In this document: positions 1 through 64,000 of the stretch, one piece after another | Position numbering within the stretch: the first letter of the stretch is position 1 | How the letters are laid out: every line of letters starts with the position of its first letter | Source: Chitinivibrionales bacterium | GTDB taxonomy: Bacteria; Fibrobacterota; Chitinivibrionia; Chitinivibrionales; FEN-1185 | Length of the DNA: 64,000 nt | Direction of reading: 5' to 3' | Assembly: GCA_035516255.1 (NCBI GenBank) | Contig: DATJAL010000044.1 | Location: 1 to 64,000 of the forward strand | Notes under the pieces: generated by a model | Databases searched by the model: none | Told to the model about the DNA's origin: nothing | What the model saw: the letters and a program-made list of their open reading frames with translations, nothing else | Made by a program: the position numbers and the translations under genes

Positions 1-305
1 ATAAAATTAAATCAGGGCGTTCCCCTCGCCTTCGCCAAAGCTTAGGCTCAGGTCGGCGCCCGGCCGCACCCAGGAGGGGGTGTGAGTGCAGATCGTCCCG
101 CGCCGCGCTATAATGTTTTGATTGACACGATCAGCGTGCGCCGCGGGAAAGCTACACCCCCGGGGGAAACTTCCCCCTAAAAAGATTTAGATTGTAAAAA
201 TACATCCTGAATCCTTACCCTTTTTATTTGTCCATTCAAGATAGTATGTTTAATAACAATAATACGTGCATCGTGCCGAAATAACCGCGCAAAGAACAAC
301 GAATC
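1..305. other. Intergenic leader upstream of recG
   Basis: I see no gene here. The first part is G+C rich. From about base 13 it carries the opening bases (gggcgttcccc) of the repeat seen in full near 52.86 kb and 53.16 kb, so this may be a decayed copy of that element. A small GGGGGAA/TTCCCCC hairpin lies near base 162. The last 120 bases are A+T rich and presumably hold the recG promoter, but I cannot assign -35/-10 boxes with confidence. Confidence 0.4.
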
Positions 306-2345
306 ATGCCGCGTTCAATTGATTTCAGGATCGACTTTCTCACTCCGGTCAGCGTCATTCCCGGCCTGGGAACCACACGGACCGCCGCGCTCAGCGAATC
401 GGGCATATTCACCCTCGGCGATCTTCTGTACCATTTTCCGCGCCGCTACATAGACCGGTCCAAGATAACTCCACTATCCGAATGCCACAACCAGATCGGT
501 TCTGTGGTCAACGTGATCGGAGAGATCACCAGAACACGGGTCGAGCGCGGCAGGCGGCCGCGGTTCAGGATACAGCTTTCCGACGCGACCGGCACCATGG
601 AAGCTCTCTGGTTCGCCGGCATCCCGTATTTCCGCAACGTCCTGAGCGTGGGCCAGCGCGTGCTCTGCACCGGAACGGTCTCGTACCACACCCGCGTGCA
701 GATGGTCCACCCGCAGACCGAACGGCTGGCCGAAAACGCGCAGGTGCCCGACGTGCTGTTCCTTCCGGTGTACCCGCTCTCGCTTGCCATGGAAAACGCG
801 GGGATCGGCCAGAAGCTGTTGCGCAAGTCAATCGACTGGGCGCTGCGGAACATCCAGCACTTTCCGCAGCTGCTGCCGCACGCCATCGAGGAGAAACGGG
901 GCTTCCCGCCGCTTGACAAATGCATTTCGGCGCTCCACCGTCCCGCCGACCCCCGGCGCCTTGACGCCTTTAACGCACGCCTGGTATACGAGGAACTCTA
1001 CAAGCTCGCCCTCACTCTACGCTGGAGCAGGCGCAAGTTCGCGCTTCCGGGCCGGAGCATGGAACCGGGCGCGCTTCCACAAAAAATCGAGCGACTGCTT
1101 CCCTTCACGCTCAGCGACGGCCAGAAAAAGGCCGTTGCCGTGCTGCATGCCGACGCGGCCGGCGACCGGCGCATGCACCGGCTCCTGCAGGGCGACGTGG
1201 GATCGGGCAAGACCGTGGTGGCGTTTTTCGCGTGCCTGCCCGCGCTCAACCAGGGTATGCAGGTTGCATGGCTCGTGCCCACCGAAATCCTCGCCCGCCA
1301 GGCGTTCACGACGCTCTCGCGGTGGCTCGATCAGCTTGACATACGGCATGACCTGCTCACGGGCCGGAGCGCGCCGGCCGACCGTGCAGCCATCGCCAAG
1401 GGGCTTTCCGGCGGCGGCCTCAGGTTCCTGGTGGGCACCCATGCGCTGCTGCAGCCGTGGGTGAAATTCAGGAAGCTCGGCATGATCGTGATTGACGAGC
1501 AGCACAAGTTCGGCGCGCAGCAGCGCCTCCTGCTTGCGGAAAAAGACGCGGCGGCCGACCTGCTGGTCATGTCGGCCACGCCCATTCCGCAGACGCTTGC
1601 CAAAACCCTGTACGGCGACCTGGACGTCGTGTCGCTGCAGTCGCTGCCCGCCGGCCGCATGCCGGTGAGCACCCACCTGGTGCCGGAAAACAAACGGGGC
1701 GACATGGAACGTTTCGTGCTCAAGGAAATTCAGACGAACGGCGGCCAGGTGTTCCATGTGGTCCCGAGGATCGAGCGGGACGATGGCCCGGATGAAGATC
1801 AGAATCTCAAGGACGTGCAGACCGTTTATGATTCCCTTAAAAAGGGCGCATTCTCGGAAATTGAAATGGCGCTGGTGCACGGGCAAACCGACCCGGACGA
1901 GCGGCAGGAGATCATGAAAAAATTCGCAGCCGGAAAAATCAAGGCGCTTGTAGCAACCACGATCATCGAGGTGGGGATAGACATCCCGGCCGCGACAATC
2001 CTTATCGTCGAAAACGCCGAGCGATTCGGCCTGTCGCAGCTTCATCAGCTCCGCGGAAGGGTCGGAAGGTCGCCAAAAAAATCCTATTGCTTCCTTCTTG
2101 CCGATGCGGCAGAGGGCACCCCCGCCCATAAGCGGCTGTCTTATTTCTGCGCGCACCACAACGGGTTCGACATAGCCGAAATGGATCTTTCGATGCGTGG
2201 TCCCGGCGAAGTTGCGGGATTCCGCCAGAGCGGCTGGGAAAACCTCCGGATGGCCGACATCCTCAGGGACGCCAGGCTTTTCAATGAAATCCAGAACGAT
2301 CTCGATGAGCTTTTCCTTAAAACCGCCTCCCTGCCCGGGCGGTAA
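306..2345 (+). CDS. recG: ATP-dependent DNA helicase RecG
   Basis: This is the branched-DNA translocase that remodels stalled replication forks and Holliday junctions in the cytoplasm. The protein has 679 residues, close to the usual length (about 690). The N-terminal wedge (OB-fold) domain covers roughly residues 60-160. Helicase motifs follow in order: Walker A GDVGSGKT (296-303), the RecG-type DEQH box (397-400), SATPIP (423-428), and motif VI RGRVGRS (583-589). The C-terminus keeps the 'MRGPGEVAGFRQSG' region typical of RecG. All key residues are present. It stands alone, and the next gene starts 169 bases downstream. The assignment is firm. Confidence 0.97.
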   Translation: MPRSIDFRIDFLTPVSVIPGLGTTRTAALSESGIFTLGDLLYHFPRRYIDRSKITPLSECHNQIGSVVNVIGEITRTRVERGRRPRFRIQLSDATGTMEALWFAGIPYFRNVLSVGQRVLCTGTVSYHTRVQMVHPQTERLAENAQVPDVLFLPVYPLSLAMENAGIGQKLLRKSIDWALRNIQHFPQLLPHAIEEKRGFPPLDKCISALHRPADPRRLDAFNARLVYEELYKLALTLRWSRRKFALPGRSMEPGALPQKIERLLPFTLSDGQKKAVAVLHADAAGDRRMHRLLQGDVGSGKTVVAFFACLPALNQGMQVAWLVPTEILARQAFTTLSRWLDQLDIRHDLLTGRSAPADRAAIAKGLSGGGLRFLVGTHALLQPWVKFRKLGMIVIDEQHKFGAQQRLLLAEKDAAADLLVMSATPIPQTLAKTLYGDLDVVSLQSLPAGRMPVSTHLVPENKRGDMERFVLKEIQTNGGQVFHVVPRIERDDGPDEDQNLKDVQTVYDSLKKGAFSEIEMALVHGQTDPDERQEIMKKFAAGKIKALVATTIIEVGIDIPAATILIVENAERFGLSQLHQLRGRVGRSPKKSYCFLLADAAEGTPAHKRLSYFCAHHNGFDIAEMDLSMRGPGEVAGFRQSGWENLRMADILRDARLFNEIQNDLDELFLKTASLPGR

Positions 2346-2514
2346 AGAACCTTCATTTTTTATTGGTTGCCCCCTCCCTTTGAATTTATTTTATTTCTAT
2401 AACTGTTTTTGTACCGTAAATCCCAATATATTATATTAAATCCTATTAAATTTTTCGCCTGATCCATTTTAACGGCCCGGACTCTTGTTCATCCTTACAA
2501 GCAGGTAAAAATTT

Positions 2515-4029
2515 ATGATCCCAGTCATCGTATGTACGCTCTACGTCATGTGCTCAATAGCTCTTCTAGCCTACGGTGCGCAGTGTTACATACTCACTTA
2601 CCTCTATTTGAGGAAGCGGCCTGTCAAGCTTGATTTTCAACGGCGCACCATGAACTATTTCGATTCGATCACCGATGAAAAAGGATACCCGACCGTGGTG
2701 ACGCAGCTTCCCATGTACAATGAAAAAACCGTTGCCAAGAGGATCATCGAGGCGGTTGCCGCCATGGATTACCCGCTTTCAAAGCACGAAATCCAGGTCC
2801 TTGACGACAGCAAGGACGAAACGCGCGAGCTGGTGGACAAGACAGTTGCGCGTCTCGCGGCGCAGGGCCACAGAATATCGGTGATCCGCAGGACAGACCG
2901 CACCGGATTCAAAGCCGGCGCGCTGCAATACGGCCTCGAACGCACCGAAGCAGAATTCGTCGCCATCTTCGACGCCGATTTCGTGCCGCACAAGGATTTT
3001 CTCAAGAAGTCAATCTGCTTTTTCATCAACAGGCCGAAACTCGGGCTCGTTCAGGGAAGATGGGCGCATCTGAACAGCACGGCGTCCCTCATCACGCGGC
3101 AGCAGGCAATGGGCATCGACGGCCACTTCATGGTGGAACAGGCCGCCCGCAGCTGGAACAACCTCTTCATGAATTTCAACGGCACCGCCGGCGTTTTCCG
3201 GCGTGAGGCCATTAAATCCAGCGGCGGCTGGCATCACGACACGCTCACCGAAGACATGGACCTCTCCTACCGCATGCAGCTCAAGGACTGGGAAACCGAA
3301 TATGTGCCCGACCTCGAAGTGCCGGCCGAACTGCCCGAAGATATCAATGCGTTCAAGAACCAGCAGTTCAGGTGGGCAAAAGGTTCCATACAGACCGCGC
3401 TCAAGATCATCCCGCTCCTGTACCGGAAAAAACTCCCGATTTTCAAATTTCTCCAGGCCATTCTCCATCTGACCCATTATTCGGTGCACCCGCTCATGCT
3501 CATGCTCGCCTTTCTCACGCTGCCGGTGCTGTTTTTCTTCAAAGTCTATCTGCATCCGGCCATTCTCGCAAGCGTCATCTCCACGATGATTCTCGCCACG
3601 AGCGGCCCGGCCAGCATGTATATGATTTCGCAGCATTATCTCGGCCATAAAATCAGGAGAAAAATCCTCATGGTTCCGGCCATGATGCTTATCGGCACGG
3701 GCCTGGCCGTGAACAACGCCAGGGCCGTCATCGAAGCCCTGTTCCGCAAGAATTCCGAATTTCTCCGCACTCCCAAAAAAGGCCAGTACGCGAAGACTTC
3801 ATACAAGCCCCTCAAAGACATCACGTGGATGATCGAGCTTTTTTGCGGACTCTATTGCCTGACCGGCCTGTGGCTTTTCATCGGATTTTCAAACGCGATC
3901 GTGAGCCCGTTCCTCGTGCTTTATTCATCCGGCTTTCTCTTTGTGGGGATGCTCTCCATACTGCATTACCGGAGGCCTGAGCTTATTTCCCTCAGGCTGT
4001 GGCAGCAGCAGCTCCCTGCGCCGGAATAA
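2515..4029 (+). CDS. Processive family 2 glycosyltransferase (cellulose/mannan synthase-like)
   Basis: This is an inner-membrane GT2 enzyme that would polymerise or transfer sugars from a nucleotide donor. One N-terminal membrane helix (about residues 5-27) is followed by the cytosolic GT-A domain. Its signatures are DDS (97-99), DAD (153-155), TED (245-247) and QQFRW (283-287), the D,D,D,QxxRW pattern of processive beta-glycosyltransferases. Four or more hydrophobic segments follow in the C-terminal third. Its closest resemblance is to CslA-like glucomannan synthases and related bacterial 'cellulose synthase-like' proteins of about 500 residues. No PilZ domain or BcsB-type partner is present, so the product cannot be named. 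Confidence 0.88.
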   Translation: MIPVIVCTLYVMCSIALLAYGAQCYILTYLYLRKRPVKLDFQRRTMNYFDSITDEKGYPTVVTQLPMYNEKTVAKRIIEAVAAMDYPLSKHEIQVLDDSKDETRELVDKTVARLAAQGHRISVIRRTDRTGFKAGALQYGLERTEAEFVAIFDADFVPHKDFLKKSICFFINRPKLGLVQGRWAHLNSTASLITRQQAMGIDGHFMVEQAARSWNNLFMNFNGTAGVFRREAIKSSGGWHHDTLTEDMDLSYRMQLKDWETEYVPDLEVPAELPEDINAFKNQQFRWAKGSIQTALKIIPLLYRKKLPIFKFLQAILHLTHYSVHPLMLMLAFLTLPVLFFFKVYLHPAILASVISTMILATSGPASMYMISQHYLGHKIRRKILMVPAMMLIGTGLAVNNARAVIEALFRKNSEFLRTPKKGQYAKTSYKPLKDITWMIELFCGLYCLTGLWLFIGFSNAIVSPFLVLYSSGFLFVGMLSILHYRRPELISLRLWQQQLPAPE

Positions 4030-4060
4030 GCCGGGCAAGCTCCCCGCTTTTTTATTCAAA

Positions 4061-4990
4061 GTGAAATCATACGCAATCATCGGCACAGGCGCCATCGGCG
4101 GATATTACGGCGCACGACTTGCTGCCGCCGGGTTCGACGTTCATTTTCTCGCCCGCAACGATTACCGGTACATCCGCGACAACGGCCTTGTCATCGAATC
4201 CAAGGACGGCAATTTCACCCTCCCCCGCGTCAATGTTTACAGCAGCGCCGCGGACATGCCGGCCTGCGACGTCGCCGCGATTACGCTCAAGGCGACGGCA
4301 AACCACATTCTCCCGGAAATTCTTCCCGCGGTTGTCAAGAAAGACGGCGCGGTGCTCGTCATGCAGAACGGCTTCGGCTACGAGGAGCAGGTCGCCAAAA
4401 TCGTTGGGCCCGAACGCGTGCTCGGCGTTCTCTGTTTCATCTGCTCGAACAAAACCGGCCCTGGCCATATTATGCATCTTGATTTCGGGCATGTCACCGT
4501 AGCCCAGTTTACAAAAGACGATACGCCGAGCGGCATCACCCCGCTCATCAAGGAAGTCGCCGCCGATTTCACCAGGGCCGGGATCACCGTGCATACGGCG
4601 CCCGACCTCGGCACGGCGCGGTGGAAAAAGCTGGTGTGGAACATCCCCTACAGCGGGCTTTCGGTGGTGCTGTCCGCCTTGACGGATGCAATTAACAAAA
4701 ACCCCCAGTCGCGGGAACTCGTCGTCAATCTCATGCACGAAGTGCGCGCGGCCGCAAGGGCCTGCGGCCACCCGATTGAGGAGGGATTTGTCGCCAAGAT
4801 GATTTCCGACACCGATTCCATGACGCCCTACCGCACGAGCATGATAATTGACTATAAGGAAAAAAGGCCGATGGAAGTTGAGGCGATATTCGGGAATCCT
4901 TTACAAGCAGCAAAAAAGGCGGGAGCAAAAATGCCGCTGGTGGAGATGCTGTATCAGGAGTTGAAGTTTATGGATGAGAATAATAAATAA
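4061..4990 (+). CDS. panE: Ketopantoate reductase family protein
   Basis: This NADPH-dependent 2-dehydropantoate 2-reductase-like enzyme would make pantoate for CoA synthesis. I place the start at a GTG because the Rossmann motif GTGAIGG begins only seven residues later; the upstream in-frame extension overlaps the glycosyltransferase gene and looks unlike protein. The predicted length is 309 residues, normal for the family (about 300). The C-terminal ApbA domain includes a K-L-V-W-N-I motif and 'NPQSRELV'. The family also contains members of uncertain substrate, so PanE function is likely but not certain. It begins 31 bases after the glycosyltransferase stop codon. Confidence 0.8.
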   Translation: MKSYAIIGTGAIGGYYGARLAAAGFDVHFLARNDYRYIRDNGLVIESKDGNFTLPRVNVYSSAADMPACDVAAITLKATANHILPEILPAVVKKDGAVLVMQNGFGYEEQVAKIVGPERVLGVLCFICSNKTGPGHIMHLDFGHVTVAQFTKDDTPSGITPLIKEVAADFTRAGITVHTAPDLGTARWKKLVWNIPYSGLSVVLSALTDAINKNPQSRELVVNLMHEVRAAARACGHPIEEGFVAKMISDTDSMTPYRTSMIIDYKEKRPMEVEAIFGNPLQAAKKAGAKMPLVEMLYQELKFMDENNK

Positions 4991-5040
4991 TTAAAAATAG
5001 AGTTGTTCGTTCCCCCGCCTCGCCCAATTAGTGCGAGGCG

Positions 5041-5125
5041 GGAGGATTCGCCGCTCGTGCTGTCCGAGCCCGCTCATCTTATTTTTTCCGTGCCGGGTGA
5101 GTTTCACAAGCGGCCCGAGTGCCGA
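5041..5125. repeat. Decayed copy of palindromic MITE-like repeat B
   Basis: The sequence has a gccgctcgtgctg ... gagccc left arm and a gccgggtgagttt ... aagcggcc right arm around an A+T-rich centre. It matches the better preserved element at about 53.49-53.61 kb. The arms can pair into a long hairpin. The rest of the 235-base gap between the flanking genes shows no gene. Confidence 0.6.
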
Positions 5126-5225
5126 CCTGAAAAACAGTCCACGCAATCCGCCCCGATTCATATCTTCACCATAATATTATTCCCTTTAATCGATTATCAT
5201 CCCGCTTTGCCTGTTCCTGCCCGTC

Positions 5226-6713
5226 TTATTCCTTCTTCCCCTTCAACATAAACTCCACCCCGACGCCGAACTCAAACCCGCTTTCCTGGCCTGACAAAAA
5301 TGCAAGCGTGAAATCCGCTCCCAGCATCCGGTTGAAAAACGTTCCGCCGGCGCCCAGGGAGAACCGGCTCACGCGCTGGTCGCTCCCGAAGGCAAGGCTG
5401 TACTCGCCGTTGTCATTGGAAAACTGGGAGCGCGCCTCCACGGGCGTGAACTGCCGGAATTCGTCCCCGTGGTACTGGCCCCAGCGCGAGTTGAGGCGCA
5501 TGTTGTCGTAGCCGAGGCGGCAGAATGCCTCAACGGACTTGGGAATGCGCAGGCCGGGCACCGCATTCACATTTCCTTCGAGCCCAAGCCCGATGTAATC
5601 GTAGCCGCGGCTCTTGCCCGGCGTGTTCGCGCCCGCGCCAAACGAGGCCCAGAAAAATTCGTGGCCGTATTCGAACCATGCTTTTCCGTAGGTTTGCAGA
5701 AGCGAAGATGCTCCGATCCCCAAAGTAAACGACGAAAACGCCCAGTTGGTGTCGCCGCGGGCCGGACCGTACTGCAGCGGATAGTTCTTTGGACCCGGCG
5801 CATAGTCCTGGATTTTATTTCGCCAGTATTCCATCGACAGCGCAGGCTGATAGGTGAATCCCGCGTACCCGATTTTTCCGATGGTGTTCCACTGCCACGA
5901 AACGCTGTCGCCCACGAGCGCGTCCTCGTTGCCGTCCGGCTTCTGCGGCGCCATGCCCTTGGTCACGTACACAAAATGGTTTGACGCGATGTCGAGGTTG
6001 AAATTGCTCTGCACCGGCACGCCTTCCGTGCCGATGTTCACGTCGCCGCCGTACGAGGGAATGGTGCCGTAAAAAAAACGGTCTTCGAAGGTGTTGGTGA
6101 GGTCCCTGAGCGAGTCGAGGTTTCCCGTTGCGCCGCCGTGGATCCCGATCCTCACGAGCGGGTGCACCTGGCTGCCAAGATACGCCGAAAGCCGCGTGAG
6201 CCCCATCACGGTGCGCGAATCCTGGCCGGCCGATGTGGTGAGCGTTCCGGTGTATCCGGTTGCGACGATGCCGAACCGCATGTATTTTGCGGGCGTTTCC
6301 GCCGCGACCGTGACGCCGAACCGGTGTAGCGGCGCAAGCGAAAGCGTCTGGCCCGCCGATGTCCGCTCGAGCCATGCCGGCTCGTAATCGAACATGAGGT
6401 AGAGAATGTCCCTTTTCCCCACTGTCAATTCCGGAATCACCGGTACGTTCGACGATTCGCTGCCGCTGTCGGCGGTTTTCGCGTTTACAAGGGAGAGCAT
6501 GTTCCAGCCCAGTTCCAGGTGCACGCTGCTGCTCTCTTTTTCAAAAATCCCGAGCGGAGAGCCGAAGGCGTCGTATTCGTTGTAAGCGTCGGGGTCGGTG
6601 AAGCGCGGTGTTCCATAGGCCTGGTCGGAAATGGGCCTTGAAGAAAGGAGGCCGGTTTCGGAGACGCCGGCCCAGGCTGAAAACGCGATTATCAGGATAA
6701 AAAATAATGGCAT
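5226..6713 (-). CDS. Predicted outer-membrane beta-barrel protein
   Basis: I do not recognise a named family. The start is the ATG preceded by CCGGAGAAA, which gives a clean signal peptide (MPLFFILIIAFSAWA) and a protein of 495 residues. A longer upstream reading would bury the signal. The mature chain is rich in alternating aromatic and glycine strands, has few charged runs and no long hydrophobic helix, and ends in a strand-like GVEFML segment. This fits a large barrel of the FadL/PorV type. It is divergent from the quinone reductase gene across a 132-base shared promoter region. Function is unknown. Confidence 0.7.
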   Translation of the reverse strand: MPLFFILIIAFSAWAGVSETGLLSSRPISDQAYGTPRFTDPDAYNEYDAFGSPLGIFEKESSSVHLELGWNMLSLVNAKTADSGSESSNVPVIPELTVGKRDILYLMFDYEPAWLERTSAGQTLSLAPLHRFGVTVAAETPAKYMRFGIVATGYTGTLTTSAGQDSRTVMGLTRLSAYLGSQVHPLVRIGIHGGATGNLDSLRDLTNTFEDRFFYGTIPSYGGDVNIGTEGVPVQSNFNLDIASNHFVYVTKGMAPQKPDGNEDALVGDSVSWQWNTIGKIGYAGFTYQPALSMEYWRNKIQDYAPGPKNYPLQYGPARGDTNWAFSSFTLGIGASSLLQTYGKAWFEYGHEFFWASFGAGANTPGKSRGYDYIGLGLEGNVNAVPGLRIPKSVEAFCRLGYDNMRLNSRWGQYHGDEFRQFTPVEARSQFSNDNGEYSLAFGSDQRVSRFSLGAGGTFFNRMLGADFTLAFLSGQESGFEFGVGVEFMLKGKKE

Positions 6714-6845
6714 ATTCTTTTTCTCCGGATGAATAACAAGGCATTGCCGTCTCGTTCCCAATATAAACAATGCGCCGACTCGATTGCCTTGGGCATTGTC
6801 AAAACGTATTTATTTATCACTGTAGTTATTTCAGTGAGGTCCTCA

Positions 6846-7457
6846 ATGAAAATTCTCATGATCCTCGGCCATCCTGACAAAAACAGTTTCAACCACGCCA
6901 TTGCCGCCGCGGCCATGGACACCTTGGAGGCAAACGGGCACACCGTATTGTTCCACGACCTTTACGAGGAGAGATTCGACCCGGCCCTTCCCTCCCAGGA
7001 AATCGCTGACCAGGCAATTTTGCCCACGGATATCGAACTGCATTGCAGGGACGCGGCAGCGGCCGACGGCATGGTGATCGTGCACCCCAACTGGTGGGAA
7101 CAGCCGCCCGCAATTGTCAAGGGATGGGTCGACCGGGTGCTGCGGCCGGGCGTGGCCTACAGGTTTCTTGATGGCGATAGCGGCGCGGGCACCCCCGTCG
7201 GCCTTCTCAAGGCGAAATGCGCCGTGGTGTTCAACACATCGAACACGCCTGAAAAACGGGAGCGCAAAGTATTCGGCGACCCTCTTGAGATGCTTTGGAA
7301 GAATTGCATTTTTAATTTATGCGGAGTGAATAAATTTTACCGGAAGATGTTCCGCGTGGTCGTGACCAGCACCATGGAACAGCGACAGGCGTGGCTGGGA
7401 GAGGTAAGGGACAGTATCGATCGATATTTCTCAGCTGACGAGAAAATTAAGAAATAA
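6846..7457 (+). CDS. NAD(P)H-dependent flavin oxidoreductase (quinone reductase, KefF/MdaB-like)
   Basis: This is a flavodoxin-fold NAD(P)H:quinone or azo oxidoreductase of 203 residues. The start is the ATG giving MKILMILGHPDKNSF, the standard N-terminus of the family, with GTGAGG just upstream. The phosphate-binding GHPDKNSFN loop (residues 8-16) and the family motif HPNWWEQPPAIVKGWVDRV (mid-protein) are intact. These enzymes are soluble, bind FMN or FAD, and reduce quinones or regulate K+ efflux systems. No KefC partner is next door, so a general quinone-detoxifying role is more likely. It is transcribed divergently from the barrel protein. Confidence 0.87.
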   Translation: MKILMILGHPDKNSFNHAIAAAAMDTLEANGHTVLFHDLYEERFDPALPSQEIADQAILPTDIELHCRDAAAADGMVIVHPNWWEQPPAIVKGWVDRVLRPGVAYRFLDGDSGAGTPVGLLKAKCAVVFNTSNTPEKRERKVFGDPLEMLWKNCIFNLCGVNKFYRKMFRVVVTSTMEQRQAWLGEVRDSIDRYFSADEKIKK

Positions 7458-7465
7458 TGCATGGC

Positions 7466-9970
7466 CTACAAAACGCCGTCGCGGTCCGGCAGGAACACTT
7501 CCGTCAGAATGGCGCTTATCGCCGCGAAAAAGGTGAAAAGAAAAATGCGCCATAAAAATCCGGTGAGCAGGTGAATGGCATCCGTCTGCACGGAACCCAG
7601 AAAAACTGAAGTCATCGTCGCAAGAATTCCTATTAGCAAACCTGCAACCGCCGCCGATACGATGCGCATCTGAAGCGCTGCGCCGCCGGCCCCGAGCGTG
7701 ACGGCCGCGCCCGCGATGAACGGCACGACGACGAGGGGCAAAACTATCCCCTTGAACGCGGGAAGATGATGGGAGCCGCTTTGAAAGAAATATTCGGCCG
7801 CGCCCATTACCGCGGCGCCGCAAATTGCCCACGCAACGGCATGCCAGCGCCGGGGAGGCAGCGCTGCGCGCTGCTTTTCACGGCGGGCCACCCTGCTCCT
7901 TATTGTCAATGGCCAATTGTAAAAGAAGCCGAACACCCAATGCTCCAGAAGCGCGCCGCTCTCGCCGAACACGGGCACGATGTGCACCGCGCCGGTCGCC
8001 CAGTGAACGGCCATGAACCGGGCAAGCACCGGATACCGGTACGCCATCTGGATGGGAAACGCCAGATACCCGACATATTTGAAAAAGGCCAGCACGAGCG
8101 CGATATTGTAGTCCCTGACGTTGCGTTCCCTGATGACAAGGTACAGCACGTAAATGCCCCGCGCGATTGATCCGGGGGAAACGGGGATCACCTGGAACAG
8201 GGCGACGATGCCCGCACCCACCGCCCAGGCCTGCGCCCGGGGCATTTCGGGGTGCGAGAGCACATACCAGACGGCGAGCGCGATGGCCACGACATGGGTG
8301 GTGGGCATCAAACAGATGTGAACGGCAAGACTCTTGAGGTACTTCTGTATGAAAGGCTCCTTCACCTGCGATATAATCGTACCGGCGTCCTCTTCGCTGA
8401 TCTGCCGCGTCTCGCGGCCCTCGGCCACCATGTCAAGGAGCCACCGCTCGCGCGCGGCGCTGATGAAGAAAAGCCGGAATGGCCGGACAAAGATATAGTC
8501 GAGCCGGTCCTTGGCGTATTCCCGGTTTGTCAGGAATTTATGGAGGACAGCGGGCAAGAGCGACAGGCAGCAGTGGAAAAGGAAAAGGCCGAACGACGAC
8601 GCAACGGCCCGGGCCTCGCGCTCGTCAATGCGGCCCGCCCGGTGCCATGCAGCCGCCATTTCCAGCATTTTGCCCCTGACCACGGCGCCGAGGTATTTCG
8701 TATTTGTCAACAGCAACGAATAGTGGCGCCGCCAGCCCTCATGGGACCACAGCCGGCGCACGATTTTTCCCGCAACCGGGACGCATCCGATCAGGCTGAA
8801 AAGGACGGTTTTAAGCTTGTTTTTTCGAAGAGCAAGCTCTCCTGCCGTGTCAACCACGTGCCGGACGCCCCACCCGGTGACCGCGCTGTCAAGCATTGTT
8901 TTCCAGAGGCGGCCGCTGCAAAATATCCTGAAATGATGGTGCGTGATGTCCGCGACCGAATCGCGGTAGATCGCCTCGGCGGTCTTGAGTTCATCAAGTA
9001 GCCCGTTCATGTCCTGGAACTGTTCCCGGTGCGATGCCACGAACGTCTCGAGCTTTTTCACATCGCCGCGGTCGAACTGGACAATGCTGCCGCGGGCAAG
9101 CCCTTTCAAAATCAGAATAACGTCGCCGGGGCTCATGGGTAAAAAGGGCAGAAGCGCAAGTCCCGCCCTGAAATCGACGGCCACAAGCCCGCGGGAGGGC
9201 TCGTTGTCGGTTTCGAGGCGCTTGAGGCAGTTGGGCTGGCTCTTCCAGGTGCTCCATTCGTACTGCCGCGCGAATTCATGAGCGCCGACATCATGCAAAA
9301 GCGAAACGAAATCGGCCATGAACCTTTTTTTCGACCGGTATTCAGGCGATCCGAGTTTCATTTCGTCAACCTTGCCGTGCCGCGCCCAGAGTCCGAGAAG
9401 GTCCATGCGCTCGTCAATTTCCAGCCGCCAGGTGCGGCCCGCGATCCAGTCGCTCATCTCCCCCATGCTGCCGAGTGCTGCGTCGGCAAAGATCGCGTGA
9501 ACGTCGTTGACCATGCGTTCGTCGCCGAACCGCACGCGGGCCGCCCTGCGTATGAACTTCTGCCACAGCGCGCCGCTTTTTGCCGCGGCCGGATTGCATT
9601 GGAGCTGAAAGGCCCCCTGAAACCCGACCGCATAGAGCGCATCGCGGAACCATTTTGAGAACGCCGAGGGCGGGATGAAGATTTTCAAGGCATACGCGCC
9701 GCCCACGGTAATGCCGGAAATTCCCTGCGGTCCCAGGCTCTCCACGCGCACCTTGTAAACCTGGCCCGCAAAACCGCCGCCCGCAAAACGCTCCACCCTC
9801 AGGTCGGCGCGGCATTTTTTTTGGGCGCCATGTGCGGCAACGGGCTCCATGTCGTAGGACAGGAGTGCCCCCTCGTCGTAGCGCGAAACAGGCGCGGGCC
9901 GGTGCAGGCCCAAATTGCAATATGCCCGTTCGAGTTCCCGGCACAATGTGGGAGAATATGAATCGGTCAC
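7466..9970 (-). CDS. Large protein with kinase-like N-terminus and multi-helix membrane C-terminus
   Basis: I recognise no named family. In the first 270 residues there is a glycine-rich loop (FAGGGFAGQVYKV, about 62-74), an ALKIF lysine (K96), a PNCLK segment with N247, and VAVDFRAG with D266. These are in the order of the P-loop, VAIK, HRD-loop and DFG elements of protein-kinase-like folds. The position of the catalytic aspartate seems to hold W242, so it may be a pseudokinase or an atypical phosphotransferase. From about residue 400 on there are many hydrophobic segments, including one followed by VIPVSPGS, reminiscent of the lysylphosphatidylglycerol synthetase-like TM family. The gene stands alone, convergent with the quinone reductase. 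The domain reading is mine and needs structure prediction. Confidence 0.6.
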   Translation of the reverse strand: MTDSYSPTLCRELERAYCNLGLHRPAPVSRYDEGALLSYDMEPVAAHGAQKKCRADLRVERFAGGGFAGQVYKVRVESLGPQGISGITVGGAYALKIFIPPSAFSKWFRDALYAVGFQGAFQLQCNPAAAKSGALWQKFIRRAARVRFGDERMVNDVHAIFADAALGSMGEMSDWIAGRTWRLEIDERMDLLGLWARHGKVDEMKLGSPEYRSKKRFMADFVSLLHDVGAHEFARQYEWSTWKSQPNCLKRLETDNEPSRGLVAVDFRAGLALLPFLPMSPGDVILILKGLARGSIVQFDRGDVKKLETFVASHREQFQDMNGLLDELKTAEAIYRDSVADITHHHFRIFCSGRLWKTMLDSAVTGWGVRHVVDTAGELALRKNKLKTVLFSLIGCVPVAGKIVRRLWSHEGWRRHYSLLLTNTKYLGAVVRGKMLEMAAAWHRAGRIDEREARAVASSFGLFLFHCCLSLLPAVLHKFLTNREYAKDRLDYIFVRPFRLFFISAARERWLLDMVAEGRETRQISEEDAGTIISQVKEPFIQKYLKSLAVHICLMPTTHVVAIALAVWYVLSHPEMPRAQAWAVGAGIVALFQVIPVSPGSIARGIYVLYLVIRERNVRDYNIALVLAFFKYVGYLAFPIQMAYRYPVLARFMAVHWATGAVHIVPVFGESGALLEHWVFGFFYNWPLTIRSRVARREKQRAALPPRRWHAVAWAICGAAVMGAAEYFFQSGSHHLPAFKGIVLPLVVVPFIAGAAVTLGAGGAALQMRIVSAAVAGLLIGILATMTSVFLGSVQTDAIHLLTGFLWRIFLFTFFAAISAILTEVFLPDRDGVL

Positions 9971-10114
9971 CGGTGTATTTCCTTTTTGTAAATCGCCTTA
10001 TAAGCAAGAGTATTTATTTGATCGGCCGAAGATTTCAAAAAATAGTATTTTTGGCGCGACAATTTGCGGTTATTATCGGATTTTATTAAAGTTGACCATA
10101 AAAAATTGAAAATT

Positions 10115-10310
10115 CTTTTTAAGGGGGACCGTCTCCCCCTCTTTGGCGCCGGAGTCTCGTGGTATGCGTAGACCAGAGTGGCTGGCGAACCACAGTGACC
10201 GCCGGCGTGCGGCATCTCGATACTCCGCTCCAAGGAGCGGCTACTCGATGACCGCGCGACGAGGAGGCCGCAACGAGGGATTTCGCGCGCCCAACTTGAA
10301 AGGGCGCGCA
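10115..10310. repeat. Hairpin-rich intergenic repeat upstream of yicC
   Basis: The 490-base gap before yicC contains no credible gene. It carries GGGGGA/TCTCCCCC (about 10123-10139) and a perfect CCGCTCC-aa-GGAGCGG hairpin (10225-10240) nested in partly paired ctcgata / tactcgatg flanks. The G+C-rich block ends abruptly near 10325, where A+T-rich sequence that presumably holds the yicC promoter begins. It resembles a short dispersed palindromic repeat; no second copy was found in the window. Confidence 0.45.
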
Positions 10311-10462
10311 ATGCGACTTCCCCCGCCAGATATATCTTTCATTGCTTTATTCCCCTACTTCTTTGCCCATTCTATAGATATCATATATATTTAATAGGTT
10401 TTTCTCCAGAAAATCCAGAAAATGGAACCCATAAAACCATCCGGCGGTGGCAAGGGAATGGT

Positions 10463-11338
10463 ATGCCCATAAAAAGCATGACAGGCTTTGGCCAAGCGGA
10501 AATGCATACGGCTTCGGGCACGTTCAGGGTGGAGCTGCGCGCGGTCAACAACCGGTTTCTCGACCTGCAGATCCGTCAGCCCAAGTCACTTTCCAACCTT
10601 GAGCAGAAGATTAAAACCACCATCTCCGAGACAATACCGCGCGGCAGCGTGTCGGTGTTCATCTCCTGCGACCGGGAAAACGGCGACGCGAAACTCACCT
10701 GGGACAAGGCATCGGTGGAGAATTATCTGCGGATCTTCCGGGAAATAAAGAGGAAATACAAGCTTGCCGGCGATGCGACCCTGAGCGACCTGCTCCATTT
10801 CAGCGACTTCATAAAAGCAGAATCGGTGCAGGCTGATGAAAAAACGATATGGAAGCATTTCAGCCCGGTGCTTTCCAAGGCCATTGAGAATTTCCAGCGC
10901 TCGCGCGCTGACGAGGGCGAGCACCTGATCCGCGACCTGAAAAAAACGCTCGACGCCGTTTCACGCCTTTTAAAGGACGTGGAGGCGCGCGCGCCGCACC
11001 GCATCGAGGAGTATTCAAAGGAGCTTTCGAAACGCATCCAGAAGCTGCTTGCCGGCCCGGCCGACGAGGCGCGGCTGGCGCAGGAAGTGGCGCTCATGGC
11101 AGACAAGATGGACATTTCGGAGGAATGCACCCGGCTGCGCGCGCACATTAATGCGTTTGTCAAGGACTTCGCCAGCAGCGAGCCGGTGGGCAAGCGCATG
11201 AACTTCCTGTTGCAGGAGATGAACCGGGAGGCCAACACCATCGGCTCCAAGGCCAACGACACCGAGATATCGCACCTATCGGTGACCCTCAAGGAAAACA
11301 TCGAGAAAATACGGGAACAGATCCAGAACATAGAATAA
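10463..11338 (+). CDS. yicC: YicC/YloC family endoribonuclease
   Basis: The protein has 291 residues, the usual length for the family. The hallmark N-terminus (MTGFG) occurs at residues 5-9, followed by FRVELRAVNNRFLD. The C-terminal DUF1732 region contains 'RMNFLLQEMNREANTIGSKAND', the family's most conserved stretch. E. coli YicC is an RNase that affects RyhB and other transcripts; YloC homologues cut RNA as well. It heads a run of informational genes and ends 33 bases before the rpoZ start, so the two are probably cotranscribed. Confidence 0.93.
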   Translation: MPIKSMTGFGQAEMHTASGTFRVELRAVNNRFLDLQIRQPKSLSNLEQKIKTTISETIPRGSVSVFISCDRENGDAKLTWDKASVENYLRIFREIKRKYKLAGDATLSDLLHFSDFIKAESVQADEKTIWKHFSPVLSKAIENFQRSRADEGEHLIRDLKKTLDAVSRLLKDVEARAPHRIEEYSKELSKRIQKLLAGPADEARLAQEVALMADKMDISEECTRLRAHINAFVKDFASSEPVGKRMNFLLQEMNREANTIGSKANDTEISHLSVTLKENIEKIREQIQNIE

Positions 11339-11371
11339 ATGCGCGCGGCGCGCGCCGCGCAAGGAGGAGCA

Positions 11372-11578
11372 ATGCTCGAACAGGAACTTGACGAACTGGA
11401 AAAACGGGGCATCAACCGGTACAAGGCCGTGATCATGGCCGCCCAGGAGGCCCGCTTCATCAACGACCAGATCCGGCTCGGCATCGTGAAGCCCGAGGAC
11501 AAGCCAACCACGTCCGCGCTCAAGCGGCTGTTCGAGGGCCGGGTCGTCGAGAACGAGGAAAACGAGGCAGAAGGATAG
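11372..11578 (+). CDS. rpoZ: DNA-directed RNA polymerase omega subunit
   Basis: This small subunit helps assemble and stabilise the RNA polymerase beta' subunit. I place the start at the ATG preceded by an ideal AAGGAGGAG at 11361-11369; an in-frame ATG 33 bases upstream lacks such a site. The product is 68 residues. NRYKAVIMAAQEARFIND matches the omega motif (R-Y-x-x-V-x-x-A-x-x-A-R-x-I-N). GIVKPEDKPTTSAL resembles the 'kp...ltiALeE' stretch of other omegas. The position directly after yicC is a common gene order (yicC-gmk-rpoZ), here without gmk. Confidence 0.88.
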   Translation: MLEQELDELEKRGINRYKAVIMAAQEARFINDQIRLGIVKPEDKPTTSALKRLFEGRVVENEENEAEG

Positions 11579-11592
11579 GAAGAAAAGAGTGG

Positions 11593-11743
11593 CCGCAGAG
11601 ACACAGAGCACAGAGAAAAATAAAATAGAGTTGGAAGTTGAAGGGTGAAAGTTGAAAGCAACGAAAAGAGCAAAGCACATTTAACTTTCAACTTCCAACT
11701 TTAAACTGTTTGCCATCCCTGTGTCCTCTTTGCCTCTGCGGCG
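11593..11743. repeat. Dispersed repeat C, copy 1 (CACAGAG palindromic element)
   Basis: The element begins CCGCAGAGACACAGAG and ends CCTCTTTGCCTCTGCGG, giving imperfect terminal inverted repeats around an A+T-rich centre that includes gttggaagttga and aactttcaacttccaac. The reverse complement of this copy closely matches the element at 17483-17620. It fills most of the rpoZ-coaBC gap. Confidence 0.75.
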
Positions 11744-11786
11744 ATTTTATTTTATCGTCAGATAAATCTGCTGGAGAAACTATCCC

Positions 11787-12977
11787 ATGGAACCCGTCCA
11801 GCGCATCGTCCTCGGCATCACCGGCGGCATCGCCGCCTACAAGATGCCGCAGCTCCTACGGCTCCTTTCGAAAAACGGCATCAGCGCCAAGGTCGTGCTC
11901 ACCCAGAGCGCCCGCCCGCTCGTGGGCGAGGAGGCGCTGCGCGTCGTGTCGGGCAATCCCGTGTACTGCGAGGACGTCCCCGCCGGTCACGACATGGCGC
12001 ACATCGAGCTTGCCAAATGGGGACAGCTCCTGCTTGTGTGCCCGGCAACCGCCAACACCATCGCCAAGATCGCGAACGGCATCGCCGACAACCTGCTTAC
12101 CACGCTCGCCCTCTCGTTTGAACACCGCACCATAATCGCGCCCGCCATGAACACCGCCATGTGGAACAACAGGGCCACGCAGGACAACATCGCCGCTCTC
12201 AGGGCGCGCGGCTGCACCGTGCTGCCTGTTGACGAAGGGGAACTCGCGTGCGGCGACGAGGGCCCGGGCCGGCTGCTGCCGCTCGAGACGATCGTTGAAC
12301 GGGTGCGCGGCGCGGGGCGGCCGCGGCCGCTTGCCGGCAAAAAGGTGCTCATCTCGTCGGGCCCCACGAGCGAGGCGCTTGACGCGGTGCGCGTGATCTC
12401 CAACCGCTCGTCGGGCAAGATGGGTGCCGCGCTCGCCGCCGCGGCCCTTTCCGCGGGTGCGGACGTGTGCGTGGTGTCGGGACCGGCCGTCGCGCCGCTG
12501 CCGGCCGGCTGCCGTGTTGTGCGCGTCTTCACCGCGCTCGAGATGAAGGCCGCGCTCGAAAAGGAATTCAGGTCATGCGACATTTGCATCATGGCCGCGG
12601 CCGTGGGCGATTTCAGGCCCAAGGAGGTGGTGCAGGGGAAAAAGCACCGCAGCGGCGCCGCTTCGTGGACCGTGGAGCTCCTGCCCAATCCCGACATCGC
12701 CGAAGGCCTGGGAAAAAAGAAAAAGCGCCAGATCCTGGTCGGTTTTTCCCTTGAAACCAAGGCCGACGAAGTTGCCGCGCGCGTCAAGATGAAAAAGAAA
12801 AACTGCGACATGATGGTGGTCAACGCGGTGGAATCGGCCATGGAGGCCGACGCCGCGAGCGCGGCCATCATTTACAAAAACAAACCGGCGCAGCACCTTC
12901 CCCGCGCAGACAAACGCGAACTCGCTGAGAAAATCATGGCCAGCATCATCACGCTCATGGGGCCTTCGCATGGATGA
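11787..12977 (+). CDS. coaBC: Bifunctional phosphopantothenoylcysteine decarboxylase/phosphopantothenate-cysteine ligase
   Basis: This enzyme carries out two steps of CoA synthesis: it ligates cysteine to 4'-phosphopantothenate and decarboxylates the product. It has 396 residues, the usual length. The N-terminal FMN-dependent CoaC half shows TGGIAAYK and the substrate clamp PAMNTAMW. The C-terminal CoaB half shows SNRSSGKMG, the NPDI motif and KMKKKNCDMMVVN (the K-x-K-K dimer/active-site motif). The start ATG follows GGAG at a good distance. Its 3' end overlaps the glycosylase gene by eight bases, so the two are translationally linked. Confidence 0.95.
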   Translation: MEPVQRIVLGITGGIAAYKMPQLLRLLSKNGISAKVVLTQSARPLVGEEALRVVSGNPVYCEDVPAGHDMAHIELAKWGQLLLVCPATANTIAKIANGIADNLLTTLALSFEHRTIIAPAMNTAMWNNRATQDNIAALRARGCTVLPVDEGELACGDEGPGRLLPLETIVERVRGAGRPRPLAGKKVLISSGPTSEALDAVRVISNRSSGKMGAALAAAALSAGADVCVVSGPAVAPLPAGCRVVRVFTALEMKAALEKEFRSCDICIMAAAVGDFRPKEVVQGKKHRSGAASWTVELLPNPDIAEGLGKKKKRQILVGFSLETKADEVAARVKMKKKNCDMMVVNAVESAMEADAASAAIIYKNKPAQHLPRADKRELAEKIMASIITLMGPSHG

Positions 12978-13863
12978 CCTGCGCGTTTTGGCGGCCGCCT
13001 ATGTCGCGCAGCAGCGGGAAATGGGCATGCCCGATATTATTTGCGGCCCCGGCGCAAGCGCCACGGCGCTGCTGAGGGCGTTTGACAAGAGCGACTCCGG
13101 CCGTCCGCAGCCGGCTTCCCCTTCCCCGCAGAAAAAATCGCCCGCCGGCCCCGTGCAACAAAAGACCTCCTCACCGCGGCTTCTGCCCGTCTCGCATCTC
13201 ATTGGGGCAAGAAAAAAAACCTTTCCCTCCCCCGCCGCCCCGGCGGCGGAAAACGATCCCGTGCGGCAGGCGCTTGCCGAACTCTTTCACGCCACGAAAA
13301 ACTGCATGGAATGCGGCCTGGGAAAGACCCGCACGAAGTTCGTGTTCGGCACCGGCAACCCGCGCGCGAGGCTCATGATCGTGGGCGAGGCGCCGGGGCG
13401 CGACGAGGACCTGCAGGGCCTGCCGTTCGTGGGCGCTGCCGGCGAGCTGCTCACCAAGATGCTCGCCGCGATCGACCTTGACAGAAAGAAACACGTGTTC
13501 ATCGCCAACGTGCTCAAGTGCCGGCCGCCCGACAATCGGACCCCCGAATCATCGGAAATCCTCGCGTGCGGCAGGATCCTTTCGGGCCAGATCGACATCA
13601 TCAAGCCCACTGCGCTGCTGCTCATGGGCAGGACTGCGGCCCAGGCACTGCTCAACACCTCCGAAAGTCTTGGCGCGCTGCGCGGCAAACAGCATTTTGT
13701 TGCAGGGATCCCCGCCTTTGTCACATATCATCCGGCCGCGCTCCTGCACAACCCGGCCAACAAGACCCCGGCGTGGGAAGACCTCAAGAAGCTCAAAATT
13801 ATTTTTTCCGAACTGGGTGTATATGCTGCAAGTGAGAACGAGCGAACCGTTTACAACAGATAA
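12970..13863 (+). CDS. Type 4 (family 4) uracil-DNA glycosylase
   Basis: It removes uracil from DNA and carries a 4Fe-4S cluster. The catalytic domain occupies about residues 95-290, after a long low-complexity Pro/Ser/Lys-rich N-terminus that many bacterial members share (also described as a phage SPO1 polymerase-related domain). Visible features are C-x2-C ([12 protein letters not shown]), motif 1 GEAPGRDED followed by [24 protein letters not shown] with a cluster cysteine, and the C-terminal YHPAALL motif. It overlaps coaBC upstream and dnaB downstream (41 bases), so it is part of one transcript. Confidence 0.93.
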
Positions 13864-15196
13864 GATCCCGCCGCAGGCGCTCGAGGTGGAGCGCACCGTG
13901 CTCGGCTCCATGCTCATCGACCAGGTGGCGGCCGACACGGCCATGACCCTGATCAAGGAAGACTGCTTTTACGCCACGCAGAACCGGTATATATTCCAGT
14001 GCCTCGCAGCGATGTCGGAAAAGAACATCCCCTTCGACATCCTCACCCTTGCCGAGGAGCTCAAGAAGCGCAGCCTGCTCGAAGCCGTGGGCGCCGAGCC
14101 GTACCTTTCGGAGCTCGTTTCGAGCGTGGCGACGTCGGCGAACGTCGAGCACCACTGCCGCATCCTCATTGAAAAATCGACATTACGCCAGCTCATCACC
14201 ACGGCCGGCGAGATCACCACCGAGTGCTTCTCCGCCGACGCCGAGGCGCCCGTCGTGCTCGACACCGCCATGGGAAAAGTGTTCGGCATTTCCGAGGCGC
14301 GCATCAAGAACACGTTCGAGTCGCTCAACGACCTCCTGCCCAGGACCTTCAAGGACATAGAAAATTATTCCAAGGGCGGCGTGCAGGGCGTGCCCACCGG
14401 ATTCAAGGACCTCGACGAGATCACGTCGGGCCTGCAGAAGGGCGACTTCATCGTCGTGGCGGGCAGGCCGTCCATGGGAAAGACCGCGTTCGCCCTGTCC
14501 ATCGCGCTGCACGCCTCGGTGGCCGCCAAATACTGCACCGCCATTTTCTCGCTTGAAATGTCGAAGGCGCAGCTCGCGCAGCGCATGCTGTGCGGCGAGG
14601 CGCGCATCGACATGCACGCACTGCGCAGCGGCAAGCTGCCGCAGCGCGAGCTGCCCAAGCTCGCCATCGCGGCGGGGCCGCTCGCCGAGGCGCCGCTCTT
14701 CATCGATGACACGCCCGGCATCACCGTGCTCGAGTTGCGCGCAAAGGTGCGGCGGCTCAAGGCAAAGCAGAAGCTTTCGCTCGTCATCGTGGATTATCTC
14801 CAGCTCATGGACTCGTCGATACGCATGGAAAACCGGCAGCAGGAGATTTCGCAGATCTCACGCTCCTTAAAGAGCATCGCCAAGGAGCTCGAGGTGCCGG
14901 TGATCGCGCTCTCGCAGCTGTCGCGCGCGCCCGAGCAGCGCGGCGGCGATCACCGGCCGCAGCTTTCCGACCTGCGCGAATCGGGCGCGATCGAGCAGGA
15001 CGCCGACGTGGTGATGTTCGTGTTCAGGGAGGAATTCTACGCCAAGGACGACCCGACCAAGCAGGGCATCGCCGAGATCATCGTTGGCAAGCAGCGCAAC
15101 GGCCCCACCGGGGTGGTCAATCTTGCCTTTGTCAAGCAATATGCCCGCTTCGAGAATCTCGCCGTGCCGCACGGCGACGAGGGGGCGCAATTCTGA
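13823..15196 (+). CDS. dnaB: Replicative DNA helicase DnaB
   Basis: This hexameric 5'-3' helicase unwinds DNA at the replication fork. The chosen start ([19 protein letters not shown]) leads directly into the DnaB N-domain signature ALEVERTVLGSML; in-frame sequence upstream belongs to the glycosylase gene. A GTG three codons later is an alternative. The RecA-like C-domain has Walker A GRPSMGKTA, SLEMSKAQLAQRM, Walker B IVDYLQLM, and QLSRAPEQR...PQLSDLRESGAIEQDAD. The length of 457 residues is typical. It overlaps the preceding gene by 41 bases and its stop overlaps the mlaE start (TGATG). Confidence 0.96.
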   Translation: MLQVRTSEPFTTDKIPPQALEVERTVLGSMLIDQVAADTAMTLIKEDCFYATQNRYIFQCLAAMSEKNIPFDILTLAEELKKRSLLEAVGAEPYLSELVSSVATSANVEHHCRILIEKSTLRQLITTAGEITTECFSADAEAPVVLDTAMGKVFGISEARIKNTFESLNDLLPRTFKDIENYSKGGVQGVPTGFKDLDEITSGLQKGDFIVVAGRPSMGKTAFALSIALHASVAAKYCTAIFSLEMSKAQLAQRMLCGEARIDMHALRSGKLPQRELPKLAIAAGPLAEAPLFIDDTPGITVLELRAKVRRLKAKQKLSLVIVDYLQLMDSSIRMENRQQEISQISRSLKSIAKELEVPVIALSQLSRAPEQRGGDHRPQLSDLRESGAIEQDADVVMFVFREEFYAKDDPTKQGIAEIIVGKQRNGPTGVVNLAFVKQYARFENLAVPHGDEGAQF

Positions 15197-15993
15197 TGAC
15201 CGCCGTGAGCATGGTCTCCCAGGTCGGGCGCGGCTTTTTTGCCCTCGTGGCCGGCGGCAAGACGTTTCTCGCCCATGTGGCCCGCATGGCCGCGCTGGTC
15301 GTGAGCATCTTCTCCCGCGTTCCCCTTATCGTGAAAAACGTCCCCATCTCCATCGAGCAGATGTACGGGATCGGCATCGACTCGCTGCCACTCGTCTCGG
15401 TTATCGCGATCTTCATCGGCGCCACCACGGTCACGCAGGGGGTGTACCAGTTTTCTGGTTTCGTCCCGCTCAAGTTTCTCGGCCTCGCGGTGTGCAAGAC
15501 GCTCATCAATGAGATAGGCCCGGTGTTCACAAGCATGGTGGTGGCCGGCCGCATCGCCACGGCCATCGCCGCCGAAGTCGGCTCCATGAAGACCGGCGAG
15601 CAGCTCGACGCCATGCAGTGCCTCAACCTCGACCCGGTGCGCTACCTGTACATGCCCAAGATGATCGCGTGCATGATCATGGTTCCCATGCTCGTGATCT
15701 GGAGCGAGCTGATCGCTTTCATCAGCTCCATCTTCACGGTGATCTTCTCGGTGAAGATGACGCTGTTCGTCTATATCAACGGGCTCAAATTCCTGTTCAA
15801 CCCAAGCGACCTTATCCTGGGCGTGGTGAAGACGTCGGTATTCGGCGCCATCATCGCGCTCACGGGGTGTCATTTCGGCCTCGAAACCAGGGGCGGCGCC
15901 GAGGGTGTGGGGAATTCCACCACCAAGGCGGTGATGACCGCGTTCGTGCTGATACTGGTTTTTGATTTTGTGATCGCGTTTATTGTGTGGTGA
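15196..15993 (+). CDS. mlaE: MlaE-family ABC transporter permease
   Basis: This is the inner-membrane permease of the Mla phospholipid or lipid transport system that maintains outer-membrane asymmetry. It has 265 residues and the family core NEIGPVFTSMVVAGRIATAIAAEVGSMK followed by EQLDAM, the most conserved part of MlaE, with five or six hydrophobic segments. The start codon shares a base with the dnaB stop, so translation is coupled. The ATPase gene follows 109 bases on. No mlaD-like (MCE) substrate-binding gene is seen next to it, which is unusual and implies that it lies elsewhere. Confidence 0.93.
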   Translation: MTAVSMVSQVGRGFFALVAGGKTFLAHVARMAALVVSIFSRVPLIVKNVPISIEQMYGIGIDSLPLVSVIAIFIGATTVTQGVYQFSGFVPLKFLGLAVCKTLINEIGPVFTSMVVAGRIATAIAAEVGSMKTGEQLDAMQCLNLDPVRYLYMPKMIACMIMVPMLVIWSELIAFISSIFTVIFSVKMTLFVYINGLKFLFNPSDLILGVVKTSVFGAIIALTGCHFGLETRGGAEGVGNSTTKAVMTAFVLILVFDFVIAFIVW

Positions 15994-16102
15994 TTTTAGA
16001 AGAATACATTACCTATTTTTATGGAGGACGCCTCACCCCTTCTCCCCTGGTCCGAAGGGCGGGGTGATGAGGTGGGGCGCAAACGATCAGGCAAAAAAAT
16101 CC

Positions 16103-17476
16103 ATGCTCAAGATAGAACACCTCAAGAAACGCTTTGGCAACCAGCTCGTGCTCGACGACGTCAACCTCGAAATCAACGTCGGCGAGGTGGTGTGCATCAT
16201 CGGCCAGAGCGGCGGCGGCAAGAGCGTGATCCTCAAGCACATCATCGGCCTCATGATCCCGGACGGCGGCCGCATTCTTCTTGACGGGGAAGAAATATCC
16301 TCCCCCACCAAAAGGCCTTCCGATTTCGACAAGGTGCGCAACCGCCTCGGCATGCTGTTCCAGGGCGCCGCCCTGTTCGACTCCAAGAGCGTGGGCGAGA
16401 ACATCGCGTTCCCCCTGCGCGAGCACACCTCGTTTACGGAGGAGAAGATCAGCGGCATCGTGGCCGAAGCGCTCGAAATGGTGGGGCTTCAGCAGAGCTT
16501 CCAGTACAAGATGCCCTCCGAGCTGTCGGGCGGCATGAAGAGCCGCGTGGGCCTCGCGCGCGCGCTCGTCATGAAGCCCGAGATCATGCTCTACGACGAG
16601 CCCACGAGCGCGCTCGATCCCATCATGACCGACAAGATCAACGACCTCATCCTGTCCCTGCGCAACAAGCTCAAGATGACCTCGGTGGTGGTGTCGCACG
16701 ACATCGCCTCGGCGTACAAGATCGCCGACAAGATGGCCATGATTTACGAAGGGAGAATCATCTTCTTCGGCACGCCGGCGGAAATCCGCGCGTCGCGCAA
16801 CCCGTACATCCAGCAGTTCATCCGCGGACAGCGCAAGCTGCAGTACGCCGTCGGCTCCAAGGACGAGGAGGAATCGGCGCTCCAGAAAACGGTGGACATC
16901 GACGAGATAAAACAGCGCGTCACGCTCGACCGTCGTTTGCGGCGTGACAAGAGCTTCGACGCCGCCGCGCGCGACGCGCTCACCGGCCTCATGGGGTTCG
17001 AGCAGTTCTCGGCGGTGCTCAAGGACGAGATCGAGCGCTCGATCGGCGACCGCGAACCCATGGCGCTCGCCCTGTTCGGCCTCGACCGGCTCAGGGAGAT
17101 CGGCGACAAATATGGCCAGGAATTCTGCGGCACCATAATACGCGAAGTGGGCAGGAAAATCGGGCTCAGCATCCGCGGCACCGACAGCGCGGGCCGCTTT
17201 TCGAGCGACGAGTTCGCCCTCATCCTCACCAAGACCGACCCGGCGGTCCTTGACAAGACCGTTGAGCACATCAGGAAACGCATTATGGAGATCTCGGTGA
17301 GAACGCCGGTCGGCGAGAACGTCCACCCGGTGCTGAGCGTGGGGGTCGCCCTGTGCGGAGAGACCACGGCTTCGGCGGAGGTGCTCACCCACACCGCGGG
17401 ACAGGCACTCAGCCTCGCCCGCCAGCGCGGCGGCGACCGTGTGGAGATCGCGGCGATTCCGAAATCGCAAGAATAA
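16103..17476 (+). CDS. MlaF-type ABC ATPase fused to a degenerate GGDEF domain
   Basis: Residues 1 to about 245 are a complete MlaF-like ATPase: Walker A GQSGGGKS, signature LSGGMKSRVGLARAL, Walker B IMLYDEPTSALDP, and H-loop VVSHD. After a charged linker, residues 295-450 are GGDEF-like: DALTGL, FGLDRLREIGDKYG in place of the substrate-aspartate helix, then RGTD (358-361), five residues, and SSDEF (367-371). The two catalytic glycines are serines, but RxxD has exactly the spacing of the inhibitory c-di-GMP site. It is therefore probably a c-di-GMP-sensing, not synthesising, domain. The start is the ATG before LKIEHLKKRFG. Common MlaF proteins are about 270 residues and lack this extension. 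Confidence 0.85.
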   Translation: MLKIEHLKKRFGNQLVLDDVNLEINVGEVVCIIGQSGGGKSVILKHIIGLMIPDGGRILLDGEEISSPTKRPSDFDKVRNRLGMLFQGAALFDSKSVGENIAFPLREHTSFTEEKISGIVAEALEMVGLQQSFQYKMPSELSGGMKSRVGLARALVMKPEIMLYDEPTSALDPIMTDKINDLILSLRNKLKMTSVVVSHDIASAYKIADKMAMIYEGRIIFFGTPAEIRASRNPYIQQFIRGQRKLQYAVGSKDEEESALQKTVDIDEIKQRVTLDRRLRRDKSFDAAARDALTGLMGFEQFSAVLKDEIERSIGDREPMALALFGLDRLREIGDKYGQEFCGTIIREVGRKIGLSIRGTDSAGRFSSDEFALILTKTDPAVLDKTVEHIRKRIMEISVRTPVGENVHPVLSVGVALCGETTASAEVLTHTAGQALSLARQRGGDRVEIAAIPKSQE

Positions 17477-17482
17477 AAACTG

Positions 17483-17620
17483 CCACGGAGACACAGAGAG
17501 CACAGAGATAATTAACAGTTTAAAGTTGGAAGTTAAAAGTGCTTTGTTCTTTTCGATACTTTCAACTCTCAACATTCAACTTCCAACTCTATCTTATTTT
17601 TCTCCGTGCCTCCGTGTCCC
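17483..17620. repeat. Dispersed repeat C, copy 2 (inverted relative to copy 1)
   Basis: The termini are CCACGGAGACACAGAG and CTCCGTGCCTCCGTGTCCC, around a centre with cagtttaaagttggaag and caacttccaactctatctt. It is the reverse complement of the element at 11593-11743 with scattered substitutions. It fills the gap between mlaF and radA. Confidence 0.75.
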
Positions 17621-17636
17621 AGTGCTCTTCCCAACC

Positions 17637-19004
17637 ATGAACAAAAAACCCTCAACCGTCTTCGTGTGCAGCAACTGCGGCCAGGACTTTGCCAAATGGC
17701 TCGGCCGCTGCACCAACTGCGGCGCATGGGACACCATCACCGAGATGCGGGGGATCAAGGCGACGCCGTCGTCACGGCCGGCGGCCGGCGAGCGCGCCCC
17801 GATCGTTGAATTCTCAAATTGCAAGGCCGACGAATCGACCCGCATCCGGGGCGCGTTCCCCGAAATAGACCGCGTGCTGGGCGGCGGCCTCATACCCGGC
17901 GCGCTCATCCTGCTCGGCGGCGATCCCGGCATCGGCAAATCAACGCTGCTGCTGCAACTGCTCGCCTCGTGGGCGAAACAGGGCAAAAAGGCGCTTTACA
18001 TTTCCGGCGAGGAATCCTCCGAGCAGATTTTTCTGCGCGCCGGACGCCTCGGCGTTGCCGACGCGCCTCTGCAGATGCTCACCGAAACGTGCATCGAAGC
18101 CATCATGGAGAAACTGGAAGAGGCGAGGCCTTCCATCGTGGTGATCGACTCGATCCAGACCATGTTCTCCGACCTGCTCGAAAGCGCGCCGGGCAGCGTG
18201 TCGCAGGTGCGCGAGTGCGCGTCCATGCTGCTCCGTTTTGCAAAGCAGCACGCGACCGCGGTCGTGCTCATCGGCCATGTCACCAAGGACGGCTCCATCG
18301 CGGGCCCGCGCGTGCTCGAGCACATGGTCGACACCGTGCTGTATTTCGAGGGCGATTCGCATTACCAGTACCGCATCGTGCGGGCCGTGAAGAACCGCTA
18401 CGGCCCCAGCGGCGAGATCGCCATTTTCTCCATGAGCGACCGCGGGCTCAAGGAGATAACCAACCCGTCGGAGTTCTTTCTGCTCAACCGCGCCAACCCC
18501 CAGGTGGGCACCGCCGTAGTGCCGGTGCTCGAGGGTACCAGGGTGCTCATCGTCGAGGTGCAGTCGCTTGTCAACAAGTCGCATTTCGGCCTGCCCCAGC
18601 GCGTGGCATCGGGCATCAATCCGAAAAAACTTTCACTGCTGCTCGCCGTTCTGGAGCGCTTCGGCGGCTTCGCGCTCGGCGAATACGACATTTTTTTCAA
18701 CATCGCGGGCGGGCTCACGGTGGCCGAGCCGGCCGTGGACCTCGGCGTCGCCGCCTCGATCATCTCCTCATTCAACAACAAACCGCTCGCCAAGGAGCTC
18801 GCGTTTGTCGGCGAGCTCGGCCTCGGCGGTGAAATACGGCCCGTCAACAACATGCCGCTTCGGCTCCGGGAACTCTCGCGCATGGGGTTTTCCCGCTGCG
18901 TGGTGCCGAAGCCGCATAAAAAGGCCGACTGGACGGATGCGAAGAACGGGATTGAGTTGATTGAGTGCGGGAAGATCGGAGAGGTAAGGCAGGTTATTTT
19001 TTAA
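17637..19004 (+). CDS. radA: DNA repair protein RadA/Sms
   Basis: This RecA-like branch-migration ATPase acts in homologous recombination. It has 455 residues. The start was chosen so that the protein opens MNKKPSTVFVCSNCG; in-frame sequence upstream is repeat element. The N-terminal C4 zinc finger (CSNCG...CTNCG), Walker A GDPGIGKST, the RadA-specific KNRYG motif (VKNRYGPSGE), and the C-terminal Lon-protease-like domain (AVDLGVAASIISSF ... GELGLGGEIRPV) are all in order. It closes the housekeeping cluster. The sequence after it turns A+T rich. Confidence 0.96.
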   Translation: MNKKPSTVFVCSNCGQDFAKWLGRCTNCGAWDTITEMRGIKATPSSRPAAGERAPIVEFSNCKADESTRIRGAFPEIDRVLGGGLIPGALILLGGDPGIGKSTLLLQLLASWAKQGKKALYISGEESSEQIFLRAGRLGVADAPLQMLTETCIEAIMEKLEEARPSIVVIDSIQTMFSDLLESAPGSVSQVRECASMLLRFAKQHATAVVLIGHVTKDGSIAGPRVLEHMVDTVLYFEGDSHYQYRIVRAVKNRYGPSGEIAIFSMSDRGLKEITNPSEFFLLNRANPQVGTAVVPVLEGTRVLIVEVQSLVNKSHFGLPQRVASGINPKKLSLLLAVLERFGGFALGEYDIFFNIAGGLTVAEPAVDLGVAASIISSFNNKPLAKELAFVGELGLGGEIRPVNNMPLRLRELSRMGFSRCVVPKPHKKADWTDAKNGIELIECGKIGEVRQVIF

Positions 19005-19116
19005 ACATTGGTTCGCTGCCTCACCTTGATTTCATTCCAATTTTTTCTTTAAAAGACCACCCGTATGACCGGCTTGAAAAACAAGCCCATGAATGATAAT
19101 AAGGAACAATACACCT

Positions 19117-19161
19117 TGTGCCATAACTCAATCAAATAGAGCTTCCGACTTTAGACCAAAA
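19117..19161 (+). pseudogene. tRNA-Arg relic 1 (5' half, decayed)
   Basis: Compared with the intact tRNA-Arg(ACG) at 36149, tRNA positions 4-34 align without gaps at 26 of 31 bases (GCCATAACTCAAT, then ATAGAGCTTC). All five mismatches are transitions. The similarity covers the acceptor 3' side, D-arm and first half of the anticodon arm, then fades. No T-arm follows. It lies in the 263-base gap between convergent radA and the GH116 gene, in the same orientation as the intact tRNA. Confidence 0.6.
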
Positions 19162-19267
19162 TTGCACATTAACAAATGATAGTTTTCACAGGAAAATTAC
19201 TCACCACATTTTGTCATGCTATCCAATGCCGAGGCATTCAATTCCCCTGAGCGACACTATTTCATGG

Positions 19268-22200
19268 TTATTGCACGGACACAGTAAAAGCCTTGGCCGC
19301 ACTCCTCTTGTTTCCGGCCTTGTCGACCGCCGTAACGTTCCAGGTGTGCGTCCCGGCCGAAACCGTGCCGACGGTATAGGTCGCAAGAGGAAGTCCGTAC
19401 GCCTGGAATTCATACAAAGAACTTCCCCACGCCGTAGCGCGTTTGACGCAAAAAATTCGGATATATCTTCCCATCGCGTTGAGGCCGCGGATTGTTTCGG
19501 TGCCGCCTTTTCCCGCGGTCGTTTGATACACCGATTTTCCCGTCCAGTTCGAGGTGTCGTTCGAAACGTCCAGCTCGTAGGACGAAGCATAGGCCGCTTC
19601 CCATACAAGCGTCACCGAATCGATACGGGCGGGCGCCCCCAGATCGACGCACAGCCACTGGCTGTCGGCCCACGAGCTTTCCCAGCGCGTCGACAGACTG
19701 CCGTCAACCGCGTTTGCCGCACCATTGCCCTGGTTGGTCGAAGAAGCGAAGGCGGTTTTGCCCAGGGCCAGATTTCCGTATGAGGCGGTGCCGGAATCGG
19801 CGTTTACATCCGCCACTACGTTTCCGTCAAGAGCCAGTTCGTAATGATCCATGCCGGTTCCATTGTCAGAGGCGGTTTGCCAGTAAAAATTAACGGCCGG
19901 TCCAGCGACTGCCGAATTATCCGACGGGCTGACAAGGGAGAACGGCGACGGCGGAATCGTGTCTGAATAGGTAAATGTCCATTTCGCCGATGAAGTGGTC
20001 AGATTGACCCAGTTGACCGCGGTTATGTACCATTGGTACGATCCCGGGGAAATGGCGGTGAAGGCATACGCTGTGTCGGTTGTCGAGGCGATTTTACTGT
20101 TGTTGACGTAGACGTCGTACCGCTGGATTCCCGATTGCGGGTCCGAGCTTTTGTTCCATACGAGTACCGGTTTGGTACTCTGGACGGTTTGACCGTTTGC
20201 AGGCATAACCAGGCCGAACGCAAGGGGCGGCGTGGAATCGTTGAAGCCCTGGTCGACGGCGCCGACCTGGACGCCGCTCGAATCCACGGTTCCGCTCCAG
20301 TTTATTTTGATCCTGCGATCGAACGTACCGCTTCCGATGCGCGAGAACGGCTCGGTCGCCCCGTTAACCGTCACGGCAACGGTGGTGGCGGGCAGGAACC
20401 TGTCCGAAATGTACAGCGACGAGACTTTCTGCGGTTTGTCAAAACGTACGGTGATGTTCTGGTTCTGGTTCGTGCTCCCGCTTTCTTTGTAGGAAATGGT
20501 GCCGTAGGACCCCGGAACGCAAAACAGCGCGTTGTCGAGTTCGTGGTTCATGGAGGAGCCCCACTTGTCGGTGGTGGACGGAAGTTTCGGCTCGACGTAC
20601 AATTCATCGGTGTACGCGTTAAACCAGAAACCGATAAGAGAGTAATAATTGCGCCATACCACCGGCATGCTTACGTAAAAACTGTGCCCGCTCCAGTCGG
20701 TTGAGGCGAAATTGTCGCCGGGCCCGTTGTAAACCAGATAAATCCCGCCGTCGAAAACCCTGTTGCGGTTTTCGAAATACCGGTTGTAGAAATCCCTCTG
20801 GATTGCCCTCCACTCAGCCACCCTGTTTGTGGTGAGGCATGCGCCGCCCAGATGTCCGAGAATATAGGGAACCCAACCCTCATTTTCGCCGTCCGAACCC
20901 GCAGCCGCCATCCCCAGACTAAGCGGCTGCCAGAAATTGTTCAATAGATAGCTGAACGTGTTGTTGATCTCATCGTCGCCGAACATCTGGTCTTTGTGAA
21001 AATACAGCGACATCCACAGCCCGGCAAACGGCGTCTCCTGGTTTGCGGTCATGGAGGCAGACGGATTCGCCAGATACCGCGCCCTGAAGGAGGCAACGCC
21101 GGCGGTGTATGCTTTTGCAAAGCTGTTCTGCAATGCAGTGTCGCCGTAAATTCCGGCCATTTCCGCAACGATTTCGAATACCGTAAGGGCCAGTCCGGAA
21201 TTGTAAAGATCGTGGTCCTGCGGGCCCTTGTCGTAGGTTGCCCCGGTGCCCTGGAACGTGAAGGGATATGTTGTATTCGCGTTAAGGCTCGATGCCATTT
21301 TGTAAAGACGCTGCGCGGTCCGCTTGAAATACGGCCAGAGGGCGTCCATACGCGCCTTGTCGCCGGTCGCGACGAAGGATTCGTACATGCCGAACAGGAA
21401 CCCGCAATCGAGGTCGGCCCAGTTGGGGCCGCCCCATCCGTGGTAGCCGGGCGCGTCCCACAGGCAGGTTTTGTGATCGGTCACCTGACCGGCGCCGGGG
21501 ATGAAATCGTGTGAGATCTGGCCGTCGTCATCGCCGCCCACCATCTCGGTGCGCGCCCAGTATTCCATCTGTGAAGCGTTGGGCCAGGAAAACATAGGGC
21601 CGTTGATGCGCCATATTTCGGAACCGAACGCGTGCCACCCCTGGTCCATCTGGCCGAACCACGTGTAGACGCCTTCCCATTCGCTGTAACGGCCGTCTTT
21701 CGTATAGATGCTGCTGTTTGACCACGTTGTCTGGTCGAGCGTGGTGTTCACGATCCAGTCGGGAACGTTGGACCCGCGGAAGCGCTCAACGAATTGCACG
21801 GCGCGCGATTCAAAATCGCTGAAATCGTCAAGACCTGCCTGGGCAAAGAATTGCGCACTGGTCCCGATGTTCGAATAATAATACCCGGCCGGATCATCGG
21901 ACTTGCACCACGAAAGGACGAACTCGATGTCCTTTTTCTCGCCCGGGCCGAGCGTAACTTTTGCCGCAACCATGTTGGCCGTGCCGGACAACGCGTTGTT
22001 GAGTGCGCCGGAGGCGAGAAAACCGGCGTCGTTTCCAACGCTCACGACAGCCGCAGGATCGCTGCTTTGGACAAAAAGCGCCTTGGACGGCGCCCCGCCC
22101 TCCGCGGCAAAGCCTTTTCCTGAAATAACGGCTGGCGTCTGGTCGGTGGAAATCTGGAACGCGCAGGCCGCATCCGCCGCGCTGCTGCCCAGATTGCGCA

Positions 22201-23497
22201 AAGTCAAGTGGTAGAACGCGACCGGCCATGTCATTTTCGTCTGGTCCGCAGGATTGTACGGCGCGAACGCGGTGAGCGTCACCGACACGTTGTTCGTCGC
22301 GCCGAAATTCGCATATTCCACCGGGAAAATCGCGTCGTCGTCGTATCGGTTGGCGGCGTTCCAAGTCCGCTTGGCAGCAGACAATTTTGCGTTCGTCAAG
22401 ATGGTCGTCCCTCGCTTGGTGTACAGTGAGAACTGCCAGTTCGGCTGCTGCACGTAATCCTCCTGGCCGGCGGGTGTTTTCGCCTGAAAAGCGAACTGGC
22501 CGTTCCACGGACAGAATTTCACCGCTCCCGCTCCCATGCCGCCGAGCGGCGCTCCGGTGGTGCCGTCGACCGCCTCGGCAACGGTAAAGCTGCAGGTGCT
22601 CGACACCTGGTCGCCAGCGGCGGTCCTTGCGACAACGCTCCATGAATGCGTTGCGAACGCTGTTGTCCCGGCAAAAGCCGTAATCGCAACTTCAGCAAAT
22701 GTGACCCCGGCGGGAACACTGTCCGCCACGATGTTTCCGTCCACGTTCACCGCATACCCTGTGGCGCCGGCCATTGGATTCCATTCGAAAATTATCGAAC
22801 CGCCCGGCGACTTGAACACGCGGGAATTGAAACCGGGGTATACGATGTCGAATGCGGCTTTTTGAAGGACAAAATCATATATCCCCGAATATGAATCTAT
22901 TGAAGTCTGCGCTCCCTTGTATCCGGATGCGGTCACAATCAAAGTATCCACAGTGGCCGCACGCTTTGCGGCTGCAAGCGTGCTGAAGTCGCGGACGCGG
23001 ACAAGGCCGCCCGATGTCATGCCTCTGTTCACGCGGGTAAATTTGCATACGGTAACTCTGGGGCCCACTTCCGCCTTCACCAAGAATACTTCCGAAGCAA
23101 GGCATGCTCCGCCCAGCCCCAGCCGGTATTCGCCGGGCGTAAGCGCTGTGTTGACGAGATCGGCGGCCAGCCTGCCTTTTAGATCGTACATTCGTATATG
23201 CACAATCTGAGTGGCTGCAAGGGCAAACAAAAGTGATTGGCCTCGGATTATAGGCGCGGTCGAGATGGCCCTTTCAAGCAGGGCAAAACGATTGGCCGTT
23301 GAAACAATATTGTAGGCGCCGGCTGAGTCCGTCGTCGCGTTGAAACCTGCATTTGCAAGACGTACCGAGGCGCCATGGATTCCCATTCCGCCTGCGTCTT
23401 TGACTGTTCCCGTAATGGAAATTGACTGGGCGTGCGAAAGGAAGAACATGCCGACCATCATCATGCAAAAAACGTCCGAACGATTTTTTGAGTTCAT
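19268..23497 (-). CDS. Secreted GH116-like beta-glycosidase with CBM32-type (F5/8C) domain
   Basis: This large exported glycosidase has 1409 residues. The start follows GGGAGAAA and gives a signal peptide ending in FFLSHAQS. Domains in order: a carboxypeptidase-regulatory-like Ig domain (about 25-85), a sorting-domain-like module with YDLKGRLAADL...GEYRLGL (about 95-170), the GH116 N-terminal domain beginning GAPLGGMGAGAV (about 317), the (alpha/alpha)6 catalytic region (about 640-1010; HDFIPGAGQ, WADLDCGF, DHDLYNSG), two Ig/FN3-like domains, and a discoidin/CBM32 domain (about 1240-1370; NAVDGSLSTRW). GH116 members act on beta-glucosides or beta-xylosides. The exact substrate is unknown. It is probably cotranscribed with the small gene upstream. 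Confidence 0.85.
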   Translation of the reverse strand: MNSKNRSDVFCMMMVGMFFLSHAQSISITGTVKDAGGMGIHGASVRLANAGFNATTDSAGAYNIVSTANRFALLERAISTAPIIRGQSLLFALAATQIVHIRMYDLKGRLAADLVNTALTPGEYRLGLGGACLASEVFLVKAEVGPRVTVCKFTRVNRGMTSGGLVRVRDFSTLAAAKRAATVDTLIVTASGYKGAQTSIDSYSGIYDFVLQKAAFDIVYPGFNSRVFKSPGGSIIFEWNPMAGATGYAVNVDGNIVADSVPAGVTFAEVAITAFAGTTAFATHSWSVVARTAAGDQVSSTCSFTVAEAVDGTTGAPLGGMGAGAVKFCPWNGQFAFQAKTPAGQEDYVQQPNWQFSLYTKRGTTILTNAKLSAAKRTWNAANRYDDDAIFPVEYANFGATNNVSVTLTAFAPYNPADQTKMTWPVAFYHLTLRNLGSSAADAACAFQISTDQTPAVISGKGFAAEGGAPSKALFVQSSDPAAVVSVGNDAGFLASGALNNALSGTANMVAAKVTLGPGEKKDIEFVLSWCKSDDPAGYYYSNIGTSAQFFAQAGLDDFSDFESRAVQFVERFRGSNVPDWIVNTTLDQTTWSNSSIYTKDGRYSEWEGVYTWFGQMDQGWHAFGSEIWRINGPMFSWPNASQMEYWARTEMVGGDDDGQISHDFIPGAGQVTDHKTCLWDAPGYHGWGGPNWADLDCGFLFGMYESFVATGDKARMDALWPYFKRTAQRLYKMASSLNANTTYPFTFQGTGATYDKGPQDHDLYNSGLALTVFEIVAEMAGIYGDTALQNSFAKAYTAGVASFRARYLANPSASMTANQETPFAGLWMSLYFHKDQMFGDDEINNTFSYLLNNFWQPLSLGMAAAGSDGENEGWVPYILGHLGGACLTTNRVAEWRAIQRDFYNRYFENRNRVFDGGIYLVYNGPGDNFASTDWSGHSFYVSMPVVWRNYYSLIGFWFNAYTDELYVEPKLPSTTDKWGSSMNHELDNALFCVPGSYGTISYKESGSTNQNQNITVRFDKPQKVSSLYISDRFLPATTVAVTVNGATEPFSRIGSGTFDRRIKINWSGTVDSSGVQVGAVDQGFNDSTPPLAFGLVMPANGQTVQSTKPVLVWNKSSDPQSGIQRYDVYVNNSKIASTTDTAYAFTAISPGSYQWYITAVNWVNLTTSSAKWTFTYSDTIPPSPFSLVSPSDNSAVAGPAVNFYWQTASDNGTGMDHYELALDGNVVADVNADSGTASYGNLALGKTAFASSTNQGNGAANAVDGSLSTRWESSWADSQWLCVDLGAPARIDSVTLVWEAAYASSYELDVSNDTSNWTGKSVYQTTAGKGGTETIRGLNAMGRYIRIFCVKRATAWGSSLYEFQAYGLPLATYTVGTVSAGTHTWNVTAVDKAGNKRSAAKAFTVSVQ

Positions 23498-23549
23498 CTT
23501 ATTTCTCCCACATTGTTTTCCATGAATTGCGGCAACCGTTCGCCGCGCC

Positions 23550-23753
23550 TTATTCCGCAATTACCGTTTTCTGCTCTTGATTCGTATATTCCACGAGCAT
23601 ATGCGTCGAATTATCACCCGTATTGAACCAAAACATGATTTTATCGCCGGACACGGTAAAGCAATCGGAAAACGAATATCGCAGCGCCGTGGGACGGATG
23701 TCGTTGTACTGCGACATTGCCTGTTCAATCATTCTGGCCTTTATTGCTCCCAT
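23550..23753 (-). CDS. Small conserved-looking protein (67 aa) upstream of the GH116 gene
   Basis: I do not recognise a family. The 67-residue product (MGAIKARMIEQAMSQYNDIRP...) has well-balanced composition, an amphipathic N-terminal helix and a strand-rich C-terminal half (DKIMFWFNTGDNSTHMLVEY). GAGGGAG lies at a good distance from the ATG. It has no signal peptide or membrane segment, so it is probably cytosolic. It ends 52 bases before the GH116 start on the same strand, and a palindromic site lies upstream. This points to a two-gene operon. Confidence 0.65.
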   Translation of the reverse strand: MGAIKARMIEQAMSQYNDIRPTALRYSFSDCFTVSGDKIMFWFNTGDNSTHMLVEYTNQEQKTVIAE

Positions 23754-23864
23754 TACCGTCTCCCTCGTGTAAAAGTTCCCCCATCATTCGAACCATCATC
23801 CTGCATATAATAATGTACCACCATTTCTGCTTGAAATCCATAGCGGAGAAAAACAATCGTATAC

Positions 23865-23880
23865 ATATTGTTTACAATAT
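23865..23880. promoter_or_regulatory. Palindromic operator candidate ATATTGT-TT-ACAATAT
   Basis: A perfect 7-bp inverted repeat around TT lies about 110 bases upstream of the 67-aa gene and the GH116 gene. Its core TTGTTTACA is shared with the palindrome at 26336-26354, and a further TGTTTACA lies near 23933. It could be the binding site of the nearby Fsuc_second regulator or another repressor. Confidence 0.5.
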
Positions 23881-23989
23881 TTCTATATATATCATTTAGT
23901 TATACTTACATATAACAATAATTTAGATATTATGTTTACAGTGCGCGCAAAAAAACCGACATTGTTTGAGGAGCGATGCAAAAACGGTT

Positions 23990-25366
23990 TCACGGCATGG
24001 TGTTCCCCGGCGACGTCACCACGATATCGGAGGCGGCGATGCCGAACATATACATGTCGTCCATGTACAATGTGTCGTTTGTCAAGGCAAAGAACGAAAT
24101 CGACGTTACGCCGCGCGACGCGCCCTGCCACGTGACGCCGCGTGCGGCGGTCTGGGACCCGGGCCTGGCCGCAAGGTCTGCGGATTTCATGGAAATCCGC
24201 TGCCACTCGGTCGGTATTGTAAATTCGTAGATGAACTCACCTTCTCCGGACCCGGATCCCACCGTGTCGGTATGGAACACCACCCGGAGCCGGCCCGAGC
24301 CTTTTGCGTAAAAGCTGAATTCGGTCATTTTAGAGAGATCATAGTAAACTTCCGGGACGCATATGTCAACCCCGATGCCGCCCGTGGGCGGACTGCCCGC
24401 GTTTTGCAGGGTGATGAAGATCCGGAGGCTTTTGCCGCGGAACGCGCCGGCGGTCACCATGCAGCTGTCGAACCCCGTTGGAAACACGGCGGGCGTCACG
24501 GTATTTCCGTCGGCGTTCGGACGCACGACCCACCGCCCGTCTCCCGTGCCTCCGGGCGCCGGAATCAATGTGTAAATTTCGTTGTGGGTCACGCCACCGG
24601 ACAGCGGATTCTCGAAATCCTCGAAGAGCAAAGCGTTGTCCTGCTTTTCCACGGGAACGACGGTAAACGAACCGCTCAGGGAACCTTCATAAAAGGAATC
24701 GACCCCCTGCGTTCCCGCCGTTGTCTGTGCAAACTGCACATCGTTGATGTACGATGTATCGCCTGCGCCGGTCAACGGCGGGAGCGTGAGAAAGTCCACC
24801 GTTGACCCATGGATAAACGCGACATCGATTGCGGTGCGCGGAACGCTGGTCAGCGTGTAGTTACCGATGGTATCGGGGATAAACGTCCGGCCCATGCCCG
24901 GAACGGCAACGATTAAGGATTTCTGATCAGCGGCATTTGCGGCAACGATCCGCCCCCGTACCACCACGTCGGGAGTCAAGGCCAGGTCGGCAACGGCGGA
25001 TGAGGAATCGTTGACAAGGAGGATTTTCTGCTGAATCGCAGAGCTGCCTGCGGCCGAATCCCTGCAGAAGACCGCGTATTTGCCGGCCTTGACGCTGTCG
25101 AAGCTGTAGGAGCCGTCCGATCCTGTTCGAACGGCTTTTAAAACCCTGCTGCTGTCCCCCTTGCCCGTTACGGCAACGGTTCGCAATTGCACCGAAACAT
25201 TCGAGGCAGCATTGCCGCCGGCGTCAAGGACCACGCCCGCCACCTTGGCATTTCCGCTCACGCTCGATCCCGCAGCCATGGTCGGCGCGCTTCCGCACCC
25301 AACGAACAAAAACGCGCAGCACGCGAGCAGGAGACAGGCAATTCTTCCAGGAAATAGACCGCTCAT
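23990..25366 (-). CDS. Lipoprotein with carboxypeptidase-regulatory-like domain, coupled to a Fsuc_second regulator
   Basis: The 458-residue protein starts with a lipoprotein signal (LLLACCAFLFVGC, lipid-modified Cys about residue 24). Residues 40-115 form a carboxypeptidase-regulatory-like Ig fold (AGVVLDAGGNAASNVSVQL ... GSYSFDSVKAGKYAV), and a second similar domain follows (about 130-200). The C-terminal 200 residues have the look of a jelly-roll carbohydrate-binding domain (CBM11/CIA30-like: LLFEDFENPLSG, EFSFYAKGSG, EWQRISM). Its ATG overlaps the regulator's stop codon by four bases (ATGA), so the two are translated together. It is probably a surface lipoprotein that binds polysaccharide. 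The function is not known. Confidence 0.75.
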   Translation of the reverse strand: MSGLFPGRIACLLLACCAFLFVGCGSAPTMAAGSSVSGNAKVAGVVLDAGGNAASNVSVQLRTVAVTGKGDSSRVLKAVRTGSDGSYSFDSVKAGKYAVFCRDSAAGSSAIQQKILLVNDSSSAVADLALTPDVVVRGRIVAANAADQKSLIVAVPGMGRTFIPDTIGNYTLTSVPRTAIDVAFIHGSTVDFLTLPPLTGAGDTSYINDVQFAQTTAGTQGVDSFYEGSLSGSFTVVPVEKQDNALLFEDFENPLSGGVTHNEIYTLIPAPGGTGDGRWVVRPNADGNTVTPAVFPTGFDSCMVTAGAFRGKSLRIFITLQNAGSPPTGGIGVDICVPEVYYDLSKMTEFSFYAKGSGRLRVVFHTDTVGSGSGEGEFIYEFTIPTEWQRISMKSADLAARPGSQTAARGVTWQGASRGVTSISFFALTNDTLYMDDMYMFGIAASDIVVTSPGNTMP

Positions 25367-26214
25367 GATTGTTCCTCTATTGTATCATTGGAACCGGGAG
25401 AAAACATGAGCGGAAACATCTGGATGTTGATCTGGTACACCCGGTCGCTTGAGTCAAGAGAATCAACGATCTTCACGACCCGGTCGCGAAAAGCCTCGAT
25501 TTCCGCCTCGATCATCGTATACGCTTCTTTGGTGAGCCCCACCGTGACCCCCGAGGCATGTCGCTCGTGCAAAGGAATATTGTCGAGCGACCGTTCGGCA
25601 AGCCGCAGCATGGTCCGGTTGAAATTACGGACCACCATGGATTTGACTTCAGAACGCGTGGTGATGGCCTTGTGGGTCTGTTCGTAGCGACCGTTCCTGA
25701 ACTTCCGGACGAGTCCGTGACCGACGAGCCATTCCACGGCCCGTTTTGCTTCGTCGGCCGTGATCTCCGGATGCACACAGCGCGCCACCTTCGCCCAGTC
25801 GTCCTTGTAATCGTGCTGGCACACGCCTTCGCGCAGAGCGCTGTAATACCATCGGTCGAAATATTCGAAGTGGTCGTCTTCCATCAGGTGCTGGGGTACC
25901 TGCTCGGCCATGGAGCGAAGCACGCGGTAATGTTCCTGTTTTTCGAGCGCCGATGAGGCCTGGTTGAACAGCACGAGGTTGCGGAAGAACACCGCTTCCT
26001 TTTCCTTGATGCCGAGGCCCTTGATGAATTTTTCGATCGTCTTGCGGCTGAGGTTCCGTTTGCCGTCGATGACCATCTTCAGAAGGATCGGCGCATGGAC
26101 ACCTGCACGGAGGGCGAAGAACCGGTAGGAGAAGTACTTTTTGGTTTTCTTCGCCTCGTTATAAAAATCCTTGAGGTACCGGCGATAGTCGATGTATTCG
26201 AAAATAGAGTTCAT
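25363..26214 (-). CDS. Fsuc_second/TIGR02147 (DUF4423) family protein, probable transcriptional regulator
   Basis: The 283-residue protein opens MNSIFEYIDYRRYLKDFY, the conserved start of the second-largest paralogous family of Fibrobacter succinogenes. An N-terminal helix-turn-helix-like segment (SYRFFALRAGVHAPILLKMVIDG, about residues 29-51, then NLSRKTIEKF) resembles Xre-type recognition. The DUF4423 core follows with a winged-helix-like stretch (AKRAVEWLVGHGLVRK). The family is widespread in Fibrobacter, Bdellovibrio and Leptospira and has no well-established function. The overlap with the lipoprotein gene and the operator-like palindromes around it support a regulatory role. Confidence 0.8.
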   Translation of the reverse strand: MNSIFEYIDYRRYLKDFYNEAKKTKKYFSYRFFALRAGVHAPILLKMVIDGKRNLSRKTIEKFIKGLGIKEKEAVFFRNLVLFNQASSALEKQEHYRVLRSMAEQVPQHLMEDDHFEYFDRWYYSALREGVCQHDYKDDWAKVARCVHPEITADEAKRAVEWLVGHGLVRKFRNGRYEQTHKAITTRSEVKSMVVRNFNRTMLRLAERSLDNIPLHERHASGVTVGLTKEAYTMIEAEIEAFRDRVVKIVDSLDSSDRVYQINIQMFPLMFSPGSNDTIEEQS

Positions 26215-26335
26215 GCATCATCGCATTGACAAATAAGATTGATCGACAACAATCGTGATCCTGAATACAGACCACTTCCACCCTAGTAAATTATAATGCC
26301 AAATCCTTTTGAAATCCACATCATCTTATAAAGAA

Positions 26336-26354
26336 TGTAAACAATTTGTTTACA
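26336..26354. promoter_or_regulatory. Perfect palindrome TGTAAACAA-T-TTGTTTACA, candidate operator
   Basis: A 19-bp site with flawless 9-bp arms lies about 120 bases upstream of the Fsuc_second regulator. A half-site TGTTTACA recurs at 26413-26420, and related sites occur upstream of the GH116 operon. Its position and symmetry fit autoregulation by a dimeric regulator. The rest of the 460-base gap holds only this site, A+T-rich sequence and the tRNA relic described separately. Confidence 0.6.
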
Positions 26355-26580
26355 CCTTCTCTGGTATAATTTAGTTGATTATAATGGATAGTTGAAGATC
26401 AGGCGGGAAATCTGTTTACAAGCAAATAGAGATGTTAGAAAAGTAATGTCGAGGCAAAACGGGCAACAGCTTTTTTATGTTAGGATGAAGCATGGCTGTC
26501 AAGCACAGCGGAATTTTCAGGTGAGGCGCACTTTCAATCGAAAGGATCACACTTGTAATTCCTTTCCAAACACATTTCAC

Positions 26581-26680
26581 CATATGGTCAACTTGAGATC
26601 ATTTGCAGTAAGAATGCATATTCTTCACCCATGGCGCGGCCATGGCCCAATCGGGATGGAACGCCTGCTGCGGTCAGCGA
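26581..26680 (+). pseudogene. tRNA-Arg relic 2 with retained tRNA promoter
   Basis: Bases 26583-26622 match the promoter region of the intact tRNA-Arg (36 of 39 in the best stretch), including TTGAGA (26593-26598) and CATATT (26617-26622) with 18-bp spacing. From 26636, GCGGCCAT then GCCCAAT, GG and ATGGAACG follow the acceptor stem and D-arm of the tRNA, and gapped similarity (CTG, CTGCGG, TCAG) continues into the anticodon arm. The T-arm is missing. The relic runs into the 3' end of the outer-membrane factor gene, whose stop codon (26674-26676) lies within it. Confidence 0.7.
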
Positions 26681-28131
26681 ACCGGTTTGTCCGGTCCGGC
26701 CTGATGCGTCTTTGCGTTCCAGCCCCCCCCGAGAGCCTTGATAAGGAGGACGCTTGCCCCAAGCCTGTTACCGAGGATCCCGATGGCCGTTTTCCTGTTC
26801 GACAAGTAAATGGTCGACGTGTTGATCACGTCTATGGAACTTGCGATGCCGGCCTTGTACCTGCTGAGGGTGAGCTCCACCGAAAGCCGGGACGCCGAAA
26901 CCGCGGTGTCCTGGGCGCCGGCTTCGTCCTGAAGAATGCGAAGCGACGAAAGATAATCTTCCACTTCCTCGAAGGCTGAAAGAACCGTCCCGCGATAATT
27001 TGCGACTGTTGCCTCGTAGGCGGCGCGCGCGCTCTGCACCTGCGCAAGCCGCTGTCCGCCGTTGAAAATCGTCTGGGTAAGCACGCCGCCGAGCGACCAT
27101 AAAAGGCCGGGCCCGCTGGACAGGCTCGGCCAGAAGTTCCCTGCGTCTCCGCTCAGGGTGATGCTCGGGAACCAGGCGGTGCGGGCCACGCCGATCTGGG
27201 CGTTCGCCGCCGCGACCTCCCGCTCCGCAGCCGCGATGTCGGGCCTCCGTTCGAGGAGCGCCGACGGGACGTCGAGGGGGACGAGCGGCACGCGGCCGAC
27301 GAACTCGGCGTCCGGCGCAATCGAAAATTGCGATGCGGGAATGCCCAGGAGCGTTGCAACGGCATGCTCGAGCAGTCCCCGCTGAACGCCCAGGTCTATG
27401 GCCTGCGCCTGCGCCGTGGCCAGCTGGGTTTTTGCAAGCGCGACGTCCGCCGACGAGGCGATCCCTCCTCCCGCTCGGATATTGGTAAGGTCGAGAAAGC
27501 TCCGATAATCGGCCACCGTTGAGTCGAGAAGATGTTTTTGAACGTCCAGGATGCGAAGTGCAAAGTAATCCTGTGCCAGCTGCGCGCGCAGGCTTAGAAC
27601 CACTGCGGCAAGCTGGGCCGCGGTTGCCTGCGCGCTCGCGCGGCTCGCCTGCACCGATTTTGTAACCTTGCCCCAGATGTCGGGCTCCCACGACACGGTG
27701 CCCTCAAGAGTCAAGCCCGAATCCTGGCGGCTGCCCGGCTGCACCTGCTGTTTGAGATACGAGGCCTGGCCGCCGATCACGGGGAAATAACCGGACGCCG
27801 CCGACCTCACCAGCGCGCGTGCCTGCCGGTATTGCGCGGCAGCGGCGGCAATGCTCTGGTTGGAAACCGCGAGGCGTGATTCGAACGAGTCGAGCAACGA
27901 ATCGCCGTAGAGTTCCCACCAGGCGCCCTTGAACACCGTGTCCGCCGGTTCCGCCTTTTTCCAGCCCGCGCCGGGGACCGCGGCTTCACGGAAGGAATCG
28001 GGCGTCGTCACCGGAGGCCTGGTGTACCGCGGCCCGGCGCAATTGACGGAAAGGATCGCGGCCGCGAGCAGGATCCGCGCCTTTTCCCATGCGAAACGGT
28101 CCGACGCGAAGATCGAGAGATGGTTTTTCAT
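26674..28131 (-). CDS. RND efflux outer-membrane factor, NodT/OprM-type lipoprotein
   Basis: This is the outer-membrane exit duct of the tripartite efflux pump encoded upstream. It has 485 residues with a lipobox near residue 32 (LSVNCAG), then the NodT-type start RPPVTTPDSFREA. Two OEP domains follow; VALAKTQLATAQAQ and RRPDIAAAEREVAAANAQIGVARTAWFP are the diagnostic stretches. It is the last gene of the operon, and a short gap separates it from the second permease. The last codons lie in the tRNA-derived sequence, so the C-terminal tail (KTHQAGPDKPVR) may be recent. Confidence 0.92.
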   Translation of the reverse strand: MKNHLSIFASDRFAWEKARILLAAAILSVNCAGPRYTRPPVTTPDSFREAAVPGAGWKKAEPADTVFKGAWWELYGDSLLDSFESRLAVSNQSIAAAAAQYRQARALVRSAASGYFPVIGGQASYLKQQVQPGSRQDSGLTLEGTVSWEPDIWGKVTKSVQASRASAQATAAQLAAVVLSLRAQLAQDYFALRILDVQKHLLDSTVADYRSFLDLTNIRAGGGIASSADVALAKTQLATAQAQAIDLGVQRGLLEHAVATLLGIPASQFSIAPDAEFVGRVPLVPLDVPSALLERRPDIAAAEREVAAANAQIGVARTAWFPSITLSGDAGNFWPSLSSGPGLLWSLGGVLTQTIFNGGQRLAQVQSARAAYEATVANYRGTVLSAFEEVEDYLSSLRILQDEAGAQDTAVSASRLSVELTLSRYKAGIASSIDVINTSTIYLSNRKTAIGILGNRLGASVLLIKALGGGWNAKTHQAGPDKPVR

Positions 28132-28167
28132 AGTTGAAACGTCTTCCCTTCAAAAAATATGCGTTTG

Positions 28168-31100
28168 TCAGTGCGCGGCCGACGGAACACCGTTCCTGCG
28201 CGCAGACCGCCGGCCGGCCATGCGCTGTTTTAATCCGTCAAGATACAGATAGATAACCGGCGTGGTGAACAGCGTGAGCGCCTGTGAAAAAATGAGCCCG
28301 CCTATGATGGCGATGCCGAGCGGCTGGCGCAATTCGTAGCCGGAGCCGTGGCCGAATGCCAGCGGAACGGCGGCGAGGAGCGCCGCCATGGTCGTCATCA
28401 TGATGGGGCGAAACCGCAGGCAGCTCGCCTGGTAAATTGCCTCCACGGGGCTTTTGCCGTCCCTGCGTTGGGCCTGAATCGCAAAATCGACCATTAATAT
28501 GCCGTTCTTCTTCACCAGCCCGATAAGAAGCAGGATGCCGATAAGGCTGATGGCCGTGAATTGCGTGCCGGTGATGAGCATGGCGACGAACGCCCCCACG
28601 CCGGCCGACGGCAGCGTTGACAGAATGGTAAGCGGATGGAGGTAGCTTTCGTAAAGAACACCGAGCACGATGTACACGGCCAGAAGCGCAATGAGAATAA
28701 GAAAGGGCTCGTTTGCCAGGGAGGACTGGAACACCTGCGCGGTGCCCGCGAACCCGGTGCGGATTCCCTCGGGAATCACGTTTTTCTGCATTGCGGTCTT
28801 GATTGCCTGTATCCCACCGCCGAGCGACGATTTTTCGGGCAGGTTGAACGACAGTGTCACCGCCGGAAACTGTCCGTGATGGGCCACGGACAGCAGCGTG
28901 GGCGAAACGGTGTATTTGGAGAAAGCGCTGAATGGGACCATGGTGCCGGTGGAGCTCTGCACGAAGATCGACCGCAGCGCGTCCGGCCTCTCCCAGAATT
29001 GCGGCTCCACTTCCATGATGACGCGATATTGGTTGAGCAGCGTATACAGCACCGACACCGGCCGCTGTCCGAACGCGTCGTACAGGGTCTGGTCGACCTG
29101 CGCGGGCCGTATGCCAAGTCTGGACGCGGTTGACCTGTCTATGGTGAGCGTGGTGGACAGTCCCCTGTTCTGCTCGTCGCTCGAGATGTCCACGATTTCC
29201 GGAAGCGAGCGGAGCATCCGCTCGATGCGGGGCGCCCAGTCGTTAAGCAGGGACAAGTTGTCGCCGGTGAGGGTGAACTGGTACTGGCCTCCGCTCATCC
29301 TGCCGCCCACGCGCAAATCTTGCGCCGATTGCAGGAACGTCTGCGCGCCCGCCACGGCGCCGAGCCGCTTGCGAAGCCCCGCGATCACCTGGTCCGCGTC
29401 GTATTTCCTCTTGTCAAACGGCTTGAGCGAGATGAACATCCTGCCGGAATTCACGGTCTGGCCGCCGCCGGCGAACGCCACGAAATTGTCGATGGATGAA
29501 TCGGACCCGATGATGTTCGCGATCGCCTGCATCTTCGCCTTCATGGCCTGGAACGAGATGTCCTGGGCGGCCAGGACGCTTCCCATGATCCTTCCCGTAT
29601 CCTGCTGCGGGAAAAAACCCTTCGGCACGGCGCGGAACAGCACCACGGTGCACACGAGCGTGAGGACGGTGAGGCCGAGCATCAGCCTGCGGTGCCGGAG
29701 CCCGGCCTGCAGCCAGCGGCCGTAGCCCCTTTGGAGCCAAGCAAAGGCCCGCTCTAGAACCCCGCCGATTCCCCGTGCGCCGCCGGCCCGGTGCCGCCTG
29801 AGGATGGTTGCGCACATCATGGGCGTCGCCGTAAGCGAAATCACCATCGAAACCAGAATCGCAACCGCCAGCGTTATTGAAAATTCCCGAAACAGCCTGC
29901 CCATGATGCCGCCCATCAAAAGGATGGGGATGAACACCGCCACCAGCGAGATGCTCATTGACAGAACAGTAAAGCCGACCTCCCGGGCGCCTTCGAGCGC
30001 CGCCTGAAGCGGCGGCATGCCGGTCTCACGATGCCGGCTGATGTTTTCGAGCACCACGATGGCGTCGTCGACCACGAACCCGGTGGCGATGGTGAGCGCC
30101 ATGAGCGACAGGTTGTCGATGCTGTAGCCCAACAAGTACATGACGCCGAACGTCCCGATGAGCGAGACGGGAACGGCGATGGTGGGGATCAGCGCTGCGC
30201 GCACGTTCGCAAGGAAGGCGAACACCACAAGGATCACCAGTATCCCGGACAACAGCAGGGTCTTCTGCACCTCGCGGAGCGACGCGCGGATGGTGATGCT
30301 GCGGTCCATGATGGTGGACACCTTGACGCCGCCCGGCATGTCGGCCTCGATCTGTGGCAGCACCTTCTTGACATTGTCTATGGTCTCGATGATGTTGGCG
30401 CCGGGCTGCTTGAACACAATCACCGGGATGCCGGGCTTGCCGTTGATGAGCCCCAGATTGCGCAGGTCCTGCACCGAGTCCTTTACAGACGCGACATCGG
30501 CGAGCGTTACCGGCGTTCCGTTGTGGTTGGCAACCACGAGCGGCCGGTAGTCCTCTGCAACGAAGATCTGGTCGTTGGCGCCCACCTGCCACAGCCGCTC
30601 GTCGTCCTGGAGCCTGCCCTTGGGACGGTTGACATTTGCGGAGGCTATGGCGGCGCGCACCTGGTCAAACCCGATACCGTAGCCGGCCAGCGCGTCGGGG
30701 TTGAGGTCGACGCGGACCGCCGGGAGCGAGGCGCCTCCGACCATGGCCTGGCCCACCCCATCAACCTGGGACAATTTCTGCGCCATGATCGTGGACGCCG
30801 CATCGTAGAGCTTTGACGGCAGCAGGTCCCGCGAGGTGAGACCCAAAATAAGGATCGGCGCGTCCGCGGGGTTTACTTTCCGGTAACTCGGATTGGACAG
30901 CAGCGTGGAAGGCAGGTCTGCCCGGGCCGCGTTGATCGCGGCCTGCACGTCGCGTGCCGCGCCGTCGATGTCGCGGCCGAGATCGAACTGCAGGGTGACA
31001 TTGCTGGAGCCAAGGTAGCTTGTTGACGTCATTTCGTTGACACCCGCGATGCTTCCCAGCCGCCGCTCGAGCGGCGTGGCCACCGACGACGCCATGATCT

Positions 31101-31269
31101 CAGGACTGGCGCCCGGAAGCGACGCGGACACCGAGATCGTCGGGTAATCAACGTTAGGAAGCGGGGCCACGGGAAGGGCCCGAAGCGCCACCAGGCCCGC
31201 GAACGCCACGCCGATGGTGAGGAGCGAGGTGCCTATCGGCCGCTTGATAAATGGTGCCGAAATGTTCAT
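28168..31269 (-). CDS. RND efflux permease (HAE1 family, MdtC-like), second of a pair
   Basis: This is the proton-driven inner-membrane pump subunit, 1033 residues. I start at the ATG for MNISAPFIKRPIGTSLLT, the standard opening; the longer frame runs back across the stop of the preceding permease gene. Twelve membrane segments and two large periplasmic loops are visible. The TM4 proton relay GFVVDDAIVVLENI keeps both aspartates. The start lies 11 bases after the upstream permease stop. Two different permeases side by side are typical of MdtBC-type hetero-oligomeric pumps for bile salts, novobiocin and similar compounds. The substrate here is unknown. Confidence 0.94.
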   Translation of the reverse strand: MNISAPFIKRPIGTSLLTIGVAFAGLVALRALPVAPLPNVDYPTISVSASLPGASPEIMASSVATPLERRLGSIAGVNEMTSTSYLGSSNVTLQFDLGRDIDGAARDVQAAINAARADLPSTLLSNPSYRKVNPADAPILILGLTSRDLLPSKLYDAASTIMAQKLSQVDGVGQAMVGGASLPAVRVDLNPDALAGYGIGFDQVRAAIASANVNRPKGRLQDDERLWQVGANDQIFVAEDYRPLVVANHNGTPVTLADVASVKDSVQDLRNLGLINGKPGIPVIVFKQPGANIIETIDNVKKVLPQIEADMPGGVKVSTIMDRSITIRASLREVQKTLLLSGILVILVVFAFLANVRAALIPTIAVPVSLIGTFGVMYLLGYSIDNLSLMALTIATGFVVDDAIVVLENISRHRETGMPPLQAALEGAREVGFTVLSMSISLVAVFIPILLMGGIMGRLFREFSITLAVAILVSMVISLTATPMMCATILRRHRAGGARGIGGVLERAFAWLQRGYGRWLQAGLRHRRLMLGLTVLTLVCTVVLFRAVPKGFFPQQDTGRIMGSVLAAQDISFQAMKAKMQAIANIIGSDSSIDNFVAFAGGGQTVNSGRMFISLKPFDKRKYDADQVIAGLRKRLGAVAGAQTFLQSAQDLRVGGRMSGGQYQFTLTGDNLSLLNDWAPRIERMLRSLPEIVDISSDEQNRGLSTTLTIDRSTASRLGIRPAQVDQTLYDAFGQRPVSVLYTLLNQYRVIMEVEPQFWERPDALRSIFVQSSTGTMVPFSAFSKYTVSPTLLSVAHHGQFPAVTLSFNLPEKSSLGGGIQAIKTAMQKNVIPEGIRTGFAGTAQVFQSSLANEPFLILIALLAVYIVLGVLYESYLHPLTILSTLPSAGVGAFVAMLITGTQFTAISLIGILLLIGLVKKNGILMVDFAIQAQRRDGKSPVEAIYQASCLRFRPIMMTTMAALLAAVPLAFGHGSGYELRQPLGIAIIGGLIFSQALTLFTTPVIYLYLDGLKQRMAGRRSARRNGVPSAAH

Positions 31270-31280
31270 GGCACGCCCCG

Positions 31281-34200
31281 CTATCCGCTGCGGCCCGAGG
31301 CCGGCTTCTTGGTAAGGCTGTGTTGCAGCCTGGCGAACCACAGGTAAATCACCGGCGTGGTGTACAGTGTGAGCGCCTGGGAGAAGATGAGGCCGCCGAT
31401 AATGGAAATGCCCAGCGGACGGCGAAGCTCCGAGCCAACGCCGCCGCCGAACGCCAGCGGTACTGCCGCGAACAGAGCGGCGAGCGTGGTCATCATGATG
31501 GGCCTGAAGCGCAGCAGGCTCGCCTGATAGATCGCCTCCCGCGGAGGCTTTCCCTCCTCCCGCTCCGCCTGCAGGGCGAAGTCGACCATCATGATGCCGT
31601 TCTTCTTGACGATGCCGATGAGCAGGATTATGCCGATAAGCGCGATGATGCTGAATTCCATGCGGAAGAGCAGAAGTGCCCCCAGCGCGCCCACGCCGGC
31701 CGATGGAAGTGTGGACAGGATCGTAACCGGGTGGACGTAACTCTCGTACAGTACTCCCAGCACGATATACACGGTGATGAGCGCGGCCAGGATCAGAAAA
31801 AACTCATTTGTCAATGACGACTGCAACGCCTCGGCCGTTCCCTGGAAGGTGGCGTAAATCGACGGCGGCAGCCCGATCTTTTTGGCCTCGGCCAGCACAA
31901 TCTTTATCGCCTTGCCCAGCGAAACACCCGGGGCGAGGTTGAAGGACACCAGCGACGCCGGGAACTGGCCCTGGCGGCCCACGGTAAGAACGCTTGTCGT
32001 GTCGGTCACGCGGGAGATCGCGCCGAGCGGCACGCGGCCGTTTGTCGCGCTTCGTAAGTAAAGGTCGCGAAGCAGGTCCGGGTTCTTACCGAACTCCGGC
32101 TTTACTTCCAGGATCACGCGGTACTGGGACAACTGGGTGAAAATCGTGGATATCATGCGCTGGCCGTAGGCATCGTATAGGGCGTTGTCCACGTCCATTG
32201 CCGTGAGGCCGAGGCGGGCGGCCGTGGGCCGGTCGATGGAAAGCCGCGCCTGCAGGCCGTGCAGCTGCTGGTCGCTCGACACGTCCGCCAGTTCGGGCCT
32301 TGTCGAAAGGTCCTCCACCAGCCGCTGCGTCCACAGGCCCAGCTCGCCGGCGTCCGGGTCTTCGAGGCTGTACTGGTACAGGCTCTTGCTGACGCTGCTC
32401 TCTATTGTCAAGTCCTGCACCGGCAGCATGAACAGCCGGATGCCGGGAATGCCGCGCGTCTCGCTGACCAGCCTGCGAATCACTTCCGTGGCGTCGACTT
32501 TGCGTTTGCCCTCGGGCTTCAGGTTGATGAGCAGCCTGCCCGCGTTAAGCGTCTGGTTCGTGCCATCCACACCGATGAAGGAAGACAGGCTTTGAACCGC
32601 GGAATCGGAAAGCACGGCGCGGGCAAGCGTTCGTTGCAGCGACGCCATTGCGGGAAAGGACACGCTTTGCGAGGCCTCGGTGAATCCGGCGACCATGCCC
32701 GTGTCTTGAACGGGGAAAAAACCCTTGGGGATCACGAAGAAGAGCAGCACCGTAACCGCCAGCGTACCCACGGCGACAAGAAGCATGGGGCCTTGCCTAT
32801 CCAACACCCATCGGAGCGAATTTCCGTACCCAGCGATGATATTGTCGAAAACCCGCTGCGAGCTTTTGTAAACGGGATTCTGCTCTTGCTCGGGCCTGCG
32901 GCGCAAAAGGAGCGCGCACATCATGGGAGTGAGGGTGAGAGAGACGATTGCCGATATGAGAATGGTTACGCCCAGGGTGATGGAAAACTCACGGAAAAGC
33001 CTTCCCACCACGTCGCCCATGAAAAGAAGCGGAATCAGCACGGCGATAAGCGAAATCGTAAGCGATATGATGGTGAAGGCGATCTGCTTCGATCCCTTGA
33101 GCGCCGCATCAATCGGCGAATATCCTTCCTCGATAAAGCGGGAGATGTTTTCGATCATCACGATCGCGTCGTCAACCACGAAGCCCGCCGAAATGGCGAG
33201 CGCCATGAGCGTGAGATTGTTGAGCGAAAACCCGAGCAGGTACATGATGCCGAACGTGCCGACCAGCGAGAGCGGAACCGCCAGCCCGGGAATGAGCGTG
33301 CCTGCCGACGTGCGCAGAAACACGAAAATCACCGCAACCACCAGGAAACACGCCAGTATCAGCTCGACTTCCACGTCGTGGACCGAGGCGCGTATGGTGA
33401 CCGTACGGTCGCTCAGGATTTCCGCCTTCACGCCCGGCGGCAGCATGGTCTGCAATTGCGGCAGCACCTGCTTGATCCTGTCGACCACCGCGATCACGTT
33501 GGAGCCAGGCTGGCGCTGGATGTTGAGCACCACTGACGGCGTGTCGTCCTTCCAAGCGGAAAGCTGCGAGTTTTCCACATCGTCAACCACGTCGGCCACA
33601 TCGGACACGCGTACCGGAGAGCCATTGCGGAATGCGATGATAAGCGGCTTGTACTGATCGCTGGACGAAAGCTGATCGTTTGCGCCGATAGTGGACGCCT
33701 GGTGCGGGCCGTCGAAGCTGCCCTTGGCCGCGTCGACGTTCTGCGCCGATACGGCCGTGCGCAGGTCCTCCAGCGTAAGGTTGTACGAGGCCAGCGCCGT
33801 CGGGTTCACCTGTATTCTTACGGCGGGCCTGCGTCCGCCGCCCACGGTGACCAGCCCCACGCCGGGAACTTCGGAAATTTTTGGCGCGAGCCTCGTCTCG
33901 GCCGCGTCCTCCACCTGCGCCAGCGGCAGGGTCGTGGAGGTGAGCGCCACGGTCATCACCGGCGCGTCCGCCGGGTTCACCTTGGAGTACACCGGCGGCG
34001 TGGGCAGGTCGGTGGGCAAAAAGGTTGTCGCCGCGTTGATCGCGGCCTGGACTTCCTGTTCCGCAACGTCAAGCGTCTGCTTCAGGTCGAACTGCAGGGT
34101 GATCACCGATGCACCGCCCGAGCTTGCCGAGGTCATGCGGCGCAGGCCCGCCATCTGGCCGAACTGCCGCTCCAGCGGGGCGGTCACGGTGGTGGCCAGT

Positions 34201-34373
34201 ACCTCGGGCGACGCGCCCGGATACAGCGTGAGTACCTGCATGGTGGGATAGTCCACCTGCGGCAGGGCGGACAAGGGCAATTGTTTGAACGCAAAGAGTC
34301 CGGCCAGAAAGATCGCGGCCATGATGAGCGAGGTGGCTATGGGACGGACAATGAAAATTCTTGAGGGGTTCAT
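31281..34373 (-). CDS. RND efflux permease (HAE1 family, MdtB-like), first of a pair
   Basis: It has 1030 residues and opens MNPSRIFIVRPIATSLIMAAIF, as in MdtB-type proteins. It has full HAE1 architecture with TM4 GFVVDDAIVMIENI, LERQFGQMAGL in the first porter domain, and GIVKKNGIMMVDFALQAER near TM11. It differs clearly from the downstream paralogue, which supports a heteromeric pump and argues against a recent duplication. It follows the adaptor gene after 66 bases. Confidence 0.95.
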   Translation of the reverse strand: MNPSRIFIVRPIATSLIMAAIFLAGLFAFKQLPLSALPQVDYPTMQVLTLYPGASPEVLATTVTAPLERQFGQMAGLRRMTSASSGGASVITLQFDLKQTLDVAEQEVQAAINAATTFLPTDLPTPPVYSKVNPADAPVMTVALTSTTLPLAQVEDAAETRLAPKISEVPGVGLVTVGGGRRPAVRIQVNPTALASYNLTLEDLRTAVSAQNVDAAKGSFDGPHQASTIGANDQLSSSDQYKPLIIAFRNGSPVRVSDVADVVDDVENSQLSAWKDDTPSVVLNIQRQPGSNVIAVVDRIKQVLPQLQTMLPPGVKAEILSDRTVTIRASVHDVEVELILACFLVVAVIFVFLRTSAGTLIPGLAVPLSLVGTFGIMYLLGFSLNNLTLMALAISAGFVVDDAIVMIENISRFIEEGYSPIDAALKGSKQIAFTIISLTISLIAVLIPLLFMGDVVGRLFREFSITLGVTILISAIVSLTLTPMMCALLLRRRPEQEQNPVYKSSQRVFDNIIAGYGNSLRWVLDRQGPMLLVAVGTLAVTVLLFFVIPKGFFPVQDTGMVAGFTEASQSVSFPAMASLQRTLARAVLSDSAVQSLSSFIGVDGTNQTLNAGRLLINLKPEGKRKVDATEVIRRLVSETRGIPGIRLFMLPVQDLTIESSVSKSLYQYSLEDPDAGELGLWTQRLVEDLSTRPELADVSSDQQLHGLQARLSIDRPTAARLGLTAMDVDNALYDAYGQRMISTIFTQLSQYRVILEVKPEFGKNPDLLRDLYLRSATNGRVPLGAISRVTDTTSVLTVGRQGQFPASLVSFNLAPGVSLGKAIKIVLAEAKKIGLPPSIYATFQGTAEALQSSLTNEFFLILAALITVYIVLGVLYESYVHPVTILSTLPSAGVGALGALLLFRMEFSIIALIGIILLIGIVKKNGIMMVDFALQAEREEGKPPREAIYQASLLRFRPIMMTTLAALFAAVPLAFGGGVGSELRRPLGISIIGGLIFSQALTLYTTPVIYLWFARLQHSLTKKPASGRSG

Positions 34374-34439
34374 CGTTTGCTTTTCTTTCGGGTGCTCATG
34401 CCTTTACATAAGATAACAGGCCGGTCAATTGATCAAAGT

Positions 34440-35660
34440 TCAATGAGGTTCCTGCCGCCGGCCGTGCTTGCGATCCGATGCACCGGCGGCGCGCGCGACG
34501 GCACGGGAGGTGTCCGGCATCAGCACTTTTGCGCCCTCGTGCAACCGGTCGGCTCCCTCTACAACCGCAAGGTCTCCCGCGCTGACGCCAGTATCGATGG
34601 CCGTCAGGTCGCCTTCGGACGGCCCGACCGCAACCTGCTGGACCGAAACCGAACGGTCCGGACGGACGAGATACACGAACGTCCCCTGCGGCCCCTTCTG
34701 CACGGCCGCCTGCGGAACTATCACCGTTTTCTCCTGAACATCCAGCAGCATATGCGCATTCACAAACTGGCCGGGGAACAACTGGTTGTCCTGGTTCGCA
34801 AACTCCGCCTTGCACCGCACCGTTCCCGTCGACGGGTCGATCTCGTTATCCATGGAGACGAGTCTCCCCTGCGCCAGTTGCGTCTTCTCGCTACGGTCAA
34901 AGGCTTTTACTTCCGGAAAACCGTTTGACCTGATCTTCGCCAGCAGGCGCTGGACATTGTCTTCGGGAATGGAAAACACCACGCTGATCGGCTGCAACTG
35001 GGTGATCACCACGATGCCGTTTGGATCAGCGGCGTGGACGATGTTTCCGGGGTCAACCAGGCGCAGCCCAGCCTTGCCCGAGGCAGGGGCCGTGATCCTG
35101 CAATACGAAAGCTGGACCCGTGCGTTGGCAAGGATGCCGCTGTCGAGCGTAACGGTGCCTTCGTACTGCTGCACGAGCGCCTGCTGCGTGGCGAGCTGCT
35201 GTTCCGGGATTGCGTTCTGTTTTATCAAGTCCACGTACCGGCTCAGGTCTATCCTGGCGTTTGCCAGGAGGGCGCGATCGCGGGCCAATTGCCCAACGGC
35301 CTGTGTGACCTGCGCTTCAAACGGTCGTGGGTCGATCACGGCGAGAAGATCTCCTTTGCGAATGGCTTGGCCCTCCCGGAAGAGCACCTGCACCAGCTCG
35401 CCGTCGACCCTGGTCTTCACCGTGACGGTCTGCAGCGGCGTGACCGAGCCCATGCCGGTGATATATACGTGGATGTCGCCAACATAGGCCTTTGAGGCGA
35501 CAACGGGTACCGCCTGCTGCGGGCCGCCGGCGCCGGCTTTCCAGGCACCGTGGCCGCCGGTTTGCTCCTGTTGCGCCTGTCGGCCGCAGAAAAACAGCGT
35601 GCACAATCCGGCCACGCCGAACGCTTCGGCAAGGCGAAGCGCTTTACGCAACCGAATCAT
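34440..35660 (-). CDS. RND efflux periplasmic adaptor (membrane fusion protein, MdtA-like)
   Basis: The adaptor links the permeases to the outer-membrane duct. It has 406 residues from the ATG giving MIRLRKALRLAEAFGVAGL; a longer frame exists but lacks a signal at its start. A lipobox-like LCTLFFC near residue 24 suggests lipid anchoring. The barrel-sandwich (lipoyl) halves VKTRVDGELVQVLFREGQAIRKGDLLAVID and ITAPASGKAGLRLVDPGNIV flank a helical hairpin (about 110-165) rich in Gln and Leu. A beta-barrel and membrane-proximal domain follow. It is first in the operon adaptor, MdtB-like, MdtC-like, outer-membrane factor. Confidence 0.93.
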   Translation of the reverse strand: MIRLRKALRLAEAFGVAGLCTLFFCGRQAQQEQTGGHGAWKAGAGGPQQAVPVVASKAYVGDIHVYITGMGSVTPLQTVTVKTRVDGELVQVLFREGQAIRKGDLLAVIDPRPFEAQVTQAVGQLARDRALLANARIDLSRYVDLIKQNAIPEQQLATQQALVQQYEGTVTLDSGILANARVQLSYCRITAPASGKAGLRLVDPGNIVHAADPNGIVVITQLQPISVVFSIPEDNVQRLLAKIRSNGFPEVKAFDRSEKTQLAQGRLVSMDNEIDPSTGTVRCKAEFANQDNQLFPGQFVNAHMLLDVQEKTVIVPQAAVQKGPQGTFVYLVRPDRSVSVQQVAVGPSEGDLTAIDTGVSAGDLAVVEGADRLHEGAKVLMPDTSRAVARAAGASDRKHGRRQEPH

Positions 35661-36096
35661 GATTGAGCAGTTGTTGAGTGGGTGTGAAGCGGTGATATGC
35701 CGACAACCCATAGGCCTGTGTTTAACCATCATGATACCTGCTTATCGAAAAAGTTTAAGGAAGCGGGCATTTAAGGGAATCTTCAATAAGATATTTGGCC
35801 GATTAATATCTAAAAATGTTACAAAACCCAGAAAAATATTTAGATAGGTATATGGTGAACATACTTAATGAGCGCGCAAATACCGCGCCAGCGGAACAAT
35901 AATAAATAGGAAAAAGCCGCGTCATGGCTGTTCAATATCTGCAAGAGCAGCTTGAGCACGGAGCAATTTTCCAGCCCCCTACGCCCGCATCACGGCGTAA
36001 AGGAAAATTGTGGTGGGTCGCAGAAATTATCTTTTCCTTAAAAAGGATATCCGCATAAACGAGTTCAAGGGCTGATTCTCATAATGTAGTTCACCT
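35661..36096. other. Intergenic region between the efflux operon and tRNA-Arg
   Basis: I see no gene. The sequence is A+T rich near the efflux operon (35740-35890) and presumably includes its promoter, with poly-A runs and atattt motifs but no clear operator. No integrase or transposase fragment is recognisable here, although the block lies next to a tRNA. Confidence 0.4.
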
Positions 36097-36106
36097 CATG
36101 GTCAAC

Positions 36107-36136
36107 TTGAGATCAATTGCAGTATGAATGTATATT
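36107..36136 (+). promoter_or_regulatory. Promoter of tRNA-Arg
   Basis: A -35 box TTGAGA (36107-36112) and a -10 box TATATT (36131-36136) are 18 bases apart. They would place the transcription start about six bases before the tRNA. The same arrangement is preserved in the relic at 26593-26622, which supports functional importance. Confidence 0.7.
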
Positions 36137-36148
36137 TTTACTCATTAT

Positions 36149-36222
36149 GCGGCCATAGCTCAATTGGATAGAGCTTCTGACTACGGATCAGAAGGTTGGG
36201 GGTTCAAGTCCCTCTGGCCGTG
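36149..36222 (+). tRNA. tRNA-Arg (anticodon ACG)
   Basis: A complete cloverleaf can be drawn. The acceptor stem is GCGGCCA/TGGCCGT (one G-U pair at 1-72), the D-stem GCTC/GAGC, the anticodon stem TCTGA/TCAGA with loop CTACGGA, and the T-stem GGGGG/CCCTC with loop TTCAAGT. The anticodon is ACG, normally edited to ICG and reading CGU/CGC/CGA. CCA is not encoded. A promoter and a terminator flank it. Fragments of this gene occur at four other places in the window. Confidence 0.96.
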
Positions 36223-36237
36223 CTAAAAAAAGCCTCA

Positions 36238-36276
36238 AAAAGCGCCAATATTACGCGGATTGGGGCTTTTTTATTT
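36238..36276 (+). terminator. Rho-independent terminator after tRNA-Arg
   Basis: The stem GCGCCAAT/ATTGGGGC (one mismatch) with a nine-base loop is followed directly by TTTTTTATTTCTTC. It starts 16 bases after the tRNA. Confidence 0.75.
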
Positions 36277-36444
36277 CTTCTTCCTCTATATCCTCCATAC
36301 GCTCAGTCAGTGCGAACCGCATTGGGGATTTATGCGGAATTATTGTCAATCGCAAAGAAAGCATGCTTTACTAAGAGGTACCTGCCGCAATGAAAGATGA
36401 AAGCGCGGTTCGTTTTGTGCCGATTAAAAATAGGAGTCATGCAG

Positions 36445-37671
36445 ATGACTGATCGATTATCAAAAAGACGACATCGGTTCTTCGCTCCCCTCGTGATTCT
36501 GTTTTTTATTCCGGTTCTATTGTTTGCTCAAGTAACGTGGACGCAGAGACCGAACGTGTTCTCCGGAAACTTCTATCCTGAAATCTGCTGGGCAGGCGAC
36601 AAGCTGATCGTTGTCACCGGCGGCGGAACGATTTACACTTCGTCCGACGCGACCCAATGGACCAGCAGGACTTCCGGGACATCCAAAAAATTGAACCGCG
36701 TTGCGTGGACTGGAACCCAGACGATTGCTGTGGGCGACAGCGGTATCATCCTTACCTCACCAACCGGTATCGACTGGACCATTCAGAATTCCGGGACCAA
36801 GCGGAATTTGCATTGCGTTTTACAAGCGGGAAATCAACTGGTGGCCGTTGGCGACAGCGGCACTATCCTGACTTCACCTGATGGAACAGTATGGGCAAGC
36901 CAAACATCTAATACCGTGCAAACGATTTATGGCTGTGCGTGGACCGGGACGCAAATTGTGGTTGTCGGTGATGGAACCATTCTCACTTCACCTAATGGCG
37001 TCGACTGGACCTCGCATGACAGTATCTTCGCGGTTCACAACAGCGATTATAGAAAGGATGTGTTTAGTTTGTGGGACGTTGTTTGGACGGGAACTCGCCT
37101 TGTGGCGGTGGGCTCAAATTCCGCACATGTAACATCCCAAAACGGCATTGACTGGACACGTCAGCCTGTTGGCGCAGGTGATTCGGTAACCACCGAGGCA
37201 ATTATCTGGAGCGGAAAAATCGTGGTCGGGGTGGACAACCCCGGTATCATTAGTTCTCCGGACGGCATTTGGTGGACGACCCAGAACATGCGGTCGCCCT
37301 ATACCATGAACAGCGTTGCGTGGACCGGAACACTGTTCATCGCACTTTCGATCAGTGGTGAAGTTTATGTTTCCCCTTTCGATTCCTCCGCCGCCCCGGT
37401 TCGAAACGAAACTCGATGTCGCCGCGATCATTCTTTTACGCTGTCAAACGACGCATCTTCCCTCGATGCATATTTTCCCTCTTCAATGATGGATGTCCCG
37501 GGATGCTTTTCAATCTACACTCTTGAGGGCAAATTGATAATGAGGCAGACCATTACCTTGACATCAGCGCATCATGAATGGGACATAAGCCATATTCCTG
37601 AAGGGGCGTATTTCTTTTCGGTTTATCAAAACAACACCAACAACATAAAAATTTTTGAAAGATTACGGTAG
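36445..37671 (+). CDS. Secreted beta-propeller protein with sorting-like C-terminus
   Basis: The 408-residue protein has a signal peptide (about residues 9-30, PLVILFFIPVLLFA). AGGAG sits eight bases before the chosen ATG; an ATG six bases upstream is too close to it. The body has six or seven repeats of about 45 residues with W-T-G-T-Q ... V-A-V-G-D-S-G-x-I-x-T-S-P-x-G-x-D-W-T, a BNR/Asp-box-like or YCF48-type propeller. The last 60 residues (FSIYTLEGKLIMRQ ... IPEGAYFFSVY) resemble a type IX secretion sorting domain. The stop codon lies inside a tRNA-Arg 3' fragment. The gene is lower in G+C than its neighbours. Confidence 0.8.
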   Translation: MTDRLSKRRHRFFAPLVILFFIPVLLFAQVTWTQRPNVFSGNFYPEICWAGDKLIVVTGGGTIYTSSDATQWTSRTSGTSKKLNRVAWTGTQTIAVGDSGIILTSPTGIDWTIQNSGTKRNLHCVLQAGNQLVAVGDSGTILTSPDGTVWASQTSNTVQTIYGCAWTGTQIVVVGDGTILTSPNGVDWTSHDSIFAVHNSDYRKDVFSLWDVVWTGTRLVAVGSNSAHVTSQNGIDWTRQPVGAGDSVTTEAIIWSGKIVVGVDNPGIISSPDGIWWTTQNMRSPYTMNSVAWTGTLFIALSISGEVYVSPFDSSAAPVRNETRCRRDHSFTLSNDASSLDAYFPSSMMDVPGCFSIYTLEGKLIMRQTITLTSAHHEWDISHIPEGAYFFSVYQNNTNNIKIFERLR

Positions 37672-37699
37672 TAGGTTGGGGGTCCAAGTCCCTCTGGCC
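37661..37699 (+). pseudogene. tRNA-Arg relic 3 (3' half)
   Basis: Bases 37673-37699 match the T-arm and acceptor 3' strand of tRNA-Arg (36193-36219) at 26 of 27 positions. Gapped similarity reaches back to the anticodon (GATTACGG against GACTACGG). The 5' half is absent, and the preceding bases are the 3' end of the propeller gene. It has the same orientation as the intact tRNA 1.45 kb upstream. Confidence 0.85.
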
Positions 37700-37708
37700 T
37701 TACCACTA

Positions 37709-37750
37709 AAAAGCTCCGTATACCGTGCAATGTGCGCGGGGAGCTTTTTT
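37709..37750 (+). terminator. Rho-independent terminator after the propeller gene
   Basis: The stem AAAAGCTCC/GGAGCTTTT is followed by a run of T. It lies ten bases after the tRNA relic. Its sequence differs from the terminator of the intact tRNA. Confidence 0.75.
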
Positions 37751-37984
37751 ATTTTTGGCCCCGCCGCAGCGGCTCATATACCCCTTTTTCGCGAGCATTT
37801 TACATTTGGGACAGAAAGCCTTTGAAAAAGCCGCGCGTCCATTTCGAAGGATGGCGGTGTCACCATCACTTTCAAGCACGCACACCCGTTTGATTTAAAG
37901 TATTTTTAAAGCGATGCCGGTTACGTTGATGGTAATCGCCGGCAACATGCATAGAGGGACAACGTTAACGTTGAAAGGAAATGC

Positions 37985-38197
37985 ATGGAAAAGAAAGCTT
38001 CCGGTAAAGAGATGAACGATGCGGTTTTGGCGGAAATCAACGAGATTGAGAAGTTCAAATGGTATCTCGGTGAGCGTATCGGTCACGACCCTCTTATAGG
38101 TCGTTCCATGGATGACATCTGCAGAGAGTGGATTGAAAAACACGCTGAGGCTTTCCGCAAAAATTGGGAGGAAATAAAAAAGAACCAGTGTTCTTGA
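37985..38197 (+). CDS. Small hypothetical protein (70 aa)
   Basis: I recognise no family. The 70-residue product is highly charged and helical (EINEIEKFKWYLGERIGHDPL ... CREWIEKHAEAFRKNWEE), with no signal or membrane segment. GAAAGGAAATGC gives a reasonable ribosome site before the ATG. Small proteins of this pattern (KFKWYL..., WIEKHAEAFRKNW) are common as orphans in anaerobe genomes. It may be cotranscribed with the lipoprotein that begins 118 bases downstream. The 285 bases upstream of it hold only the terminator and a hairpin (gatgccggtta / taatcgccggca). Confidence 0.6.
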   Translation: MEKKASGKEMNDAVLAEINEIEKFKWYLGERIGHDPLIGRSMDDICREWIEKHAEAFRKNWEEIKKNQCS

Positions 38198-38315
38198 CGC
38201 TTCGCCGGCTTGTCGCAGTTTTTGTCGTTTTCCTGTCCTTGCGCTTCCCGCGAGACAATCCAGTTATCCTCAAACTTTTATCTCGTTTTTTCGTTTTCTA
38301 TAGGAGCGTGCGCGT

Positions 38316-38921
38316 ATGAAACCTCTCAACCTCATCATACTTGGATTTCTCCTCGTGATTGCAGGTTGTAGCCTTGGGCCTGTTCAAGAGATCGCCAAAG
38401 CAAAAGCTGCTGTTACCGCGGCCAAGGCCGCCGGAGCGGAGAAATATTTTTCTCAGGAATTTAAATCAATACAAGACTCTCTCGATGCCGTTCTTACTGA
38501 CGCTGCAAAACTGAACCTGGTCAATCCTCTGGTCCGATCCTATAAAAAGATCAAGGCGCGTCTTGCAACCGTTGCGGCAGACGCAGAAAGGCTTGCACAG
38601 AAAGCGGATCGTGAAAAAGCCGAGGTCCGGAAAGAAGTCAATGCGGATCTGGAAAAACTGGACTCCGCCATTACGGCGACGAAGGAACTGATGCAGTTGG
38701 CGCCGAAAGAAGGAAAAAAATTGAAGACGTTGCTTGAAACAAAGGCAAAGGAAATCGAAGCGACGGTAAAGAAAGAAACCGAGATTCAGAGCCTAAAGAA
38801 TAACGGCGAATTTTTGAAAGCCCGTCAAGCAGCGGAATCTGCAGTTTCCGCAATTGGAAAAGTTCAGGACGAAATTACTTCAGCGATCGAAAATGCCGTG
38901 CCAACGGAAAAAAAGAAGTGA
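38316..38921 (+). CDS. Coiled-coil lipoprotein (DUF4398-like)
   Basis: The 201-residue protein has a lipoprotein signal with cleavage before Cys18 (LVIAGCS). The rest is an almost continuous Ala/Lys/Glu-rich alpha-helix with coiled-coil character and a Lys-rich end. This resembles DUF4398 or Lpp-type periplasmic lipoproteins that stand between outer membrane and peptidoglycan. TAGGAG lies nine bases before the ATG. It is convergent with the barrel protein gene on the other strand. The role is likely structural; specific function unknown. Confidence 0.75.
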   Translation: MKPLNLIILGFLLVIAGCSLGPVQEIAKAKAAVTAAKAAGAEKYFSQEFKSIQDSLDAVLTDAAKLNLVNPLVRSYKKIKARLATVAADAERLAQKADREKAEVRKEVNADLEKLDSAITATKELMQLAPKEGKKLKTLLETKAKEIEATVKKETEIQSLKNNGEFLKARQAAESAVSAIGKVQDEITSAIENAVPTEKKK

Positions 38922-38943
38922 TTGTCAGCCGGGCCGTAACGGT

Positions 38944-39609
38944 TTAGTAATATCTTCTTCCATGCACCCGATGCACCATGATCCCCCTGATGATAAACGA
39001 AGCCGTAAGACCAAATTCCAAACCATTACCAAAATAAGAAACATCCTGGTAGGATGGCTCCACTTTCGTTGCCGCTTCGCCGATGTAGCGCAAGGCAAAA
39101 TCCAGCCCAAAGGTAAAACCGCCGGGCGTGTTAAAATTAATACCGGTTACCGCGCCAGCTGAAAAATCAAGTGAGAAAATCCCGGTGCCGTATCCATCCG
39201 ACTCGTCAAGGTAATGAAAGCCTAATTGCGGTCCAATCCACCATCGGAGACCGGGCACTCTAACGATGGCAAAGCCGAAGTCATTTATCCAATTCAACCT
39301 GAAGCCGTCAAAATGATAGGCGATATTATCCGTCGCATCCTGCACATTGTCAATTATCCCGTCGGCACCGAGATTAAGCCGGTAATTGAAAATTGAATTG
39401 CCTTCCAATGCATTATCGAAGACAAAGCCTCCTCCCATGCGGATCCTGGCATAGGAAAGATCCGGAAATGAGAGTTCGCTGTTAAAAACGCCTTCTCCAA
39501 ATCCAAGAGAACCATAGAAGCCGTATCCAGCGGCCTTGACATCAGACAATGGTAAGAGGATCAAGCAAATAACAGCGGCGGCGCCTGGCAGAAATCTATG
39601 AGAGTCCAT
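38944..39609 (-). CDS. Outer-membrane beta-barrel-like protein
   Basis: The 221-residue protein has a signal peptide (PGAAAVICLILLPLSDVKA) and then about eight predicted strands (GYGFYGSLGFGEG, RIRMGGGFVF, GPQLGFHYLDE, TFGLDFALRYIGE). It resembles small OmpW/OprF-type barrels but no family signature is clear. AGGAG ten bases upstream favours the ATG at MDSHRF; an ATG three codons earlier is an alternative. The final GIMVHRVHGRRYY tail is unusual for a barrel, which normally ends in an aromatic strand. Confidence 0.7.
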   Translation of the reverse strand: MDSHRFLPGAAAVICLILLPLSDVKAAGYGFYGSLGFGEGVFNSELSFPDLSYARIRMGGGFVFDNALEGNSIFNYRLNLGADGIIDNVQDATDNIAYHFDGFRLNWINDFGFAIVRVPGLRWWIGPQLGFHYLDESDGYGTGIFSLDFSAGAVTGINFNTPGGFTFGLDFALRYIGEAATKVEPSYQDVSYFGNGLEFGLTASFIIRGIMVHRVHGRRYY

Positions 39610-39916
39610 CTTAGCCATTCTCCTGTTTGCGGCTTTGTAAAGAGACTTAGTATATGGTTGACCGGTATCCGGTTCTTGTGAAACTGAGATTCTATGGCAG
39701 CACCATTGTTGGTCGAACCCTTTAAGATAAAGAAACCCCATCACCGCGTCTTTATCCTGCTCAAATAAAAATACTTATAGGTATCGGGTCATGTCCAAAT
39801 TGAGAGAGGTAGTAAGGTTGGGGATCATGAATTTCACACATCATGATTTTCGTCTCTAAAAACCGACATCCGCCAGATCAAAGCTCTCCCGTGCAGTGTC
39901 ATCGGCGCGGCGGAGA
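39610..39916. other. Gap between barrel gene and galT
   Basis: I see no gene. A small inverted repeat (atcatgaattt / cacatcatgat, about 39825-39847) lies next to gtagtaaggttgggg, which weakly resembles the T-arm of the tRNA-Arg relics. I do not call it a relic. Confidence 0.3.
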
Positions 39917-40927
39917 TTAACCGTCGTCACCGGCGGGAGAAACTTCCCGCAGGAATTTTGCGCTTGCCTCCGGCAAAGCCGTATTGACGAAAATGCCGCT
40001 GCCGAGTTCGAACCCGGCCGTCCGGATCACCTTGGGGATGATGGCCAGATACCAGTGAAAATACTCGCTCTGGTGTTCGTCGGTGGGGACCGAGCGGATG
40101 CAATAGTTGAAATCGGGATTGCCCAAGCCGTGGTACAACTTCGCGAGTACGGTCTTGAGATTGAGCGCCAGGTCGTCGATCTCCTGGTCTGAAATATCGT
40201 CGAACGAGGAGGTGTGGCGTCTGGGAAACAGCCACAGATGGAAGGGCGACAGTGCCGCGAAGGGAACGAACGCCACAAAATGGTTGCTCTCGTGGACGAT
40301 CCGCTCCTTGGCCGCCAGTTCCAATCTGAGCATATTGCAGAAGACGCATTCACCGGTATTGTCCAGAAAGTGAATGGCGTCCTGAATGCGGTCGCGCACC
40401 TGCGAAGGGACAATGGGCGTTGCCACCAGCTGGGAATGGGGATGTTCCAAGGAGGCGCCGGCCGCTTCCCCATGGTTCTTGAAGATGATGATGCATTCGA
40501 TGCGCGGATCTTTGCGGATCTCCCTGTAGCGGCTCCGGTACGCCCGGAGTATGTCGGCCACCTCGTTCTGGCTCATGAGCGCGATGGTCAGGTTGTGAGC
40601 CGGGTGTTCGATAATCACCTCATGGATGCCCACGCCGCTCACGGTGCGGTAGATACCGTTCACGCTGCGGACCCGATCGCCTTCGCTGACCAGGGTCGGG
40701 TACCGGTTGGGGACCACCCGCACCTTCCAGCCGTTGTCATCGCTGTGGCGGTAGGTCTCACCGGGCGTATTTTTTTCCTCGTTCCCGGTGCAGAACGGGC
40801 AATCGGGCACGTGGGACGCCGGCGTTTTTTTAACGCTGGGCTTGAGGAAATGGTCCGGACGCTTGGCGCGCTCCGTGGCGATGATCACCCATTCGCGGCT
40901 GATCAGATTTTGGCGTATCTCCGACAT
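39917..40927 (-). CDS. galT: Galactose-1-phosphate uridylyltransferase
   Basis: This Leloir-pathway enzyme exchanges UMP between UDP-glucose and galactose-1-phosphate. It has 336 residues. The start MSEIRQNLISREWVII has GAGG upstream; a longer frame adds only hydrophobic, unrelated residues. The zinc-binding CPFC motif (about residue 40), VPNRYP, and the active-site EHPHSQLVATP with the catalytic His-Pro-His are intact. Later HLWLFPRRH supplies further metal or substrate ligands. It is the only galactose gene seen, so it is not part of a complete gal operon here. Confidence 0.93.
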   Translation of the reverse strand: MSEIRQNLISREWVIIATERAKRPDHFLKPSVKKTPASHVPDCPFCTGNEEKNTPGETYRHSDDNGWKVRVVPNRYPTLVSEGDRVRSVNGIYRTVSGVGIHEVIIEHPAHNLTIALMSQNEVADILRAYRSRYREIRKDPRIECIIIFKNHGEAAGASLEHPHSQLVATPIVPSQVRDRIQDAIHFLDNTGECVFCNMLRLELAAKERIVHESNHFVAFVPFAALSPFHLWLFPRRHTSSFDDISDQEIDDLALNLKTVLAKLYHGLGNPDFNYCIRSVPTDEHQSEYFHWYLAIIPKVIRTAGFELGSGIFVNTALPEASAKFLREVSPAGDDG

Positions 40928-41125
40928 TCCGTTGACCTCTTTTGAAAACAGCAGCACCATTGAAAATATATAGATGGTCCATGAAATGAAATCTGTTTTA
41001 ACGCATACGCCGCCGGCAAAAAAGTGATATACGAGCAAAAAAATTAATGCGGCAAAGAAAAACCGCCCCGGGTTTCCTCGGGGCGGCAAAAAACCAAGTC
41101 CCTGCGTCAAACAACGCGGAGAAAA

Positions 41126-41563
41126 TCACTTTGCAGCGGGAGCGGCGGCAGGCTCCGCTGCGGGAGCCGCGGCCGGGGCCGCTTCCGTTTTCTTCTCGGC
41201 CTTTCCGGCTTTAGGAGCGGCCGGGGCTGCGGCTTTTTCAACGATCCTGGTGGCCACTTTCTTGCCGTCCACCGTTTTGCAGGTTACCGTCACCTTCGCA
41301 TCGGCCTTGAGATCGCCAAGGGGAATTTCTTTTTTCCCGCTCAACACCTTCGCACCGGTCTCAACACTCAACGTGTCTTCGGCCTTCTTGACTTTAACGA
41401 TAATCGAGTTGGCGATGGCGTCGACGGAAACAACCGTTCCCGCGATCGAAGATTCTTTTTTTGCGCCATTGGCCGCCTTTGCCGGAGCCGGAGCCGCCGC
41501 TTCACCGGCAAAAAGCAAGCTGGCACATGCTATCAGGGCAATCAACATTTTCGCGATATTCAT
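41126..41563 (-). CDS. Secreted Ala/Pro-rich protein with small beta-domain
   Basis: The 145-residue protein starts after GGGAGGG with a signal peptide ending LLFAGEAAA. A 65-residue central domain (SIAGTVVSVDAIANSIIVKVK ... DAKVTVTCKTVDGKKVATRI) has the look of a DUF5666-type OB or beta-barrel fold. Ala/Pro/Lys-rich low-complexity tails flank it. It is probably periplasmic. It lies downstream of no clear operon partner; galT is on the same strand 199 bases further on. Confidence 0.7.
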   Translation of the reverse strand: MNIAKMLIALIACASLLFAGEAAAPAPAKAANGAKKESSIAGTVVSVDAIANSIIVKVKKAEDTLSVETGAKVLSGKKEIPLGDLKADAKVTVTCKTVDGKKVATRIVEKAAAPAAPKAGKAEKKTEAAPAAAPAAEPAAAPAAK

Positions 41564-41895
41564 ACAACCCTCCCTATAGTTAAAGTGAAAGGTACGTGGT
41601 TTTATAAAACCAAAATTCTCAATATGCAAACCGCCTGCCATTTAAAAAATTAACCAAGGACAACTCCAATCGCCTGTAATTTTGAGAGTTGCGCTGAAGA
41701 AACAAAATAAGCGGATTTTGTTTTTTAAGGGCAATAACCCAAAGAGTGCATGGCATATACCAAAACGTCAACCTTCTTCCCCACAGTATCCATACGCGCT
41801 GTACATTTGAGGCCGTAAAAGCCGGCCGTTGTGGTTTGCCATGGCTGCTGGAAAGCGGTATATTCTCGGAGAAAGCAATCGGAGGCGCCGAATAT

Positions 41896-42285
41896 ATGAA
41901 ATCGCCGGTCACGTTTTTTATCGGTCTTTTTGTGCTGGTACTGTGCGCCGTTCAATTCGCTCTCAGCTTGGACCCCGTAAGAATTATTGGAGTTGCGGTT
42001 GGGGCTTTCTTTCTTATTTTCGGGTGGTTTATTGGATGGACGCGAAGCAGGACGTTTACCCTTGTTCTCGGGCATGCCGCGGTCGCAATAGGATGCCTGG
42101 TGGTGGCGTATGCCATTTATCAACTGCCTTCGGTGAGAACCGCGCCGAACCTGCTCAACGTATTGGACCTTCCTTTATTTTGGGGACTGCTGACCATGTT
42201 CGGCGGATATTGCATGATAACCCACGGTTATTGCAATTGCTGCATCCGACAAAATGAATCAAAGGACAAGAAGATGGCCGGTTAG
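41896..42285 (+). CDS. Small inner-membrane protein (129 aa)
   Basis: I recognise no family. GGAGG stands 11 bases before the ATG for MKSPVTFFIGLF. The protein has four hydrophobic segments (about 4-22, 30-48, 55-77, 95-112), a GHAAVAIG segment, and a Cys-rich C-terminus (GYCNCCIRQ). An upstream in-frame extension lacks protein-like composition. Its TAG stop lies at the edge of a tRNA-Arg 3' relic. Confidence 0.65.
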   Translation: MKSPVTFFIGLFVLVLCAVQFALSLDPVRIIGVAVGAFFLIFGWFIGWTRSRTFTLVLGHAAVAIGCLVVAYAIYQLPSVRTAPNLLNVLDLPLFWGLLTMFGGYCMITHGYCNCCIRQNESKDKKMAG

Positions 42286-42309
42286 GTTCGGGGCCCGAGT
42301 CCCTCCGGC
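42285..42309 (+). pseudogene. tRNA-Arg relic 4 (T-arm and 3' acceptor strand, decayed)
   Basis: The 25 bases align without gaps to 36194-36218 of tRNA-Arg with 20 identities. Four of the five mismatches are transitions. The AGTCCCTC core of the T-arm is exact. It begins at the last base of the membrane-protein stop codon, in the same orientation as the intact tRNA. Confidence 0.55.
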
Positions 42310-42316
42310 AAAGTCA

Positions 42317-42358
42317 AAAAAAAAGCCCTTCTTGATTTACGAGATCAGGAAGGGCTTG
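42317..42358 (-). terminator. Terminator of the YciI-like gene
   Basis: The stem AAGCCCTTCTTGAT/ATCAGGAAGGGCTT (one mismatch) is followed on the minus strand by nine T residues. On the plus strand it has no T-run, so it mainly serves the minus-strand gene that ends at 42404. Confidence 0.8.
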
Positions 42359-42403
42359 CGTATTGTCCTCTCATTGCTCAACGGCAAAATTGAACCCTCG
42401 CTG

Positions 42404-42679
42404 TCATGTTTTTTGTTCCAGAGTAACATTCCATTCCCTGATGGTTACTTTCCCCACCATTTTTTCAACGACAAAAGGATCAGTTTTGACAAATTCTTCG
42501 GCGCTTTCTTTGTCTGTAAAAATCCCCATTGATCCTTCCTGCGGATTTTTAAACGTGCCGATTGCCATTATCTTTCCTTTTGCGAAATACTCATCCACCT
42601 GTTTTTTATGGCGAGGATATGCTTCCCAGACCCGGTCCATGGTCACATCACCCAATTCATAAAAAACAACGGCTCTCAT
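42404..42679 (-). CDS. YciI-like protein
   Basis: The 91-residue ferredoxin-like-fold protein has the YCII pattern: MRAVVFYELGD at the N-terminus, the central H-x-x-x-V...Y-x-x-x-G segment, GTFKNPQEGSMGIF, and ESAEEFVKTDPF near the C-terminus. The DPF motif is characteristic. YciI proteins are small soluble proteins, some with muconolactone-isomerase-like or peroxidase activity; a specific reaction cannot be assigned. GGAGG lies just upstream. It follows the DUF4412 gene on the same strand after 29 bases. Confidence 0.85.
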   Translation of the reverse strand: MRAVVFYELGDVTMDRVWEAYPRHKKQVDEYFAKGKIMAIGTFKNPQEGSMGIFTDKESAEEFVKTDPFVVEKMVGKVTIREWNVTLEQKT

Positions 42680-42708
42680 GGAACCTCCAAAACTTTCCGC
42701 TGCACCGT

Positions 42709-43317
42709 TTACTTTGCCGCCGGTACTATTCCCTTCATCATGTCGCCGATCCCCGCGGGCATTTCGAATTTTGTATAGCCGGGCGGAATCTCGAAGACCG
42801 AGTCCGCCGGAGCGCCTTCTTTTATGTTTTTAAGCTCGCTGGACGATTCCACCTTCCCGCCGCGCCTTGTCTCCGACTTCACCGCGAACATGAGCTTTTT
42901 TGAAATCCACTGCGTGACTTCGCCGAGCGATTTGTCCTTGAAAACGCAGAGGGTCTTTTCGCACGGATAGCCGTTGACGGTCTCCTCGCCGAGTTTCTTG
43001 ATTTCCGCGACGTCTTCCGACTTCTCCTTTATCGTGGGAACGTCCTTCGCCGACACGCCGGCCATCTCCATGTATTGATTCTTCTCCATGAGCGTCCACG
43101 TGACGCCCTTGTCAAAACGCATGATGATGACGGTCGTCGCGCCCTTTTTGTTTTTTTTCTCAACGCGCATGCGGTCCCTGTTCACCGAAATCTTCTGCGA
43201 ATCCGGCTTTCCCTTCACGATCTGGATCATGTCGGCGGTGAATTGGCCCACGAACGGTTTTTCCTGGGCGACTATCAGGGCCGGAAGCGCCAGCACCATC
43301 ACGGCTCTACGAATCAT
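42709..43317 (-). CDS. Secreted DUF4412-like protein
   Basis: The 202-residue protein starts after AAAGGAG with a signal peptide (MVLALPALIVAQ). The pattern VGQFTADMIQIVKGKPDSQKI ... RMRVEKK ... TWTLMEKNQYMEM, then NGYPCEKT, ending in FEIPPGYTKFEMP, is that of DUF4412 or LolA/LppX-like lipid-binding folds (a curved sheet with a hydrophobic groove). It is probably periplasmic and may bind lipid. It is likely cotranscribed with the YciI-like gene. Confidence 0.75.
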   Translation of the reverse strand: MIRRAVMVLALPALIVAQEKPFVGQFTADMIQIVKGKPDSQKISVNRDRMRVEKKNKKGATTVIIMRFDKGVTWTLMEKNQYMEMAGVSAKDVPTIKEKSEDVAEIKKLGEETVNGYPCEKTLCVFKDKSLGEVTQWISKKLMFAVKSETRRGGKVESSSELKNIKEGAPADSVFEIPPGYTKFEMPAGIGDMMKGIVPAAK

Positions 43318-43556
43318 AATAAGGCTCCTTTGAAAAGGTGGATACCGCAGATGAAAATAATTTTTATTATGACGAAGGAAAAATAACATAAACAGGAATC
43401 GATTACGGCCCCCAGCATGGGCACTTCCCGGGGAAATCTCGCATCGTCAAATGAAACGGAAGCGGGGCGATTGGCTTGCCCGCTCGCCCCGCATTTTGCT
43501 TCGGTTGATTCGCGCTTTTTCCGAAGTTTTGTTCTTTACGGATAAAATGGCCCGCC

Positions 43557-44129
43557 TTATCTGAACATTATTTTGGTTATGATCCTCTCGCCGCCGTTTT
43601 GTATCTCAAGGAGATAGGGTCCGGAGGGCAGTTCCGGCGCCTCCATGATGATTTTCCGGCCTGTAAATCCTGCTTTCCTGAGCAGATTTCCTTGCAGGTC
43701 ATACAATGCCGCCCGGGTTTTTTCCAAACCATCCCGCGTGTCCATGATTGAAATTTTTCCGCCGGTACGGGCAACGATGAAATGACTGGTTCGCGCATTC
43801 AGGTCTTTGTTTCGCACCGCCGTCACCGGTATCATCAGGCTGTCGGCGGGGCTGAACAGGCCAAGGTTCCTGCTGCAGCTCACGTGCCAGTACCACATCC
43901 CGGCCGAAAGACCGACCCCTGCCTGGTACGCCGTGTCGTTTACCGGCACGGAATAGCATCCCGTGAAGGCGCTGTTGTCGGCAAATTCGATCTTGTATGA
44001 TGTCGCGCCCGTGACAGGATGCCAGACGAACAATGGTTTTGATGTCGAGACCTGGGCGCCGTTGAAGCGGTTTTCATGCGTCCCCCTATTTTCGGACGGT
44101 AATGGTGATGTTACCTCATAATAATACAT
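43557..44129 (-). pseudogene. Truncated secreted-protein remnant with T9SS-like sorting domain
   Basis: The readable frame has an FN3-like domain (TSKPLFVWHPVTGATSYKIEFA ... AGMWYWHVSC) and a C-terminal sorting-like domain (RAALYDLQGNLLRKAGF ... LPSGPYLLEIQ). Such domains normally sit at the end of large exported proteins. Here there is no signal peptide and no ribosome site before the first plausible ATG (MYYYEVTS), and the frame upstream is not protein-like. I read it as the 3' remnant of a larger gene, though a short expressed protein cannot be excluded. Confidence 0.55.
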
Positions 44130-44353
44130 ACTCTTTATTTTAAAGACAAGATTGAAGAAGAAAAAGTGTTTTCTGGCCGAAACATCATCGCCTGATGCGC
44201 CATGCCGATTTGTGACGGCCGTCACACCTGTTCTTTTCACGCTCAATTATATTGAAATTAAAAAAACGTAGTACCCGGCGCGAATATTTATCCGCGTCAA
44301 ATAACGCCCGATTATTTATTTTGATTCATGGACTCAACCCCCAAGAGGCATTC

Positions 44354-44932
44354 ATGAAACAGTTTGTTTTCGCCCTGCTGCTTTTCTGCCCGCTTGCTTT
44401 CGCCCAGGCCCCCTGCGACGATCCGCGGTACCTGGAGCTCAAAAAAAAACCGCTCGACGCCATGAGTAAGCGGGAGTTCGAGTATTTCATGCTCAAGGAG
44501 AAATTCTGCTTGGAGGACGCCGCGAAAACCGGCGCAAAGCTGTGCACGCTCGTGGTGGTCATCGATTCGGCGGTGATTGACGGAAAAGAAAAGGAGATGC
44601 GCGTGTTCGTCGACGACGTGGAGATGGGCCCCGTGTCGCGGAGCAACAGCATCGCGGTCACGCCGGGCATCCACCGGATAAGCCTGTTCTCCCTCACCGA
44701 CATCGACGATTACGAAAAAAAGATCAACCGGCGGATCCTCACCAACGAGGACAAGAATTACAACTACGGCATCGGCGTGATGGAGGCCAAGCTCAAGCAG
44801 ATGAAGAACACGGTGAAGGCGATCAACGCGGCGGGCAAGAGCATGGTGATCCATTACCGCTTCTTCTGCGACACCGGGAAAACCGGCAAATGCAACGATG
44901 ACGGATGGTCGCTGATACCGGAACTGAATTGA
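44354..44932 (+). CDS. Secreted hypothetical protein (192 aa)
   Basis: I recognise no family. AGAGG precedes the ATG; a signal peptide (MKQFVFALLLFCPLAFAQA) is followed by a mature domain with four cysteines (APCDDPRY, EKFCLEDA, KLCTLVVV, FFCDTGKTGKC). The middle is beta-rich (VVVIDSAVIDGKEKEMRVFVDDVEMG ... TPGIHRISLFS), recalling PEGA-like surface domains. It is probably periplasmic or surface exposed. It is followed after 20 bases by another secreted protein gene. Confidence 0.7.
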   Translation: MKQFVFALLLFCPLAFAQAPCDDPRYLELKKKPLDAMSKREFEYFMLKEKFCLEDAAKTGAKLCTLVVVIDSAVIDGKEKEMRVFVDDVEMGPVSRSNSIAVTPGIHRISLFSLTDIDDYEKKINRRILTNEDKNYNYGIGVMEAKLKQMKNTVKAINAAGKSMVIHYRFFCDTGKTGKCNDDGWSLIPELN

Positions 44933-44952
44933 TTGCGGATTGAAAACAAAAA

Positions 44953-45675
44953 ATGGGCGATGCAATGAAAATGAAGTTACTGCCCTTTGTATATCTGTCT
45001 GGCACGGCCATGATATTGCTTTGCCTGTGCGTGTCGCCGCTTAACGATGTCGACATCGACGATTTCAGCCTCATCGGCGCGAACATGAGCATCAGCAAGT
45101 ATTTCGGCAGCGCCTCGCCGGCGTGGGAGACCGTGCACGTCTCGGTATACGATAAAAATTACGCAAGCGTCAAGATCAAGAACGGCGGCGTGTCGGTCAA
45201 CGGCACCGCCATGGGGTACGACAGTTCCGCCCTGTACCTCTGCTATACCGAGGACAACCTCGCCATTGTCAAGAACACCGGCTATCAGTTCGTGATCACC
45301 CTTTCCAACGGCGCCCAATGCACCTCGAGCGTGCGCACGCCCGCTGCGGAGTTCGGCGCCGCCACCGCGCCCGCCTCGTTCCGTTTGGGCCAGGGGGCCA
45401 CGGTCACCTGGACCGACGTGGCGCAGGGCTCGCCCGTCGCCGTCAAGCTCTCCATCGAATCAACAAAAGATTCCGCAAACCACATCGTGATTGACGACGC
45501 CGGCGTGCCCGATTCGGGCAGGTTTGTGGTACCGCCGATCGCCGACACCACGCTTGCGGGCAGCGCCACGCTCGAGCTCACCCGCTCGGCAGCGGGCACG
45601 GTGTCCTCCAAGCTCCGCAGCGGGTCCATTGGTGTGACGTATATGTTTTCGGTAAAGATGACCGCGACGAAATGA
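44953..45675 (+). CDS. Secreted hypothetical beta-rich protein (240 aa)
   Basis: I recognise no family. A hydrophobic N-terminus (LLPFVYLSGTAMILLCLC) would serve as signal peptide; a Cys at its end could be a lipidation site but the LCLC context is not a standard lipobox. The rest is beta-sandwich-like (VHVSVYDKNYASVKIKNGG ... GQGATVTWTDVAQG). No clear ribosome site distinguishes this ATG from one four codons later. It is probably cotranscribed with the secreted protein upstream. Confidence 0.65.
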   Translation: MGDAMKMKLLPFVYLSGTAMILLCLCVSPLNDVDIDDFSLIGANMSISKYFGSASPAWETVHVSVYDKNYASVKIKNGGVSVNGTAMGYDSSALYLCYTEDNLAIVKNTGYQFVITLSNGAQCTSSVRTPAAEFGAATAPASFRLGQGATVTWTDVAQGSPVAVKLSIESTKDSANHIVIDDAGVPDSGRFVVPPIADTTLAGSATLELTRSAAGTVSSKLRSGSIGVTYMFSVKMTATK

Positions 45676-45806
45676 GGATCATCGCGGTATCCTCCAATAT
45701 TTTTTTTAGATTGAATTAAATTAAGAAATCTCCCGTCATTATTCATTTCTGTGTTTATATTTGTACTTTATAAAAAAGATATCCTTTTCCCCCCAAAGGA
45801 GTTTTT

Positions 45807-47804
45807 ATGCGTTTAACGTTATCCCGCATTCTTGTTTTTCTTGTCACCCTTGTTTTTTCCCTCAACGCGGCGGTCGCGATCTCCGGCACGGTAAAAGACC
45901 AAGCCACGCAGGCTCCGATCCAGGGCGCCATCGTCAGTCTCGCGGACACCGGGCTCACCTGCATTTCAGACCAAAACGGCTTTTACTCGTTCGGCGGCCC
46001 TGTTTCGGCCGGCCCCATGGCGCTGCCCTCCCCGGAAATCAACAGGCCATTCCTCTCAGGCGCCAACCTCACGTTCAGCGTCAGGGACGTCTCATCGCGG
46101 GTGCGCGTGGGCCTCTACACCCTCGGCGGCAGGCTTGCCGGTTCTTTTTTCGACAAGCAACTGACGCAGGGCGAATACCGCATCAACCCGTTCCTGGGCA
46201 GGCCGTCTTCCCAGATCTGCCTGCTGCGCGTGCAGGTCGGTAACAGCGTCACCTGCATCAAAACGCCTTTTCTCTCCGGCACCGGAAGCACCGCGGGGAT
46301 TTTCCAGAGGACCGGCAACCTTGTCAAACGGCAATCGTTGTCAAAGGCCTCGGCCGCGGTCGATTCGATCTTCTCCTGGGCCGTGGGCTACAACGCGGGA
46401 AAGCTGGGCATCAGCACTCTGACCGGCACCTACGACATCACGCTGTCGCGCACCGTTCCCGCCGGACAGGTGCAGGTGCTCCAGACGTCGCAGGCAGGCG
46501 ACCAGCTCGCGGCGCAGCCCGCCCTTTCCTTTGCCGCAGACGACGGCTCGTTGCTTCCCACGCTCACCGTGACCCCGGCCACCACGTACCAGACCATCTA
46601 CGGGTTCGGCGCCGCGTTTACCGAATGCGCGGTATACAACCTCTGCAAGGTCACCCCGGCGAGAAAGGCCGCGGTGCTCAATGATTTCTTCAACCCCTAC
46701 ACGGGCGCGGGCTTCTCGCTCATGCGCGCCGCGATCAACAGCTGCGACTTTTCCCTGGCCATGTACGACTACGACGGGACGACCAACGATTACGGCCTTG
46801 CAAACTTCGACATGAGCCACGACATGAAATGGATGATCCCCAGCATCAAGCAGGCCCTGCACGTTCCGGGCGCCAATTTCAAGCTGTTCGGCTCGCCGTG
46901 GGCGCCGCCGGCCTGGATGAAAACGTCGGACAATAGGCTGGGCGCCGCGGGCGGCGGCGGCGGCACCCTGCGCACGGACTGTTATAATTCATGGGCCAAC
47001 TATTTTGTCAAGTACATCAACACGATGAAGGCCAACGGCATCCCCGTCTGGGGCATCACCATCCAGAACGAGCCGGCCTACGACGCCTACTGGGAAGCGT
47101 GCGTCTATTCGGCGGCGCAGGAAAGGGACTTTCTCAAGAACGCGCTCGGCCCGGTGTTCGACACCAACAAGATTGACGCGAAAATAATGATCTGGGACCA
47201 CAACAAGGACCTGATCGTCGATTGGGCCAACACCATCCTCGGCGACGCCGCCGCGGCAAAATACGCCTGGGGCGTGGCGTACCACCGGTACGCGGGCGAT
47301 TTGTTCCAGAACCTAGACACCACCCATAATAATTTCCCCACGTATCCCTTGATCGCCACCGAATGCAGCGTGCGTGACACCTGGACCGAGGCCGAGCGCA
47401 TGGCCCACGAGATCATCGGCGATCTCAACAACTGGTCGAGCGGGTATCTCACGTGGAACCTGGACACCGATTACAGCGGCGGGCCGTACCACAACAGGCC
47501 CGAGCCCGGCAGCTGCGTGGGCCCCATCGTGCTCGATTCGGCGACCGACAGCATGAAAATCTTTCCGAATTATTATTATATGACGCATTTCAGCAAATAC
47601 TTCCAGCCCGGCGCCGTGCGCGTGCTGAGCGCACTCACGGGGTCAACGCTGGAAATCACCGCGTGCAAAAATGCCGACGGTTGCATCGTGGTGAACGCGC
47701 TGAACAAGGGGGACGCGGCGGTGCCGTTCAAGATCAAGCAGGGCACGCAGATCATCAAGCCCACGATCGCGGCGCACGCGTTGATGAGTTTTATTTATTT
47801 CTAG
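45807..47804 (+). CDS. Secreted GH30 family glycosidase
   Basis: This is an exported clan-A retaining glycosidase (glucosylceramidase/beta-1,6-glucanase/xylanase family 30), 665 residues. AAAGGAG is near the ATG. After the signal peptide come a carboxypeptidase-regulatory-like domain (about 23-70) and a sorting-like module (about 90-150, LYTLGGRLAGSFFDKQL ... GEYRINP), as in the GH116 protein. The catalytic TIM barrel begins at GFGAAFTECAV. The predicted acid/base is E422 (TIQNEPAY) and the nucleophile E519 (IATECSV). A C-terminal beta-domain ends the protein. SPWAPPAWMK and WNLDTDYSGGP are family signatures. The substrate is not decided by sequence. Confidence 0.9.
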   Translation: MRLTLSRILVFLVTLVFSLNAAVAISGTVKDQATQAPIQGAIVSLADTGLTCISDQNGFYSFGGPVSAGPMALPSPEINRPFLSGANLTFSVRDVSSRVRVGLYTLGGRLAGSFFDKQLTQGEYRINPFLGRPSSQICLLRVQVGNSVTCIKTPFLSGTGSTAGIFQRTGNLVKRQSLSKASAAVDSIFSWAVGYNAGKLGISTLTGTYDITLSRTVPAGQVQVLQTSQAGDQLAAQPALSFAADDGSLLPTLTVTPATTYQTIYGFGAAFTECAVYNLCKVTPARKAAVLNDFFNPYTGAGFSLMRAAINSCDFSLAMYDYDGTTNDYGLANFDMSHDMKWMIPSIKQALHVPGANFKLFGSPWAPPAWMKTSDNRLGAAGGGGGTLRTDCYNSWANYFVKYINTMKANGIPVWGITIQNEPAYDAYWEACVYSAAQERDFLKNALGPVFDTNKIDAKIMIWDHNKDLIVDWANTILGDAAAAKYAWGVAYHRYAGDLFQNLDTTHNNFPTYPLIATECSVRDTWTEAERMAHEIIGDLNNWSSGYLTWNLDTDYSGGPYHNRPEPGSCVGPIVLDSATDSMKIFPNYYYMTHFSKYFQPGAVRVLSALTGSTLEITACKNADGCIVVNALNKGDAAVPFKIKQGTQIIKPTIAAHALMSFIYF

Positions 47805-47897
47805 AGCAGTTAGAAATTGCGGGGGAGAGGCACGGCCTGTCTCCTGCCTGCCGAAATAATCATTGCGCCTGCCGATTGGCGACCGGCGTTTTCGCGG

Positions 47898-48881
47898 TTA
47901 GTCAAGCAGCTTGTTTTCCCGGTACCAGGCCAGCGTGTCGCGGATCGTTTCCTCGAAGGGACGGGGACAATAGCCGAAGGCGGCGGACGCCTTGTCGCGG
48001 GAAATATTTTTGTGGCCGTTCTTCAACGTTGCGATTGATACCGATGTGTAAAGAGGTTCCCGCGCGCAAAGCCTGCACCACCATTCAGCAAACGGCGCGC
48101 CGATTGCGGCGAGCCACAGCGGGCTGAGCAGCCACATCGTTTTTCGCCCCTGCATCCCGTCGATGACCCGCGCCATGTCGCCGATCGAGACCCAATGGCC
48201 GGGAACCAGGTATTGCTCGCCCCGGACGCCCTTAGCCTCGGCCCCCAGCGCGGCGTCCACGACATCGCGGACATCAACCCAGTTGAAACCGCCCCTCACG
48301 CCGATCGGCATTCTTCCCCGGCCGATCTGCTTCACGATGCGGCCCAAGAACGAACCGTGGAAATCGTTCGGGCCGATGATGCCGGTGGGATTGAGTATCA
48401 CCGCGTCAAGACCTTGTGCAATGCCGCGCCGCACTTCCTGTTCGCCCGCCGCTTTTGAACGGTCGTAGGGCGGCGCGTGCGGCGAGGAGACCTTTCGCCG
48501 CGTCTCGTTGAGCGGCTCGCCATGCGGATACGGGTCGAACGCGTGGATGGAGCTGAAATGCACGAGCCTGCGAACATTGTTTTTCAGACATGCCTCCACC
48601 ACGTTTGCCACGCCGTCAATATTGATCTGCTTGATGGTTTTCCATCCGCCGCCGGTGATGCCGATGCGGGCCGCACAGTGAAACACGGTTGACGCGCCGG
48701 CAAACGCCTTCGCCAGGCTCGCGGGATCGCGCACGTCTCCCTTGACAATTTCAACAGGCAGCCCCTTGAGCGCCCCGTCGGACGACCGGACAAGACAGGT
48801 CACCGGGCGTTTTTGCTCCAATAATTTTCTAACGAGATTCGCGCCCACATGGCCGCTTGCGCCGGTAACGATTGTTTTCAT
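47898..48881 (-). CDS. NAD-dependent epimerase/dehydratase (extended SDR)
   Basis: The 327-residue protein starts MKTIVTGASGHVG with AAAGGA upstream. The Rossmann TGASGHVG motif (6-13) and catalytic Y-x-x-x-K (YDRSKAAGE, about residue 140) are intact. It resembles dihydroflavonol-4-reductase-like and hopanoid-associated sugar epimerases, which act on sugar, steroid or ketone substrates. It begins 14 bases after the nitroreductase stop codon, so the two form an operon, possibly for a redox modification of a small molecule. Confidence 0.87.
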   Translation of the reverse strand: MKTIVTGASGHVGANLVRKLLEQKRPVTCLVRSSDGALKGLPVEIVKGDVRDPASLAKAFAGASTVFHCAARIGITGGGWKTIKQINIDGVANVVEACLKNNVRRLVHFSSIHAFDPYPHGEPLNETRRKVSSPHAPPYDRSKAAGEQEVRRGIAQGLDAVILNPTGIIGPNDFHGSFLGRIVKQIGRGRMPIGVRGGFNWVDVRDVVDAALGAEAKGVRGEQYLVPGHWVSIGDMARVIDGMQGRKTMWLLSPLWLAAIGAPFAEWWCRLCAREPLYTSVSIATLKNGHKNISRDKASAAFGYCPRPFEETIRDTLAWYRENKLLD

Positions 48882-48895
48882 GAAATCCTTTCCGC

Positions 48896-49717
48896 TCATT
48901 CGCCGATCCAGCTCACGAAATAATCCGCGCCCGGCATTTCCTTTCCGTCAATGATCCGCCACGCGCCCTTGAGGCCGAGTTCCTGCGCGGCGCACTCGAA
49001 GTTGGCCATGGCGATGCCGGCGTGCAGCTCGCCCCTGGCCTTCGCGTCCGCCCGTTTGGCATAGAAATGGAAGGTATCGCGCGGCGTCTCCCGTATGATG
49101 CGCCACGGCTGGTAATTGACGCCCGACGGCGCGAGGCGAACGCATTCCAGCGCTTCGGCGTACCTGCCTGCCGCTCCCTGCGTGAGCGGTTTATTCCCAT
49201 CGCCGTCGAAGAAAAGCTCGCGCCAGGGTTTTCTTACCCGCGACCGGTTGGTGATTTTAATCAACACGTCCACCAGCGACCTTTTTCCCGAGGGAATGCC
49301 CACGGGCGACACGATCACCAGCTTCTCGCCGTCCCTCAGTCCGGCCTTTTTCGCAAAACCCTGCCTGTTGAACGTGAGCGCCATCCAGCACGTTCCGAGG
49401 CCGAGGCCGGTCAATTCGAGTACCGCCTTTTCAAAACAATACCCGAAATCCAAAAACGCGCGGGCGGCAGGCGTTGTCACGCCGGCGATGAACAGCCGCG
49501 CCCCCTTGATGAATCCGTAGGTGCCGAAACGGCGCGGCCCGGCTTTTTCCGCTTCGGCAAGGTCAATGAGTTCCAGGCGGCATTTATTGCCGAACGTACC
49601 GATGGTATTGCTTTGGCAGATGTTCCTTATTGAGGCCTTCTGCTCATCAGAAAGCGGCATGGGATCATAGGTGCGGACCGAGACGCGGCGGCGGATTAAT
49701 TCAATCATAGATGACAT
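48896..49717 (-). CDS. Nitroreductase family protein (TM1586-like)
   Basis: This FMN-dependent oxidoreductase has 273 residues, longer than classic nitroreductases (about 200) and like the PF14512 'putative TM nitroreductase' group. It shows RRRVSVRTYDPMPLS at the N-terminus, GLGTCWMALTFNRQGF in the middle and APSGVNYQPWRI in the second half. AAAGGA lies seven bases before the ATG. It is first in a two-gene operon with the epimerase. Confidence 0.85.
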   Translation of the reverse strand: MSSMIELIRRRVSVRTYDPMPLSDEQKASIRNICQSNTIGTFGNKCRLELIDLAEAEKAGPRRFGTYGFIKGARLFIAGVTTPAARAFLDFGYCFEKAVLELTGLGLGTCWMALTFNRQGFAKKAGLRDGEKLVIVSPVGIPSGKRSLVDVLIKITNRSRVRKPWRELFFDGDGNKPLTQGAAGRYAEALECVRLAPSGVNYQPWRIIRETPRDTFHFYAKRADAKARGELHAGIAMANFECAAQELGLKGAWRIIDGKEMPGADYFVSWIGE

Positions 49718-50051
49718 GGAAAGGTCCTTTTCATTTCCTCAGAAATATACTATGTAATTGAAAGACCTTGCGGCAAGCTGGGATTTTTTAAATGAATTTT
49801 CTGCCGTAGGGTACGGGATTCCAAACAATGACCGCAGATCCCCTCTGCCGATACAACAATCTCTTCTTCCGACGTGCAAATCTTGACCTGCCGCTTTTTA
49901 TCAGGGAGGCGGCGGAAGCCGGGGCCGGGGGGAGACGACCCTTGGAAGTACCCGAAGGGGTATACCGCTCCCCCGACTTTTTATTTTAATAAAAAAGCCC
50001 CTGCCCTTTTATCAAGAACAGAGGCCTTTTCAATCCAGCAAAGAAACTCTT
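49718..50051. other. Gap between nitroreductase and ompA genes
   Basis: I see no gene. It is A+T rich next to the nitroreductase gene (its likely promoter), then G+C rich from about 49890 with ggaggcggcggaagccggggccgggg, and ends in the ompA terminator. Confidence 0.4.
49991..50032 (-). terminator. Terminator of the OmpA-family gene
   Basis: The stem AAAAGGCCTCTG/CAGGGGCTTTT (read on the minus strand, one mismatch) is followed by TTTTTTATTAAAA. It lies 20 bases after the gene's stop codon. Confidence 0.8.
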
Positions 50052-51611
50052 TTACTGGTTATATTCCTTCAGCACTTCCTTGTTCATCACCTGCAGCTCG
50101 ACCCTGCGGTTGATCTTTCTTCCTGCCGCGCTCCTGTTGTCTGCCTTGGGAACGTCGGGGCCGTATCCGGCGGCCGAGAGGCGCGAGGCAAGCTCGGGCG
50201 CGACGCTTACCAGGTAACTGCGCACCGATTCCGCGCGCGCGTTGCTCAGGCGCTTGTTGGCCTCGTACTTGCCTATATTGTCGGTGTGGCCGCCCACTTC
50301 GAGCTGGAGCTTGGGATATTTGAGCAGCATCTTGCCGATGATGTTGAGATACGGTTTCGAGTTTATGGAAATCTCGGTTTTGCCGGTCTCAAAATACACC
50401 GCGTCGAGGATGAGAAGGCCGGTGGAGAGCAGCTGCTTTTCCATGTCGGAGCGCTTCGACACCTCGTCGCTGAGACGCTTCTTGGTGTCGGCAAGCTCCA
50501 TCGAATCGCGCTTCGACTTCGCCGCGAGCGAATCGGCCCGACGTTTTTCCGCTTCGCGCGCCTGGGCCGCGGCAATGGAATCCGCGATCACCTTCTTGGC
50601 AAGGCCGTCGGCGACCTCCTGCAGGTGCGCGGCCTTCCTCGTCTGTTCCTCTCTGTCAAGTTCCGCCTTGCGCTGCGCCTCGCGGTCGGCCTTTCTTTTT
50701 CCGGCAAGAAGGTCGAAGGTGAAATCGATGCCGGCGAAAACCCGGTACGGCTCGAGCGCGCGCGGCTGGCCCGACGGCCTTGCCTGGGACGCGGCGATGT
50801 CGGCGCCGAGCAGGAAATTCATGTAAAAGGGCGTGCGGAAGACGATCGACGGCGTCACCATGACCGGGTCGGTCTTGAACGCGACATTGTTCAAAAAGGT
50901 CAGGGAATTTACCTCCAGTCCCAGGGTGATGATCTCATGCACGTTTCCCTGGAGCCCGAGCCCGAGCAGCAGTTGGGCCTTTTTGTCCTTTTGCAGGGAA
51001 TACACCGCGCCCTCGTTGAGGTGGATTTTAAACGACTTCTCCTCGGTCCCGAACACGGCCGACTCAAGCACCCGCCCTATGAAATCGTACCCGGTGCGCG
51101 TCTCAAAATAATCGAAACCGTCTGCGGCGTTCGAGTCGAGCTGGTTGAACGAAGTGCCGCCGACAATGGAGGCCTGCGCGCCCAGGTGAAAAGGGGACGC
51201 TTCCGGGAGCGGCAGCGCGCCCATGACGCCGGCCTGAACAGCGCCGAGCCCGGCCGCCGGGCTGCTTTTGTAATCGACCGAGCCGAACCCGTTTACCTGG
51301 CCGAACACGTCAAACCAGGGGTTGATGCCGAATGAAAACGCGCCGGTGCCCACGATGATGTTTGAACCTGCGTTGGGCGTGAGCGTATAACCGATCTGCT
51401 GTTTATACCAGCTCCCGAAAACGGAAAACGACAGCCTGCCCGCGCCCACGGTCTCGGCCGAAGGCGTATGGACAAGGCCGCGGGTCGCGTCTGCGGTAAA
51501 GGTCGGATTGGGGCCTTCGTCGCTTTTTTCCTCCTGCGCCGCCCATGAAAACCACAGGCATCCCAGGACTGCAATCAACGCGAGCGCCCGTTGTAGATGT
51601 TGATTCGCCAT
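50052..51611 (-). CDS. OmpA-family outer-membrane protein
   Basis: The 519-residue protein has AGGAAAGGAG before the ATG and a signal peptide (ALALIAVLGCLWFSWA). An N-terminal barrel region runs to about residue 295 (GRLSFSVFGSWYKQQIG, INPWFDVFGQVNGFG). Next comes an 85-residue Lys/Glu/Ala-rich helical linker, and then a C-terminal OmpA domain with YFETGKTEI, VGGHTDNIG, LSNARAESVRSYL and NRRVELQV. That domain binds peptidoglycan and ties the outer membrane to the wall. The long coiled linker is unusual among OmpA proteins but is seen in Fibrobacterota-type envelopes. Confidence 0.92.
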   Translation of the reverse strand: MANQHLQRALALIAVLGCLWFSWAAQEEKSDEGPNPTFTADATRGLVHTPSAETVGAGRLSFSVFGSWYKQQIGYTLTPNAGSNIIVGTGAFSFGINPWFDVFGQVNGFGSVDYKSSPAAGLGAVQAGVMGALPLPEASPFHLGAQASIVGGTSFNQLDSNAADGFDYFETRTGYDFIGRVLESAVFGTEEKSFKIHLNEGAVYSLQKDKKAQLLLGLGLQGNVHEIITLGLEVNSLTFLNNVAFKTDPVMVTPSIVFRTPFYMNFLLGADIAASQARPSGQPRALEPYRVFAGIDFTFDLLAGKRKADREAQRKAELDREEQTRKAAHLQEVADGLAKKVIADSIAAAQAREAEKRRADSLAAKSKRDSMELADTKKRLSDEVSKRSDMEKQLLSTGLLILDAVYFETGKTEISINSKPYLNIIGKMLLKYPKLQLEVGGHTDNIGKYEANKRLSNARAESVRSYLVSVAPELASRLSAAGYGPDVPKADNRSAAGRKINRRVELQVMNKEVLKEYNQ

Positions 51612-51891
51612 AGTTGCTCCTTTCCTGCAAAGAAACATGGCTGTAAGTCGTACGCAATTAAGAATGTTTGTCTTTGCCGACGCTTTCGCATCCGGGGGAA
51701 AGTGTAAAAAACACGTAATAAAAAAAAGGGCCGGACTTCAGATCGGGTCGGCTAAATGAATGATACAAATAAGGCAGAAATTTGTCAAAAACTTTTTTGG
51801 CAAAAACGCGGAAGGCGCGCCATCGTGAGGCAAAATTCCGTGATATATATTACATAATTCGGTAGCATTTCCGGCGGTAAGAGGCATCGAT

Positions 51892-52842
51892 ATGGCAAAA
51901 GAACTCGTGATCATGCCGAACTGGCTGGGCGACTGCGTCCTGGCGCTCTCGGTGGTCCACCGGAAGATCACCATGCAGCACACCAGCCTCACCCTTCTCG
52001 TGCCCCAGCCCCTTGTCCCCCTGTGTGCCGCGCTGTGCGGCCATCCCATCATCCCCATCAACCGCAGCACCCGCGAAGGATACGTTACCGCACTTGACGA
52101 GGTGCGAAAGCAGCGGTTCGACGCGGTGTACGTGCTGCCGCCCTCGTTCTCGTCCGCGCTGTTCGCCTTCCGGACGCGGATAAAAAAGCGGCGCGGCATT
52201 TCGGGCGAATGGCGCAGGCCGCTGCTCACGAGCCCGCTGCCGCGCTCGCTGCGCAACGTTTCGAGCCACCTCACTTACGAATACGCCATGGTGCTCGAAA
52301 CCGATTACGTGCCGCCCGAATACTGGCAGGGCGTCAAGCTTGACAAGCACGACGATTACGCGGGACGCATCGTGTTCTGCCCCGGCTCCAAGTACGGACC
52401 GGCAAAACAGTGGAACGGGTTCCCCGCGCTCGCCGAGCTTTTGCCCGGCAAGGAAATCGTGGTGCTCGGCGACGAGGGCGACGCCGCGGCGGCCGAGGCC
52501 GTGGAGGCGGCCGGTCCCGAACGCGTGAAAAACCTCGCGGGCAAGACCTCGCTCGTGGAGGCGGCGCGCATCATTTCCCACGCCAGGGTGGTGGTCGCCA
52601 ACGATTCCGGCCTCATGCACTGCGCCGGATTCACGGGAACGCCCGTGGTGGGGATCTTCGGCTCCACCGCGCCCGCCTGGACCCGCCCCCTGGGCGCCAA
52701 GGTAAGAATCGCGCATGTCAAGACCGACTGCTCCCCCTGCTTCAAGCGCACCTGCCGGTACAATGACAACCACTGCCTCACCCGCATCACGCCGGACCTG
52801 GTGCTGGGGCTGATGCATCAGTTAGTACCGGAAAAACTTTAA
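51892..52842 (+). CDS. waaF: ADP-heptose:LPS heptosyltransferase-like protein (GT9)
   Basis: This GT-B enzyme would transfer heptose to the LPS inner core. It has 316 residues, a little shorter than E. coli WaaF (348). It shows the GT9 start MPNWLGDCVLALSVV, CPGSKYGPAKQW (donor-binding), VVLGDEGDAAAAE, and VVANDSGLMHCAGFTGTPVVGIFGST with the conserved D-S-G-x-x-H, then CFKRTCRY near the C-terminus, typical of heptosyltransferase II. It stands alone after a 280-base gap upstream. Confidence 0.87.
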   Translation: MAKELVIMPNWLGDCVLALSVVHRKITMQHTSLTLLVPQPLVPLCAALCGHPIIPINRSTREGYVTALDEVRKQRFDAVYVLPPSFSSALFAFRTRIKKRRGISGEWRRPLLTSPLPRSLRNVSSHLTYEYAMVLETDYVPPEYWQGVKLDKHDDYAGRIVFCPGSKYGPAKQWNGFPALAELLPGKEIVVLGDEGDAAAAEAVEAAGPERVKNLAGKTSLVEAARIISHARVVVANDSGLMHCAGFTGTPVVGIFGSTAPAWTRPLGAKVRIAHVKTDCSPCFKRTCRYNDNHCLTRITPDLVLGLMHQLVPEKL

Positions 52843-52862
52843 ATAAAATTATTAATAAATCA

Positions 52863-53040
52863 GGGCGTTCCCCCGCTTCGCGGGGTCGGTCTCCCTCGGG
52901 GCCCGGGCTCGCCCTCGTTGCCGCCTGCCACGAGGGCGCTTCGCGCCGTGGTCAGGCGGCAATGCGCTCCGGCGCACCGCTCCGGTCCACCTAACGCGGG
53001 GCAGAGGAACATTGCCCGCCTGTCAATTACTGCTTCGCAA
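52863..53040. repeat. Repeat A, copy 1 (hairpin element of about 150-180 bp)
   Basis: It begins gggcgttccccCGCTTCGCGgggtcgg and ends ccacctaacgcg plus a partly shared tail (attgccc...). GCGTT at the left and AACGC at the right are complementary. Internal pairs include gccgcctgccacgagg / cgtggtcaggcggcaa. Copy 2 is nearly identical over about 150 bases. Confidence 0.85.
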
Positions 53041-53082
53041 TTTTAAAGTGAACTGCAATTGATTTCTCTCTCGCCATCAGCG

Positions 53083-53118
53083 GCGCCTCGAAGGCCGAAG
53101 GAATTGGCCGCTCGAAAA
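53083..53118. repeat. Truncated copy of repeat B
   Basis: catcagcggcgcctcgaaggccgaaggaattggccgctcg matches the left end of the complete repeat B at about 53.49 kb, then stops. The right arm is missing. Confidence 0.5.
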
Positions 53119-53164
53119 TAGGTGAAAGTCTGGACATCGCATTGCAAAAAGGGAAGAATAAATT

Positions 53165-53341
53165 GGGCGTTCCCCCGCTTCGCGGGGTCGGTCTCCCTCC
53201 GGGCTCGGGCTCGCCCTCGTTGCCGCCTGCCACGAGGGCGCTTCGCACCGTGGTCAGGCGGCAATGCGCTCCGGCGCACCGCTCCGGTCCACCTAACGCG
53301 GGGCAAAGGGTCATTGCCCACCTCTTTAAAAACCGCCTTCG
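53165..53341. repeat. Repeat A, copy 2
   Basis: This is a direct repeat of the element 300 bases upstream. The same hairpin opening, the same internal gccgcctgcc / ggtcaggcggc pair and the same ctaacgcggggca ending are present, with few substitutions. The pair suggests local duplication or repeated insertion. Confidence 0.85.
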
Positions 53342-53492
53342 CAAATTGAAGAACCCCGCCCCAAGTGGCGGGGATTCTTCCTTGGCTATAGAATTAGAAT
53401 ATTTTATAGTCGCCCGCTAACCCCGCGCCAAGTCGCGGGGAATGCGCGGGCTGTGCCATTCAACTCTACTCGTCTTGATTTCTCACATCGCC

Positions 53493-53612
53493 ATCAGCGA
53501 CGCCCCCTCGGCCGAAGGATCGGCCGCTCGTGCTGTTTGAGCCCGGCATCTTTGATCAAACTATAGGTTTGTCCTGCCGGGTGAGTTTACGAGCGGCCCG
53601 GAGGCCGAGGGA
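53493..53612. repeat. Repeat B, complete palindromic MITE-like element
   Basis: Long complementary arms (ccctcggccgaaggatcggccgctcgt / acgagcggcccggaggccgaggg) enclose a second pair (gcccggcat / cctgccgggt) and a loop of about 25 bases containing ttgatcaaac. It would fold into an extended hairpin. A decayed relative lies at 5041-5125. Confidence 0.75.
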
Positions 53613-53639
53613 TCAGGCGGCGCTGCAGGCGCGGCGTTC

Positions 53640-53700
53640 TTTGCCTACTTTCTTTCGCTGCTGAAAGAAAGTAGGTAGGGGTTCAGGGGGCGAAGCCCCC
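53640..53700. repeat. CCTACTTTCTTTC hairpin and GGGGGCGAAGCCCCC hairpin
   Basis: cctactttctttc-gctgct-gaaagaaagtagg is a perfect 13-bp hairpin, followed by ggggttca and then ggggg-cgaag-ccccc. This composite is common as a dispersed element in many bacterial genomes. No gene is present between here and the next start codon; a short gttaacgggttaac palindrome lies near 53873. Confidence 0.65.
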
Positions 53701-53935
53701 GACTCAGTTGCACGAGCGGGCCGTCGTTTTCGCTCCTTGTTCCCACAGGATGCACGCAACATGGGACGAAATTGATTTCGTTGACAAAGAACCCGACGGC
53801 ATCATAGAATCAGGTGTTGGGAATAAATTCACATACTTGAAGCTTCACCCATGGTGCGTAGACGAGTTGACGCGTTAACGGGTTAACGCGTAGCAACAGG
53901 AACTTCTCCTTCAGAAAAATGGAGAACGCACACAC

Positions 53936-54610
53936 ATGTCAAAAATATTTTTGCCGATCATTCTCGCGGCCCTTGCCGTCCGCGGCCAGGACATCACAGC
54001 GTCGGATTCGACGATCCAGATTTACAACAACTCCCTGATGAGCTTTGCAGACGGCGTGCAGTTTACCAGCCACTCGCCAGCAACCATTCACCTCGACTCC
54101 GCCGTGGTGCATGTCGACACAATGGACACAACCGGCATGCAGTCCCCCGTGCCGCAGTTGTCGTGGAAGAACGAAGACCCGATTCAGGCACAGTTCGTGT
54201 GGCGGATGGATTCCACAGGCAGCAACAATTACCGACTGACAAAAATCGCGTTCGCCCCGTTAAACGCCCAACCGCTCTCATTCTCCGGGACCGATACGAC
54301 AGAGGCGATCTTCATGGTAGAAATCGGGTTCCTCTACCCGCTGGACATGGCCCCGAAATTCGTGCGCACGTTCAGGGGAAGCCTGAAGCTGTTCTTTTCC
54401 AACGGGCAGATAATGACGCTGGGGCTCACGGCGCATGACTTGAATGCGGGGGTGAAAAGGCAGGTGATGGGGGCGGGAGGCAATAAGACCTCCGGCGCAG
54501 GGATGATGAGTTATAAAAATAAAGTGAGGTGTTTGGTGAATGGGAGAAAAGTGGACGGGGATGAGATGAGGGCGGGAAAGAGGGATATGTTGAAAGTGGT
54601 GGGAAGATAG
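53936..54610 (+). CDS. Secreted hypothetical protein (224 aa)
   Basis: I recognise no family. A short signal peptide (MSKIFLPIILAALAVRG) precedes a beta-rich mature region with repeated D-S-T/D-T-T stretches. The last 45 residues are basic and Gly/Met rich (KRQVMGAGGNKTSGAGMMS ... KRDMLKVVGR). No classical ribosome site is clear; AGAAAAATGGAG lies about 15 bases upstream. It stands between the repeat cluster and the kinase gene. Confidence 0.6.
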   Translation: MSKIFLPIILAALAVRGQDITASDSTIQIYNNSLMSFADGVQFTSHSPATIHLDSAVVHVDTMDTTGMQSPVPQLSWKNEDPIQAQFVWRMDSTGSNNYRLTKIAFAPLNAQPLSFSGTDTTEAIFMVEIGFLYPLDMAPKFVRTFRGSLKLFFSNGQIMTLGLTAHDLNAGVKRQVMGAGGNKTSGAGMMSYKNKVRCLVNGRKVDGDEMRAGKRDMLKVVGR

Positions 54611-54750
54611 GGCTGTATGAAAGAATTCGTGTATGCCGATAAAAATGTTCAATTGGATCGCGATTGAGTGATGAGCGGAAATCGAAGTGGCATTACAGAT
54701 AGTTACTCAAGCCATCCGAAATAGTATTTATCCAACGAGCAGGTATAAAC

Positions 54751-55797
54751 ATGAAGGAAACAAATGCTGCCCACGATCTTCTAGGTAGAGAACTTAAGAG
54801 CGGTTGGAAAGTTACTAGGAAGATTGAAAAACACGAGACTTCGACAGGTTCATTTTTCTCAGTATGCTACGAGGTACAAAAAGACAAGAGGGTTTGTTTT
54901 CTAAAGGCATTCGATTTTGCCAAGTTCTTCCAACTTGCAAAGAGCGCCGAGATAGTTGATGTAATGGCGGATATGCTAAATGCCTACAAATATGAAAAGC
55001 AACTTTCGGATCTTTGTAAGACGTCTCACGTAACCAAAGTCGTGTATGTTAATGAGGCGGGCGAAGAAACTATTCCAGAGTATACAATTCCTGTTGTACC
55101 CTATTTGATTTTCGACTTAGCTGATGGCGACGTAAGATCGAGACTCGAGTTCTCTGATGGCCTTGACTTTGCATGGCGGCTAAAATCCTTGCATGATATC
55201 TCAATCGGTATAAGACAACTTCATAAAATCGAAATAAGCCACCAAGACCTTAAGCCTTCCAACATTCTCGTTTTCGACACCAGCTCAAAAATTGGCGATC
55301 TTGGAAGGTCCGTTTGCAGGCTCGTCAATGGCCCTTACGATGAAATGTGTTTTTCTGGAGATTTTACCTATGCACCACCTGAAATAATGTACAAGTACTT
55401 TGAGAAAGATTGGAGCAAACGTGTTTTTGCAACAGATTGTTATCTTCTCGGTAGTATGGTCGTTTTCTATTTTGCTGGCACAAGTATGTCCGCACTGCTT
55501 CAAAAAAATCTTCCCGACAAATTTAAGGTGCATGTTTATCGTGGTCCTTTTGATCAAATACGTCCTTATCTTTTAGAAGCTTTCTCAATATCTCTAGATG
55601 AATTTAAGAATTGCATTTCCAATGCATTTTTTAAAGAGGAGCTTGGATGGGTTGTTGAAAGGCTTTGTTATCCTTTACCAGAGAATCGAGGCCACCCAAG
55701 GAATCTTTGTGGAATTCAGAATCAGTTTAATCTGGAAAGGTTCGTTTCAAAATTCCATCACCTGCACTTAAAAGCCGAATATCTACTAGGTAAATAA
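54751..55797 (+). CDS. Ser/Thr protein kinase (Hanks type)
   Basis: The 348-residue soluble kinase has an apparently complete catalytic core: a glycine-loop-like TSTGSFFSVCYEV, VAIK-like FLKAF lysine, catalytic loop HQDLKPSN (164-171) with D166, K168 and N171, the metal-binding D183 in GDLG, and APPE. There is no membrane anchor or sensor domain. The gene is markedly A+T rich compared with its neighbours, a sign of transfer. It overlaps the TPR gene by one base (TAATG), so they are coupled. A signalling or phage-defence role is possible but unproven. Confidence 0.88.
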   Translation: MKETNAAHDLLGRELKSGWKVTRKIEKHETSTGSFFSVCYEVQKDKRVCFLKAFDFAKFFQLAKSAEIVDVMADMLNAYKYEKQLSDLCKTSHVTKVVYVNEAGEETIPEYTIPVVPYLIFDLADGDVRSRLEFSDGLDFAWRLKSLHDISIGIRQLHKIEISHQDLKPSNILVFDTSSKIGDLGRSVCRLVNGPYDEMCFSGDFTYAPPEIMYKYFEKDWSKRVFATDCYLLGSMVVFYFAGTSMSALLQKNLPDKFKVHVYRGPFDQIRPYLLEAFSISLDEFKNCISNAFFKEELGWVVERLCYPLPENRGHPRNLCGIQNQFNLERFVSKFHHLHLKAEYLLGK

Positions 55798-57326
55798 TGG
55801 CAGAACAGTTTGAGCAAAAAGAACGACGAGTAATTCCAAACTGGCGCAGCTTCAATGTAACTGCCTGCCTTGGGGAATTAGACCATTCCGGTCTTACATT
55901 TCCAAGCAAACCAAGTGAGGTATTTGACATTTCCGACTACACAGCTATTTGGCGACAAAATAAGAGAATCTCATTTGCAGCCGATTTGATCAGTGCTACG
56001 TTTGCAAATGGCGACGATTTCACTGATGATGCCAAAGATGCAGCTAGATTTGTCATTAAACAAGCCGAGAAATGCCCACCACCGTTAATTCGGCTAGCTG
56101 AAATCATTATAGGCAAGAACCCTCATGACAACACCTCTCCTCCACAGCCAGGGGAAGACTTAAGTCTCTCGAAAGTATATAAGTCTATTAATGTTTTAAG
56201 AGATAGATTAAGATCCTTCCCCCAAAATCCCATTCCACATGTTGAATTATCTAGATGTTATTCAATACTAGGAGAAAAATATAAGGCAATTAAGAATATG
56301 AAGGCAGCGTTGTACTTGTCACCTGAGAATAGGTTCATTGTTAGAGCGGCCATACGGCTCTTTGCACATTTTGGAGAACCCGAATATATTCATAACATTG
56401 TAAAGAAAAGTGGTATTGTACGTTACGACCCCTGGGTAATATCCTCGGAAATTTCTCTCGCGGACCTATTGGGGAAGACGTCATCATTTATCAAAAGAGG
56501 AATACAATTCATTGAATCAAAGAAATTCGATCCCTACAGCTTAACGGAACTTTGTTCGTCAATTGCTACAGTCGAGTTAAATGCTGGAAACAGAAAGAAA
56601 GCAAGAAAATTGCTTCAAAGCTCTCTTATTGCGCCAAATGACAACTCCCTTGCCCAAGTCGAATGGATTAACAACATAGATTATCTATTTGACTTGGATC
56701 TAAAAAGATATAACGTGAACTGCAATTCTGAAGCATTGGCGCTTAACAGCTATTTTGAAAACAAATGGAATGACGCTTTCTTCTATTCTAAGAACTGGGC
56801 TAAGGATATGCCTTTTACAAAGCGTCCCGTCCTCATGGCATCTCACGTAGCAATTAGTTTGCTAAATCAGCCACAATTGGCGATTGATATCCTGAAAAGT
56901 GGATTAGTATCACACCCTGGAGATCCACAATTGATCAACAACCTAGTGTATTCACTGGTGCTAGTTAATAAGCTCTCCCAAGCCGAAAGCCTGATGGAAA
57001 ATGTGGGCGACATATCCGACTTAACCAACACAACTAATATTTGTCTCACCGCAACATCAGGGCTGATTGCATTCCGAAAAGGTAATTTCAGCATGGGTAA
57101 AGATCTTTATCTAAAAGCCATTGAAGCAGGCAAATTGACTAATAACCCATATTACCGTTGGATACCAACTTTATGTTTTGCGCGCGAAGCAATATTGTCG
57201 AAATCTGAGAATGCATCTGAACTATTAAAAATTGTTGATAAAGTACCTAACGACCTTGAGATTCCATCCGTCACAGTTCTCAAGAAAGAAGTTCTTGACC
57301 TACTCAGTTTTGTGAAGCCTGCGTAA
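55797..57326 (+). CDS. TPR-like helical repeat protein coupled to the kinase
   Basis: The 509-residue protein has no signal peptide. From about residue 125 it is a solenoid of 34-40-residue helix pairs (NPIPHVELSRCYSILGEKYKAIKNMKAAL ... GDPQLINNLVYSLVLVNKLSQAESLM), which fits TPR repeats. The first 110 residues are a separate small domain (RRVIPNWRSFNVTACLGEL, ADLISATFANGDDF). It is A+T rich like the kinase and starts on the last base of its stop codon. It may be the kinase's substrate or scaffold. I recognise no closer family. Confidence 0.75.
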   Translation: MAEQFEQKERRVIPNWRSFNVTACLGELDHSGLTFPSKPSEVFDISDYTAIWRQNKRISFAADLISATFANGDDFTDDAKDAARFVIKQAEKCPPPLIRLAEIIIGKNPHDNTSPPQPGEDLSLSKVYKSINVLRDRLRSFPQNPIPHVELSRCYSILGEKYKAIKNMKAALYLSPENRFIVRAAIRLFAHFGEPEYIHNIVKKSGIVRYDPWVISSEISLADLLGKTSSFIKRGIQFIESKKFDPYSLTELCSSIATVELNAGNRKKARKLLQSSLIAPNDNSLAQVEWINNIDYLFDLDLKRYNVNCNSEALALNSYFENKWNDAFFYSKNWAKDMPFTKRPVLMASHVAISLLNQPQLAIDILKSGLVSHPGDPQLINNLVYSLVLVNKLSQAESLMENVGDISDLTNTTNICLTATSGLIAFRKGNFSMGKDLYLKAIEAGKLTNNPYYRWIPTLCFAREAILSKSENASELLKIVDKVPNDLEIPSVTVLKKEVLDLLSFVKPA

Positions 57327-57480
57327 TTATCCAACACGTCTTCATTTCCATTTGCAACTTTTTCCCTCACATTCTCTCCTCTTCGCCCGTCTCTTCGCCC
57401 TCTCCTTCTCCCTCCTCCCTGCCCTTCCCATTTCGTCTTGCAGCTTGCGTATTCTAAATCAAAAACCTCAAGGTGAATCG
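57327..57480. other. Spacer after the kinase-TPR operon
   Basis: No gene is seen. The stretch 57360-57430 is a C/T-rich tract on the plus strand (ttccctcacattctctcctcttcgcc). No stable terminator hairpin is obvious. Confidence 0.4.
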
Positions 57481-57840
57481 CGCCTCAGGATACCTGAAAA
57501 CCAGTTCAGGTAAACGGAAAAGCAGCCAAGGTGGCCGGAAAAGTGATTCAGGCGGCTGCCAATGTGGTTAAGGCGGGCGGAACAGTGGTTAAGGTGCCCG
57601 AAAAGGTGGTTCAGGCGACCGGAACCATGAGTCAGGCGGTCGGGCAGGTGGTTAAGGTAAGCTAAAAAGTGGTTCAGGTGCTTAAAAAACCCCTTCAGGC
57701 GGCCGGAAGAAAAAATTTTTCATCGTTCCACACCGCTTTTTCGGCCTCCTGACAGGATATTCCGGTTGCCTGAACCCTCGTTTAGTCTGCCTCGCGTGGT
57801 TCCGGGTTCCCTTTCGCCATTCCGGCCGCATGATAACCAG
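57481..57840. repeat. 21-bp minisatellite with an inverted arm
   Basis: Eleven consecutive 21-bp units (57481-57711) follow the pattern tggttcaggcggccggaaaag, with strong conservation of ttcagg or ttaagg and ccggaa. After a 24-base spacer, units in the opposite orientation occupy 57736-57840 in exact 21-base phase; the first, second and fifth of five are clear (for example atattccggttgcctgaaccc). The units are contiguous, without spacers, so this is not a CRISPR array. Stops occur in the potential reading frame. A function in protein binding or a decayed heptad-repeat gene is possible. Confidence 0.8.
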
Positions 57841-57970
57841 TGTGCCACGAGCCTTGATACCGACCATTATTTATATCACTCCTCAAACAGCAGGCCGCGG
57901 GGCACCGCAAAGGGCAGTGGCAAGGTATGCCTTATTTACGGGAAATCTGCATACCCGTAAAATTTTTCTC

Positions 57971-57999
57971 TTGAAACAAACGTATTTGATTTGTATATT
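57971..57999 (+). promoter_or_regulatory. Promoter of the abiF-type RNA/gene
   Basis: TTGAAA (57971-57976) and TATATT (57994-57999) are separated by 17 bases, a near-consensus housekeeping promoter. The predicted start is about 58006, at the foot of the hairpin described next. Confidence 0.75.
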
Positions 58000-58005
58000 A
58001 AAGGC

Positions 58006-58068
58006 AACACACCCGCCACGCCTCTTCCGCTTATGCGAAATGCGCAACCATGGCGGGTTTTCTTTTGG
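58006..58068 (+). ncRNA. Structured leader resembling the abiF RNA
   Basis: The outer stem ACCCGCCA (58011-58018)/TGGCGGGT (58051-58058) encloses a small CGC-TTAT-GCG hairpin (58028-58037). A T-rich stretch (ttttctttt) follows, so it can also act as a terminator. A conserved RNA of this kind (abiF motif) is known to precede Abi_2/AbiF genes and is thought to be the RNA partner of the protein. The match here is by structure and position only; no covariance model was run. Confidence 0.6.
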
Positions 58069-58079
58069 GGTACCGCAAG

Positions 58080-58973
58080 ATGTCGCTCAAACCCTATGAC
58101 AAACCCCATCTCTCCTATGATGATCAAGTCCAGCTGTTTGTCAAACGCGGCCTCCTGGTGCGCGATCTGAAGGCAGCTGCGGAATTCCTTTCACGTGTAA
58201 GCTATTACAGACTGAGCGCCTATCGCTTCCCTTTCTTGCAGCAGAACGACTTGTTTCTACCTGGAACCTCTTTTGAGCAACTCACCAGACTTTACAAGCT
58301 CGACGACGCGCTGCGTCAAGCGTTTATCTGCGCGCTTTCTCCCATTGAGATTTACCTCCGCACAAGGGTCACCTATCAACTTACGGCAAAATATGGACCG
58401 TTTGTGCAGTACGATCCGTCTGTGTTTAGGTCGACATTTGACCACGCAAAATGGGTTCAAGCGGTGGAAATCGAAATCGTCAGGGGGCATGAGACCTTCT
58501 TGGATCATTTCAAGTCAAAATACTCGGGGTTTCCCCGTCTCCCTCTTTGGATGGCCGTCGAAGTGATGAGTTTCGGAAGCATTTCCAAACTGTATGGCGG
58601 ATTGTTACCCGATCCCCAACGCAGTATCAGCAGCATTTTCGGTATACACCATTCGGTGTTGCACAACTGGATGCACGCACTCACCTACGTTCGAAATGTA
58701 TGCGCTCATCACAGCCGACTCTGGAACAGGGAGCTGGCAATAAGGCCCGAGATTCCTCGCAAGGCTGCTGAGTGGCAAAAAATTCACATCGACAATACTC
58801 GTATCTTTTCTATTGCCGCCGTCGTTGATTGGATAACCACCAAAGCATTGCTCCCGAGTCCTGCAATTGAAAAAATGTTCTCGGTAATCGACGAGATTCA
58901 AAAACAAGGCTCACGGTTTCCGGCCTTCATGGGAATTCCATCCGATGTGCAGCTCCGGCCGTTGTGGAAATAG
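58080..58973 (+). CDS. Abi family protein (AbiD/AbiF-like, Abi_2 domain)
   Basis: This is an abortive-infection-type protein of 297 residues. The start MSLKPYDKPHLSYDDQVQLFVKRGL is the canonical Abi_2 opening; an ATG ten codons upstream lies inside the RNA hairpin and is rejected. SYYRLSAYRFPF, IEIYLRTRVTYQL and YVRNVCAHHSRLWNR are family motifs. The last includes R-x4-H, the HEPN ribonuclease signature. These proteins probably cleave RNA during phage infection and are held by their RNA partner. Base composition is less A+T rich than the kinase pair. Confidence 0.92.
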   Translation: MSLKPYDKPHLSYDDQVQLFVKRGLLVRDLKAAAEFLSRVSYYRLSAYRFPFLQQNDLFLPGTSFEQLTRLYKLDDALRQAFICALSPIEIYLRTRVTYQLTAKYGPFVQYDPSVFRSTFDHAKWVQAVEIEIVRGHETFLDHFKSKYSGFPRLPLWMAVEVMSFGSISKLYGGLLPDPQRSISSIFGIHHSVLHNWMHALTYVRNVCAHHSRLWNRELAIRPEIPRKAAEWQKIHIDNTRIFSIAAVVDWITTKALLPSPAIEKMFSVIDEIQKQGSRFPAFMGIPSDVQLRPLWK

Positions 58974-59024
58974 AAGGTGTACTTTCAGGCAAGCCCCCCT
59001 CCCCATTCCCCATTAACATCTTGA

Positions 59025-60920
59025 TTACTTGACACTCGGGAACCTGCTCAAATCCGTATGCGGCAGAAACAGCGCCGCCACATAGGCGTCCATGTACCGG
59101 TTGTCGGACGACAGGTCGATGTAGGTCATGCGCCTGGCCAGGGCGGCCATCTCGTCGCGCCGCGTCTTTGACAATAGCGAAAGCGTCGCGCCGGTGAGCG
59201 AGGAATTGCCCAGGTAGCTGAAGCGGTCGCGCGGGATGTCGGGCAGCATGCCGATGCGCACCGCGTGCTCGATGTTGATGAACCGCCCGAACCCGCCCGC
59301 GATTGACACGCGCGAAATGCTCCCGAAGGTGAGGCCGATGTTAGACAGCATGAGGTCGCAGGCGGCGTAGATCGCGCCCTTGGTGCGGATGAGGTTTTCG
59401 ATGTCGGCCTCGGTGATCACGATCTCCTTGTTCGCGTACGCGGCCGCGGACTTGACAAGGAGGACCCCGCGGGTGCCCTCGACCCGGGGCGCGCGCCATA
59501 CCGGCACGCGGTCGGTGATCTTGCCGGCCCGGTCGATGAGGCCCTTCGAATACAGCTCGCCGAGCAGCGAAATGAGCCCCGACCCGCAGATGCCCTTGGG
59601 CTTTCCGCCGCCGATCACGCCGTATTTCACGTCCTTCATTTTCGGGTCGATGTCGAACGATTCAATGGCGCCGTCGGCCGCGCGCATGCCGCACTTGATG
59701 CCCGAGCCCTCGAACGCCGGCCCGGCCGAGCACGCGGCCGCCATGAGGAACTCGGCGTTGCCGATCACGATCTCGCCGTTGGTGCCGATGTCCATGAACA
59801 GGCCCACGCCCTTGGCGTCATTGATCATGGGCGCGGCAAGCAGGCCCGACGTGATGTCGCCGCCCACGTAGGAGCCCGCGCCCGGCGCGAACGACACGGC
59901 TGCCAGCGGGTGCGCGTTGAGCCCGAGCTCGCGCGCGGTCATGACCGCCGGGCTGTTGACAACCGGAACATACGGGCTTTCGCGGATGGTCTGCGGCGGC
60001 AGGCCCAGCAGCAGGTGCACCATGGTGGTGTTGCCCGCGATCGCGACGTTGAACACGGACGATGCCGGCGTTTTTATCTCCTTGAGGCATCCGTCAATGA
60101 GGCCGTTGACCGTGGAAAGCACGAGCGTGCGCAGCTCCTCGCGCCGCTTTTCCGTTTTCGCGAACTCGATGCGCGCGATGACGTCGGCGCCGCGGCTGAT
60201 CTGGGCGTTGTAGTCAGACCTGCTGGCGAGGATCTTGCCGTCCGCCATGTCAACGCAATGCATCGAAATCGTGGTGGTGCCGATGTCGCACGCGATGCCG
60301 ATGGAGCGCTGCGACTTATCGCCGGGCTCCACCGATTCAACCACAAGACCGGCGCCCTCGTCGCGCGCGCGGACCGTCACCTGCCCGTTCTGGCCGCGCA
60401 GCGCCTCGGGCAGCTTTCGCAGTGCGGGAAGGTCGCAGCGGATGGCGCCGGCCTGTTCGGCGGCCTTGCGCAGTTGTTTTTCGAGGCGGCCGAAGTCCGA
60501 GGCGTTGTTGTCGGCCGTCGGCGGCTCGACGCTCAGCGAATACGACTTGACAATAGGTGAAATGTCCTTTGGCGCGGGGAACAGTTCGGGCGGGATCGCC
60601 ATGAGGTCTTTTCCGAGCGCCATTCCCGCCGCCTCTTTTGCACGGTCATGGAGTACGGCGACAACGGCGTCCCCGCACACCGCGGCCTGGCACGACAGGA
60701 TCTGCAGCGGGCCGTCGGCCGGCGTCACGGAAAACTTCCTGCCCTTGACTTCCACGCATCCCTCGATGAGCTCCACCAGGCATTTGTGGCAGGTGCCCTT
60801 GCCCCCGCATTCGAGGTGAAGGCTGGCATCGCCGAGCAGTGCGGCGGCATCGGACAGCCTGGTGCCTTCGGCGATTTCGCCGGATTTTTTGGAAGGGAGA
60901 AACGTGATGGTGGGGGGCAT
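59025..60920 (-). CDS. ASKHA corrinoid activation/regeneration protein (RACo/RamA-like, DUF4445)
   Basis: It uses ATP to reduce inactive Co(II) corrinoid proteins, such as the corrinoid iron-sulfur protein of the Wood-Ljungdahl pathway, back to Co(I). It has 631 residues from the ATG MPPTITFLPSKKSG; a TTG start eight codons earlier is possible. The N-terminal 2Fe-2S ferredoxin has LECGGKGTCHKC plus a later Cys in ILSCQ. The ASKHA ATPase shows GIACDIGTTTIS, NVAIAGNTTMVHLLLG, GLFMDIGTNGEIV, GICGSGLISLLGE and SIAGGFGRFI. It is on the same strand as acsC, with an inserted block in between. Confidence 0.92.
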   Translation of the reverse strand: MPPTITFLPSKKSGEIAEGTRLSDAAALLGDASLHLECGGKGTCHKCLVELIEGCVEVKGRKFSVTPADGPLQILSCQAAVCGDAVVAVLHDRAKEAAGMALGKDLMAIPPELFPAPKDISPIVKSYSLSVEPPTADNNASDFGRLEKQLRKAAEQAGAIRCDLPALRKLPEALRGQNGQVTVRARDEGAGLVVESVEPGDKSQRSIGIACDIGTTTISMHCVDMADGKILASRSDYNAQISRGADVIARIEFAKTEKRREELRTLVLSTVNGLIDGCLKEIKTPASSVFNVAIAGNTTMVHLLLGLPPQTIRESPYVPVVNSPAVMTARELGLNAHPLAAVSFAPGAGSYVGGDITSGLLAAPMINDAKGVGLFMDIGTNGEIVIGNAEFLMAAACSAGPAFEGSGIKCGMRAADGAIESFDIDPKMKDVKYGVIGGGKPKGICGSGLISLLGELYSKGLIDRAGKITDRVPVWRAPRVEGTRGVLLVKSAAAYANKEIVITEADIENLIRTKGAIYAACDLMLSNIGLTFGSISRVSIAGGFGRFINIEHAVRIGMLPDIPRDRFSYLGNSSLTGATLSLLSKTRRDEMAALARRMTYIDLSSDNRYMDAYVAALFLPHTDLSRFPSVK

Positions 60921-61212
60921 GTAGGAAAAATACAAAGCGCCCAAACATTACCTATAGATATTGGTGGGGCAACCACTTCGTGGTTTCCCCTGGCCCCCGG
61001 CTTTCCCGCGCCGCGCGACATTCGAGTAGCGAATTTATTAATGAACACGTACTTGTGTTGGGCTTGCCGAGGCATCGAAACGCGGCGCGGGACGATCCGG
61101 GGGCACACCCCTTCCTGCAAAGGTGCGCGCGAGTTCGCTCGCTTTACGCTCGCGATGCGTCGCACCTTCGCAACGCAACCGCTGCGGAATACCCCCTCCG
61201 CCTACGGCGGTG
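60921..61212. other. G+C-rich palindromic intergenic sequence
   Basis: No gene is seen. Short inverted pairs occur: gggg-caaccacttcgtggtttcccc near 60965, cgcgccgcgcga / gcggcgcgggac, and gcgcgagttcgctcgctttacgctcgcgatgcgtcgc. It resembles accumulated hairpin repeats and borders the left inverted repeat of the inserted segment. Confidence 0.4.
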
Positions 61213-61243
61213 TCCCCCTTGATAAGGGGGATTATATACTTAA
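61213..61243. repeat. Left inverted repeat of the 1-kb insert
   Basis: The sequence is tcccccttgataaggggg followed by attatatacttaa. It matches the reverse complement of 62207-62234 over about 28 bases with a rearranged four-base loop (tgat/atca). CCCCCTT-GAT-AAGGGGG is also a hairpin by itself. Confidence 0.65.
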
Positions 61244-61373
61244 CTCCCTTTTCGAAAGAAACGGAGGATAAGGTATTGAACCTTTCACATCCTTCCGCCG
61301 ACTATAGAAGTATCAAGGAGAGGTCAAAGCGCTTCATTTTCTGAAAATTGAAACAATTTAAAAAAGAGGCAGA

Positions 61374-62204
61374 ATGCGAGCTGCTAACTGGCTTCTAATC
61401 GGTCTATTGTTTTTGTTCGGTTACGGCACCACTTCAACAGCGATTCCGATTACCGGTATTACCTTCACTCAAACTTCTTCTACCGTTGTCTCTGGAAACG
61501 GCCTGAGTCTCACTCTGTCGATAGACTCGACGAGCTATCAGCCGGGGCAGCAGATTTCTATTACAATTGCTGAAAAGAACACCCTGGCAACGAAAGACAG
61601 TATCGAAGCAGCTAATGCATGGTTTGTTCAAGGTCTAAACATGGGCCGCCCTTGCGGGACAAATCATCCTTTTGGAATATCTATCCTGCAAGGAAATTAC
61701 GATACAACAAACGTGGCTTCCATCACTCCGCTCCACCTTTACGACCCGAATGTAGTGTATTGGTGCCCTCTGCCGCTATCTGTTATTACTGCCTACGATT
61801 TTCAACCTTCAAGTGATACAGCTGTCATTTATTCCTATTCCGTGCTGACACCCGACAGCTCATTGCCACCTTGGTCGATGAAAATGATCGGCAAGGTTAG
61901 TTCGACAGGATATTGGGCTGGTAATCCCCCAGCAGCGACCTTCATTAACTTTACTCCTGGTATCTACACCGTCGTTGGAGGTGATGAATGGGGTGCACTG
62001 GTTATACTCCATTTCACTGTTACACCAGCAACGGCTGTAACATCGCCTCACCAGAAGCTGAATCTTCAGGCAAAAGTAATACCCCAAGGATGCGTTTATA
62101 ATATTAGAGGAGCGTTGGTATCTTCATCTGGACGGCGAGGACAGATCCCTGGAATTTACTTTATCAAAAGCGGCCGTACTGGACTGTTTACTGTAATCAG
62201 GTAA
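61374..62204 (+). CDS. Secreted hypothetical protein in an inverted-repeat-flanked segment
   Basis: I recognise no family. The 276-residue protein has a signal peptide (ANWLLIGLLFLFGYGTTSTA) and two beta-sandwich-like halves (LSLTLSIDSTSYQPGQQISITIAEKN recalls the BsuPI or DUF11-type 'xYxxGqpv' pattern; later INFTPGIYTVVGGDEWGA). The last 50 residues (VYNIRGALVSSSG ... IPGIYFIKSGR) look like a short sorting domain. AAAGAGG precedes the ATG. It is lower in G+C than the flanking acsC and corrinoid genes, is oriented opposite to both, and is bounded by inverted repeats. Confidence 0.7.
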   Translation: MRAANWLLIGLLFLFGYGTTSTAIPITGITFTQTSSTVVSGNGLSLTLSIDSTSYQPGQQISITIAEKNTLATKDSIEAANAWFVQGLNMGRPCGTNHPFGISILQGNYDTTNVASITPLHLYDPNVVYWCPLPLSVITAYDFQPSSDTAVIYSYSVLTPDSSLPPWSMKMIGKVSSTGYWAGNPPAATFINFTPGIYTVVGGDEWGALVILHFTVTPATAVTSPHQKLNLQAKVIPQGCVYNIRGALVSSSGRRGQIPGIYFIKSGRTGLFTVIR

Positions 62205-62206
62205 TC

Positions 62207-62234
62207 AAGTATATAATTCCCCTGATAAGGGGGA
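62207..62234. repeat. Right inverted repeat of the 1-kb insert
   Basis: It reads aagtatataatt then cccctgataagggg, beginning two bases after the secreted-protein stop codon. Its reverse complement matches the left repeat at 61213-61237. Confidence 0.65.
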
Positions 62235-62289
62235 TGTATTTGTCGAATCTCCCGGTATTTAAATTGATATAACAATTGCGGCGGGGAAT

Positions 62290-62475
62290 TTTATTGCCGC
62301 GCGTTAGGCAGGACTGGAGGCCGCTATGAAGAGCGGTGCTGCCCGGACCCCGGCGGGCCTCCGCCATCGGGCCGTGGCAGCCCGAGCCGACAGGCGAGAC
62401 CGGAAGGACGGCCGACCCCCGCGTGTAGGGGCGGTTCGCGAACCGCCCCTACACGCGGGGGGAACGCCCAACTTT
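62290..62475 (-). repeat. Repeat A, reverse-strand copy with a nested palindrome
   Basis: Read on the minus strand it opens ttgggcgttcccccc and ends cctaacgcgcggcaat, like repeat A. In place of the cttcg loop of the first hairpin there is a perfect palindrome (plus-strand 62417-62462; core gtaggggcggttcgcg / cgaaccgcccctac). This palindrome is a common bacterial dispersed repeat, so one repeat appears to have inserted in another's loop. No gene is present. Confidence 0.75.
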
Positions 62476-63831
62476 TTATTTTTTATTCGCAAACTTCTTC
62501 ATGAACGGCCCCAGGTCCGACGCCTCCTGGGGCCCCACGAGCACCTCCCAGCCCGGCATCTGCTCCTCGAGCTCGCCGGAGATGGAGGCGACGTAGCCGG
62601 GGATGATGATTTTGCGCGAGGCGTATTGCCCGTCAACATCCTTGCTTTTAAGGAAAGCGCCGATCTTCTCGCCGTTGAACTTGCGCGCGGCCCAGGCCGT
62701 GAGCACGCTCATGCCCTCGGCGTCCACGATGGCGAGGTGCGCGGGCACGCCCGCGTTCTCGAGCTCGCCGCTCACGATGAAATACGTGAGCGAGAAATTG
62801 GTGGTGACCACGAACGGCGCGTCGGGAGCGGGCTCCCCTATCTTATAGATGTTCGCGTCAACCTGGATCGGCTTTTGCGGGTCGGTGAAGATGTTCTGGC
62901 GCAGCATGAGCAGGGGAAGGAGAGATTCTTTTTCTGACTTATCAATGACGACGACGGATGCATATTTGCAGATCGCGCTTGACGCATCGGCAACCATATC
63001 GGCGGCCGATTGCCTTCCTGTGACGAAATTGATGAGGGGATATCCCATCTGTTTCACCGACGAGGCAATCGCGGCTTTTCGCATTACGGTGTTGTTCTGG
63101 ATCATGGCCGCGGCATTTTCCGCGGGCACGTCCAGTATGATATTCCTCTGGCCCATGCCGGCGCATTTCTGCGTGAGCTCAAACACACCATCTATTGCGG
63201 CGGCGCTGACGCATACCGGCATTTTCGACCGGATTGAAAACGGGACAAGCTCTTCGACGTTTTGATTTGTCACCGCATGCAGAAGCGGCGCGCGCATGGC
63301 AACAGCAGTTCCGCATTCAATCAGATTTCTTACGAATTTACTTTTTAGGATGATTGCGCCGGAAAACTTTTGGCTGCAAATCCTGGCCGCATCAACAAAC
63401 TTTTTAACGTCTCCGCTTTTATTGTTGATGCACAGCATGTCAATGCGGAGCGTCTCGCCCACTCTGACGATTGCGTAGGACTCCATCTCCGCGGCAATTT
63501 CTGCCATTTCCTCCTCACTCGCCGAGTCATCCACCTGGACTGCAATAGCGGTCGGGTGCACGAATGTCTTGTCGTGCCGGAACATGACGGTTTCATTCCC
63601 CACCGCCGCGGCCTTTTCGCCTGTTCCTATTTTGACAAGTCTGATCGGCGGCTCGCTCGCCGCGCCGATCACGGTTTTGGCTTCTTCCGAAGCGTACGGG
63701 CAAGCGGCAAGCTCGGCGTTCTTCTGCGCCAGTTTCATGGCGAACGCCATGCAGGTTGCCACCCCGCATTCCCCGCAATTTGTTTTCGGGAGCAGCTTGA
63801 AGATGTCCATGCCCGTGAGTTTCTTAGCCAT
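62476..63831 (-). CDS. acsC: Acetyl-CoA decarbonylase/synthase gamma subunit (corrinoid iron-sulfur protein large subunit)
   Basis: It carries the 4Fe-4S cluster and binds the corrinoid that passes methyl groups to acetyl-CoA synthase in the Wood-Ljungdahl pathway. It has 451 residues, the normal length (about 445). The cluster motif KTNCGECGVATCMAFAMKLA with a later ACPY Cys is at residues 17-44. The TIM-barrel (LCINNKSGDVKKF, NIILDVPAENAA) and the C-terminal corrinoid-binding domain (TTNFSLTYFIVSGELENAGVPAHLAIVDAEGMSVLTAW) are complete. The partner acsD and acsB are not in the window. The ASKHA activator lies downstream on the same strand. Confidence 0.95.
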   Translation of the reverse strand: MAKKLTGMDIFKLLPKTNCGECGVATCMAFAMKLAQKNAELAACPYASEEAKTVIGAASEPPIRLVKIGTGEKAAAVGNETVMFRHDKTFVHPTAIAVQVDDSASEEEMAEIAAEMESYAIVRVGETLRIDMLCINNKSGDVKKFVDAARICSQKFSGAIILKSKFVRNLIECGTAVAMRAPLLHAVTNQNVEELVPFSIRSKMPVCVSAAAIDGVFELTQKCAGMGQRNIILDVPAENAAAMIQNNTVMRKAAIASSVKQMGYPLINFVTGRQSAADMVADASSAICKYASVVVIDKSEKESLLPLLMLRQNIFTDPQKPIQVDANIYKIGEPAPDAPFVVTTNFSLTYFIVSGELENAGVPAHLAIVDAEGMSVLTAWAARKFNGEKIGAFLKSKDVDGQYASRKIIIPGYVASISGELEEQMPGWEVLVGPQEASDLGPFMKKFANKK

Positions 63832-63862
63832 TAGTAATCCATTTCGTTATTCTAATCAAATT

Positions 63863-64000
63863 GGGCGTTCCCCCGCTTCGCGGCGGTCGGTTCTCCCTCC
63901 GGTCGCCCCTAACGCGGCGGCAGACTTTATCATCTTAAAAAGCCGTTGCTGCGCCGGGCGGGCATTTGTCAATCATCAGTCGACATTCAGATCGCCGGAA
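63863..64000. repeat. Repeat A, short variant at the window end
   Basis: ttgggcgttcccccgcttcgcgg then tcggttctccctccgg and cccctaacgcggcggcaga follow the repeat A pattern but lack most of the middle. It sits just upstream of acsC. The rest of the window (63930-64000) shows no gene. Confidence 0.65.

Follow-up and report, generated by a model that had tools for sequence, protein, structure and literature searches.

What does a transcriptional regulator control when its family is known only as a set of paralogues, and why should its gene overlap that of an exported lipoprotein? The question is raised by a locus in the window, the whole 64,000-nucleotide stretch of Chitinivibrionales DNA analysed here, in which a TIGR02147 regulator, a lipoprotein, a 67-aa ORF and a GH116-type gene succeed one another in that order on the minus strand. 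It also bears on an older problem, since the genome paper of Fibrobacter succinogenes S85 described the regulation of cellulases as an unanswered question, with few recognisable regulators near the cellulase genes (PMC3079729). A function, an operator or a partner for TIGR02147, DUF4423 or the motif described below was sought in the open-licence literature, where no functional paper was found, and NCBIfam records a paralogous family only. One DUF4423 protein was up-regulated during growth in prey in a Bdellovibrio proteome (PMC12546842).

The genes of the locus

The regulator (283 aa; 25363-26214, minus strand) is a full-length member of TIGR02147 (Fsuc_second)/DUF4423. It scores 285 bits against the TIGR02147 profile (cut-off 50, positions 1-270 of 272, E=5e-85) and also matches Pfam PF14394. 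The protein is composed of an N-terminal Cro/C1-type HTH (predicted helices 30-37 and 44-49), a middle winged-helix-like part and C-terminal helices, and its AlphaFold2 model has a pLDDT of 90 overall and of 97-98 in the N-terminal HTH part. The latter can be superposed on C.AhdI, C.Esp1396I and SinR with a target TM of about 0.6-0.7, and is classed with them by fold. The whole-chain fold search returned matches of the C.Esp1396I/C.AhdI type, none of them at E<=0.001, and the search by sequence found no solved homologue. C.Esp1396I and C.AhdI, the controllers of restriction-modification systems, share the N-terminal HTH fold but are small autoregulatory Cro/C1-type proteins, whereas the window regulator is nearly four times longer, includes a winged-helix-like part and has an exported protein as its partner.

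The lipoprotein (458 aa; 23990-25366, minus strand) starts with a signal peptide and a lipobox cysteine, Cys24 (LFVGC at residue 24, by inspection), followed by the mature motif CGSAPTMAAGSSVSGNAK and a CarboxypepD_reg-like domain (42-130), whose PF13620 match falls below the Pfam cut-off. The ATGA overlap with the regulator gene, claimed in the first-pass annotation, is confirmed from the ORF coordinates: the regulator stop and the lipoprotein start share 25363-25366 on the minus strand, a -4 overlap that is the commonest arrangement of regulator and lipoprotein in the family and that is likely to couple the translation of the two genes. In the structural model of the lipoprotein, which is of middling quality (pLDDT 68), the C-terminal part (about 300-447) forms a jelly roll that matches the CBM11 structure 1v0a (E=9e-7, target TM 0.56) as well as CBM30 structures. 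This gives independent structural support to the previously proposed sugar-binding role, at the level of modelled fold. Searches for a Pfam CBM or a PDB sequence match in this protein returned none, so the CBM likeness is one of fold only. The domain shares its jelly roll with CBM11 and CBM30 but differs from them in the lack of a sequence-level match and in being borne by the stalk of a lipoprotein that has no catalytic domain; it would be expected to bind beta-glucan. The other lipoprotein of this genome that most closely shares this CBM11-like domain (E=2e-40 overall) precedes GH16 glucanase genes; elsewhere, modules are found ahead of genes for GH3, C25 peptidase and di-haem peroxidase.

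Downstream, the 67-aa ORF (23550-23753, minus strand) is the first gene of an operon that continues with a predicted secreted GH116-type glycosidase (19268-23497, minus strand), the putative target of the regulator. The latter assignment is made from the N-terminal and catalytic-region profiles, PF12215 (54.8 bits, cut-off 30.2, E=1e-14) and PF04685 (26.8 bits, just above the cut-off of 26.3); the protein also contains CarboxypepD_reg and CBM32/F5-F8-type domains, the CBM32-like part matching 4zxe at E=9e-26.

Operators, recognition helix and promoter position

The perfect 19-bp palindrome reported upstream of the regulator in the first-pass annotation is borne out: TGTAAACAATTTGTTTACA lies at 26336-26354 and, read on the minus strand as TGTAAAC-AAATT-GTTTACA, constitutes the putative operator of the regulator-lipoprotein operon. 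Pattern scans of the window at <=3 mismatches retrieved this site and one other, 23858-23876, and nothing in 100 shuffles. The second site (TGTAAACAATATGTATACG on the minus strand, TGTAAAC-AATAT-GTATACG) precedes the 67-aa/GH116 operon and is in register with the first. The palindrome ATATTGT-TT-ACAATAT, earlier placed before this operon, is indeed present at 23866-23881, but it is out of register and straddles the operator; the register 23858-23876 is adopted because it is shown by two sites of a same-genus relative, TGTAAACAATAAGTATACG and TGTAAACAAAAAGTATACG. Across the 4.28-Mb genome, TGTAAACANNNTGTTTACA at <=2 mismatches is found at the two window sites and once on C31, a match that was discarded as it falls in apparent coding DNA and lacks a phased -10; chance operator sites amount to about 0.19 per 20 kb. 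The half-sites TGTTTACA noted near 23933 and 26413 were both recovered, and the window holds six half-sites against 0.85 expected. In the half-site scan these two correspond to auxiliary copies of TGTAAACA on the minus strand, 66 nt upstream of the regulator operator (26413-26420) and 64 nt upstream of the GH116 operator (23933-23940). The extra half-sites stand 64-66 nt upstream of each window operator and in the same orientation as it. One of the relative's three promoters, that of GH116, retains the half-site, at 65 nt; same-module copies elsewhere in the family cluster at 73-76 nt upstream, and a minority only of family promoters has one at about 65 or 74 nt. The auxiliary half-site may accommodate a second bound dimer.

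Conservation in the same-genus relative (G001) is consistent with a circuit confined to this locus. The regulator orthologue has 77% identity and its overlap with the lipoprotein gene is retained, while several further genes, including those for CBM6 and BNR proteins, are inserted between the pair and the 67-aa homologue (44% identity over 55 aa, E=2e-19), which occupies the equivalent place before the GH116 gene, itself kept. The regulator is preceded there by TGTAAACAAACAGTGTACG, the inserted operon by TGTAAACAAAAAGTATACG and the GH116 operon by TGTAAACAATAAGTATACG, and these three sites, all in this cluster, are the sole matches at <=1 mismatch in the 5.4-Mb genome. Each is followed by a -10 element (TATATT, TAAATT and TAAATT) exactly 40 nt past the operator end. 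The window has the same offset at both sites, with a predicted TATAAT at 26290-26295 before the regulator and a predicted TACATT at 23812-23817 before the GH116 operon, both on the minus strand. The conserved operators and the phased -10 elements together support the local circuit that had been suggested from the window.

The form of the operator was evaluated upstream of 143 distinct regulator genes as 7-bp inverted repeats starting with TGT or CGT. At spacing 5, perfect [TC]GT palindromes are present in 20 of the 143 promoters against a shuffle mean of 0.07, and in 42 against 1.8 when <=1 mismatch is allowed; a weaker peak is seen at spacing 4 (15 versus 1.9 in shuffles), and other spacings are near background. 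An unconstrained palindrome count was rejected, as it gave an excess at many spacings, probably from hairpins; it is the fixed [TC]GT ends that isolated spacings 5 and 4. The family half-site is [T/C]GTnnnC and the operator a 19-bp TGTnnnC-N5-GnnnACA, although a recognisable site at <=1 mismatch occurs in 63 of the 143 promoters only. The prediction of a palindrome shared by family promoters therefore holds for its geometry, but not for its letters: the inner bases differ from paralogue to paralogue, and there is no single TGTAAACA box. These inner bases follow the regulator, in that similar recognition helices are paired with similar inner operator bases even in distant proteins, SPN helices with GTATAC or GTATTC sites being found in Fibrobacterota and also in L176, L199 and L205. 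Operator similarity correlates with that of the recognition helix once the rest of the protein is removed (partial r 0.35, permutation p 0.0002), as against 0.06 for the rest of the protein with the helix removed, in a test limited by shared ancestry and by the selection of a single best site at each promoter. Such an asymmetry between the helix and the rest would be hard to obtain from ancestry alone. Taken one by one, residues 53, 42, 45 and 47 rank among the highest.

The operators also occupy a defined place in the promoter. Among 41 spacing-5 sites, 20 have a -10-like hexamer 39-41 nt past the operator end (shuffle mean 3.0, maximum 10 in 500 shuffles) and 14 have one at 49-51 nt (2.9 in shuffles), while any other 3-nt window accounts for at most 4; for spacing-4 sites the hexamer lies at 39-41 nt in 11 of 14, against 0.8. 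The phasing extends to sites that played no part in its definition, namely that of GH116, two further sites of the relative and two targets of another module (the L105/L081 pair), the last found by scanning rather than by promoter choice and with TATATT at 40. A phased site was present at 14 of 28 promoters of genome G027, at least two of which overlap earlier loci, against 0.6 in shuffles, with 2-3 sites out of phase. The operator rule was not seen to extend to Fibrobacter proper (G050), where 3 of 29 promoters have a phased site against 0.85 by chance. A -10 at 40 or 50 nt past the site puts the site centre near -62 or -72 of the predicted start, the two positions being one helical turn apart. 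These are also the positions on which the sites of class-I activators such as CRP are centred. Taken from predicted starts, the family's sites lie upstream of -35, near -61.5 or -71.5 and helically phased, as class-I sites do, and this position leads us to infer that the TIGR02147 protein would activate transcription, a reading well supported computationally. The likeness to CRP-like class-I activators, which lies in the placing of a palindrome near -62 or -72 and in its phasing with the -10, does not extend to the protein or its regulon, since CRP has the CRP fold and one global regulon, whereas here there are a Cro/C1-type HTH and many paralogues with private operators.

The exported partner across the family

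TIGR02147 has 17 matches in this genome, of which 16 are full length, and from none to 49 in relatives of the same order; outside Fibrobacterota a few genomes contain it, under the labels Deltaproteobacteria or Myxococcales or with no classification. All 16 full-length genes of this genome have a lipoprotein gene directly downstream of them. From 95 Fibrobacterota regulators fetched, 2 were cut by contig ends; by-eye reading of the other 93 left 3 without an exported-protein neighbour, and in 2 the neighbour lies at 299 and 564 nt, the remainder being within 200 nt. Automatic scoring in two further genomes placed an exported protein beside 55 of 57 regulators. Beyond the Fibrobacterota that were fetched, five genomes contribute 23 regulators, and downstream of about 17 of these lies the gene of an exported protein whose mature N-terminus is clearly GGTxTGNP-like; some of these partners are apparently not lipidated. 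The absence of such neighbours from other family members had been named beforehand as the observation that would count against the proposal; the pairing proved near-universal, and it reaches other phyla. One subgroup of Fibrobacter regulators keeps an operator while the lipoprotein neighbour is absent. An apparent regulator-lipoprotein fusion, an 849-aa frame (G039, L158), was discarded as an assembly gap of N. The window pair is one copy of a two-gene module that is repeated many times in Fibrobacterota genomes and also found in other phyla.

The partners have in common the mature N-terminus C...AGGTSETGN, with a consensus past the lipid cysteine of roughly S-x-x-x-V-A-G-G-T-S/T-E/D-T-G-N, and then a CarboxypepD_reg-like domain. 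A profile of this motif, trained on other genomes, scores 10.8-42.5 bits on 14 of 14 partners of this genome (25.8 for the window lipoprotein), against a maximum of 3.6 for a background of 52 other lipoprotein candidates in 0.78 Mb. A general lipoprotein sorting signal was considered and rejected, as the motif is carried by 0 of those 52. Beyond this constant region the C-terminal parts vary, with Laminin_G_3 in 27 of 83, DUF2341 in 26 of 83 and a few propellers, LRR, beta-helix and Kelch domains. The motif is specific to the partners and independent of the C-terminal domain, and the exported partner stays one-to-one with the regulator across phyla while the neighbouring enzymes change.

Proposed mechanism and alternative readings

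We propose that the TIGR02147 protein activates, with a specificity particular to each paralogue, both its own operon and the adjacent degradation operon, and that the lipoprotein most likely signals to it, a reading that we regard as probable. The protein, probably dimeric, would use helix 3 of its N-terminal Cro/C1-type HTH to bind the 19-bp palindrome and, from a site near -62 or -72, would help RNA polymerase from the upstream class-I position. Each paralogue would read its own inner bases, so that each module would be wired privately, and the window regulator would activate both the regulator-lipoprotein operon, in a positive feedback, and the 67-aa/GH116 operon. The co-translated lipoprotein would present a variable ligand-binding domain on a constant N-terminal stalk with the AGGTSETGN motif, would sense a glucan and would most likely supply the signal that sets the activity of the regulator. 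Computational support covers the pairing, the motif of the partner, the geometry and specificity code of the operator, the -10 phasing and the conservation of the target; we infer the binding to DNA, the positive rather than negative sense of the regulation, the ligand and the step from lipoprotein to regulator. As a coupling element, the conserved motif next to the lipid anchor is the strongest candidate. Such a signal transfer is left without a route across the envelope, because no membrane-spanning partner is encoded adjoining the regulator-lipoprotein pair. In this respect the module can be compared with the regulators of polysaccharide utilisation in Bacteroidota (HTCS, ECF/anti-sigma, SusR), which likewise set a dedicated local regulator beside glycan-binding proteins and glycosidases; the pair described here differs in having no adjacent membrane-spanning sensor kinase, sigma or anti-sigma factor, and in having a lipoprotein as its exported partner. 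It can be hypothesised, tentatively, that this is a form of trans-envelope signalling found across phyla and operating without an adjacent membrane-spanning protein, in which exported proteins with interchangeable ligand domains would share a GGTxTGNP-like motif that is read by one mechanism throughout and that prompts privately addressed cytosolic activators to turn on their own modules and the degradation genes nearby.

The main rival to a signalling lipoprotein is a possible, though doubtful, arrangement in which the lipoprotein is an output only, a surface glycan-binding product, while a cytosolic sugar or metabolite is sensed by the regulator itself through its DUF4423 part. Degradation loci usually encode glycan-binding lipoproteins, the Fibrobacter subgroup manages without one, and the regulator has about 190 residues past its HTH that could bind a ligand. 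A mere output would, however, be expected neither to accompany its regulator one-to-one across phyla while the adjoining enzymes change, nor to carry an N-terminal motif that is specific to partners whatever their C-terminal domain. A peptide signal of the RRNPP kind, cut from the signal peptide or the N-terminus of the partner, is quite improbable. PrgX-type proteins sense lipoprotein-derived pheromones, and the combination of a Cro/C1-type HTH with a helical remainder, a gene overlapping that of a lipoprotein and the presence of PrgX and Rgg2 among the weak fold matches of the regulator all recall this class. These matches stand at E of about 1, though; Pfam detects no TPR domain in the regulator, which is not assigned to RRNPP, and the conserved stretch of the partners belongs to the mature protein, past the cleavage site, rather than to the signal peptide.

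The sense of the regulation and the identity of the DNA-binding protein call for the same scrutiny. Cro/C1-type proteins are often repressors, for which autoregulatory palindromes are common, and an autorepressor could be envisaged on that ground; it is nevertheless unlikely here, as the sites are clear of the -10 and lie, in helical phase, near -62 and -72, the two positions of class-I activators. That the palindromes belong to an unrelated regulator and lie near this one by chance is conceivable in that the binding of TIGR02147 to them is predicted, but it is very improbable, given that the bases of the operator track the recognition helix of TIGR02147 across phyla and that, in two genomes, the window sites are all but unique.

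A privately wired activator with a signalling lipoprotein, if it is the rule of the family, would have consequences beyond this locus. In the cultured genus Fibrobacter the pairing holds while the operator form mostly does not. With 17 matches here and 49 in one relative, TIGR02147 represents a large set of testable local regulators, and it offers predicted operators, promoters and a helix-to-operator code for the study of gene control in degraders of plant fibre. The partner motif, for its part, suggests that in several phyla exported proteins are tied to gene control in a way not yet described.

The GH116 operon

The 67-aa ORF of the minus-strand operon (window positions 23550-23753) matched no Pfam family above the cut-off; the relative's GH116 gene is also preceded by a homologue, with 44% identity. 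Its product is probably a small conserved protein of the GH116 operon. The GH116 protein itself (19268-23497) ends in a CBM32-like domain, which resembles domains of glucanase/chitosanase enzymes (4zxe, E=9e-26).

Variation in operators and partners

Further TGTATAC palindromes, in the same 19-bp form as the predicted operator, lie at G000:C52:244718-244736 and, in the same-genus relative, at G001:C9:106830-106848, the latter in the promoter of another TIGR02147 paralogue (L091). One Fibrobacter subgroup of regulators (L187, L204, L210 and L214), with the helix AKDFISRVMNGDKNLS, retains a predicted operator, CGTTGTT-N4-GACAACG, with TACATT ~40 nt beyond it, and has no lipoprotein gene as neighbour; the gene after L214 instead encodes another large secreted protein. 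At seven loci of G062, a genome labelled Deltaproteobacteria (L300, L304, L307, L310, L312, L314 and L316), TIGR02147 is followed by a gene for an exported protein devoid of a lipobox, in which GGGTDIGSG- or VGNGG-like letters are retained at the mature N-terminus.

Genomes free of the family

TIGR02147 genes are absent from a set of ~2-3-Mb genomes in genera g4 and g8 of the same order, G004, G008, G014 and G017 among them. Such TIGR02147-free genomes are of use in seeking a co-occurring third component.
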